A stretch of DNA of 39,585 bases. Origin: Sulfurimonas hongkongensis (GTDB lineage Bacteria; Campylobacterota; Campylobacteria; Campylobacterales; Sulfurimonadaceae). Positions 1 through 39,585 of the stretch are shown here, piece by piece (the stretch's first letter is position 1; every line of letters starts with the position of its first letter). The position numbers and the translations under genes were made by a program. The stretch spans positions 1-39,585 of the forward strand of contig NZ_AUPZ01000021.1 in the NCBI RefSeq assembly GCF_000445475.1, in the 5' to 3' direction. The notes beneath the pieces are model-generated. The model searched no databases. It saw only the letters and a program-made list of their open reading frames with translations, and was not told the DNA's origin.

Positions 1-269
1 CTATCATACTTTTACTCCAAATATTTATTTGAAATAAATAGTATCTTCTTTAAATAAAGTGGTACATTTTTAATCTGCGTTACTGGTGTATTTTACCTCT
101 GCGTTTGACACCTACATAGCAGATGGTTTAAAATATCATATGAAACATTTAACTCTATTCACTACGGAGCAATGGCATTTTGGAAGCTATCAGTTTTCTT
201 ATTTAATCTTGTTCCGTATATTGTTTTACGGGTAGTTACATAAAATGTTATAACTTTTAAGGAGAGAGC
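1..269. other. Non-coding left edge of window
   Basis: No gene can be supported here. All forward frames close within about 60 bases of the left edge, so if an upstream gene enters the window only its last few codons are present and they are not recognisable. The stretch is AT-rich and probably carries the promoter of the following methyltransferase gene. TAAAAT at 241-246 could serve as a -10 element, but no convincing -35 sits at the right distance. A strong Shine-Dalgarno (AAGGAG) lies just before the start at 270. Confidence 0.4.
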
Positions 270-899
270 ATGGTTGATAGAGACTTTAAAGAAGCAAATA
301 ACAAGATGGTTGACTATCTTGTAAATGTCGGTGCGCTTCGTTCAAGCAGGATTATAGAAGCTTTTAGAAATATAAACAGAGCTGATTTTGTAGTCGATAG
401 AAATTCTAAAAATATTTATGAGGATTATCCTCTTAGTATAGGTAACGGGCAGACAATCTCTCAACCTAGAACTGTAGCTATGATGCTTGAGATGCTCTCA
501 CCAAATGAAGCAGATAATATTTTAGATATAGGAAGTGGATCCGGATGGACCACCGCACTTTTAGCTTATATTGTGGGTGGTAGCGGTTCTGTAGTGGGAG
601 TTGAGAGAGTTAAAGAACTTGTAGAGTTTGGAAGCACAAACCTAAAAAAATATAAATTTAAAAATGCTAAAATAGTAGAAGCTGGGGATGAACTTGGTAT
701 CCCTAGAGAGAAATTTGAGCGTATCTTAGTCTCTGCGGCTGCGGATGAACTTCCTTTTGAGCTAATAAAACAGTTAAAAGTTGGTGGAAGATTAGTTATC
801 CCAGTTCGAAATTCGATTTTTGAGATCATTAAAAAAGAGGATGAAAGCTTTGATGCTAACGAGCACTACGGCTTTACCTTCGTTCCACTGATTTATTGA
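270..899 (+). CDS. pcm: Protein-L-isoaspartate O-methyltransferase
   Basis: A cytosolic SAM-dependent repair enzyme that methylates L-isoaspartyl residues in damaged proteins so that they can revert to aspartate. The 209-aa length is normal for bacterial PCMT. The family hallmark GNGQTISQP is at residues 58-66, and SAM motif I (LDIGSGSG) is at 85-92 within a Rossmann-type methyltransferase fold. The C-terminal stretch with GGRLVIPV is typical of the family. The ATG at 270 has a strong AAGGAG ribosome site. The radical SAM gene follows 39 bases after the stop with its own ribosome site, so the two are probably co-transcribed. Nothing ties the gene to the surface-layer island downstream. Confidence 0.93.
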   Translation: MVDRDFKEANNKMVDYLVNVGALRSSRIIEAFRNINRADFVVDRNSKNIYEDYPLSIGNGQTISQPRTVAMMLEMLSPNEADNILDIGSGSGWTTALLAYIVGGSGSVVGVERVKELVEFGSTNLKKYKFKNAKIVEAGDELGIPREKFERILVSAAADELPFELIKQLKVGGRLVIPVRNSIFEIIKKEDESFDANEHYGFTFVPLIY

Positions 900-938
900 T
901 AAGCTTGAGTCTCATTTTATAAAATTAAGGAGCAAAAT

Positions 939-1964
939 ATGTCACAAACAGCATGGCTTAGTAAAAGACTTGATAGTGGAAAAATTTTGTGTCAGGCATG
1001 TGCGCATGTATGTAAGCTTGATGAGGGTGAGTATGGTATCTGTGGAGTAAGGCGAGTCATTGATGGCGAGCTTAAACTTCTTGTTTATGGACTAGCTGCT
1101 GCGGTAAATATTGACCCAGTAGAGAAAAAGCCGATGTTTCACTTTTTGCCAAAGAGTAGAGTTTTTTCAGTGGGAACGGTAGGCTGTAATCTCTCCTGTC
1201 AATTTTGTCAAAATTTCGATATATCACAATACCCAAAAGAGCATGCCAATAGGATAGTAGGTCGTGAGTTTCCACCTCAAAAAATCGTTGAAGCCGCACT
1301 TGAGAATGGTTGCGAATCAATCGCCTACACCTATAACGAGCCGATAGTCTTCTTTGAATATACCTATGATACAGCAAAGCTTGCACATGAAAAGGGTATA
1401 AAAAATATCTATGTCACTAGTGGTTATGAGACGAAAAAGGCGATAGATTTGCTTGAACCATACATAGATGGAATGAACATAGACATAAAAGCTTTTAGGG
1501 AGGAGTTTTACCAAGAGATTTGTGGCGCAAGGCTAAAGCCTGTGCTTGAAGCGGTAAAGTATGCTCATGAAAAAGGGATTTGGATAGAGATAACGACACT
1601 TTTAATCCCGGGCAAAAATGATTCTGATGAAGAGATAAGAGATATAGCAAAGTTTATAGCATCTCTTGACACATCTATACCGTGGCATCTCTCGGCGTTT
1701 CATCCAACCTATAAGATGCTAGATATCCCTCGCACTCCAGAGTCAACTCTGCTTCGTGCCTATAAAATAGGTCAAGAAGAGGGGCTAAAGTATCTCTACA
1801 TCGGCAATGTTGATAATGGGGATTATGAATCTACATATTGTCCAAGTTGTAAACATAGAGTTATTGATAGAAGTGGTAATATTGGACAATTTGTAACAAA
1901 TGAACTTGACGAGAATGGCAAGTGCCCATATTGCGGTTACTCCCTAGAGGGAGTGTGGCATTAG
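939..1964 (+). CDS. amrS: AmmeMemoRadiSam system radical SAM enzyme
   Basis: A radical SAM protein of the pyruvate-formate-lyase-activase-like type that is conserved with AMMECR1 and MEMO1 homologues across archaea and bacteria. The [4Fe-4S]-binding CxxxCxxC motif is at Cys83, Cys87 and Cys90 (VGCNLSCQFC). An N-terminal cysteine cluster (Cys18, 21, 25, 35) and a C-terminal zinc-ribbon-like pair (YCPSC and CPYCG in the last 35 residues) match the AmrS architecture, and 341 aa is the usual size. The start at 939 has an AAGGAGC ribosome site. No AMMECR1/MEMO partner lies in the window. The gene converges on the RND pump gene, and the two stop codons overlap by 4 bases. The substrate is not evident from sequence. 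Confidence 0.9.
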   Translation: MSQTAWLSKRLDSGKILCQACAHVCKLDEGEYGICGVRRVIDGELKLLVYGLAAAVNIDPVEKKPMFHFLPKSRVFSVGTVGCNLSCQFCQNFDISQYPKEHANRIVGREFPPQKIVEAALENGCESIAYTYNEPIVFFEYTYDTAKLAHEKGIKNIYVTSGYETKKAIDLLEPYIDGMNIDIKAFREEFYQEICGARLKPVLEAVKYAHEKGIWIEITTLLIPGKNDSDEEIRDIAKFIASLDTSIPWHLSAFHPTYKMLDIPRTPESTLLRAYKIGQEEGLKYLYIGNVDNGDYESTYCPSCKHRVIDRSGNIGQFVTNELDENGKCPYCGYSLEGVWH

Positions 1965-4900
1965 TCTTTGATGTCTTTTTCTTGCACCCTGTCTCTTATC
2001 TTTGAGACTAAGATATAAAAAAGAGGGATAAAGAGTATTGCTAGGAATGTTGCTGCAAGCATTCCACCGATGACTCCTGTTCCTATGGAGTGACGACTCG
2101 CTGCTCCTGCACCACTGCTTATTGCTAAAGGAATAACCCCTATAGTAAAGGCCAAAGAGGTCATAATGATAGGACGCAGACGAATCTTTGCCGCTTCTAA
2201 AACAGCTTCAACGAGCTTCATCCCTTGCTTTCTTTTTTGCATCGCAAACTCAACAATTAAGATTGCATTTTTAGCACTTAAGCCTGCAAGGACGAGTACC
2301 CCTATTTGGAAGTAGATATCATTTTCAAGTCCTCTTAGGTGGTTTGCAACAACAGCTCCAAAAATAGCAAATGGAACAGAGAGTATAACCGCTATTGGCA
2401 TAAGCCATCTCTCATACTGTGCCGCTAAGATTAGGTATAAAAATAAGATTCCAAAGATAAATGCTAGATTTCCAGCGCTTGATATCTGTTTTTCTTGGTA
2501 CGCAGTCCCTATCCAACTAATACTATAGCCATCTGGAAGAACTTCGTTTGAGACCTCTTCTATAACCCTTAGTGCATCTCCAGAGCTATGTCCTAGAGTT
2601 GCTTGTCCTGAGACTTTTGCAGCGTTAAAGAGGTTAAATCTCTCTACCAAATCAGCACCAAAACTTTGCTCTAGTGTAACAAGAGAGCTAAGAGCTATCA
2701 TCTCTCCTTTTTCACTTCTTACAAAGATTTTTTCTAAATCTTCAGGTTTTTTTCTAAAAGACTCTTTAGCCTGCATATTTACCATATAGGTTCTACCTAA
2801 GAGATTAAAATCATTTACATAAAAACTTCCAAAAGTTGCATTGATTGTTTGGTAAATCTCATCAATATTGACACCTTTTGCTTTTGCTTTTGCGGTATCT
2901 ACCTCTATTTTGTATTTAGGGATAGAGGTATTTAGTGTAGTTCTAACTCCCATAAGTTCAGGTCTTGCATTTGCCTTTTGGATAATTTCATTAACGTACT
3001 TTTGTAGCTCTTGTAGATCTGCACCAGTTTTATTTTGAACATACATCTCAAACCCGCCAGATATTCCCATCCCTCTAATTGGAGGAGGAACAATACCAAA
3101 AGAGAAACCATCACTAGTTTGAGAGAGTTCTTTACTTATGTTTGATGCAATATAGGCTGCACTTTGAGTTGGACCTTCTCTTTGATCCCAATCTTGAAGC
3201 TTTAAAATAGTAGCTGATGCATTTGTCCTATTGGAAAATGTTGAAAAATCAATCCCCATAAACTGAACTATATTTTTTATATTTTGTTCATCTTTAGAAG
3301 CTATATCGTATATCTCCTCAGCTAGCGCTTCTGTTCTGCTAAGTGAAGCTGCGGGAGGATTGTAGCTAAATACAAAAACTGTCCCTTTATCTTCGATGGG
3401 AACAAGCCCTGTTTTTAGACTCGTAAACATGTCAAATGTTATATATATAAGTCCACCAAAAAGTAACATACTCAAAAATGCGTAACGGATAGTTAGCTTT
3501 AGGGCATTTGAATAACCTCTTGTAGCACTCTCAAAAAAGTTGTTAAACCATTTGAAAAAATATTTTGGCTCTTTATGTGTTGGTTTTAAAACCAAAGCAC
3601 ACAGCGCAGGTGTTAGAGTAAGTGCAACTAGTCCTGAAATAGCTAAAGAGATAACGATGGTAACAGCAAACTGTCTATACATCTCTCCACTAAGTCCGCC
3701 TAAAAAAGCAACAGGAAGAAAAACAGCTGAGAGCACTAAAACGATGGCAATTAGGGCACCGGAGACCTCTTGCATAGCTTTTATGGAAGCATCTTTTGGG
3801 GTGAGCCCCTCTTTTATATGCCTCTCAACATTTTCTATAACAATGATGGCATCATCAACAACTATTCCGATGGCCAAAACAAGCCCAAAAAGTGTAAGCA
3901 AGTTAATGCTAAAGCCAAGTACATACATACCAGCAAAAGCACCGATTATAGATACGGGGACGGCTAAAAGAGGTATTAGTGTAGCTCTAATATTTTGTAA
4001 AAACAAAAATATTATAAGTGCGACTAAGATAATAGCTTCTATAAAAGTTTTAATAACCTCATTTATAGAGATTTCGACAAAGTCGGTAATATCATAAGGA
4101 ATATTATAGTCCATATCTTCAACAAAATCTTTACTTATAGAGTCTATAACTTTGCGAACCTCTGATGCGGTCTCTATCGCATTTGCCCCACTTTGCAAAA
4201 ATATCGCAATTGGCACAGCAGGAGAGTTGTTGAGCTTGTTCTCTCTATCATAGGTTTGAGCTCCAAGCTCTATTGTCGCTACATCTTTAAGCTTTAGCGA
4301 ACTTCCATCTTCATTGGCTTTTATAATAATTTCAGAAAACTGCGATGGTTGTTTAAGTCTTTGAGGTGTCTCTATGGTGTAAGTAAACATCTCTTTATTT
4401 GAAATAGGGTCTGCTGAGAGTTTTCCTGCAGCATATTGTTCATTTTGCTCTCTTATGGAGACGACTAAGTCATTAACAGTTAGAGAGTATTTTTTAAGTT
4501 TTGAAGGATCTATCCAGATTCTCATTGAGTAATCTTTTGCACCAAAGATAACTACATCACCAATTCCCTTAACCCTTTTTAAATCATCTACAATATTTAA
4601 AAGAGCATAGTTAGATAAAAAGCTAACATCTCTAGTCTGTTTTGGTGAGTGTAGTATTATAACTTGAAGCATATCTGGCGATCTCTCGTATACTCTAACA
4701 CCCTGTCTTTGAACCTGCTCAGGAAGTCTTGAAAGAGCTGCTTGGACACGATTGTTTACATCTATCTTTGCATCATCAGGATTTGTTCCAACTTCAAAAA
4801 ATATACTAATAGTAAGCGTACCGTTATCCGCAGAGATTGAGTTCATATAGAGCATATCTTTAGCGCCGTTTATCTGCTCTTCAAGAGGAGCTGCAACTGT

Positions 4901-5080
4901 TTTTGAGATAGTCTCTGCACTAGCTCCCTGATAAGTAGCACTTACTACAATTTGTGGTGGGATAACTCTAGGATACTCTCCAATAGGAAGAGTACGCATA
5001 GCAATAACACCAGCTAAAACGATAAGTATTGATATAACAGAAGCAAAAACAGGTCTTTTTATAAAAAAGTTAGAAAACAT
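1961..5080 (-). CDS. RND multidrug efflux pump, inner-membrane permease (HAE1/AcrB-like)
   Basis: A proton-driven exporter of hydrophobic or amphiphilic compounds that acts as a trimer with the adaptor and TolC-like channel encoded just upstream on the same strand. The 1039-aa length is standard for AcrB/MexB. The N-terminus MFSNFFIKRPVFA is characteristic. The TM4 segment near residue 405 carries the paired aspartates of the proton relay (AIGIVVDDAIIVIENVE), and the C-terminal half has the relay lysine in GLSAKNAILIVEFA. Two large periplasmic loops and twelve TM segments are as expected. The gene starts 1 base after the adaptor stop, so expression is surely coupled. Substrate range cannot be read from sequence, and no TetR-type regulator is adjacent. 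Confidence 0.96.
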   Translation of the reverse strand: MFSNFFIKRPVFASVISILIVLAGVIAMRTLPIGEYPRVIPPQIVVSATYQGASAETISKTVAAPLEEQINGAKDMLYMNSISADNGTLTISIFFEVGTNPDDAKIDVNNRVQAALSRLPEQVQRQGVRVYERSPDMLQVIILHSPKQTRDVSFLSNYALLNIVDDLKRVKGIGDVVIFGAKDYSMRIWIDPSKLKKYSLTVNDLVVSIREQNEQYAAGKLSADPISNKEMFTYTIETPQRLKQPSQFSEIIIKANEDGSSLKLKDVATIELGAQTYDRENKLNNSPAVPIAIFLQSGANAIETASEVRKVIDSISKDFVEDMDYNIPYDITDFVEISINEVIKTFIEAIILVALIIFLFLQNIRATLIPLLAVPVSIIGAFAGMYVLGFSINLLTLFGLVLAIGIVVDDAIIVIENVERHIKEGLTPKDASIKAMQEVSGALIAIVLVLSAVFLPVAFLGGLSGEMYRQFAVTIVISLAISGLVALTLTPALCALVLKPTHKEPKYFFKWFNNFFESATRGYSNALKLTIRYAFLSMLLFGGLIYITFDMFTSLKTGLVPIEDKGTVFVFSYNPPAASLSRTEALAEEIYDIASKDEQNIKNIVQFMGIDFSTFSNRTNASATILKLQDWDQREGPTQSAAYIASNISKELSQTSDGFSFGIVPPPIRGMGISGGFEMYVQNKTGADLQELQKYVNEIIQKANARPELMGVRTTLNTSIPKYKIEVDTAKAKAKGVNIDEIYQTINATFGSFYVNDFNLLGRTYMVNMQAKESFRKKPEDLEKIFVRSEKGEMIALSSLVTLEQSFGADLVERFNLFNAAKVSGQATLGHSSGDALRVIEEVSNEVLPDGYSISWIGTAYQEKQISSAGNLAFIFGILFLYLILAAQYERWLMPIAVILSVPFAIFGAVVANHLRGLENDIYFQIGVLVLAGLSAKNAILIVEFAMQKRKQGMKLVEAVLEAAKIRLRPIIMTSLAFTIGVIPLAISSGAGAASRHSIGTGVIGGMLAATFLAILFIPLFYILVSKIRDRVQEKDIKD

Positions 5081-5081
5081 T

Positions 5082-6182
5082 TTAGTTACCTTTCACAATG
5101 GTAACTTTTGAGTTTGGTCTTAGTTTTGCGATATTACTTATAACTATGTTTTCACCCTCAAAGACACCTTTTTCAACATAAGCAATGCCATCTTGTACTT
5201 GCAAAGCATTGATAGGTCGCATTGAGACTGCTCCATCTTTTACAACATAAACAACTGTCGCATCTTGAGTTTTGATAAGAGCTTTTTGAGGGATTTTTGC
5301 AACACGATCATAACTGAGCCCATCTATCTCTATCTCTGCATAAGAACCTACTATTAACTCTCTATCTCTGTTTTGAAATTTTGCTCTAAACTTAAGAGTA
5401 TCAGTCTGTGCATCCATTTTTGGCGATATAAAATCTATCTCTCCTGTATAAATTTTTGCATCAACGCTTAAGGTGACCTTTGAGCCATTTTTGATTTGAG
5501 AGATATACTTTGAGACATCACTACTAGGTAGTGAAAAATGAGCATATATAGGATCTTGTGCGGTAATTGTAACTAACATTGCGCTCTCCTCGCCAACCTC
5601 TACATAAGAGCCAATATCATTGAACCTCATTCCTGCTATACCGCTGATGGGTGCTTTTATAGTTGTATAATCAAACTTGATTTGGGCATTTTGGAGTACT
5701 GCCTTTGCTTTTGTCACCTCCGCTTTTGCATCTTCAAATGTGTAAAAAAGTTCATCACGCGTTACAGCAGAAATCGCATTGTTTTTAAAAAGATACTCAT
5801 TACGCTCCCAGTCTTTTTGGGCTTTATTAAAATTTGCCTTGGCTTTTAAAAGAGATGCTTTTGCTTCATTTAAAGTTGCCGCATACTCATCTTTTTGTAT
5901 CTCATAGAGGATATCACCCTTTTTTACATATGAACCCTCTTTAAAATTTTTACTCATAAGTAGTCCACTAACTCGTGCAACTATATCAACTTCATTGAAT
6001 GCTTTAAGTAGGGTAGAGTAACTGTTTGATACAGGTGCTTTTTCAAATTTAACAGTATAGACTTCTACTGATAAAGGTGGCATATTAGCCGCTTTAGTAG
6101 TAACTGCCACACTTTTTTTCTCATCATTACAACCAACTAAAAACAGCGACAAAAGCACTGTTAAAATTACTAAATTTTTCAT
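5082..6182 (-). CDS. RND efflux periplasmic adaptor (AcrA-like lipoprotein)
   Basis: The membrane-fusion subunit that bridges the RND permease and the outer-membrane channel. The N-terminus is a lipoprotein signal with lipobox LVGC, predicting lipidation at Cys18 and anchoring in the inner membrane. A biotinyl-lipoyl-like half motif (VARVSGLLMSKNFKEGSYVKKG) is followed by an alpha-helical hairpin rich in Lys, Ala and Glu, the second lipoyl half (TIKAPISGIAGMR), and beta-barrel and membrane-proximal domains. The 366-aa length is normal. It sits directly between the TolC-like gene (stop adjacent to this start) and the permease, giving the gene order channel, adaptor, pump. Confidence 0.95.
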   Translation of the reverse strand: MKNLVILTVLLSLFLVGCNDEKKSVAVTTKAANMPPLSVEVYTVKFEKAPVSNSYSTLLKAFNEVDIVARVSGLLMSKNFKEGSYVKKGDILYEIQKDEYAATLNEAKASLLKAKANFNKAQKDWERNEYLFKNNAISAVTRDELFYTFEDAKAEVTKAKAVLQNAQIKFDYTTIKAPISGIAGMRFNDIGSYVEVGEESAMLVTITAQDPIYAHFSLPSSDVSKYISQIKNGSKVTLSVDAKIYTGEIDFISPKMDAQTDTLKFRAKFQNRDRELIVGSYAEIEIDGLSYDRVAKIPQKALIKTQDATVVYVVKDGAVSMRPINALQVQDGIAYVEKGVFEGENIVISNIAKLRPNSKVTIVKGN

Positions 6183-7421
6183 CTACAAAAACTCCTTAAT
6201 ATCTTTTCCACTAAAATAAATTAACTCTGCTTTTCTAATCTCAAGTTCGTAAATAGCTCTCTTACTATCTCTTTGTGCACTATACTTTTCGCTAAGTGCT
6301 GCAAGGTAGGCAACATTATCAATAGTTTTGTTTTTATACTTAAACTTTATAAGTTCATACGCCAAAGATGCAGCCTCGGCAACTGCTTGTGTTGACTTCA
6401 CTTTTTCTTGTGCAATCAAGAGTGATTTTTTGGCCAATCGGTACTCAACATTTGCTTTGTCTTTTTCGTACTCTACCATTGATTTTTTACTCAAGTACTC
6501 TTGAAGTTTAGACTCATAAGCTTTAGTCTTAGCTCCAAAATCAAAAATATTCCAAGAGACATTTAGCATTGCGATATTTTGGTTCTCTACTAAAAAGCCA
6601 CTCTTTAGTGAGTCGTTATCAAAGTAGTAGTCGCTGTGAGTAAAAGTATCATCTAGATAAACAAAAGGTCTATTTCCACTTTTTTCGATATTTGCTTCGT
6701 GTAGTATAGAAGTTGCTTCATACTCAAGAGCTTTTATATCTGCTCTTAAAGTCTCTTCTTGCTCTAACGGCAGTTTTATTGTGCTATCTCCATCTAGATG
6801 CTCGACTCTCTTTGATATGTAATACTCCAGAGTGTGGATTACTCTTTGGTTCTCTAGCTCTATGGCTTGAAGTAAAACTAGAGCATTTTTTAGTCTTGAG
6901 TCAATTTTGGCAACTTCGTCTTTTGTAATAGTTCCAGCTTCATAAAAAAACTCAACTCTCTTAAGCTCTTCTTTTAACTGCTCTATCTCTTGCTCAGTTG
7001 CTTCTTTATCAGCCTCAAGTCCAAAATACTCAAAATAGAGTCTAGTAACTTCAAGCGAGATGGAGTTTTTAGTCGCCTCAATTGTACTTTTACTAGAGTC
7101 TATAGATGACTCAATCTGCCTATACAAACTATTTTTTTTATCGCCATCATAAAGTGTATATCTTACAGATGCTTGAAATTTAAGTGTATTCTCTGCAACA
7201 GCTGGAGTCTCTTTGGAAGCATTCTGATAGTTAGCCCCTATATCTATGGTAGGAAGGTATGAGCTTTTAGAGCTCTCATAGAGTAGTTCTTTGGAAGTTA
7301 ATGTATGCTGGGCTGACTTTACAACTTTGTTATTATGAGATAGCTCTAGTAGCTCATCTAGCGTGTAAGAGTATAGAAAAAGAGGCAAGCAAAGTATCGG
7401 TAAAAAAAATTTCAATTTCAT
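6183..7421 (-). CDS. TolC-family outer-membrane efflux protein of the RND operon
   Basis: The outer-membrane channel component, 412 aa from the start chosen here. The frame is open to 7460, but MKLKFFLPILCLPLFLYS beginning at 7421 is a proper Sec signal peptide and has AGAAGA as ribosome site, so the longer 13-residue extension is unlikely. The mature part begins with YTLDELLELSHNN, the usual opening of TolC-family OEP repeats, and has long heptad-rich helices and two related halves. It is the first gene of a three-gene operon with the adaptor and RND pump. It is distinct from the second TolC-like protein of the type I secretion operon at 13037. Confidence 0.93.
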   Translation of the reverse strand: MKLKFFLPILCLPLFLYSYTLDELLELSHNNKVVKSAQHTLTSKELLYESSKSSYLPTIDIGANYQNASKETPAVAENTLKFQASVRYTLYDGDKKNSLYRQIESSIDSSKSTIEATKNSISLEVTRLYFEYFGLEADKEATEQEIEQLKEELKRVEFFYEAGTITKDEVAKIDSRLKNALVLLQAIELENQRVIHTLEYYISKRVEHLDGDSTIKLPLEQEETLRADIKALEYEATSILHEANIEKSGNRPFVYLDDTFTHSDYYFDNDSLKSGFLVENQNIAMLNVSWNIFDFGAKTKAYESKLQEYLSKKSMVEYEKDKANVEYRLAKKSLLIAQEKVKSTQAVAEAASLAYELIKFKYKNKTIDNVAYLAALSEKYSAQRDSKRAIYELEIRKAELIYFSGKDIKEFL

Positions 7422-7503
7422 TAGATCTTCTTTATAAATAATTTTGTGAGATGTTATCAAAAAAACTCTTAATTTTATCTTCCTAGAAAGGTAAACCTAT
7501 TTT

Positions 7504-7528
7504 TAAACAGCCAATCCTTAACTGTTTA
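7504..7528. promoter_or_regulatory. Perfect 7-bp inverted repeat (possible operator) in the efflux operon leader
   Basis: TAAACAG at 7504-7510 and CTGTTTA at 7522-7528 form a perfect dyad separated by 11 bases. It lies between the predicted transcription start (about 7539, minus strand) and the tolC-like start at 7421. This position suits an operator for a local repressor (TetR-like regulators of RND operons bind such dyads) or an RNA hairpin in the leader. No regulator gene is adjacent, so the assignment is inference. Confidence 0.4.
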
Positions 7529-7545
7529 TCTAAGAGAAATTTTAT

Positions 7546-7574
7546 ATTGTAGCATCTATGCTAAAAAAAGTTAA
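7546..7574 (-). promoter_or_regulatory. Candidate sigma70 promoter of the RND efflux operon
   Basis: Read on the minus strand, TTAACT (7574-7569) lies 17 bases before TACAAT (7551-7546), and the -10 is preceded by an extended TGC. Transcription would start near 7539 and give a leader of about 118 bases ahead of the tolC-like gene. Confidence 0.5.
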
Positions 7575-7621
7575 TACTTGCAATCAAAAATCTCAACCCA
7601 TAAGTCATCGTCCTCAAGAAG

Positions 7622-7642
7622 ATTCCGCATCAAGTGCGGAAT
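7622..7642. repeat. Hairpin module (8-bp stem, TCAAG loop)
   Basis: ATTCCGCA and TGCGGAAT form a perfect 8-bp stem around the 5-base loop TCAAG, followed by GAC. This equals, in reverse complement, the generic module GTCAT-stem-CTTGA-stem that recurs at 7790 and, inverted, at 18871 and 18906. It resembles REP-type palindromes rather than a terminator because no T tract follows. Confidence 0.75.
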
Positions 7643-7679
7643 GACGGCGGGCGGGGTGCCATCCTGAACTCGGTTTATT

Positions 7680-7813
7680 GTCATCCTGAACTTGATTCAC
7701 CGTCATCCTGAACTTGATTCACCGTCATCCTGAACTTGATTCACCGTCATCCTGAACTTGATCCGCCGTCATCCTGAACTTGATTCACCGTCATCCTGAA
7801 CTTGATTCAGGAT
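7680..7813 (+). repeat. Six-unit 22-bp tandem repeat array ending in a palindromic module
   Basis: Units begin at 7680, 7702, 7724, 7746, 7768 and 7790, an exact 22-base period, each opening GTCATCCTGAACTTGATTC. The fourth has CCG in place of TCA near its end. A decayed unit lies just before 7680. The last unit continues into a full palindrome: ATCCTGAA at 7793-7800, loop CTTGA, and TTCAGGAT at 7806-7813. The array therefore amplifies the left half of the palindrome. There are no unique spacers, so it is not a CRISPR array. It occupies the gap between the RND operon promoter and the 169-aa gene. Confidence 0.9.
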
Positions 7814-7877
7814 CTCATGGGATTCCTATTATATAGCTATACTAACCTCATTAACCTCTAGTCAAACTTGTTTTATG

Positions 7878-7890
7878 TACAATCCACCTC
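7878..7890 (+). promoter_or_regulatory. Candidate -10 element placed for a leaderless transcript
   Basis: TACAAT at 7878-7883 is followed by only 7 bases (CCACCTC) before the ATG at 7891. There is no Shine-Dalgarno in those bases. Transcription starting 7-8 bases after the -10 would begin at the start codon. The same spacing and a similar string occur before the sugar transferase at 17389. Confidence 0.4.
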
Positions 7891-8400
7891 ATGAAAAGAG
7901 AAATTGTAGCAAACACATTTACACCGACATATGATGAGCTTGAAGATAGATTGAGATTTGTGATAAATTATCAAGATATTCAAAACAGAGTTGATTTTAT
8001 GATAACAAGAAGTTTTATCATAAATCTAATTTCTACTGCTGAGGAGTTTATAGCAAAACATTACTCCACTGCTGATTTTAAAAAAACTCTAATACAACAC
8101 AATATAAAAAAACAAGAGAGCCAAGAAAAGCTAGAACATACAAAAAGTCAGCAGAGTCAAGAAGATAGAGTTTTATTAAAAACAGATAGTGCAAATCTTG
8201 AACTTCTAAGAACAGACGAAGAGCTTCTGCTAGAGGTTAAGTTCTTCTTTGATATAAACTCAAAACATACTACTTTAACATTTAATTCTAAAAACATTAC
8301 AGCCAAAGCTGATTTAGATGGCTTTATGCTTATGCAAGTATTTCAAGTGATGAAATCTGCGATACCTTTTATAAAATGGGGAATATCTTACAATTTTTAA
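7891..8400 (+). CDS. Unrecognised 169-aa protein
   Basis: I do not recognise a family. The protein is soluble by composition, with no signal peptide and no clear membrane segment. Residues about 65-95 are polar and rich in Gln, Glu and Lys (helical or linker-like). The C-terminal third has alternating hydrophobics and ends with a short apolar helix (FMLMQVFQVMKSAIPFIKW). The ATG lacks a Shine-Dalgarno but has a -10-like TACAAT 7 bases upstream. It stands between two repeat/hairpin elements, ahead of the RAYT-SapC gene and in the same direction. A long imperfect hairpin separates it from that gene, so it may be a stand-alone transcript. Codon use resembles its neighbours. A role in the secretion island is only a guess from position. 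Confidence 0.65.
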   Translation: MKREIVANTFTPTYDELEDRLRFVINYQDIQNRVDFMITRSFIINLISTAEEFIAKHYSTADFKKTLIQHNIKKQESQEKLEHTKSQQSQEDRVLLKTDSANLELLRTDEELLLEVKFFFDINSKHTTLTFNSKNITAKADLDGFMLMQVFQVMKSAIPFIKWGISYNF

Positions 8401-8411
8401 AGGATCTGAGT

Positions 8412-8458
8412 ATGACTATGGCACTAATTTAAAACTAGTTAAATAGTGTCGGAGTCAT
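8412..8458. repeat. Long imperfect hairpin between the 169-aa gene and the RAYT-SapC gene
   Basis: ATGACT at 8412-8417 pairs with AGTCAT at 8453-8458, and, after a small internal mismatch, GCACTA at 8421-8426 pairs with TAGTGT at 8444-8449 (one G-T wobble). The apical loop is AT-rich. No run of T follows directly, so it is a poor intrinsic terminator. It could be a REP-like palindrome, a transcript boundary or a binding site. Confidence 0.55.
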
Positions 8459-8485
8459 TTAATAACCCCTTAAGTTTTATTTGCA

Positions 8486-8491
8486 TACAAT
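8486..8491 (+). promoter_or_regulatory. Candidate -10 element for the RAYT-SapC / type I secretion operon
   Basis: TACAAT at 8486-8491 is 30 bases before the TTG start at 8522. The -35 region is weak, which is common in Campylobacterota. An AAGGA ribosome site follows at about 8511. It is the best candidate for driving the operon that runs to 18699. Confidence 0.35.
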
Positions 8492-8521
8492 TCACTTTGA
8501 AAGTAAGTTCAAGGAATTGGT

Positions 8522-9907
8522 TTGGCACGAAAAGTTAGGATTTTTGTTAAAGATTCCCCGCAACATGTGATGCTAAAGAGTTTAGACAAACTTGCTCTTT
8601 TTAAAGACGAGTCAGACTATAGAGCATTTGTAGATATTTTAAAAGAGTCCAGTATAAACAGTGATTTGGCTATTCATGCTTATGTTTTGATGCCACATTT
8701 TTTTGAGTTTTTAGCCACTCCTTCAAAAGAAGATACTTTGTCAAAGTTTATGCAAAGTTTGGGTAGAAAATACGTCGGTTATTTTAACAAAAAGTATAAC
8801 CGCACAGGAACTCTCTTCCAAGGTAGATATAAATCTTCATTGGTTGAAGATGAGAAATATCTTTTTGATGTGATGCTCCACATAGAAAGGCTTGCACCAA
8901 AAGAGCATCTATTTAGCAGTGCTCATAAAAATCTTTATGGCAAAAAAGATGAGATAGTCTCTTACCATAGTTTGTATAAAAAACTTGGATTTACAGATGA
9001 GCAAAGAGTACAAAAATATAGTGAGTTTTTCAACTCTGCAGTTGATTATGATAAAGAAGATTTCATAACGATGTGTTTGGAAAAACAGAGCGTAACAGGC
9101 AGTGAGGATTTTGTAAAAAATCTTGAAAAAATTGTAGGATTTTCTCTAACTTTAAAAGCTAGAGGTCGCCCTAAAAAAGAACAAATTAAAAAAGGAAAAA
9201 AAATGTATAAAAATTTAGTAATGCTAGACAAAGAGAAACACAAAGAGCTAAAAATTAATCCTCTAGAGGACCTTAACTTTGCAAAATCAGCAACACACAT
9301 CCCTCTCTTAGCAAATGAGGTTGCACAAGTAGGTGCCGCATTTCCAGTTGTATTTACAGCAGGTGAAGCCCCAGAACTTACAGCTCTTGTCTCTTTAGGT
9401 GGTGATAGCTTGGCTATCAATGAAGAGGGCAAGTGGATAACTTCTTATGTACCATCATACTTAAGAAAGTACCCATTTTCTTTAGCAAGCACAAAAGAAA
9501 ATCCTGAGCAAAAAGTGATCCTTATAGATGAAGACTCCTCTCTTTTTTCAAAATCAAAAGGCAAGCAACTATTTAGAAAAAACGGTGACAAATCAGAGAC
9601 TCTAGAACACGCAATTGACTTTTTAACATCACATGAGAATCAAAGTAGTGTTACTCTAAATGTTGCAAAGCTTATCTTTCAAAGTGGAATCCTTGAAGAT
9701 AGAGAGATATCTGTGGGTGAGGGTGAAGAGAAAAAAGTGTTGGTAAATGGGTTTAAGGTAGTAAACAGAGAAAAACTAAATGAACTAAGTGATGATGTCT
9801 TGGCAGACTGGGTAAGAAAAGGGATCATGGCGATGATAGAGGCACATATAAAATCACTAGACAATATCCAAACTCTTTTTGAAATAGCACAAAAAAGACA
9901 AAGCTAA
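8522..9907 (+). CDS. Fusion of degenerate REP-associated tyrosine transposase (RAYT, Y1_Tnp) domain and SapC domain
   Basis: Residues 1-227 align with RAYT-type Y1 transposases. They open MARKVRIFVKDSPQHVMLKS and carry the AYVLMP segment and the YVGYFNKKYNRTGTLFQGRY block with the catalytic-tyrosine region. The metal-binding HUH site, normally MPNHxH, reads MPHFFEF, so both histidines appear lost and nuclease activity is unlikely. Residues 228-461 are a SapC domain (PF07277 type), named from C. fetus sapC. The TTG start at 8522 fits the RAYT N-terminus and has AAGGA 6 bases upstream. An in-frame ATG at 9203 exactly at the domain junction also has AAGGA with 6-base spacing, so free SapC could be made too. 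An A6-GG-A8 tract (9188-9203) lies at this junction. Three T1SS genes follow in the C. fetus sapCDEF order. The role of SapC is unknown. Confidence 0.82.
   Translation: MARKVRIFVKDSPQHVMLKSLDKLALFKDESDYRAFVDILKESSINSDLAIHAYVLMPHFFEFLATPSKEDTLSKFMQSLGRKYVGYFNKKYNRTGTLFQGRYKSSLVEDEKYLFDVMLHIERLAPKEHLFSSAHKNLYGKKDEIVSYHSLYKKLGFTDEQRVQKYSEFFNSAVDYDKEDFITMCLEKQSVTGSEDFVKNLEKIVGFSLTLKARGRPKKEQIKKGKKMYKNLVMLDKEKHKELKINPLEDLNFAKSATHIPLLANEVAQVGAAFPVVFTAGEAPELTALVSLGGDSLAINEEGKWITSYVPSYLRKYPFSLASTKENPEQKVILIDEDSSLFSKSKGKQLFRKNGDKSETLEHAIDFLTSHENQSSVTLNVAKLIFQSGILEDREISVGEGEEKKVLVNGFKVVNREKLNELSDDVLADWVRKGIMAMIEAHIKSLDNIQTLFEIAQKRQS
9192..9205 (+). promoter_or_regulatory. Internal ribosome binding site and ATG at the RAYT/SapC junction
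   Basis: AAGGA at 9192-9196, six bases, then ATG at 9203, in frame with the long ORF (codon 228). This is as good as the ribosome sites of neighbouring genes. Independent translation from here would give a 234-aa SapC, close to the usual family size of about 250 aa. The site coincides with an A8 tract, which could also slip. Confidence 0.55.
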
Positions 9908-9946
9908 GCAGTAATAGTTCATAACACCACATAGCAAAGGACTTCA

Positions 9947-11752
9947 ATGGCAAATAGACCATCAAGAGCAAAAAATAAAAAAGTATCAGAACTTAAAGAG
10001 GCTATATTAAAATCTAAAAAATCATTTTTGATGGTTGGTTTTTTTAGTCTATTTATAAACATTCTTATGCTGGTTCCGCCTCTTTATATGTTACAACTTT
10101 ATGATAGAGTTTTAGCAAGTAGAAGTGAAGACACTCTTATCATGTTAACACTGATAGTTGTTTTCCTATTTCTAATTATGGCACTTTTAGAAATCGTGAG
10201 ATCTCGCGTACTTGTAAAAGTTGGAAACAAGCTTGATAGTCAGCTTAGTCAAAGAGTTTTTGACTCCGTATTTGAGCTTGCACAAAAACATCCGGGTAAA
10301 GCTTCATCTATGCCCCTAAGTGACCTTACACAGATAAGACAGTTTATGACTGGAAATGGACTTTTTGCATTTTTTGATGCACCATGGATAGTTATCTATA
10401 TAGCGGTCTTATTTATATTTCACCCTATATTTGGCTATTTTGCTATATTTGCGGCGATTGTTCTGGTTGCTCTTACGATTATAAATGAGTACTCTACAAA
10501 GCAGAAGCTAGGTGAAGCAAATACGCTAAATCGCTCCTCAAACGCATATGTTGATGCAAATCTAAGAAATGCAGAGATAGTTCATGCTATGGGCATGAAA
10601 GATAGTATTCGAAAGATTTGGGAAAAACGATATTTTGGTTTTTTAAATGCACAAAATGATGCAAGTAACAGTGCGGGGGTTTTCTCAAATATCTCAAAAA
10701 GCTTAAGGATGCTTTTTCAATCACTCATCCTTGGAATAGGGGCTTATTTAGCTATTCATATGGAAGTTAGTCCGGGAATGATGATTGCGGGTTCTATTAT
10801 TATGGGTAGAGCATTGGCTCCGCTAGATCTTATTATTGGTAGCTGGAAAGGATTTAGTAGTGCAAGAGCTTCTTATGAAAAGCTAGAAGGGCTTCTAGAA
10901 GAGTTTCCAAAAGATAAAGAGTATATGCAGCTTCCTGCTCCAAAGGGAGAGGTTTTACTAGAGAGTGTGGTTGTTGTTCCTCCGGGAGCTGCTCAACCCT
11001 CGCTTAGAGGCATATCTATGTTAATTCAAAAGGGTGATATAGTGGGTATTATTGGGCCAAGTGCCGCAGGTAAATCCTCCCTTGCTAGAGTTATCTTAGG
11101 TCTTTGGCCACTCGCATCTGGTAAAGCAAGACTAGACAGAGCTGACATCTATCAATGGGATAAACATGATTTAGGAAAATTCATAGGATATCTGCCTCAG
11201 GATATTGAGCTTTTTGAAGGAACTATCTCTCAAAATATAGCAAGATTTGGTGAGCTTGATTCGCAAAAAATTGTAGATGCTGCACAAAGAGCAGGTGTTC
11301 ATGAGATGATACTAAGACTTCCTGATGGGTACGATACTAAAATAGGTGCAGGCGGAGCAACGCTCTCAGGTGGGCAAAGACAAAGAGTAGGACTTGCAAG
11401 AGCCATATATAATGACCCTGTTTTGGTTGTTTTAGATGAGCCTAACTCAAATCTTGATGATGTTGGAGAAGCAGGACTTGTAAATGCCATCAACCACTTA
11501 AAGCAGATAGGCTCAACTGTGGTAATTATCACGCATAGACCAAGCATCCTTCAAGTAACAAACAAGATAGCAGTTATAAAGCAAGGTAGCTTAGAGCTAT
11601 ATGGAAATACAAATGAGGTGCTGGCACAATTAGCCAAAAATGCACAACAAGCTAAGGCACAAAATGCTCCGGCAACACAGCCTAAGCCTCAGCCATCACA
11701 GGGTGCACCTAAGATATCACTCAGCAAGCCTGAAAATGGAGGAAAAGTATGA
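9947..11752 (+). CDS. Type I secretion system permease/ATPase (PrtD/SapD type)
   Basis: The inner-membrane ABC component that recognises the C-terminal signal of the secreted protein and powers its export in one step. The 601-aa protein has an N-terminal six-TM ABC exporter domain without a C39 peptidase domain, placing it with PrtD/RsaD/SapD-type transporters of RTX and S-layer proteins. Walker A GPSAAGKSS is at 370-378, the ABC signature LSGGQ is at 473-477, and Walker B ends VVLDEP with Asp497-Glu498. The last 40 residues are a low-complexity Ala, Gln and Pro tail. It follows the SapC fusion by 39 bases and overlaps the HlyD-type adaptor by 4. The likely cargo is the 1196-aa RTX protein at 32756. 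Confidence 0.94.
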   Translation: MANRPSRAKNKKVSELKEAILKSKKSFLMVGFFSLFINILMLVPPLYMLQLYDRVLASRSEDTLIMLTLIVVFLFLIMALLEIVRSRVLVKVGNKLDSQLSQRVFDSVFELAQKHPGKASSMPLSDLTQIRQFMTGNGLFAFFDAPWIVIYIAVLFIFHPIFGYFAIFAAIVLVALTIINEYSTKQKLGEANTLNRSSNAYVDANLRNAEIVHAMGMKDSIRKIWEKRYFGFLNAQNDASNSAGVFSNISKSLRMLFQSLILGIGAYLAIHMEVSPGMMIAGSIIMGRALAPLDLIIGSWKGFSSARASYEKLEGLLEEFPKDKEYMQLPAPKGEVLLESVVVVPPGAAQPSLRGISMLIQKGDIVGIIGPSAAGKSSLARVILGLWPLASGKARLDRADIYQWDKHDLGKFIGYLPQDIELFEGTISQNIARFGELDSQKIVDAAQRAGVHEMILRLPDGYDTKIGAGGATLSGGQRQRVGLARAIYNDPVLVVLDEPNSNLDDVGEAGLVNAINHLKQIGSTVVIITHRPSILQVTNKIAVIKQGSLELYGNTNEVLAQLAKNAQQAKAQNAPATQPKPQPSQGAPKISLSKPENGGKV

Positions 11753-13036
11753 GCGTAGATCAAGAGATAAAGATGCCCTCCACAAATGCCTCTAACGTTA
11801 TTGGCTTTGGTTTAATGGTTGTTTTTTTACTCCTTGGAGGATTTGGCGGATGGGCAGCTTTTGCGCCACTTGCAGAATCCTCAGTAGCAGTAGGTAAAAT
11901 TTCTGCAGATTTGGATAAAAAAAACCTCCAGCATTTAGAAGGTGGTGTAATAGAGAACATTTTTGTAAAAGATGGTGATGAAGTAAAAAAAGGTGATATG
12001 CTTTTAAAACTTAGAGATGTTCATATAAAGAGTCAGTTAGATATCTATAAAGCGCAGTATGATGATGCTTTGGCACTCTATGCTAGACTTGTAGCACAAA
12101 GAGACTCTAAAGATAGCGTAGTCTATCCTGATGAATTAGAAAACGAAAGTATTAAACAAGAGCAAGACAATATCTTCTACACAACCAAAAAGAGCATAGA
12201 AGATGAAAAGATCATCTCTCAAAACAGAGTTGTACAACTTGAAAACCAGATAGATGGTTTAGAGTCTTTAATGCGGGCTAAAAAGTCTAGACTAGAATCC
12301 ATAAAAGAGGAGATTTTGGAGTGGGAAGATCTTTATAGACAAAAGTTAGTTGATAAACTTAAAATCAGAGAGTTAGATAGAGAGCAAAATACTATAGAAG
12401 GAGATATCTCTCAAACAGCATCAGAAATTGCAAAACTAAAAGAGGCTATAAATGAGACAAAAAATCAGCAGCTCCTAAGAGAAAAAGAGTTTACAAAGCA
12501 GACACTAGGCGAGCTTGTGCAAGCAAAATCAATGCTTTTTGATCTCAAATCAAAAATACTTTCTGTTGAAGATACACTACTTAGAACAAATATAGTAGCA
12601 CCTATTGATGGTACGGTTGTGGGATTGAACCTGCATACAATTGGTGGCGTAGTCTCGCCGGGCAGGGATATTCTTCAAATTATCCCACAAAACTCAAAAC
12701 TTATAGTTGTAGCACAGGTGAAGACATCAGATGTTGACAAAGTCAAAGTTGGACTTATGGCAGATATAAGATTTTCAGCTTTTAATGTACAAAAAGCACA
12801 CGTTGTAGAGGGAAAGGTTGTTCATGTCTCAGCAGATAGTTTTATGGATGAGAAGAGTGGAATGCCTTACTATGAAGCAAAGATTGTGGTAACAAAAAAA
12901 GGTGAGATGCAACTTGTAGATTATGGATTTGAGTTGGTATCGGGTATGCCCGCAGAAGTTATGATAAAGACTTCTCAGAGAACAGTGCTTAGTTACTTAG
13001 TAAAACCGTTTACAGATATGATCGCGAGGGGATTCA

Positions 13037-13047
<11 letters not shown>
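11749..13047 (+). CDS. Type I secretion membrane-fusion protein (HlyD/PrtE/SapE type)
   Basis: The periplasmic adaptor of the T1SS. A cytoplasmic N-terminus is followed by a single TM segment at about residues 20-40 (FGLMVVFLLLGGFGGWAAF). Then come the lipoyl half motif (LEGGVIENIFVKDGDEVKKG), a long coiled-coil hairpin from about 105 to 265, the second lipoyl half (IVAPIDGTVVGLN), and a C-terminal beta-barrel ending with the usual VMIKTSQRTVLSYLVKPF motif. The 432-aa length is normal for the PrtE family. The start overlaps the ABC gene (ATGA) and the end overlaps the TolC-like gene by 11 bases, so the three genes are translationally coupled. Confidence 0.95.
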
Positions 13048-15390
<2,343 letters not shown>

Positions 15391-15393
15391 GAG

Positions 15394-16272
15394 ATGAACA
15401 AAGTTCTTATAACAGGAATAGACAGCTTTAGTGGTACTCACCTATCTTCATATCTCAAAAATTCAGGATATGAAGTTTACGGAACCTCTCTATTTAAGAG
15501 TGGAGATAAAAAGTATAGATGCGATATCACAAAAAAAGATGATATCATAGATGTTCTTAAGATATGTGAACCAGACTATCTAGTCCACCTAAGTGGCATC
15601 TCTTTTCCAGCTCACGGACAAAATGAAGACTTTTATAGAGTAAACACTCTAGGCACGTTAAATATACTAGACGCCCTTATAGAACTCAACCTTAGCCCTA
15701 CAAAGATAGTCTTAGCAAGCAGTGCAACACTCTATGGCAATCAAGATCTAGAAGTTTTAGATGAGGCACTTTGCCCAAAACCCACAAATCACTATGGTGC
15801 GAGCAAATATGCCATGGAGTCTCTAGCAGCAAACTATTTTACAAGATTAAACATTATTATAACACGACCCTTTAACTATACAGGTGCAAATCAGCAAGAA
15901 CACTTTTTAATTCCAAAAATAGTGAAACATTTTAAACAAAAAAAACAAACCATAGAACTAGGTAACTTAGATGTAAGTAGAGAGTTTAATGATATCAGCT
16001 ATGTCTGTGAAGTTTATAAAAGGCTTTTAGAGTCTTCTCTTAGCTCCGAAATTTTCAATATCGCTTCAAACAGAGGCATAAAGCTCTTAGATGTTATAGA
16101 TATGATGAATGAGATATCAGGCTACAAGATAGAGGTCAAAACCAACCCCGATTTCGTAAGAAAGAGCGAGATAAAAACTCTTACAGGCTCTTGTGAAAAA
16201 CTCTTTAAAGCCATAGGCAAAGTAGAACAAAAAGAGTTTAAACAAACTCTGCGTGATATGCTTGAAGCTTAG
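15394..16272 (+). CDS. rmd: GDP-6-deoxy-D-mannose (GDP-D-rhamnose) reductase
   Basis: An SDR enzyme that most likely reduces the Gmd product at C4 to GDP-D-rhamnose, as in the Pseudomonas A-band pathway. The 292-aa protein has GIDSFSGTHLSSYL as nucleotide-binding motif, SSATLYG with the catalytic serine region, and YGASK as the YxxxK pair. The block RPFNYTGANQQEHFLIPKI followed by LGNLDVSREFNDI is characteristic of Rmd-type reductases. A GDP-6-deoxy-D-talose synthetase of the same family cannot be excluded from sequence. No perosamine aminotransferase or GDP-L-fucose synthase lies in the window, so D-rhamnose is the best guess for a sugar of the O-chain. Confidence 0.85.
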   Translation: MNKVLITGIDSFSGTHLSSYLKNSGYEVYGTSLFKSGDKKYRCDITKKDDIIDVLKICEPDYLVHLSGISFPAHGQNEDFYRVNTLGTLNILDALIELNLSPTKIVLASSATLYGNQDLEVLDEALCPKPTNHYGASKYAMESLAANYFTRLNIIITRPFNYTGANQQEHFLIPKIVKHFKQKKQTIELGNLDVSREFNDISYVCEVYKRLLESSLSSEIFNIASNRGIKLLDVIDMMNEISGYKIEVKTNPDFVRKSEIKTLTGSCEKLFKAIGKVEQKEFKQTLRDMLEA

Positions 16273-16291
16273 ATATAAAAGGGCGTTGTAG

Positions 16292-17380
16292 TTGAGAGTA
16301 GCGATAGTGCATGACTGGCTTGTAACAGATGCAGGAGCAGAAAAAGTTCTAAAAGCACTGCTTGATATCTATAGAGATGCAGATATATTCTCACTTGTTG
16401 ATTTTTTAAGTAAAAAAGACAGAGAGACTGTTCTTGATGGTAGGTTTGCAAAAACATCATTTATCCAAAAACTCCCCTTTGCAAAAAAACATTTTAGAAG
16501 CTACTTTTTTCTTTTTCCTACGGCAATAGAGAGTTTTGATCTAAGCAAATATGATTTGATCATCAGTAGTTCTTGGGCAGTGGCAAAAGGGGTAAAAAAA
16601 CACAAAAATCAACTTCATATATCCTACTGTTACACGCCGATTCGCTACGCATGGGATTTGTACGATGAGTATACAGCATCTCTGCCTCAGCCAAAAAAAC
16701 TCTTTGTCCAAACTGCACTTGAATATATCAGAAAGTGGGATATAAAAACACTACATAGAGTTGATCATTTTATAGCAGACTCCATCTTTGTACAAGAGAG
16801 AATCAAAAGAACATACAACAGAGACTCAACAGTTATATATCCGCCCGTTGATACGCAAAACTTTACTTACACACCAAACAAAGAAGACTTTTATCTAACT
16901 GCATCAAGACTGGTTCCTTATAAAAAAACAAAACTAATCGTAGAGGCATTCAATGAGATGCCAGATAAAAAACTCATGGTTATTGGAAGTGGTGAGAATC
17001 TAAAAACCATAAAAGCTATAGCAAAAACAAACGTTACAGTGCTGGGATACCAAGAAAAAAATGTACTAACACACAACATGCAAAGAGCAAAAGCTTTTGT
17101 ATATGCTGCAGTTGAAGACTTTGGCATAGTGCCCATTGAAGCCATGTCATGCGGAACACCAGTTATAGCTCTTAGTAAAGGTGGTACAGCAGAGACAGTT
17201 ATAGAGGGCAAAAATGGCATCCATTTTCATAAGCAAACTAAAGAAGAGATCATGGAAGCTGTAGCTAGATTTGAGAAACAAACATTTGATTTAGCCTCTA
17301 TCTCAGAAGATGCCAAATCATATAACACAAAGAGATTCCAAGAGGAGATACAAGAGTTTATAAAGAGTTTTGAAGTATAA
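16292..17380 (+). CDS. Glycosyltransferase family 4 (WbpZ/WbdC-like mannosyl/rhamnosyltransferase)
   Basis: A cytosolic GT-B enzyme, probably an early-acting mannosyl- or rhamnosyltransferase of the O-polysaccharide. The 362-aa protein begins MRVAIVHDWLVTDAGAEKVL, typical of this GT4 subgroup, and has the conserved ExxxxxxxE nucleotide-sugar motif EDFGIVPIE at 275-283. The start is TTG at 16292, chosen because it gives the family N-terminus and has AAAAGGG 8 bases upstream. It lies between rmd and the initiating sugar transferase. The linkage made cannot be read from the sequence. Confidence 0.87.
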   Translation: MRVAIVHDWLVTDAGAEKVLKALLDIYRDADIFSLVDFLSKKDRETVLDGRFAKTSFIQKLPFAKKHFRSYFFLFPTAIESFDLSKYDLIISSSWAVAKGVKKHKNQLHISYCYTPIRYAWDLYDEYTASLPQPKKLFVQTALEYIRKWDIKTLHRVDHFIADSIFVQERIKRTYNRDSTVIYPPVDTQNFTYTPNKEDFYLTASRLVPYKKTKLIVEAFNEMPDKKLMVIGSGENLKTIKAIAKTNVTVLGYQEKNVLTHNMQRAKAFVYAAVEDFGIVPIEAMSCGTPVIALSKGGTAETVIEGKNGIHFHKQTKEEIMEAVARFEKQTFDLASISEDAKSYNTKRFQEEIQEFIKSFEV

Positions 17381-17388
17381 TCAGCCTC
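17376..17388 (+). promoter_or_regulatory. Candidate -10 element for a leaderless transcript of the sugar transferase
   Basis: TATAAT at 17376-17381 overlaps the stop of the preceding glycosyltransferase. Seven bases (CAGCCTC) separate it from the ATG at 17389, with no Shine-Dalgarno. This is nearly the same arrangement as before 7891. The gene may also be reached by readthrough from the upstream operon. Confidence 0.4.
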
Positions 17389-18699
17389 ATGAACAGTTCA
17401 AAATTTAACCCTTTTTCATATTTACTTACCTTTTTGCTTATTGGAGTTGATCTCTTTGCACTCTATATCTCTTTTGCACTTCTTAGGCAAAGAGAGTCCA
17501 CACCGCTGGATATATCTCTATATCTTTGGATTTTTGTTTTTATACTTTTAGCCTTTGGTGTGCAGAAGATATATACATTTCGGTATGATTTTTGGAGTGA
17601 TGCATTAAGAGTTATTAAGGGTCTTTTTTTCTCTTTTTTTGCGATTTTTACCATCATCTCTCTTGCAAAAGTTTTTGACACCTACTCGGTAGATTTTTTG
17701 TTAAAATTTTTTATACTCTCCATCTTTACAACACTTTTTTTCAAAAGAGTTTTTAAAAAAATCTTTTTCAGATTTGATGCCTTTAAACATAGAGTAAAGA
17801 TAGTCGCAGACGAACAAAACTATAACATCATAACTCAGGAGATAGAAAAAAACTGGTATTTTGGTTACAAAGAAGATGAAAAAAATTATGATCTCATTAT
17901 CATCTCTTCTCGCGGATTTGACTTAAATGAACTTCAAGAGAGAGTCAAAGAGCTCTCTCGCACCACAAAAGACATATTCATCATCCCATATCTGGACTAT
18001 TTAGATTTTTCACATGCGACAATAATCGACTTTTCAAACATTAGATTTTCAGCCATTCACATCCAAAATAGACTCCTAAGTGCTAAAAACATATTTATAA
18101 AGTCATTTTTTGAAAAAATCATCACACTTGTGCTTCTACCCCTTGCCTTAACACTACATATTTTTATCTTTTTTCTTATCAAAAGGGATTCACAAGGAGG
18201 AGTTTTTTTCAAGCAACAAAGATTAGGAAAAAATGCTAAACTCTTTGAGTGCTATAAATATCGTACAATGCACGAAGACTCACAAAACGTGCTAGAAGAG
18301 TATCTTTTAAAAAATCCCGATGAGGTTGAGCACTATAAAAAGTTTCACAAGTATAAAAATGATCCTCGCATCACAAAAGTAGGTAGCTTTTTAAGAAAAA
18401 CCTCATTAGATGAACTCCCTCAGTTTTACAACATACTAAAAGGCGATATGAATCTCATAGGGCCAAGACCTTACATGCCACAAGAACTCCATGCTATGGG
18501 TGAGGACAACAAAAATATCATCCTTAGAGTCAAACCGGGACTTACGGGTTTATGGCAGGTAAGTGGTAGAAACAAACTGACCTTTAAAAAAAGGGTTGAT
18601 TTAGATGCTTGGTATATACAAAACTGGTCTCTATGGATGGACTTTGTTATATTTTTAAAAACAACAAAAGTAGTACTTCTAAAAGTTGGCGCAAAATAA
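17389..18699 (+). CDS. Polyprenyl-phosphate hexose-1-phosphate transferase (WbaP-like initiating sugar transferase)
   Basis: An inner-membrane enzyme that transfers a sugar phosphate to undecaprenyl phosphate to start a glycan. The 436-aa protein has N-terminal TM helices (about residues 10-125), a CoA-binding-like middle domain, a further TM helix at about 245-265, and the bacterial sugar transferase domain (PF02397) with GGVFFKQQRLGKNAKLFECYKYRTM, RKTSLDELPQFYNILKGDM, GPRPYMP and VKPGLTGLWQVSGRN. It is the last gene before the repeat region at 18716. Whether it starts the O-chain exported by Wzm/Wzt or another glycan (for example on protein) is open, since many ABC-dependent O-antigens start from WecA instead. 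Confidence 0.92.
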   Translation: MNSSKFNPFSYLLTFLLIGVDLFALYISFALLRQRESTPLDISLYLWIFVFILLAFGVQKIYTFRYDFWSDALRVIKGLFFSFFAIFTIISLAKVFDTYSVDFLLKFFILSIFTTLFFKRVFKKIFFRFDAFKHRVKIVADEQNYNIITQEIEKNWYFGYKEDEKNYDLIIISSRGFDLNELQERVKELSRTTKDIFIIPYLDYLDFSHATIIDFSNIRFSAIHIQNRLLSAKNIFIKSFFEKIITLVLLPLALTLHIFIFFLIKRDSQGGVFFKQQRLGKNAKLFECYKYRTMHEDSQNVLEEYLLKNPDEVEHYKKFHKYKNDPRITKVGSFLRKTSLDELPQFYNILKGDMNLIGPRPYMPQELHAMGEDNKNIILRVKPGLTGLWQVSGRNKLTFKKRVDLDAWYIQNWSLWMDFVIFLKTTKVVLLKVGAK

Positions 18700-18740
18700 A
18701 CCACCTCCCTCGTCCTCCCTCGTCATTCCACACTTCACCC

Positions 18741-18870
18741 GACGTTCAAACCTTCCACCCGACATTCAAACACTCACCACCCGACGTTCAAACACTCATC
18801 ACCCGACGTTCAAACACTCATCACCCGACGTTCAAACACTCATCACCCGACGTTCAAACACTCATCACCC
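18741..18870. repeat. Tandem array of about 22-bp units (GACGTTCAAACACTCATCA type)
   Basis: Units begin at 18741, 18761, 18783, 18805, 18827 and 18849. The first is 20 bases long, the rest exactly 22, and the later ones are identical. The array runs straight into the palindromic module at 18871. No unique spacers are present. The open frame through this stretch codes for low-complexity nonsense and is not treated as a gene. Confidence 0.9.
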
Positions 18871-18929
18871 GTCATTCCGTGCTTGACACGGAATCCAGTT
18901 TTTGGATCCTGAATCAAGTTCAGGATGAC
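18871..18929. repeat. Pair of convergent palindromic modules
   Basis: The first module is GTC, then ATTCCGTG (18874-18881), loop CTTGA, CACGGAAT (18887-18894). The second is ATCCTGAA (18906-18913), loop TCAAG, TTCAGGAT (18919-18926), then GAC. Both have 8-bp perfect stems, the same loop in opposite orientation and GTC on the outside. The second is the exact reverse complement of the module at 7790-7813. Confidence 0.88.
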
Positions 18930-19021
18930 GATTCGCTTGTTCAGGATGACGATTCGCTTGTTCAGGATGACGATTCGCTTGTTCAGGATGACGATTCGCT
19001 TGTTCAAAATGACAACTTTCG
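18918..19021. repeat. Tandem array of 21-bp units (GTTCAGGATGACGATTCG type)
   Basis: Units begin at 18918, 18939, 18960 and 18981, with an exact 21-base period and identical sequence, followed by a decayed copy at 19002. Each unit repeats the outer half of the palindrome (TTCAGGATGAC) plus ten bases. Being seven codons long, it keeps an open frame that would read as Leu-Val-Gln-Asp-Asp-Asp-Ser repeats, which I regard as accidental. Confidence 0.9.
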
Positions 19022-19050
19022 ATATTCCACACCCCACCCATCTAAGTTTA

Positions 19051-19079
19051 TAGACAAATAAGCATCTAAGTGCTAAAAT
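19051..19079 (+). promoter_or_regulatory. Candidate sigma70 promoter of the manC-wzm-wzt operon
   Basis: TAGACA (19051-19056), 17 bases, then TAAAAT (19074-19079) with an extended TG at 19071-19072. Transcription would begin near 19086, just before the AAGGGGA ribosome site of manC. It is one of the best promoter matches in the window and lies directly after the repeat array. Confidence 0.6.
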
Positions 19080-19103
19080 CCCTCTTTAAAAAGGGGAATA
19101 GTG

Positions 19104-20516
19104 ATGACAAATATTATTTTATGTGGTGGCAGTGGTACAAGACTCTGGCCTATAAGCAGAACACTTATGCCTAAGCAATTTGTAAAACTCTTTAACGGTA
19201 AGTCCCTCTTTAGGCTAACGCTTGAGAGAAACCGCTCCTCTTGCCAAAAAAGCTTTATAGTCTCTAGTGACCAGCAGTATCTCTTAGCCCAAGACCAAAC
19301 ACAAGAGACACCTCTTTTAGACGATGCCGCTATAAGCTATCTTCTTGAACCAGCAGCCAGAAACACAGCTCCAGCAATCGCTCTTGCATGTATGGCACTA
19401 GATAAAGAAGAGATTGTTCTAGTCACCCCATCAGACCATCTCATTAAAAATGAAAAAGAGTATCAAGTCGTGCTAGAGCGTGCAAAAAAGGCGGCAAAGA
19501 AAGACTCCCTTGTCACCTTTGGTATAAAACCCACCTTTGCCCAAACGGGATTTGGCTACATAGAAGCAGATGGTGAAGATGTAAAGGCTTTTCATGAGAA
19601 ACCAGACCTACAAAGAGCAAAAGAGTATCTAAGAGCGGGGAATTACTACTGGAACAGTGGCATGTTTTGCTTCAAAGCAGGAGTTTTCTTAAAAGAACTT
19701 CAAAAATACTCTCCAGAGATTTACAACTCCTCACTACAAGCTTTTAAAAATGCAACCTTGACAACCAGTAAAGCGCTAGCTTCACTTGCAAATATAATCA
19801 CGATTAAACAAGACGATATGTTAAAAATCCCCGAAAACTCCATCGACTACGCAGTTATGGAAAAATCATCTAAAGTAAAAGTGATCCGCTCAGATATCGG
19901 TTGGTCAGATGTAGGAAGTTTTGATGCCCTATATGAGGAGCTACCCAAAGATGAAAACGGCAATACCATAAATGAAAAATATGTCCAAATAGATAGTAAA
20001 AACAACCTTATTTATGGAGATGAGAGAAAAATAGCAACTGTTGATATAGAAGACCTTATCATTGTTGATACAGGAGATGCACTCCTTATCTCAAAAAAAG
20101 GCTCATCTCAAAAAGTAAAAGAAGTAGTACAAAAACTACGTCAAGACTCTCAACTGCATAACATCCATCTAACAGCGCATAGACCTTGGGGAACATACAC
20201 CGTACTAGAGGATAACTCAAAGTATAAGATCAAACGCATAGAGGTAAAACCAGGAGGCAGACTCTCACTGCAAAAACATTTTCACAGAAGTGAACACTGG
20301 ACAGTGGTAAGTGGAACAGCTATAGTAACACTAGCAAAGGAAGAAAAAGCTCTTCGTGCAAATGAGTCTATCTACATCCCTATGGGAGAGCTTCACCGCC
20401 TAGAAAACGCAGGAAAACTCCCACTCGTTCTTATAGAGACACAGATTGGTGATTATCTAGGCGAAGATGACATCTTAAGAGTAGAAGATGACTACAAAAG
20501 ACAAGAGTGCAATTGA
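19104..20516 (+). CDS. manC: Mannose-1-phosphate guanylyltransferase / mannose-6-phosphate isomerase (bifunctional)
   Basis: Makes GDP-mannose, the precursor used by Gmd and by mannosyltransferases. The type II bifunctional enzyme has an N-terminal nucleotidyltransferase with GGSGTRLWPISR, VTPSDHLI and GYWNSGMF-like YYWNSGMFCF motifs. The C-terminal cupin isomerase domain has RPWGTYTVLE and GGRLSLQKHFHRSEHWTVVSG. The ATG at 19104 is preferred to the GTG at 19101 because it is better spaced from AAGGGGA at 19091-19097. First gene of a long operon; its end overlaps wzm by 10 bases. A phosphomannomutase is not in the window and must come from elsewhere. Confidence 0.95.
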   Translation: MTNIILCGGSGTRLWPISRTLMPKQFVKLFNGKSLFRLTLERNRSSCQKSFIVSSDQQYLLAQDQTQETPLLDDAAISYLLEPAARNTAPAIALACMALDKEEIVLVTPSDHLIKNEKEYQVVLERAKKAAKKDSLVTFGIKPTFAQTGFGYIEADGEDVKAFHEKPDLQRAKEYLRAGNYYWNSGMFCFKAGVFLKELQKYSPEIYNSSLQAFKNATLTTSKALASLANIITIKQDDMLKIPENSIDYAVMEKSSKVKVIRSDIGWSDVGSFDALYEELPKDENGNTINEKYVQIDSKNNLIYGDERKIATVDIEDLIIVDTGDALLISKKGSSQKVKEVVQKLRQDSQLHNIHLTAHRPWGTYTVLEDNSKYKIKRIEVKPGGRLSLQKHFHRSEHWTVVSGTAIVTLAKEEKALRANESIYIPMGELHRLENAGKLPLVLIETQIGDYLGEDDILRVEDDYKRQECN

Positions 20517-21286
20517 AACATATCATTTTACTAGCATTTAGCTTTGCAAAGAGAGATTTTAAAGAGCGTTATGTAGGAACAGGACTAGGGCAATTATGGT
20601 ATATTCTCTCTCCCATCATCACTATCTTTATATATACAGTTATATTTTCAGACTTTATGAAGATGAAGCTAGAGATTGTTGACAACAGCTACTCATACAG
20701 TATCTATCTAGTTCCGGGACTTTTGGCATGGACTTCCTTTAGCACTATTTTGATGAGGCTAAATGGCTCTATTTTAGAAAAAGCAAACCTCATAAAAAAG
20801 ATAAGTGTACCAGTCTATGTATATCAACTAAGCATTGTCATCACAGAGTTTGGCATTTTGCTACTATCATATTCCTTAGCACTTATCTTTTTGCTTTTAG
20901 TAGATCATCCCATAACTCTAACATTTCTATATCTTATTCCTATCTTATTTATTCAAACCATTTTTGCTCTTGCCATTGGTGTGATCCTCTCGCTTTTTAC
21001 CCCATTTTTTAGAGATTTCAAAGAGGCGGTTCCTATAGTAGTTCAACTCTGGTTTTGGATGACTCCCATCATCTATATGAGAGAGATGATAGGAGATAAA
21101 TATCCGCTACTTTTAACCCTTAATCCATTTTACCATTTTGTTCATATCTACCAAGATATATTTCTCTACTCAAAAGTGCCAACATTTATCTCAGTAATCA
21201 CTGTCTTAACTATGAGCATCATGACTTTGCTCTTGAGTGCTTATCTTTACAAAAAGATGATAAGCACCATTAAGGACATTATTTAA
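20507..21286 (+). CDS. wzm: O-polysaccharide ABC exporter, permease subunit
   Basis: An ABC-2 type membrane protein (259 aa, about six TM helices) that with Wzt exports undecaprenyl-linked O-polysaccharide to the periplasmic face. It has the family segments KRDFKERYVGTGLGQLWYILSPI near the N-terminus and FYHFVHIYQD in the C-terminal half. The start is GTG at 20507, within the end of manC; the next in-frame TTG at 20513 is less likely. Its ATPase partner lies one gene downstream, with a glycosyltransferase between them. Confidence 0.92.
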   Translation: MQLKHIILLAFSFAKRDFKERYVGTGLGQLWYILSPIITIFIYTVIFSDFMKMKLEIVDNSYSYSIYLVPGLLAWTSFSTILMRLNGSILEKANLIKKISVPVYVYQLSIVITEFGILLLSYSLALIFLLLVDHPITLTFLYLIPILFIQTIFALAIGVILSLFTPFFRDFKEAVPIVVQLWFWMTPIIYMREMIGDKYPLLLTLNPFYHFVHIYQDIFLYSKVPTFISVITVLTMSIMTLLLSAYLYKKMISTIKDII

Positions 21287-21287
21287 C

Positions 21288-22439
21288 ATGAAAAAAGTAC
21301 TTATAGATGCTTTCTCACTTCTTTCTCCCATAACTGGTATAGGACGATATACTTATGAGGTTTCAGAACGTTTGCAGAAGTTATCTGGAGATAGATATGA
21401 TATATTTTTCAACTACGGACTTCACAAAAAAGAGCTTTATGGGGTTTTACAAAAGCAGACAAAGAGTGAACATAGAGTAAAAAAACTACAATTATTCATA
21501 AAAAAATTTCCTCTGCTTAAAAGAGCGAGCAGAGAGCTTTATGTTTTTTTTACAAAATTTTATAAAGTGGAGTATGACCTCTATTTTCAGCCAAATTTTA
21601 TCCCAAATCCAAATATCAAAGCTAAAAAGGTTATTTCTACCATCCATGACTTCTCTTTTATGCTTCAACCTCATTGGCACAAAAAAGAACTTATAAACTA
21701 TTATAATAAAAACTTTTTCAAACTTATAAAAAAAGCTGATCATATCATTACGGGATCAAACTTCACAAAACAGGAGATTATTAGCTATTTACAGATACCA
21801 CAAGAGAGCATCAGTACAATCTACCATGGGGTAAACCATGAACTCTACAAACCATATCCACAAGATGAACTTAAAAAAACAAAAATCAAGCTAGACTTGC
21901 CAAAACAATTTTTACTCTTTGTAGGCTCCATAGAACCTCGCAAAAACCTCTTAGTCCTCCTAGAGGCATACGATTTACTTCCAAAAGAGAAAAAGGAAGA
22001 ATTGCCACTTATTTTAGTCGGCTTTAAAGGATGGCAAAACAAAGAAGTTATGAAAAAAATCGAAAAAAATAAAGAGCACATCCGTTATTTAGGCTACCTC
22101 TTAGATATTGAGTTAGCCCACCTCTACAACCTTGCTACCATCTTTATTTATCCCTCTCTTTATGAGGGTTTTGGACTTCCCCCGCTTGAGGCTATGGCAT
22201 GCGGTGCTCCTGCCATTGTCTCAAGAGTAGCATCTCTTCCTGAAGTATGCGGTGATGCAGTCTTATACATAGACCCTGCAAATATACAAGAGATAAGAGA
22301 TAAAATATTAACTCTTTTAAATGATAATAAATCAAGAGAAGAACTTTCACAAAAAGGTAAAAGCCAAGCTGCACTTTTTTCATGGGATAAGTCAGCACTG
22401 GAGCATTTAAAAGTTTTAAAAAAGGTTTTAGCAAAATGA
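21288..22439 (+). CDS. Glycosyltransferase family 4
   Basis: A 383-aa GT-B glycosyltransferase, likely a mannosyl- or rhamnosyltransferase for the O-chain (WbpY/WbdB-like). The N-terminal GIGRYTYEVSERL glycine-rich acceptor-side motif and the EGFGLPPLE motif at 293-301 with EAMACGAPAIVSRVASLPEV define the family. It begins 1 base after the wzm stop and overlaps wzt by 4 bases (ATGA), so it is made together with the exporter. Donor and linkage are not determinable here. Confidence 0.88.
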   Translation: MKKVLIDAFSLLSPITGIGRYTYEVSERLQKLSGDRYDIFFNYGLHKKELYGVLQKQTKSEHRVKKLQLFIKKFPLLKRASRELYVFFTKFYKVEYDLYFQPNFIPNPNIKAKKVISTIHDFSFMLQPHWHKKELINYYNKNFFKLIKKADHIITGSNFTKQEIISYLQIPQESISTIYHGVNHELYKPYPQDELKKTKIKLDLPKQFLLFVGSIEPRKNLLVLLEAYDLLPKEKKEELPLILVGFKGWQNKEVMKKIEKNKEHIRYLGYLLDIELAHLYNLATIFIYPSLYEGFGLPPLEAMACGAPAIVSRVASLPEVCGDAVLYIDPANIQEIRDKILTLLNDNKSREELSQKGKSQAALFSWDKSALEHLKVLKKVLAK

Positions 22440-23650
22440 TAAAAGTTTTAGAAGTAAAAAACATAACAAAAATCTACAAAATTTATAAATCAAACTTCGA
22501 CAGACTAAAAGAGATTTTTACAAAAAAGATATATCATAAAGAGTTCATCTCAAACAACAATATAAGTTTTGACCTTTATGAGGGAGAAACTCTAGGCATT
22601 ATCGGAGTAAACGGTGCGGGCAAATCAACTATACTAAAAATCATTGCAGGAGTTACGGAGCCAACCTCTGGGGAGATTATAAGACATGGAAGAGTAACTG
22701 CACTACTAGAGCTCGGAACAGGCTTCAATGAACAACTCTCAGGATATGAGAATATCTTCTTAAACGGCACACTTATTGGCATGACACAAAAAGAGTGCAA
22801 AGAAAAAGCCCAAGATATTATTGACTTTAGCGAACTAGGTTCATATATAGATGAGCCTATCTTAACCTATTCATCAGGCATGAAAATGCGGCTTGCGTTC
22901 TCTATAGCCATCTATTCACAACCTCAAATCTTTATAGTTGATGAAGCCCTCTCAGTCGGAGATGCACACTTTGGTGCAAAATGTACAAAAGCACTAAGAG
23001 AGAAAAAAAAGCAAAATATGTCTATCATATATGTCTCACATGATCTAAACTCTCTAAAGCTTCTTTGCGATAGAGTAATTCTTTTAAATCAGGGGTCTGT
23101 TGAGAATGAGGGTGATCCAGAAGTCGTCATAAATAACTATAACTTTCTCATCTCAAAACTAAATGATGCAGATGAAAAAATAAGTATGAAAGATGATTGC
23201 AAAAACTCCTTTGGTACTTTTGATGTAGAGATTATAAAGGTCAATATTATAGGAGAGGATTCAAATTCAAATGTCATTAGTTCAGGAGAGGAGGCTACTA
23301 TTGAGATTGAGATAAAATCTAACAAAGATATCTCCAACATGACGGTAGGTATTATGATAAGAGATAAATTTGCTCAGGATATTTTTGGCACAAACACCTA
23401 TTATCACAATTTAAACATAGATTTAAAAGCTAACACATACTATACTTGTAGCTATAAAATGGCACTAAATATAGGCATTGGAAAGTATAGTATAACAGCA
23501 GCTCTGCACTCTAGTGACACTCATCTAAAAGATTGTTCTCACTGGTTGGATAATGCAACAAACTTTGAAGTAGCAGGAATAGTAGGTGAACACTTTGTCG
23601 GACTTTGCAATCTTCATCCAAAAATATCATGCACTGAGGTAGTACAATGA
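22436..23650 (+). CDS. wzt: O-polysaccharide ABC exporter, ATPase with carbohydrate-binding C-terminal domain
   Basis: The ATPase partner of Wzm. Walker A GVNGAGKST is at 57-65, the signature region YSSGMKMRLAF is in the middle, and Walker B is FIVDEALSVGD. Residues from about 250 to 404 form an extra beta-rich domain of the Wzt C-terminal type. In O-antigen exporters whose chains are finished by a terminal modification, this domain binds the capped chain end. The next gene encodes a methyltransferase with a coiled coil, which is the expected source of such a cap. Overlaps of 4 bases on both sides show tight coupling. Confidence 0.94.
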   Translation: MIKVLEVKNITKIYKIYKSNFDRLKEIFTKKIYHKEFISNNNISFDLYEGETLGIIGVNGAGKSTILKIIAGVTEPTSGEIIRHGRVTALLELGTGFNEQLSGYENIFLNGTLIGMTQKECKEKAQDIIDFSELGSYIDEPILTYSSGMKMRLAFSIAIYSQPQIFIVDEALSVGDAHFGAKCTKALREKKKQNMSIIYVSHDLNSLKLLCDRVILLNQGSVENEGDPEVVINNYNFLISKLNDADEKISMKDDCKNSFGTFDVEIIKVNIIGEDSNSNVISSGEEATIEIEIKSNKDISNMTVGIMIRDKFAQDIFGTNTYYHNLNIDLKANTYYTCSYKMALNIGIGKYSITAALHSSDTHLKDCSHWLDNATNFEVAGIVGEHFVGLCNLHPKISCTEVVQ

Positions 23651-24921
23651 TAAAAACCGCTATACCAAACAATGATTTTTATAAAGCATTTGAAGATAGA
23701 TATAGAGGAAGCAGAGAGCTTATTAAATCTCGTCTAGAAATCTATCTTCCATTTGTTGAAAAAATAAAAGATTTTGATACAAACCCAAACGCAATAGATT
23801 TAGGATGTGGAAGAGGTGAATGGCTAGAGCTCTTAAGCGAGAATGGCTACGCAATGCAAGGTGTTGATTTAGATGCAGGAATGCTAGAATCTTGCCAAAG
23901 CAGAGGCTTAAGTGTAACACAAAAAGATGCCATTGAAGCATTAAAGGAGCTTAGTGACAACAGTTGCTCTATTGTTTCTGGATTTCACATTGCAGAACAC
24001 CTTCCCTTTGATACTTTGCAACTCCTTATTCAAGAAGCATTAAGAGTTTTAAAACCGGGCGGACTTCTTATCTTAGAAACACCAAATGCAGAAAATATTC
24101 AAGTAGCCACAGATAATTTTTATTTAGACCCAACACATACTCGCCCAATTCCATCACAACTGCTCTCTTTTTTAACAGAATACTATGGTTTTTGGCGAAC
24201 AAAAGTCTTACGCTTACAAGAATCACAAGAGTTACTCAGTGCTACATCAGTTACCCTTTGGCAAATTATAAGCGGTGTTAGTCCCGATTATGCTGTTATT
24301 TCCCAAAAACAAGCCGGCAATGAAATCGTCTCAAATTTTGATGAATTATTTGATAAAGAGTATGGAATAACCCTAGAAACATTAGTCGCTAAATTTGAAA
24401 ATCGTTTAACTAGCATACAAACTCAAGCTAGCCAAGCAGAGATAAAAGCAACACAGTCCCAAGCCCAAGCTACACAAGCTCAAATCAAAGCTACACAAGC
24501 CCAAACACAAGCCACACAAGCATGGCATCACTATACCATGGTTGTAAATAGTCGTTCATGGAAAGTAACAAAACCACTTAGAGTTGCGGGTAAAGTAGCA
24601 AGATGGTTTATGAGAGGTTCAGTTGCATGGCTTACATTCTCACCATCAAGCAGACCAAGAAGAACCCTTAAAAAATTGGCAATAAAAATTAAAAATTATA
24701 CTAATGCTCATCCGAAATTAAAAAAACAAATTACAAATATCTTAAATCACTTTCCTTCACTAAAAGCAAGATTAAGACGCATCGGAAATGATTACAATTT
24801 GCCACCAAATATAAAATACCCTATCTCACAAGATGCCTTGTCTCCACGAACTAAAAAAGTCTATAATGACCTTAAAGTAGCCATTGAGCAGAAAGAAAAA
24901 GAGGTGCAAAAATGCGAATAG
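23647..24921 (+). CDS. SAM-dependent methyltransferase with heptad-repeat coiled coil (possible O-chain terminator)
   Basis: Residues 1-220 form a class I methyltransferase with motif I IDLGCGRGEW at 50-59 and LKPGGLLILETPN at about 135-147, plus the DPTHTRPIP segment seen in O-antigen cluster methyltransferases. Residues about 245-292 form a coiled coil that includes near-perfect heptads of the form ATQAQxx at 257-291 (21-bp units in DNA). The remaining 130 residues are strongly basic and open with the SRSWKVTKPLRV linker common in glycan enzymes. By analogy with WbdD of E. coli O9a, in which a methyltransferase cap plus a coiled-coil ruler sets chain length, this protein may end O-chain growth. 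There is no kinase domain, unlike WbdD. Overlaps wzt by 4 bases and the triple GT by 10. Confidence 0.82.
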   Translation: MIKTAIPNNDFYKAFEDRYRGSRELIKSRLEIYLPFVEKIKDFDTNPNAIDLGCGRGEWLELLSENGYAMQGVDLDAGMLESCQSRGLSVTQKDAIEALKELSDNSCSIVSGFHIAEHLPFDTLQLLIQEALRVLKPGGLLILETPNAENIQVATDNFYLDPTHTRPIPSQLLSFLTEYYGFWRTKVLRLQESQELLSATSVTLWQIISGVSPDYAVISQKQAGNEIVSNFDELFDKEYGITLETLVAKFENRLTSIQTQASQAEIKATQSQAQATQAQIKATQAQTQATQAWHHYTMVVNSRSWKVTKPLRVAGKVARWFMRGSVAWLTFSPSSRPRRTLKKLAIKIKNYTNAHPKLKKQITNILNHFPSLKARLRRIGNDYNLPPNIKYPISQDALSPRTKKVYNDLKVAIEQKEKEVQKCE

Positions 24922-27900
24922 TCATAGATTTACAAGGTGCACAAACAAGCAGTCGATTTCGTGGTATTGGCAGATATTCACTCTCTTTAGCCTTAGCCGT
25001 AGCTCGCAATGCAACCAATCATGAAATATGGCTTGCACTAAATGCAGCTTTTCCTAAAAGTATTTTAGATATTCGTGAAAAATTTAAAGATACAATACCA
25101 CCAGATAGAATAAAAGTATTTCAAGTGCCTACACCTATAGCTGAGTATAATCTATCAAACTCTTCTCAAGCAAGAAATGCAGAACTAATTAGAGAATATT
25201 TTTTAGAGCAACTAAGCCCTGATATAGTTTTACTAACCAGTCTTTTTGAGGGTTATGTAGATGATGCCGTTACTTCAATAGGAAGATTTAAAGATACTAA
25301 AACAGCCGTTATCCTTTATGATTTGATTCCATACCTAGCCTCTCAAAAATATTTGCCAACACAAATCCAACAAGAGTATTATGAACGAAAAATAGACTCT
25401 CTAAAAAAAGCAGATTTGCTACTCTGTATCTCCCAAGCAACAAAAGAAGAAGCGCAACAAGTGCTAAATCTAGCACAAGAGAAGATAACAAATATCTCCG
25501 CAGCAGTTGATGAGAGTTTTTATCCCAGAAAGCTCTCAGAAGAGCAAATCCAAAACTTACATCAAGCCTACAACATAAGAGGCAAGTTCATTATGTACGC
25601 CCCAGGAGGATTTGATGATAGAAAAAACTTTAAAAATCTTATCCTAGCATACAGTAAACTGTCTAGATATATACGAAACACCTACCAACTTGTCATAGCT
25701 AGCAAAGTGGATCAAGTAGATAAAACAAAACTTCAAAACATAGCCAAAAATGCACAACTAAACCAAGATGAACTTATTATTACAGGCTATGTAAGTGATA
25801 ATGACTTGATAGCACTCTATAGCACTTGCACCCTTTTTGTATTTCCTTCACTTCATGAAGGCTTTGGCTTGCCAGCTCTTGAAGCTATGGCATGTGGAAC
25901 TGCTACTATAGGCTCAAACACTACAAGCATCCCTGAGGTGATAAACAACCCAAAAGCTCTCTTTGATCCAAACAAAGTTGAGTCTATACGCCAAAAGATA
26001 GAAGAAATCCTAGAAGATGAAGTGTTTTTAAAAGAGCTTCAAAAACACTCTCTAAAACAGAGCAAAGAGTTTTCATGGGATGAGAGCGCAAAAAAAGCTA
26101 TAGAGCTTATGGAGAAGAACTTCATAAAAAAAGAGTCTCGTCAAATAGACTCCCCCAAAGAGAAGTTAGCCTATCTCTCTCCACTTCCTCCACATCAAAC
26201 AGGTATCAGCGGATATAGTATCGAGCTACTAGAAGAACTCTCTTTTGATTATAATATCGAGCTTATCGTTCCAAACAAAGAGGAGATAGACCCAAAAGTA
26301 ACAGCAACGTATCCTATACAAACAGTAGAGTACTTTCTAAAACACCATAGAAACTACACGAGAGTTTTATATCATTTTGGTAACTCCACCTTTCACTCTC
26401 ATATGTTTGAGTTACTGCAAAAAGTCTCAGGTGTAGTTGTCCTCCATGACTTCTATCTATCTCATATTTTAGAGTACATGGCACAAGGCAAGGTCTCAAC
26501 TCTTACGCAGCTTCTTTACAACTCTCATGGATACAAAGCAGCCCAAGAGTTTGCAAGCGCAGAGCAAAAAAGTGAAGCTTTATGGAGATATCCGTGCAAC
26601 TTGCCTCTCTTGCAAGAGGCAACAGGTGTTATCGTTCATTCAAAACATGCACAAGAGTTGGCCCAAAGATACTATGGCAAGAACAATGCAAACGATTGGT
26701 GCATTATCCCTCTACTAAGAAAAGCACCACAACAAAGCAGTAAACAAGTAGCAAGAGAAAAACTCTCAATCCCAAAAGATGCTTTTGTAGTATGTACTTT
26801 TGGCTTGATTGAATCAAACAAATTAAGTGATAAACTTCTTGATGCATGGATTGATTCTACGCTATCTAAAGAGAATAATTCTATTCTTATTTTTGTTGGA
26901 AAAATGCACACAGGCGATTTCGGCATGCAGCTAAGTGTAAAAATGAAGAAATATATATCACAAAAAAGTATCATCATAACAGACTGGGTAAGCGATGATG
27001 ATTTTAAAAACTATCTTTTAGCTGCTGATGTAGGTGTTCAACTCCGCAAATCCTCTAGGGGTGAAACTTCTGCTGCCATATTGGATTGTCTAAACTATGC
27101 ACAAGCTACCATCACCAATGCACATGGCTCTCTATCAGAACTTCCAAAAGATGCGGTTTTAATGCTAGAAGACAACTTTGAGATTTGTGAACTTAAAGGA
27201 GCACTAGAGTTACTCTTTAACGATACTCAAAAAAGGGCTATGTTGGCACAAAATGCCAAAAAACTTCTATCGCAAAAACATGATCCTAAAAGATGTGCGC
27301 AGCTATACACCAAAGCAATCGAAAAATTTTATGAAAAAGAACAGTTTGGATACGCATATCTACTATCATCCCTCTCAAACTCTAAAGATTTACTAGATTA
27401 TGATGTAGCAGAGCTTGCAAAAGCTATAGCTATCTCTACCTTTGCAAAAATAAAACAACAACAAATTTTAGTAGACATATCCTCTATAGTCTATATTGAC
27501 TTAAAAACAGGGATACAAAGAGTTGTGCGATCACAGCTCATAGAGCTTATTAAAAATGTTCCATCGGGTCTTCGCATAGAACCAGTCTATTTTTCATCTG
27601 CTCAAAATGAGCCACTCTATAGATACGCTAGAAAGTACACTGCAACACTCTTAGGATTAGAGCACCTAGACATGGAGGATGAACCTATTGATATAGCTAG
27701 TGGAGATATCTTTTATGGATTAGACTTGTGTGCCGATGAAGTTATGAAAAATAGACAAAATGGTCTTTATGAAAGATATAAAGCCTTAGGCGTAGAGATG
27801 ATTTTTTTAGTCTATGACCTCCTCCCTATCTCAAATCCAAACTTCTTCCCCTCTTATATTGAAACAACACATATACAGTGGCTACAAAACATAACAGATC

Positions 27901-28613
27901 TAGCAGACAAGTTAATAACTATTTCAAACACAGTGGCTGGGGAACTTACGCAATGGATACAAACCCACAAACCTCAAAAACTTCATGATATTCAAATTAT
28001 TCCCCTTCATTTAGGAGCAGATATCCAAACCTTAAGTGTTGGAGATGAAATCAGCGAACAAGAAAAAGAGATGCTCTCTATATTAAGTTCAACCACCACT
28101 TTTTTAATGGTAGGAACAATAGAGCCTCGCAAGGGGCATGCACAGGTTTTAAAAGCCTTTGAGATACTAAAAGAACAAGCAAAAGAAGTGACACTTGTAG
28201 TCGTCGGCAAAAAAGGCTGGATGGTAGAAGAGACTATAAAACAACTTGAAAAGCTTCAAGACAACATCCGTTTCTTTTGGCTTGAGGGCATAAGCGATAC
28301 CCTTTTAGAAAAAGTTTATGCCGCATCCACTTGTCTTATAGTCGCAAGCCAAGCAGAAGGTTTTGGGCTTCCTCTCATAGAAGCAGCCCAACAAAAACTC
28401 CCTATCATAGCTAGAGATATCGCTGTATTTCGTGAAGTAGCAGGTAGTCATGCCTATTATTTTCCCAACTCAACCGATCCGCAAACCTTAGCTATATCTA
28501 TACAAGAATGGTTAGAACTCTATAGAACAAACACACATCCAAAATCAGACAATATGCCATGGCTTACTTGGAATCAAAACGCACAAAAATTACTGGAGAT
28601 ATTTACACAATGA
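24912..28613 (+). CDS. Giant glycosyltransferase with three GT-B (GT4-like) domains
   Basis: A 1233-aa cytosolic or membrane-associated polymerising glycosyltransferase, comparable in design to WbdA-type enzymes that build homopolymeric O-chains. Domain 1 (about 1-400) begins MRIVIDLQGAQ with GIGRYSLSLA and has EGFGLPALE at 316-324. Domain 2 (about 420-815) begins YLSPLPPHQTGISGYS and ends with RGETSAAILDCLNYAQA near 717; its ExxxxxxxE motif is altered. Domain 3 (about 855-1233) begins ILVDISSIVYIDLKTGIQRV and has EGFGLPLIE at 1149-1157. The domains probably make different linkages of one repeat unit. The start overlaps the methyltransferase gene, and the stop overlaps the next start. Confidence 0.9.
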   Translation: MRIVIDLQGAQTSSRFRGIGRYSLSLALAVARNATNHEIWLALNAAFPKSILDIREKFKDTIPPDRIKVFQVPTPIAEYNLSNSSQARNAELIREYFLEQLSPDIVLLTSLFEGYVDDAVTSIGRFKDTKTAVILYDLIPYLASQKYLPTQIQQEYYERKIDSLKKADLLLCISQATKEEAQQVLNLAQEKITNISAAVDESFYPRKLSEEQIQNLHQAYNIRGKFIMYAPGGFDDRKNFKNLILAYSKLSRYIRNTYQLVIASKVDQVDKTKLQNIAKNAQLNQDELIITGYVSDNDLIALYSTCTLFVFPSLHEGFGLPALEAMACGTATIGSNTTSIPEVINNPKALFDPNKVESIRQKIEEILEDEVFLKELQKHSLKQSKEFSWDESAKKAIELMEKNFIKKESRQIDSPKEKLAYLSPLPPHQTGISGYSIELLEELSFDYNIELIVPNKEEIDPKVTATYPIQTVEYFLKHHRNYTRVLYHFGNSTFHSHMFELLQKVSGVVVLHDFYLSHILEYMAQGKVSTLTQLLYNSHGYKAAQEFASAEQKSEALWRYPCNLPLLQEATGVIVHSKHAQELAQRYYGKNNANDWCIIPLLRKAPQQSSKQVAREKLSIPKDAFVVCTFGLIESNKLSDKLLDAWIDSTLSKENNSILIFVGKMHTGDFGMQLSVKMKKYISQKSIIITDWVSDDDFKNYLLAADVGVQLRKSSRGETSAAILDCLNYAQATITNAHGSLSELPKDAVLMLEDNFEICELKGALELLFNDTQKRAMLAQNAKKLLSQKHDPKRCAQLYTKAIEKFYEKEQFGYAYLLSSLSNSKDLLDYDVAELAKAIAISTFAKIKQQQILVDISSIVYIDLKTGIQRVVRSQLIELIKNVPSGLRIEPVYFSSAQNEPLYRYARKYTATLLGLEHLDMEDEPIDIASGDIFYGLDLCADEVMKNRQNGLYERYKALGVEMIFLVYDLLPISNPNFFPSYIETTHIQWLQNITDLADKLITISNTVAGELTQWIQTHKPQKLHDIQIIPLHLGADIQTLSVGDEISEQEKEMLSILSSTTTFLMVGTIEPRKGHAQVLKAFEILKEQAKEVTLVVVGKKGWMVEETIKQLEKLQDNIRFFWLEGISDTLLEKVYAASTCLIVASQAEGFGLPLIEAAQQKLPIIARDIAVFREVAGSHAYYFPNSTDPQTLAISIQEWLELYRTNTHPKSDNMPWLTWNQNAQKLLEIFTQ

Positions 28614-30241
28614 CTCTAAAACCAAATTCTACACTCTTTCATTCAAATTCATTAGGTGGTTTACTCTTTGTTATATCTCTTGCAACGCTCTTCATAAGCT
28701 ACACCCTCCCCATAGGCTTTATAACAGGTAATTCCTCATACTGGCTAAGCCAACATGATGATATTACGCAGTACCTAGCAGGTTTTAACGCTTACTTTAA
28801 CGAAGATTGGCACTTTCCTCTCTTTAAGATAGACTCATTTAACTATCCCATAGGAACAAGAAGCACTTTTGTAGATATCATTCCCATCTACTCACTACTG
28901 TTAAAACTAATACTCCCAAAGTCACTCTTTGGGATCAACCCCTTTGGTTACTATATAGCACTCTGTTTTATAGCACAAGGTATCTCTGCATGGCTTATTC
29001 TAAGAGTTTTAAACATAAACTCATACCTCGCACTTCTAATTCTTAGCACATTTTTTATACTCTCTGCCTCGTTCTTAGCAAGATTAGGACATATCTCTTT
29101 GATGTCACATTTTATTATTCTTTTAAGTTTTGCTCTCTACATTAGAGCCAAAAAAACCCCATACCAACCCTTTCTGTGGACAGCTCTTTTAACAGTTGCA
29201 TTCTATATAAATATATATCTCTTTACTATGTCTCTTACTATTTTCTTTGCAACCATTGTCACAAACCTCAAAAGACTTCAACTAAAACAAAACCTCACGC
29301 AATTTTTTACGCCTCTACTTCTCATAGCTCTAACCTCATATCTAACAATATTTCCACTGCCATCAGGAGAATTTGCACAAGATTTCGGCTGGGGATATTA
29401 CTCGATGAACCTGCTGGCTCCCTTTTATGGAGGAGCTTTTATAAGTATTCCAAATGCCGAGATGCCAGGACAATACGAAGGCTTTAACTACTTAGGTTTA
29501 GGTCTAATCTTCTTGTTAATTTATGCAATCTATCTTCAAAGAAAGCATGATAGAGGGTTTTTCACTCGTCACCGCTATATATTTATATTGTTTATACTTT
29601 TTTTTATCTACTCTCTCTCATATAAAATTTACTTTGGAACTTTTAAAATCGCAAGCATCCACTACCCAAGTCTTTTGGATTCACTAGTCCACCAGTTCAG
29701 AGCATCAGGCAGATTTTTCTGGCCAGTAGGTTATGCAGTTGCCATCTTTAGCGTTGTTATGGTTTTAAGACATACAAACAGTAAAAAAGCAGCCTTTATT
29801 CTACTCTTAACACTGCTTCTTCAAGTAGCAGATTTAAGACAAAGAGTAAGTCTATTTATCCAAACCACAAACAGAGTGTCTCCTACACATATAAATTTTC
29901 AAAACCTAAAAAAAGCAATAGGACAAGAGAAAAAACATATCTACTTCTATCCAAAATTTCGTTGTTCAAAATTACCACCACATAACACTATTTTACCAAC
30001 TATGCTCTATGCCTCACAAAATTCCATGACTATCAACACAGGCTATATAGCACGCTATCAACCAGATTGTAACGATACAAAAAAAGAAATATCAGCATCT
30101 TCGCTAAAAAACTCCATCTATATCTTTGCAAAAGATGAGTTCACACAAGAGCAAATAGATAACTTTTTTGATAAACAACTTAGCATAACTTGCTCACAGA
30201 TAGACCTACTTACAATATGCAAAGAGGAGAAAGCAAAATGA
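28610..30241 (+). CDS. Multi-TM GT-C-like membrane protein (DUF6311 type)
   Basis: A 543-aa inner-membrane protein with about ten or more TM helices and a large first periplasmic loop carrying the Asp-Asp pair in WLSQHDDITQYLAGF, the placement expected for a GT-C transferase that uses a lipid-linked sugar. A short soluble C-terminal part follows. The frame is open from 28559, but the ATG at 28610 overlaps the preceding stop (ATGA) and has GGAGAT 9 bases upstream, so it is the true start. It precedes GtrB- and GtrA-like genes. The set resembles the three-gene gtr cassettes that glucosylate O-antigen in the periplasm, with this protein in the role of the serotype-specific transferase. Family identity is from memory of the motif and less sure. 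Confidence 0.75.
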   Translation: MTLKPNSTLFHSNSLGGLLFVISLATLFISYTLPIGFITGNSSYWLSQHDDITQYLAGFNAYFNEDWHFPLFKIDSFNYPIGTRSTFVDIIPIYSLLLKLILPKSLFGINPFGYYIALCFIAQGISAWLILRVLNINSYLALLILSTFFILSASFLARLGHISLMSHFIILLSFALYIRAKKTPYQPFLWTALLTVAFYINIYLFTMSLTIFFATIVTNLKRLQLKQNLTQFFTPLLLIALTSYLTIFPLPSGEFAQDFGWGYYSMNLLAPFYGGAFISIPNAEMPGQYEGFNYLGLGLIFLLIYAIYLQRKHDRGFFTRHRYIFILFILFFIYSLSYKIYFGTFKIASIHYPSLLDSLVHQFRASGRFFWPVGYAVAIFSVVMVLRHTNSKKAAFILLLTLLLQVADLRQRVSLFIQTTNRVSPTHINFQNLKKAIGQEKKHIYFYPKFRCSKLPPHNTILPTMLYASQNSMTINTGYIARYQPDCNDTKKEISASSLKNSIYIFAKDEFTQEQIDNFFDKQLSITCSQIDLLTICKEEKAK

Positions 30242-31176
30242 AGAAAATCTCTCTTATAGTTCCATGTTATAATGAAGAGCAAAATATAGAGCTCTTTATC
30301 AACGCAGTTGATAAACTATTTAAAACCATCCCCTACAAACTAGAACTAATCACCATAAACGATGGTAGCAATGATGAAACACTCTCAAAATTGCTAAAGA
30401 TGCAAGAGACTCACAGCTACATAAAGGTCGTAGACCTCTCACGAAACTTTGGTAAAGAGTCAGCTCTCTCAGCAGGACTCTTCCATGTCACAGGCGATGC
30501 TGCAATCCCTATAGATGCAGACTTGCAACATCCAATCGAGCTTATCCCACAGATGATTGAGTTATGGCTCAAAGGTTATGAGGTTGTTTTAGCAAAACGC
30601 ACAAGCAGGAAAACAGACACAGCCTTCCAAAGAGTAACTGCACAAATCTTCTACAAACTTCACAACAAGATCTCAGACATAGAGATACCAGCAGATGTAG
30701 GTGATTTTCGTCTGATGGATAGAAGTGTAGTAAATGCACTAAATGAACTAAAAGAGAACCGCCGTTTCATGAAAGGGCTATTTGCTTGGGTAGGATTTAA
30801 AACAACTTCTATCCTATATGAAGTCTCTCCACGACTCCATGGTACCTCAAAGTTCAAAACATGGCAGCTATGGAACTTTGCACTAGAAGGCATAACCAGT
30901 TTTAGTACAGCACCACTTAAAATCTGGACTTATGCAGGAGTAGTTATAGCTGGCATCTCTTTACTCTATGCACTCTACATCATCATAAAAACCCTACTAT
31001 TTGGTTCAGACCTAGCAGGTTATCCCTCCATCCTAGTCTCTATCCTCTTTATGGGCGGCATTCAACTTATTAGTATCGGGACCCTAGGCGAGTATATAGG
31101 ACGTATCTATATGGAGAGCAAAAACAGACCGCCATATATCATAAGAAAAACTTACACAAAAGAGAAGACTAACTAA
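30238..31176 (+). CDS. GtrB-like polyprenyl-phosphate glycosyltransferase (GT2)
   Basis: Transfers a sugar to undecaprenyl phosphate on the cytosolic face, giving the lipid-linked donor for periplasmic decoration. The GT2 domain has LIVPCYNEEQNIELF at the N-terminus, NDGSNDET and the donor-binding DADLQHP. Two TM helices near residues 235-300 and a C-terminal LGEYIGRIYMESKNRP motif are typical of the GtrB/DPM1 group. The ATG at 30238 is chosen over an upstream in-frame start because it overlaps the previous stop and has GAGGAGA upstream; this gives 312 aa. GtrA-like gene follows 2 bases later. Confidence 0.92.
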   Translation: MKKISLIVPCYNEEQNIELFINAVDKLFKTIPYKLELITINDGSNDETLSKLLKMQETHSYIKVVDLSRNFGKESALSAGLFHVTGDAAIPIDADLQHPIELIPQMIELWLKGYEVVLAKRTSRKTDTAFQRVTAQIFYKLHNKISDIEIPADVGDFRLMDRSVVNALNELKENRRFMKGLFAWVGFKTTSILYEVSPRLHGTSKFKTWQLWNFALEGITSFSTAPLKIWTYAGVVIAGISLLYALYIIIKTLLFGSDLAGYPSILVSILFMGGIQLISIGTLGEYIGRIYMESKNRPPYIIRKTYTKEKTN

Positions 31177-31178
31177 GC

Positions 31179-31559
31179 ATGAGTTCAAAAACCAAAAGAG
31201 AGTTCTATGTTTTTGCACTCATTGGCATATTTAACACCCTGACGCACCTTCTAGTAGTTATATCGCTTGTTGAGAAACTCTACCTAAACCCAACTCTCTC
31301 AAACACCATAGCCTTTTTAGTCGCAAACACCATATCATTTTTTTTAAACTCAAGCTACACCTTTAAAACAAAACCCTCTCTCTACACCTACAAACGCTTT
31401 ATCCTAGCCTCTTTATTTGCACTCTTTGCAACCATCTCTCTCTCCGCCTTTGCAGAGTTTATGAGATGGCACTATCTCATAGGCGTCTCATTGGTTATTT
31501 TTATCTCACCCGTGCTAACATTCGTGCTACAAAAATATTGGACATTTAAAAAGGCATAA
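31179..31559 (+). CDS. GtrA-family membrane protein (putative polyprenyl-sugar flippase)
   Basis: A small four-TM protein of 126 aa with the family features FALIGIFNTLTHLLV, a NTISFFLNSSYTFK segment and a C-terminal LTFVLQKYWTFK. GtrA proteins are thought to flip undecaprenyl-phosphate-linked sugars made by GtrB. The gene lies between gtrB-like and acyltransferase genes with 2-base gaps. It supports the reading of 28610-31559 as a side-chain glycosylation cassette. Confidence 0.92.
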   Translation: MSSKTKREFYVFALIGIFNTLTHLLVVISLVEKLYLNPTLSNTIAFLVANTISFFLNSSYTFKTKPSLYTYKRFILASLFALFATISLSAFAEFMRWHYLIGVSLVIFISPVLTFVLQKYWTFKKA

Positions 31560-31561
31560 AG

Positions 31562-32539
31562 ATGTTTGGTTATCTAAGATTTATACTAGCTAGCATGGTG
31601 GTTTTATCACACACGGGAGTAAGCATCTATGGTCTTAGTCCAGGAGTGATGGCGGTAGTGCTTTTTTATGTTTTAGCAGGTTATGTTGTATCTCATCTAT
31701 ATGAAGATATCTTCAAAAACAAAAAAAATAGACTAAGATATTTCATAAAAGATAGACTACTACGCATCTTCCCTCTATATATATACATAGCAACTCTAAC
31801 ACTTATCTTTATAAACTTAACTTCACTATCACACTCTTCATACTCCATAACAGCTATCTTGGGCAATCTTTTTATCATCCCTCTAAATTACTATATGTAC
31901 GCAGACTTTGCTCTGCTAAGTGCCTCAGGGGTAGATTGGTGGCTCATCCCTCCAGCTTGGTCACTAGGCACAGAGCTTCAAGCATATCTGCTCCTAGCCC
32001 TTACCATCAACAAAAAAACCATCTTTATCTCCTTGTCGCTTATTTCTTTTACTATATACATCATAGCAAACCTCTCCATCTTGCACCCCGACCACTTTGG
32101 CTATAGATTTATCATAGGAGTATTTTTTATCTTTAGCGTAGGAGCAGCTATAAACAAGAGTCATCTCACGCACAACCGTTACTTCCTAATCTTTATCTAC
32201 ACAAGCATGACAACTCTTATGACTATCTTTAGCATAAAAAACTACTTTAGCCCAACCTACACAAAGGAGACTTTTATAGCACTACTAGTAGGTATCCCAC
32301 TTATATATGCTCTAAAACATATAAAGATCAAACTACCCCTAAACTCATTGCTAGGTTCTCTCTCTTATGGTGTTTTCTTAAGCCACTTCCTCAGCATCTG
32401 GATTTTGCAATATTTAGGCTTTAGCAAAAATCACTCTCTCTTATATCTCATCTCCATTTTTATCCTCTCTATTCTCGTGTCATACAGTGGTATAGTACTT
32501 ATAGAAAAAAAAGTAACAAAATTAAGAGGTATTGCATAA
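31562..32539 (+). CDS. Acyltransferase family 3 membrane protein (OafA/NodX-like)
   Basis: An inner-membrane O-acyltransferase, probably adding acetyl groups to a surface polysaccharide. The 325-aa protein has about ten TM helices. The catalytic-type His is in VVLSHTGVSIYG near residue 20, and the conserved RLLRIFPLYIYI follows at about residues 60-72. No periplasmic SGNH domain is attached. It is the last gene before the S-layer-like gene's promoter, and no clear terminator follows it. Confidence 0.88.
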   Translation: MFGYLRFILASMVVLSHTGVSIYGLSPGVMAVVLFYVLAGYVVSHLYEDIFKNKKNRLRYFIKDRLLRIFPLYIYIATLTLIFINLTSLSHSSYSITAILGNLFIIPLNYYMYADFALLSASGVDWWLIPPAWSLGTELQAYLLLALTINKKTIFISLSLISFTIYIIANLSILHPDHFGYRFIIGVFFIFSVGAAINKSHLTHNRYFLIFIYTSMTTLMTIFSIKNYFSPTYTKETFIALLVGIPLIYALKHIKIKLPLNSLLGSLSYGVFLSHFLSIWILQYLGFSKNHSLLYLISIFILSILVSYSGIVLIEKKVTKLRGIA

Positions 32540-32555
32540 AAAATGACATTTAATG

Positions 32556-32584
32556 TTCAAACTTTAAGATTTGTATGCTAAGAT
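32556..32584 (+). promoter_or_regulatory. Candidate sigma70 promoter of the S-layer-like gene
   Basis: TTCAAA (32556-32561), a 17-base spacer, then TAAGAT (32579-32584) with an extended TG one base before it. Transcription would start near 32591, giving a leader of about 165 bases, unusually long for this compact region and in keeping with a strongly expressed, independently controlled gene. Confidence 0.55.
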
Positions 32585-32591
32585 ATCAACA

Positions 32592-32619
32592 AGTATTTTA
32601 AATAAATACTATCGATAGT
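32592..32619. promoter_or_regulatory. Two overlapping inverted repeats at the predicted 5' end of the S-layer mRNA
   Basis: AGTATTT (32592-32598) can pair with AAATACT (32604-32610), making a hairpin right at the predicted 5' end. ACTATCGATAGT (32608-32619) is a perfect 12-base palindrome that shares ACT with it, so the two pairings exclude each other. A 5' stem protects some highly expressed outer-membrane mRNAs from decay; the palindrome could also bind a regulator. Confidence 0.5.
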
Positions 32620-32630
32620 GAGGTGATTGT

Positions 32631-32699
32631 ATGTTTATCTACGGTCTAATAAACGGTTCACATGTAAATGGTGCACCTATTTTATGTCTAGCCTATTAG
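32631..32699 (+). CDS. Possible 22-aa leader peptide upstream of the S-layer-like gene
   Basis: A small ORF (MFIYGLINGS..., ending CLAY and TAG) lies wholly in the leader. Its ribosome site GAGGTGAT at 32620-32627 matches eight bases of the 16S anti-Shine-Dalgarno, as strong as that of the main gene, and is 3 bases from the ATG. The peptide is hydrophobic with Gly, Asn and one Cys and resembles nothing I know. It may be a translated leader that controls the downstream gene, or a chance ORF. The stop is 57 bases before the main ATG. Confidence 0.35.
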   Translation: MFIYGLINGSHVNGAPILCLAY

Positions 32700-32755
32700 A
32701 ACTAGATTTATATAACGATTACAAATTTTTTTACGTTCCTTAAGGAGGAAACAAA

Positions 32756-35700
32756 ATGGCTTTAACAAAAACTCAAGTATCTCAACTCTATGTATCTTTA
32801 TTCGGAAGAGCATCAGAGGGTGAAGGTAATACACACTGGCAAGCAGAAGCCGATATGGCAACAGCTGCAAACGCTATGTTAGATACAGATGCTGCAAACA
32901 CATACTTTGGTGGCGAGCTTGCTGATCAAGCGTTTATTGAGTATATTTACTTAAACACACTTGGTAAAACATATGCAGAAGATAGCTCTGGTGTTGACTT
33001 TTGGACAAATGCTCTTGCAACAAACTCAAGAGGCACAGTAGTTGCAGAACTTATTAAGTCAGCAGTAGAGATCCAAAACACAGCTCCAACAGCAGCTTCT
33101 CAACAATTTGCTAACCGTGTAGAAGTATCTGACTATACAGCGGACACTCTAGCAACACCTCCAGCAGACTATGCAACATCAACTGCATTCGCTTCAGCTA
33201 ACAAACCAGCAGGTGCATTGACTGTTACTGATGACGCAGCTACTGTTACTACTGCAAAATCTAAGATTGATTCAGTTAACCCTGACCATGGCGAGACTTT
33301 CGTGCTTACTAAAAGTGTCAGCGATGAAGTAGTAAACGGTACTGAAAAAAATGACATATTTGATGCTACTGAACTTGGCTCACTTCAAAATGGTGACTTA
33401 GTATTAGATAACACTACGACAGATAGCGATATTTTAAACGCTTCAGTAAACTCTGATAGCATATCTGCAAGAATCCAAAATGTTGAAACACTTAACATTC
33501 AAGGTGAGTTTGTAAAAACAGGATTTAATCTTACAAATGTGAGTGGCACAAAAGATCTTAACCTAAGCACTAAAATCGCTGGTGGTGTAGCAACTGTTAC
33601 AGCTGCAAACTCACTAAATGCTGAAAACATCAACGCTGGTACAAACATAGCTACTCTTGATATTACTTCACTTACATCTGGAACAAGAGATGAAGTAACT
33701 GTAGATGCAGGTGCTGCTACAACTATTAACCTAACAGGTGCTGCAGCTGGTGCTGATAACTATAATGTAACAGCTACTGATGATGCTACAGTTACTTTAA
33801 CAACTATTAACTCAGCTGGTGATACTGTTACTATAAACGCTGCAGGTGAATTAGAATTAGACTCTGCTCAAGGTGCTGCTGCTGGTGTTACTACTATGAC
33901 TCAAAATCTTGAGTTAGATATCAACGCAAGTGATGATTTAGAAGTAACACTTTCTCAAAGCGCTGCAGGTGCCCTTATCGGTAAAGAAGTTACTTTATCA
34001 GGAAATGGTGACATCACATTAGTGAGTACAAATGGACTTGATTTAATGGGTAGTTATGACACAACTGTAGGGGTAGTACAAAATTATGACGGTGTAAAAG
34101 TAACTGCTTCAAACAGTGGAGTTTCTACAATTGCTATTGATACTTTGACTCTTAATAACACAGTAGCAGCAAGCGTTGCAACGATTGATCTATCTAAAGC
34201 AGCTGTAGATATTATTAGTCTAACTGGTGGTACAGCTGGAGCAGCTGCAGTAAATACAACTGGTACAACTACTATCAACGAAAACACAACACTAAACCTT
34301 GCAGCTGACTTAGGTGGTAATGGTTTGACTTTAAATGTAGATAATGGAGATAAAGATACAGCATTTACAACTGGTACTGCTATGATGACTATCTCTGAAG
34401 CACAAACTTCAGCTGGTTCTGTAATAACAACAGGTGCATCGGTAGATACACTACTTATCTCTGCAGAAGCTGATGAAGTAACAGACTATGATGCTGATGA
34501 AAATGGATTTGATGAAATCTCTTCTATGGTTGTAGATGATGTTACTTTAAGTGCTGCAGTTTCTACTGGTGGTGCTACAACTGATACTTCAACTGATGTT
34601 ATGGTTGTTCAAGGTGATGAAAACATCACATTTAACAACATCACTGTTATGAACTACGGTCAAGTAATCTCTGCTGCTAGCCTTGAGGGAGACCTTACAA
34701 TCAATAGTGTAACAGACTCAGATGTTGGTGCGACTGCAAATGCTGCGAAGTTTGTAACTATCGTTGGCGGTAAAGGTGATGATATTATTACTACAGGTAC
34801 TAATACAAAACTTGATGTACAAGCAATGTACGGAGATAACATTATAAATGTAGCGACTGCTGCAGCTGGTACTAAAGTAACAACTGGTGCTGGAGATGAT
34901 AGAATTACTTCAAGTACTACTGCTACAACTATCAAAGCTGGTGCAGGTAACGATACTGTTATTGCAGCTGGAAATGATACTATCTGGACAGAAGCTGGAA
35001 GTGATAAAATTGAAATTACTGATAACCTTGCTACAGTAGGTACTGTTACAGTAAAAGATTTTGTTAAAGGTACAGATACTGTAGTTCTTACTACTGCAAC
35101 TGCTGCTGGTAATATCAGACTTGATAATCTAGATGTAGCTGCTGGTGTATATACAGTTGCTGGAACTGCTGCTGGTGCTGGTGTTTGGGATGTCAAACTT
35201 GAAAATAGTGGTACACTATTAAGCTCAAAAGACATGAGAGATTCTATCCAAGTTAGAAATGTAACTCTTGATACTACAGCTGCATCTGTAAATGTTCTTG
35301 GTAATAAAGATGATTCTGTAATTGTTGCAGCAGGAAAAATGGCAACTGTTACTTTAGGTGGTGGAGATGACTCAGTTGAAATTGTAACAGCTGCTGCTGC
35401 TACTGCTCCTCACGCAACTATCAAAGACTTTACAGTTGGTGAAGATAAGGTTATTTTAACTAGTGCTTCATCTACTGCTTCAACAAAAGTTAATGTAAAT
35501 CTTAAGAATGTATCTGATGTTCTAGGTGTATACACTATCGGTGATGCAACAATTGGAGCTGATATTAAGCTTGAAAATGGTGGAAGTGATATCGTAACTG
35601 ATAATGACTTAGAATCAATGGTGCAACTTGGTAAAGCGACTGCTGCATTTACTGTAGAAAATGCAGCTACAGCTACAGCTGCAACTGATAGTAGTGTAAC

Positions 35701-36346
35701 AGTAAGTGGTGGTAAGTTTGATGATGTTGTTGAATTAGTATTTACAGCTAATACAACTGGAAAGGAAAACAATGTTACTTACAACTTTAAAAACGATGGT
35801 GGTGTTGATACGATAATTATGGCTGCAAATGTTGCAGCAACTGGAGCAAATGTAGATCATGGTTCTTATGTCGATTTCAACCAAATCACAGGTATAGATA
35901 CAATCACTGATGCAGCTAATAAAAAAGTTGATTTAGCAGCTAATGCGTCTAAAATTGCAGATGCTAAAGATAGTGCTGTATATGTATTTGCTGATAGTAG
36001 TGATGGTACAGGAAGTGCAGAGATTACAACTTTCGTAAAACATACAGCAAATGGTTATACACAAGAGGTAATAGATGATGAGATAGCAGCATTTATTAAC
36101 GCTGGTCTTGGTGTACAAGATGGTGAAAACTATATAGTAGTTATCAACGATCAATCTACTGCAACATATCAGGCTGCAGCTGGTGGCGGACAAGATGTTG
36201 GTACAACAGACTACGACGCTTATGCTTACCTAGTAAAAGGTGATGCAGATGGTGTTCAAGCTGACAACATCACTTTAATCGGTATGTTAGATGATGACAA
36301 TGGAACTGCAGGTGACACTGTTTTCACAGCTCTAGATATCGCATAA
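32756..36346 (+). CDS. Large RTX/DUF4214 beta-repeat protein, probable S-layer-like T1SS substrate
   Basis: A 1196-aa secreted protein. Residues 1-110 resemble a DUF4214-type helical domain (SQLYVSLFGRASEGEG, then IYLNTLGKTYAEDSSGVDFW), as also seen at the N-terminus of RsaA-like S-layer proteins and likely the anchor. The rest is rich in Thr, Ala, Val, Asp and Gly in beta-strand repeats, with RTX-like calcium motifs GGKGDD (671), GAGDDR (711), GAGNDT (729) and GGGDDS (868). Two copies of a unit of about 123 aa start at 766 (VKDFVKGTDTVVLT) and 889 (IKDFTVGEDKVILT). I see no cysteine and no Sec signal; the acidic and Thr/Ala-rich C-terminus is right for an uncleaved T1SS signal. It has a TAAGGAGG ribosome site, its own promoter and terminator, all fitting an abundant product. 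A large adhesin is the alternative. Confidence 0.85.
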   Translation: MALTKTQVSQLYVSLFGRASEGEGNTHWQAEADMATAANAMLDTDAANTYFGGELADQAFIEYIYLNTLGKTYAEDSSGVDFWTNALATNSRGTVVAELIKSAVEIQNTAPTAASQQFANRVEVSDYTADTLATPPADYATSTAFASANKPAGALTVTDDAATVTTAKSKIDSVNPDHGETFVLTKSVSDEVVNGTEKNDIFDATELGSLQNGDLVLDNTTTDSDILNASVNSDSISARIQNVETLNIQGEFVKTGFNLTNVSGTKDLNLSTKIAGGVATVTAANSLNAENINAGTNIATLDITSLTSGTRDEVTVDAGAATTINLTGAAAGADNYNVTATDDATVTLTTINSAGDTVTINAAGELELDSAQGAAAGVTTMTQNLELDINASDDLEVTLSQSAAGALIGKEVTLSGNGDITLVSTNGLDLMGSYDTTVGVVQNYDGVKVTASNSGVSTIAIDTLTLNNTVAASVATIDLSKAAVDIISLTGGTAGAAAVNTTGTTTINENTTLNLAADLGGNGLTLNVDNGDKDTAFTTGTAMMTISEAQTSAGSVITTGASVDTLLISAEADEVTDYDADENGFDEISSMVVDDVTLSAAVSTGGATTDTSTDVMVVQGDENITFNNITVMNYGQVISAASLEGDLTINSVTDSDVGATANAAKFVTIVGGKGDDIITTGTNTKLDVQAMYGDNIINVATAAAGTKVTTGAGDDRITSSTTATTIKAGAGNDTVIAAGNDTIWTEAGSDKIEITDNLATVGTVTVKDFVKGTDTVVLTTATAAGNIRLDNLDVAAGVYTVAGTAAGAGVWDVKLENSGTLLSSKDMRDSIQVRNVTLDTTAASVNVLGNKDDSVIVAAGKMATVTLGGGDDSVEIVTAAAATAPHATIKDFTVGEDKVILTSASSTASTKVNVNLKNVSDVLGVYTIGDATIGADIKLENGGSDIVTDNDLESMVQLGKATAAFTVENAATATAATDSSVTVSGGKFDDVVELVFTANTTGKENNVTYNFKNDGGVDTIIMAANVAATGANVDHGSYVDFNQITGIDTITDAANKKVDLAANASKIADAKDSAVYVFADSSDGTGSAEITTFVKHTANGYTQEVIDDEIAAFINAGLGVQDGENYIVVINDQSTATYQAAAGGGQDVGTTDYDAYAYLVKGDADGVQADNITLIGMLDDDNGTAGDTVFTALDIA

Positions 36347-36375
36347 TCTCTTTTAACCATAAAGAGTTAACTTTT

Positions 36376-36415
36376 GGCATACTCTTCCCCTTTTGGGAAG
36401 GGTTGCCATTTTATT
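36376..36415 (+). terminator. Rho-independent terminator after the S-layer-like gene
   Basis: CTTCCC (36384-36389), loop CTTTT, GGGAAG (36395-36400), extended by GGCA (36376-36379) with TGCC (36404-36407), then ATTTTATTT. A second small stem (CTCTTT/AAAGAG, 36347-36366) precedes it. This isolates the gene as a monocistronic unit, perhaps with some readthrough into the sulfotransferase operon. Confidence 0.75.
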
Positions 36416-36492
36416 TAATCCCCAAACAGTTTTATATTTTAGTGTGTGTAGACTCACCTACTCAAATATAAAAAGAACAATGAAAGCAGTCT

Positions 36493-38442
36493 ATGAATCC
36501 AAACACAGAAACTATAAAAAATAATATTTTAGAACTATATAATGCTAAAAAGTATAAAGAGGCAATAGAAGAAGCTAAAAAACACGACTTTGATAACCTT
36601 TTCTTATACAATCTTATGGCTAGTTGCTACAAATACATAAAAGAGTATGAAAACTCTTTAGAATATTTTCAAAAAGCCCTAGCTGAGGGACAAAACTATC
36701 ATATCTACTACAATCTTGCTAATCTTTATGAGATGATGGAGAAGTATGATGATGCCATAAAAAACTATGAACTCTCCCTATCACTTGAGAAAAACCAACC
36801 CCTTTGCCTACAAAACATTGGACATTGCCATATGCAAGCTAAACGCTCAGATAAAGCACTAGCATATCTAAAAAAAGCATATAAACTTGATAAGAAAAAT
36901 GCCGCAATTGCCAATTCTCTTGCAACTGCTTATAAAGATGTAAGCGATGCAAGTTCAGCCACAAAGTACTATAAAGAAGCAATAAAACTAGACCCTAAAA
37001 ATCCAAATGGCTATAACAACATTGGAGTTCACTATATGAACCTTAATGAAAAAGAAAAAGCCTTGGAGTGCTATGCTAAAGCTCTAGAAATAAAACCTGA
37101 TGATATGGTAACTCACCGCCATATCACTATGATAAGTAAGTATGATAAAGACTCAGATCATCTAGCACAGATGTTAGAGTTTGAAAAAAAAACTACAGAT
37201 AAAGAACAACTCTGCCAACTTTGCTACGCTTTGGCTAAGGCTCATGAAGATATAGGAGATTATGATAAATTTTTTCATTATCTAAATCTAGCAAGTGAGT
37301 TAAGATTACAAACAAATGAGTATGACTTTCAAAAAGAGACCAATACCTTTAAACTTGTCAAATACTTCCATAATAAACATAAAGATTCTAAAGTAGATAA
37401 AAGAAAACTCGTTAAAGGTAAGCAGCCTATCTTTGTGATTGGTATGCCACGAAGTGGTACAACGCTAGTTGAGCAGATTTTATCTAGCCACTCTAGCGTT
37501 CATGGTGCAGGAGAACTCTACTACTTCTCAAACCTTGCAAAAAAAACACTAGAAAAAGTGCTAAAGAAAGAGGATTATGACTACTCCAAAGAGGTAGCAA
37601 ACTTGCGAAAAGGCTACTATGAAGCTATAAAAGCTCATAATATAAAAGAACCAATATTTGTAGATAAGATGCCTGAGAACTTTAAGTTTGTGCATATGAT
37701 GATAGATGCATTCCCAGAAGCTAAAATAGTACACTTAAATCGTGACCCTATGGCAGTTTGCTGGAGTATGTATAAACAGTATTTCCATGCAGGAATCTAT
37801 TACTCATGTAATCAACGCTACCTTGGTCGCTTTCATAAGCTGTATCAGCATATTATGAAGTATTACAATGAAGCTTATGGTAATAAAATATATAATCTAA
37901 ACTATGAAGCTCTCACAGAGAACCAAGAAGAAGAGACTAGAAAACTACTAGAGTATTGTGAACTACCTTGGGAAGATAGTTGTTTGGAGTTTCATAAGAA
38001 TAAAAGAGCTGTAGCAACTGCAAGTAACCAGCAGGTGCGAAAAGGAATGTACAAAGGTAGCTCAAAAGCGTGGAAAAAGTATGAAAAATATCTACAGCCA
38101 CTTATGGAAGAACTTGATAAAGAGGGCTGTGCTCTTGATAATAAAGCCCTAGATGGAATCTATCATGATACAATCAACCAAATCCGTCACTTAAAGCAGC
38201 TTATGGGGATTACGCAAACAGCTAGAAATGTTTACGCAAATGCTCTAAAAAAGGAAGTACCAAAAAAACAAGCTCCAAAAGGTCAAACACAAGGTATAGC
38301 AACTATAAATGATAAAAACTATCTCATAGATGACCTTAGCCAAAAAGCCAAAGAGTATCTTGCAAGCTATAAAGCTTCTCAAGAGAGAGTAGAACTACTT
38401 GAGCGAAAGCTAGAGATCGCTAAAACAGCTCTTCAACAATAA
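36493..38442 (+). CDS. TPR-repeat sulfotransferase with DUF6447-like C-terminal tail
   Basis: Predicted cytosolic PAPS-dependent sulfotransferase, 649 aa. Residues about 15-250 are 34-residue TPR repeats (for example YYNLANLYEMMEKYDDAIKNY), a protein- or glycan-binding superhelix. Residues about 310-560 are a sulfotransferase domain: 5'-phosphosulfate loop GMPRSGTT at 317-324 and 3'-phosphate site RDPMAVCWS with Arg417 and Ser425 in the R-x7-S spacing. The tail carries ITQTARNVYANAL at 573-585 and a TINDKNYLIDDLSQKAKEYL segment from 604, both matching the small protein encoded next, but in shifted order. The ATG at 36493 gives the first TPR; its ribosome site is modest. The acceptor is unknown; the O-chain or the exported RTX protein are candidates, and cysD nearby fits the need for PAPS. 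Confidence 0.88.
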   Translation: MNPNTETIKNNILELYNAKKYKEAIEEAKKHDFDNLFLYNLMASCYKYIKEYENSLEYFQKALAEGQNYHIYYNLANLYEMMEKYDDAIKNYELSLSLEKNQPLCLQNIGHCHMQAKRSDKALAYLKKAYKLDKKNAAIANSLATAYKDVSDASSATKYYKEAIKLDPKNPNGYNNIGVHYMNLNEKEKALECYAKALEIKPDDMVTHRHITMISKYDKDSDHLAQMLEFEKKTTDKEQLCQLCYALAKAHEDIGDYDKFFHYLNLASELRLQTNEYDFQKETNTFKLVKYFHNKHKDSKVDKRKLVKGKQPIFVIGMPRSGTTLVEQILSSHSSVHGAGELYYFSNLAKKTLEKVLKKEDYDYSKEVANLRKGYYEAIKAHNIKEPIFVDKMPENFKFVHMMIDAFPEAKIVHLNRDPMAVCWSMYKQYFHAGIYYSCNQRYLGRFHKLYQHIMKYYNEAYGNKIYNLNYEALTENQEEETRKLLEYCELPWEDSCLEFHKNKRAVATASNQQVRKGMYKGSSKAWKKYEKYLQPLMEELDKEGCALDNKALDGIYHDTINQIRHLKQLMGITQTARNVYANALKKEVPKKQAPKGQTQGIATINDKNYLIDDLSQKAKEYLASYKASQERVELLERKLEIAKTALQQ

Positions 38443-38462
38443 ATAAAACATAAGGAAAAACA

Positions 38463-38654
38463 ATGGCAGAAACAATTACAATAGATGGAAAAACATATAA
38501 CACAGATAAACTCTCAGATGAAGCAAAGGATCAGCTAAGTTCATTGCAGATAACAGATAAAGAGATAGCAAGTCTAAAAACTCAAACAGCAATAGCCCAA
38601 ACAGCAAGAAACGCTTACGCAAAAGCACTAGCTGATGCCCTACCAAAAGATTAG
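38463..38654 (+). CDS. Small DUF6447-family protein
   Basis: A 63-aa protein of unknown function, I believe of family DUF6447. It has an N-terminal beta-type segment ITIDGKTYNTDKLSDEAKDQL, then a helix, and ends with IAQTARNAYAKALADAL at 44-60. It has a good AAGGA ribosome site and lies 20 bases after the sulfotransferase gene. The same sequence elements are fused to the C-terminus of that sulfotransferase, which suggests a shared partner or regulatory contact. SapC follows 6 bases after its stop. Confidence 0.8.
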   Translation: MAETITIDGKTYNTDKLSDEAKDQLSSLQITDKEIASLKTQTAIAQTARNAYAKALADALPKD

Positions 38655-38660
38655 GCTCAT

Positions 38661-39419
38661 ATGAGACTAATCCCAATTAGCAAAAACCTAGATATTAACA
38701 CTAGCTATGCACCACACAGCAATGATTATACTTTTGCTAAAAACATCTCAATAGCCCCAGCACTCCTAGCTGAACTTCCTCAACTCATAACAAGCTATAC
38801 ACTTTGCTTTTTAAAAAAAGAAGATAGTTATGAGCTAGTAGTTCTAACAGGAGATACAAACACCAACTGCTACATAAACCCAAAAGGTATATGGCTATGC
38901 GAGATAATCCCTGCACATTTTAAATCATATCCATTCTTTATAGCTAAAGATAAAAACAGTAACCTAGTCCTATCAATAGATGAAGAGGCTTTACAAAAGG
39001 CAGAAGATTCCCAAAGTATATTTAGCAGTGAGCATAACCTAACTCCTGAGGTACAAAAAACAGCAGAGTTTTTACAAAGCTGCCACAGCAATAAACTACA
39101 AACTAAAAAAGCAGTAGATGCCCTAGCTAAGCATGAGCTTTTTACTCCATTTGAAATTGAGATAGTAGATGCAGAGAAAAAGACACTACAAGGTATCTAT
39201 GCTATAGATGAAGAAAAGCTAAACACCTTAGAGGCAGATACTCTAAAAGAGCTAAGAGATAACTCAGCACTAACAGTAGCCTATGCACAACTCTTCTCAA
39301 GAGCCAATGAGTCACAACTAAGTAAACGATTGCAATATATACAGACGCAAGAACCAAAAAAAGACAAGATTGATTTAGATAACTTTTTTAGCGAGAACAA
39401 TTCAATAAGCTTTACATAG
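38661..39419 (+). CDS. SapC-family protein (second copy)
   Basis: A 252-aa cytosolic-looking protein of the SapC family (PF07277 type), the full usual length. Family features seen are an N-terminal FAKNISIAPALLAELPQLI segment, a central strand region with GIWLCEIIPAHFKSYPFFIA, and a C-terminal half with GIYAIDEEKLNTLEADTL. It is a distant paralogue of the SapC half of the fusion at 8522, where the matching parts read VPSYLRKYPFSLA and KVVNREKLNELSDDVL. SapC genes accompany S-layer T1SS genes in C. fetus, where the function is unresolved. It is part of the sulfotransferase, DUF6447, SapC operon. The ribosome site is weak, so coupling to the upstream gene is likely. Confidence 0.85.
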   Translation: MRLIPISKNLDINTSYAPHSNDYTFAKNISIAPALLAELPQLITSYTLCFLKKEDSYELVVLTGDTNTNCYINPKGIWLCEIIPAHFKSYPFFIAKDKNSNLVLSIDEEALQKAEDSQSIFSSEHNLTPEVQKTAEFLQSCHSNKLQTKKAVDALAKHELFTPFEIEIVDAEKKTLQGIYAIDEEKLNTLEADTLKELRDNSALTVAYAQLFSRANESQLSKRLQYIQTQEPKKDKIDLDNFFSENNSISFT

Positions 39420-39435
39420 TAAAGGCAGATTAATA

Positions 39436-39458
39436 GACTCTTGTGTATAGTTAGAGTC
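39436..39458. repeat. Small hairpin between sapC-like gene and cysD
   Basis: GACTCT (39436-39441) pairs with AGAGTC (39453-39458) across an 11-base loop, followed by ATTTAATATTATAAAAA. It may be a weak terminator or attenuator before cysD. The right side GAGTCATTTAATA recurs in the hairpin at 8412-8458. Confidence 0.4.
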
Positions 39459-39489
39459 ATTTAATATTATAAAAAAAGAGAAGATACTG

Positions 39490-39585
39490 TTGGAAAATAA
39501 CCTAAAAGCAAATCGCTTAACCCACCTAAAGCAGCTAGAAGCTGAATCTATCCATATAATGAGAGAAGTCATAGCAGAGTTTAGA
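39490..39585 (+). CDS. cysD: Sulfate adenylyltransferase subunit 2, N-terminal part (cut by window end)
   Basis: The first 32 codons only. The sequence [20 protein letters not shown] matches the highly conserved start of CysD (in E. coli [23 protein letters not shown]), the PP-loop ATPase subunit that with CysN makes adenosine phosphosulfate. The start is TTG at 39490, with AGAGAAGA 5 bases upstream; no other in-frame start is available nearby. The catalytic PP-loop is beyond the window. Its position directly after the sulfotransferase/SapC operon suggests supply of activated sulfate for that sulfotransferase. Confidence 0.78.
   Translation, partial: [32 protein letters not shown]

Follow-up and report, generated by a model that had tools for sequence, protein, structure and literature searches.

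What does a transposase relative do once it has become the front half of a SapC protein at the head of a type I secretion operon? The question is raised by a gene of Sulfurimonas hongkongensis (NZ_AUPZ01000021.1), which occupies positions 8522-9907 on the plus strand of the stretch of 39,585 nucleotides that was analysed as a whole (the window) and forms a single frame of 461 codons with a TTG start. Its N-terminal half is related to the REP-associated tyrosine transposases (RAYT, or TnpA-REP). The features on which the argument turns are the following:

8412-8458, plus strand: conserved imperfect hairpin, candidate RAYT target (arms 8412-8429 and 8441-8458; covariation; covariance-model match)
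8486-8491, plus strand: TACAAT, a -10-like hexamer 30 nt before the TTG, with a similar hexamer in relatives
8522-9907, plus strand: RAYT-SapC fusion gene, long product, TTG start
8522-9178, plus strand: RAYT (TnpA-REP) half, residues 1-219, with F60, E62, H120 and L124 in place of the catalytic residues
9192-9196, plus strand: AAGGA, Shine-Dalgarno sequence of the internal start, conserved across fusion genes
9203-9907, plus strand: SapC half from the internal ATG, probable 234-residue short product (ATG in 26 of 28 fusion genes; complete-domain fold)
9947-11752, plus strand: type I secretion ABC transporter, PrtD-like (TIGR01842, E 6e-235)
11749-13047, plus strand: HlyD-family adaptor (TIGR01843, E 4e-104)
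13037-14347, plus strand: TolC-family outer membrane protein (OEP, E 5e-51)

That a RAYT domain is fused in frame to SapC, and that the gene heads a type I secretion operon, had been put forward in the original prediction, and both statements hold. The frame is single, the Pfam SapC profile matches residues 235-452 over its whole length (positions 1-220 of 220; E 2.3e-58), the fold of the other half matches PDB entry 4er8, and the ABC, HlyD and TolC genes follow at 9947-14347. An ABC gene stands behind the fusion on the same strand not only in the window but also in 26 of the 27 other fusion loci. Profile searches, proposed as a check on both domains, left no question over SapC and gave a borderline answer for the RAYT half: the Y1_Tnp match (residues 15-111) scored 22.2 bits in the protein scan, just below the cut-off of 23, and 25.2 bits, above it, in the genome scan, where it was the sole Y1_Tnp match of S. 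hongkongensis at E 0.001. The NCBIfam REP_Tyr_transpos match was weak (27.1 bits against a cut-off of 80). The predicted boundary, RAYT to residue 227 and SapC from 228, proved right for SapC, which starts at Met228, but not for the RAYT half, whose real end is the RGRPKK at 214-219. Since some standalone Campylobacterales RAYTs (e.g. L108 and L109) also carry RGRPKK at the C-terminus, the RAYT half looks complete to residue 219 and not truncated by the fusion. The linker between the halves has low confidence in the AlphaFold2 model (213-225) and is disordered.

The model of the fusion protein, built on 38 aligned sequences, has a mean pLDDT of 88.3, and its best PDB match is 4er8, the E. coli REP-associated tyrosine transposase with a REP hairpin (Foldseek E 4.1e-6). 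Overlaying residues 1-188 on this E. coli TnpA-REP structure with VIA-align gave Z 16.0 over 152 residues (rmsd 2.6), which bears out the RAYT/Y1 fold that had been claimed. The active site of class 2 TnpA-Y1 enzymes is described, in excerpts of PMC6006769 and PMC8266576, as an HUH motif plus the Tyr of Y---NP, the Asn of the latter being a metal ligand (Y115 and N119 in E. coli). In a profile alignment with 4er8 the HUH and YIExNP columns fall at their expected places. There the window protein reads MPHFFEF (residues 57-63) and, in place of Y---NP, HIERLAP; with F60, E62, H120 and L124, all four catalytic positions are changed. The original prediction had noticed that the HUH site is degenerate, and the structural alignment of the metal ligands not only upholds this but adds the replacement of Tyr and Asn. 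It had also taken YVGYFNKKYNRTG for the tyrosine block; this is a conserved core motif, the catalytic tyrosine being the Y of Y---NP. Judged by its aligned residues, the RAYT half of the window protein has lost its nuclease site.

Relatives with an intact HUH do exist, a point that the original prediction missed. The HUH columns are covered by 24 fusion genes, which can hence be judged for catalytic residues. The HUH pair, absent from the window protein, is kept as HxH in four of them (L016, L047, L080 and L082); the catalytic Tyr is kept in 22, the exceptions being the window gene and L083 (Phe); the metal-binding Asn is kept in three (L016, L047 and L082), and the same three have the whole catalytic set. 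Glu stands in place of the second His in 19 of the 24, and in a clade of 18 genes aromatic-x-Glu-Phe makes up a new conserved motif at the HUH place. The RAYT half is basic throughout the eight genes for which the pI was calculated (9.0-9.7).

How widespread and how old is this arrangement? Our search beyond Campylobacterota consisted of patterns from the window protein run against the genome collection, together with plasmid records. In the genome collection these patterns found 17 loci, 14 of them fusions (L004-L017, with L014 and L015 cut at the 5′ end) and three plain RAYT-like genes. Looking for the fusion in other Campylobacterota, as had been suggested, revealed it in at least 17 of 398 Campylobacterales genomes, many of them metagenome bins, from seven families (f1, f6, f9, f10, f11, f12 and f20). 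Fusions were recognised from the length of the open frame that contains SapC and from inspection of the sequences; those of G289 and G330 are cut by contig ends, that of G072 has a much reduced RAYT half, and for SapC fragments at contig ends (G206, G326:C27 and G342) no decision between fused and unfused was possible. Loci L034, L040, L042 and L085 duplicate others and were counted once. A long SapC frame in G149 turned out on inspection not to be a fusion. Among plasmids, 65 records matched, none over 80% of the query, and the best-ranked one, from Thiodictyon, has a stop codon ahead of its SapC and lacks a RAYT. Titles and abstract openings of the open-access literature, searched among other ways with SapC, transposase, fusion and S-layer combined, did not yield a transposase-SapC fusion.

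In the RAYT tree, which includes 23 of the 28 fusion genes (the 5′-cut L014, L015, L033 and L048 and the reduced L087 were left out), all 23 fusion rows lie on one side of a branch with support 100/99, and the 18 dead fusions on one side of another, again 100/99. The SapC tree counts against the best reading of the locus in that its fusion rows are not one clade, because a RAYT-less SapC of genome G011 falls among the dead fusions; constraining the fusion rows together was not rejected (p-AU 0.075). In G011 the operon begins with this RAYT-less SapC, a member of the dead-fusion lineage, and L016, the fusion with an intact HUH, lies divergently beside it. All 24 fusion genes that reach the aligned start have TTG there (L032, L080 and L082 have an additional in-frame ATG a few codons upstream), against none of 23 standalone RAYT genes (21 ATG, one GTG and one unresolved). 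The frame is open, as far as sequenced, in 27 of the 28 fusion genes, L008 having a TAG in its RAYT half. By these comparisons of sequences the fusion is old.

The RAYT half has also been kept. Nei-Gojobori estimates on 16 pairs of fusion genes gave dN/dS of 0.08-0.22 for the RAYT half (13 full-length computable pairs, omitting two dS-saturated pairs and the 76-codon pair L014/L015, ratio 0.30) and of 0.02-0.18 for the SapC half (15 pairs, one saturated pair omitted), all rough values because dS ranges from 0.5 to above 1. Twelve of the 13 RAYT pairs lie within the dead clade. As read from these ratios, purifying selection acts on both halves, and on the RAYT half plainly so, after the catalytic loss. 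The domestication envisaged in the original prediction is thus backed by a single old fusion clade in the RAYT tree, by purifying selection and by the position in the operon.

A second feature, overlooked in that prediction, is an internal start at the beginning of SapC. Met228 is encoded by ATG (9203) in 26 of the 28 fusion genes, and most of these 26 have AAGGA before it. The AAGGA is read as K-G-K or as R-K, so that the nucleotides are kept though the codons differ. Arg codons within the last five codons before Met228 are AGG in 14 of 16 cases, compared with 28 of 460 (6%) in the rest of the same genes (Fisher 2e-14, a value that, like every p-value here, the kinship of the sequences makes too small). 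At column -3, where the Arg codon forms the Shine-Dalgarno sequence, AGG takes 13 of 15, the next best of 14 Arg columns reaching 5 of 24. Shine-Dalgarno-like words precede the Met228 codon in 25 of 28 genes, the average over 453 columns being 8%; since a few columns of the SapC half equal this level, the plain motif count is less telling. Compared across the fusion genes, the internal Shine-Dalgarno sequence and start codon are conserved beyond coding need. In L087 both occur two codons further on; L008 has the internal start intact in spite of its TAG; and L016, with ATA and no Shine-Dalgarno sequence, is the only gene without any internal start and has a separate SapC gene adjoining. Taken alone, the SapC part is predicted to be a complete domain (pLDDT 93.4, pTM 0.86), and a search of the PDB with this prediction gave no match at E 0.001. 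The conserved ATG and Shine-Dalgarno sequence, together with the AGG bias, argue that the gene probably makes two products, RAYT-SapC from the TTG and SapC from the internal ATG. Such a hidden second start would mislead anyone deleting or tagging the gene.

The third feature lies in front of the gene. In the 21 of 28 fusion genes whose upstream DNA was aligned (L016, L041, L087 and the 5′-cut genes were left out), the match to the hairpin model ends 50-64 nt before the TTG. Its stem has 13 pairs, and in the 21 sequences 89.4% of the cells form standard pairs, against 31-52% in slid controls; eight of the 13 pairs have changed on both sides, with 22 such cells against 9.3 in shuffles. In the HxH-keeping L047, L080 and L082 the hairpin sequence is different and the stem fully paired, and in many hairpins of the dead clade an A-G mismatch adjoins a G-U pair. 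The sense strand has 39 G-U pairs to 8 A-C mismatches (seven columns against one), an excess expected if it is the sense strand that folds, even if with related sequences this is not a formal test. The GTAG foot of classical REPs was not seen beside the hairpin when the alignment was inspected by eye.

In the genome of S. hongkongensis the covariance model has a single strong match (8406-8466, E 1.1e-13), the next distinct place having E 4. Across the 398 Campylobacterales genomes, matches of E 1e-5 or better occur in 14 of the 17 with the fusion and in none of the other 381, most of the matched sites having served to build the model. Three strong sites outside the model (G323:C7, G289:C134 and G011:C19) are also beside RAYT genes, those at G323:C7 and G289:C134 ending before SapC at contig ends. 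The HxH-keeping genomes G336, G138, G300 and G011 have one hairpin place each. By contrast, 19 RAYT-less SapC loci, searched with about 1.5 kb of flank, gave nothing beyond one match at E 6. No strong match was found in G330, which is cut 5′ of the RAYT half, or in G072, and L041 has a RAYT half and no model match, the right arm alone being recognisable by eye. The G072 gene (L087; 7616-8707, minus strand) has a shrunken RAYT half without the YFNK core and matches the hairpin model only marginally, which looks like a joint loss of both in progress. In G011 (L016/L085) the hairpin lies between the divergent HUH-intact RAYT-SapC and RAYT-less SapC genes. A second strong hairpin in G323, considered as the mark of another target gene, precedes a second RAYT gene cut by the contig end. 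Weak matches without the fusion (G010, G078, G146, G321 and G386; E 4.5e-5 to 0.005) and a second weak match in G374 were taken as chance; reading the frames around the G321 and second G374 places revealed no RAYT or SapC.

In 23 of 23 genes a hexamer resembling TATAAT, taken as the one that fits best near 30 nt, ends 25-37 nt ahead of the TTG. A promoter scan that required a -35 element listed no more sites than in shuffles, and TACAAT at 8486-8491 was not among them. In C. fetus, however, promoters have an AT-rich signal instead of a -35 motif, according to an excerpt of PMC3887049, and a lone -10 is therefore normal. By its coordinates the hairpin is in operator position; it precedes the likely -10 and is thus probably not part of the mRNA made from this promoter. 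Further upstream, the gene at 7891-8400 encodes a protein of 169 residues with no Pfam match at E 0.001, and a relative of it precedes the fusion in the same orientation at 13 other loci. Relatives of this protein are also encoded directly behind a RAYT-less sapC in L044 and L046.

The target envisaged in the original prediction was a different one, namely the palindromes at 7790 and 18871, for which the protein would be a REP-binding factor. The palindrome at 7790-7814 exactly matches a repeat with a 25-base core, GTCATCCTGAACTTGATTCAGGATC, of which the genome has 34 exact copies and which stands partly in tandem at 7680-7814; a second copy, at 18905-18929, adjoins the palindrome at 18871. 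The repeat occurs in 22 of the 398 genomes, in 2 of 17 with the fusion and 20 of 381 others (Fisher p 0.24). This lack of association speaks against the REP-binding proposal, and we have dropped the dispersed palindrome as a partner of the fusion. The Y1_Tnp scan of the genome at E 0.001 found no other Y1 transposase able to move the repeat. The single-copy hairpin at 8412-8458 is the better candidate target.

Two further regions of the window may be mentioned. Between a sugar transferase gene and the next gene, 18609-19061 contains short tandem repeats (CCCGACGTTCAAACACTCATCA and TTCAGGATGACGATTCGCTTG units). The region 32756-39419 encodes a DUF4214 protein of 1196 residues (32756-36346), a TPR-sulfotransferase protein and then the second, divergent SapC copy of the window (38718-39317); the DUF4214 protein may be among the substrates of the type I system.

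What, then, is the RAYT half for? A dead RAYT that has kept one hairpin next to its own promoter would be expected to bind rather than to cut, and autoregulation is favoured for this reason. The hairpin might instead serve some unrelated regulator as its operator, or belong as an RNA element to an upstream transcript, with RAYT-SapC only travelling along. Physical linkage speaks for this, since co-inheritance alone yields an association and a linked operon would carry any protein's operator; co-occurrence thus does not show RAYT binding, and in G011 the hairpin precedes an operon whose first gene is a RAYT-less SapC. Yet the same G011 hairpin adjoins the HUH-intact RAYT-SapC, the 19 RAYT-less SapC loci gave no such hairpin beyond the match at E 6, and the hairpin is kept in L007, where the upstream gene is on the opposite strand, and in L008, L011, L013, L032, L043 and L083, where the gene was not found beside the fusion (the upstream DNA being short in some). 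We regard a mere travelling companion as somewhat unlikely. The opposite extreme, a fusion that is still an active REP-type nuclease moving dispersed palindromes, could appeal to the four relatives with HxH, three of them with Tyr and Asn as well, and to the 34 copies of the REP-like core; it is hardly credible given the four changed catalytic positions of the window protein, the unlinked palindrome and the single hairpin place in each HxH-keeping genome.

Binding of nucleic acid would not be needed if the RAYT half were a protein module for oligomerisation or for targeting SapC to the secretion machine. Both the loss of catalytic residues and the new aromatic-x-Glu-Phe motif of the 18-gene clade would fit such a module, and long and short forms of secretion components are known, as an excerpt of PMC13059759 describes for SpaO; the half nevertheless stays basic and the hairpin stays beside the gene, and we consider a pure protein module unlikely. 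The RAYT half could even be a passenger, its frame a translated leader without a function of its own in front of SapC made from the internal start. The conserved start itself, the TAG of L008, the reduced L087 and the RAYT-less SapC of the dead-fusion lineage in G011 all point this way. A passenger, however, would hardly be expected to retain low dN/dS, a confident complete fold and a frame open in all sequenced genes but one, and we think this explanation rather less probable still.

We therefore return to autoregulation. The events would have begun in an ancestor of several Campylobacterales families, where a RAYT gene was joined, most simply by loss of its stop codon, to the sapC gene that headed a PrtD/HlyD/TolC operon. 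In the lineage of the window the metal-binding residues would then have been lost (in the window the catalytic tyrosine too) while selection kept the RAYT half. The long RAYT-SapC made from the TTG would bind, through its RAYT half, the private hairpin just upstream of the operon promoter, and this binding would regulate the SapC/type I secretion operon by feedback. SapC would be the partner or reporting module, and free SapC, made from the internal ATG with its own Shine-Dalgarno sequence, a partner or competitor. According to an excerpt of PMC8266576, E. coli TnpA-REP binds folded single-stranded REPs, needs an irregularity in mid-stem and ignores the inverse strand. From the observed architecture, loss of the site, purifying selection and conservation of internal start and hairpin, we infer the presence of both products in cells, the binding of the hairpin by RAYT and the feedback control. 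Counting against the mechanism are the missing GTAG foot, a hairpin that may fall outside the mRNA, L041 with its RAYT half but no model match, and the lack of strong matches in G330 and G072. We give the mechanism as a whole, a nuclease-dead RAYT and a private REP-like hairpin as autoregulator of the operon, close to an even chance. More tentatively, it may be a new kind of regulator, a reader of folded single-stranded DNA or RNA hairpins that is tethered to SapC and reports to its own operon, with short SapC tuning the response.

Overall, the evidence suggests a former transposase recruited as a regulator in sulfur-oxidising bacteria. Stages of this domestication are still visible among the fusions, from the intact fusion through the half-lost and the lost site to the eroded domain, and with them go a single candidate target and an output that can be measured, type I secretion. 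The system also offers a handle on SapC, a domain for which the structure search found no counterpart.

Compared with known systems, the window protein resembles the RAYT/TnpA-REP proteins (E. coli 4er8; class 2 TnpA-Y1) in its fold, in a length to RGRPKK like that of standalone relatives and in the hairpin adjacent to the gene. It departs from them in being fused to SapC and in having HUH, Tyr and Asn replaced, and its hairpin is single-copy and lacks the GTAG foot; the multi-copy dispersed repeat is not linked to the fusion. An excerpt of PMC8266576 describes TnpA-REP as the first domesticated prokaryotic transposase. With the S-layer type I secretion locus of Campylobacter fetus our locus shares a SapC domain next to PrtD/HlyD/TolC genes. 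The SapC of C. fetus stands alone, whereas that of the window carries an N-terminal RAYT half and an internal start. PMC3887049 counts sapC among the components of the Sap transporter. Finally, there is a parallel to SpaO of the Salmonella type III secretion sorting platform, although the proteins and the type of secretion are unrelated and, in our case, a transposase relative makes up the N-terminal part and the short form is a prediction only. The short form of SpaO is made by internal initiation. What the two have in common is the scheme of one gene with long and short products that share their C-terminal part, as outlined for SpaO in an excerpt of PMC13059759.
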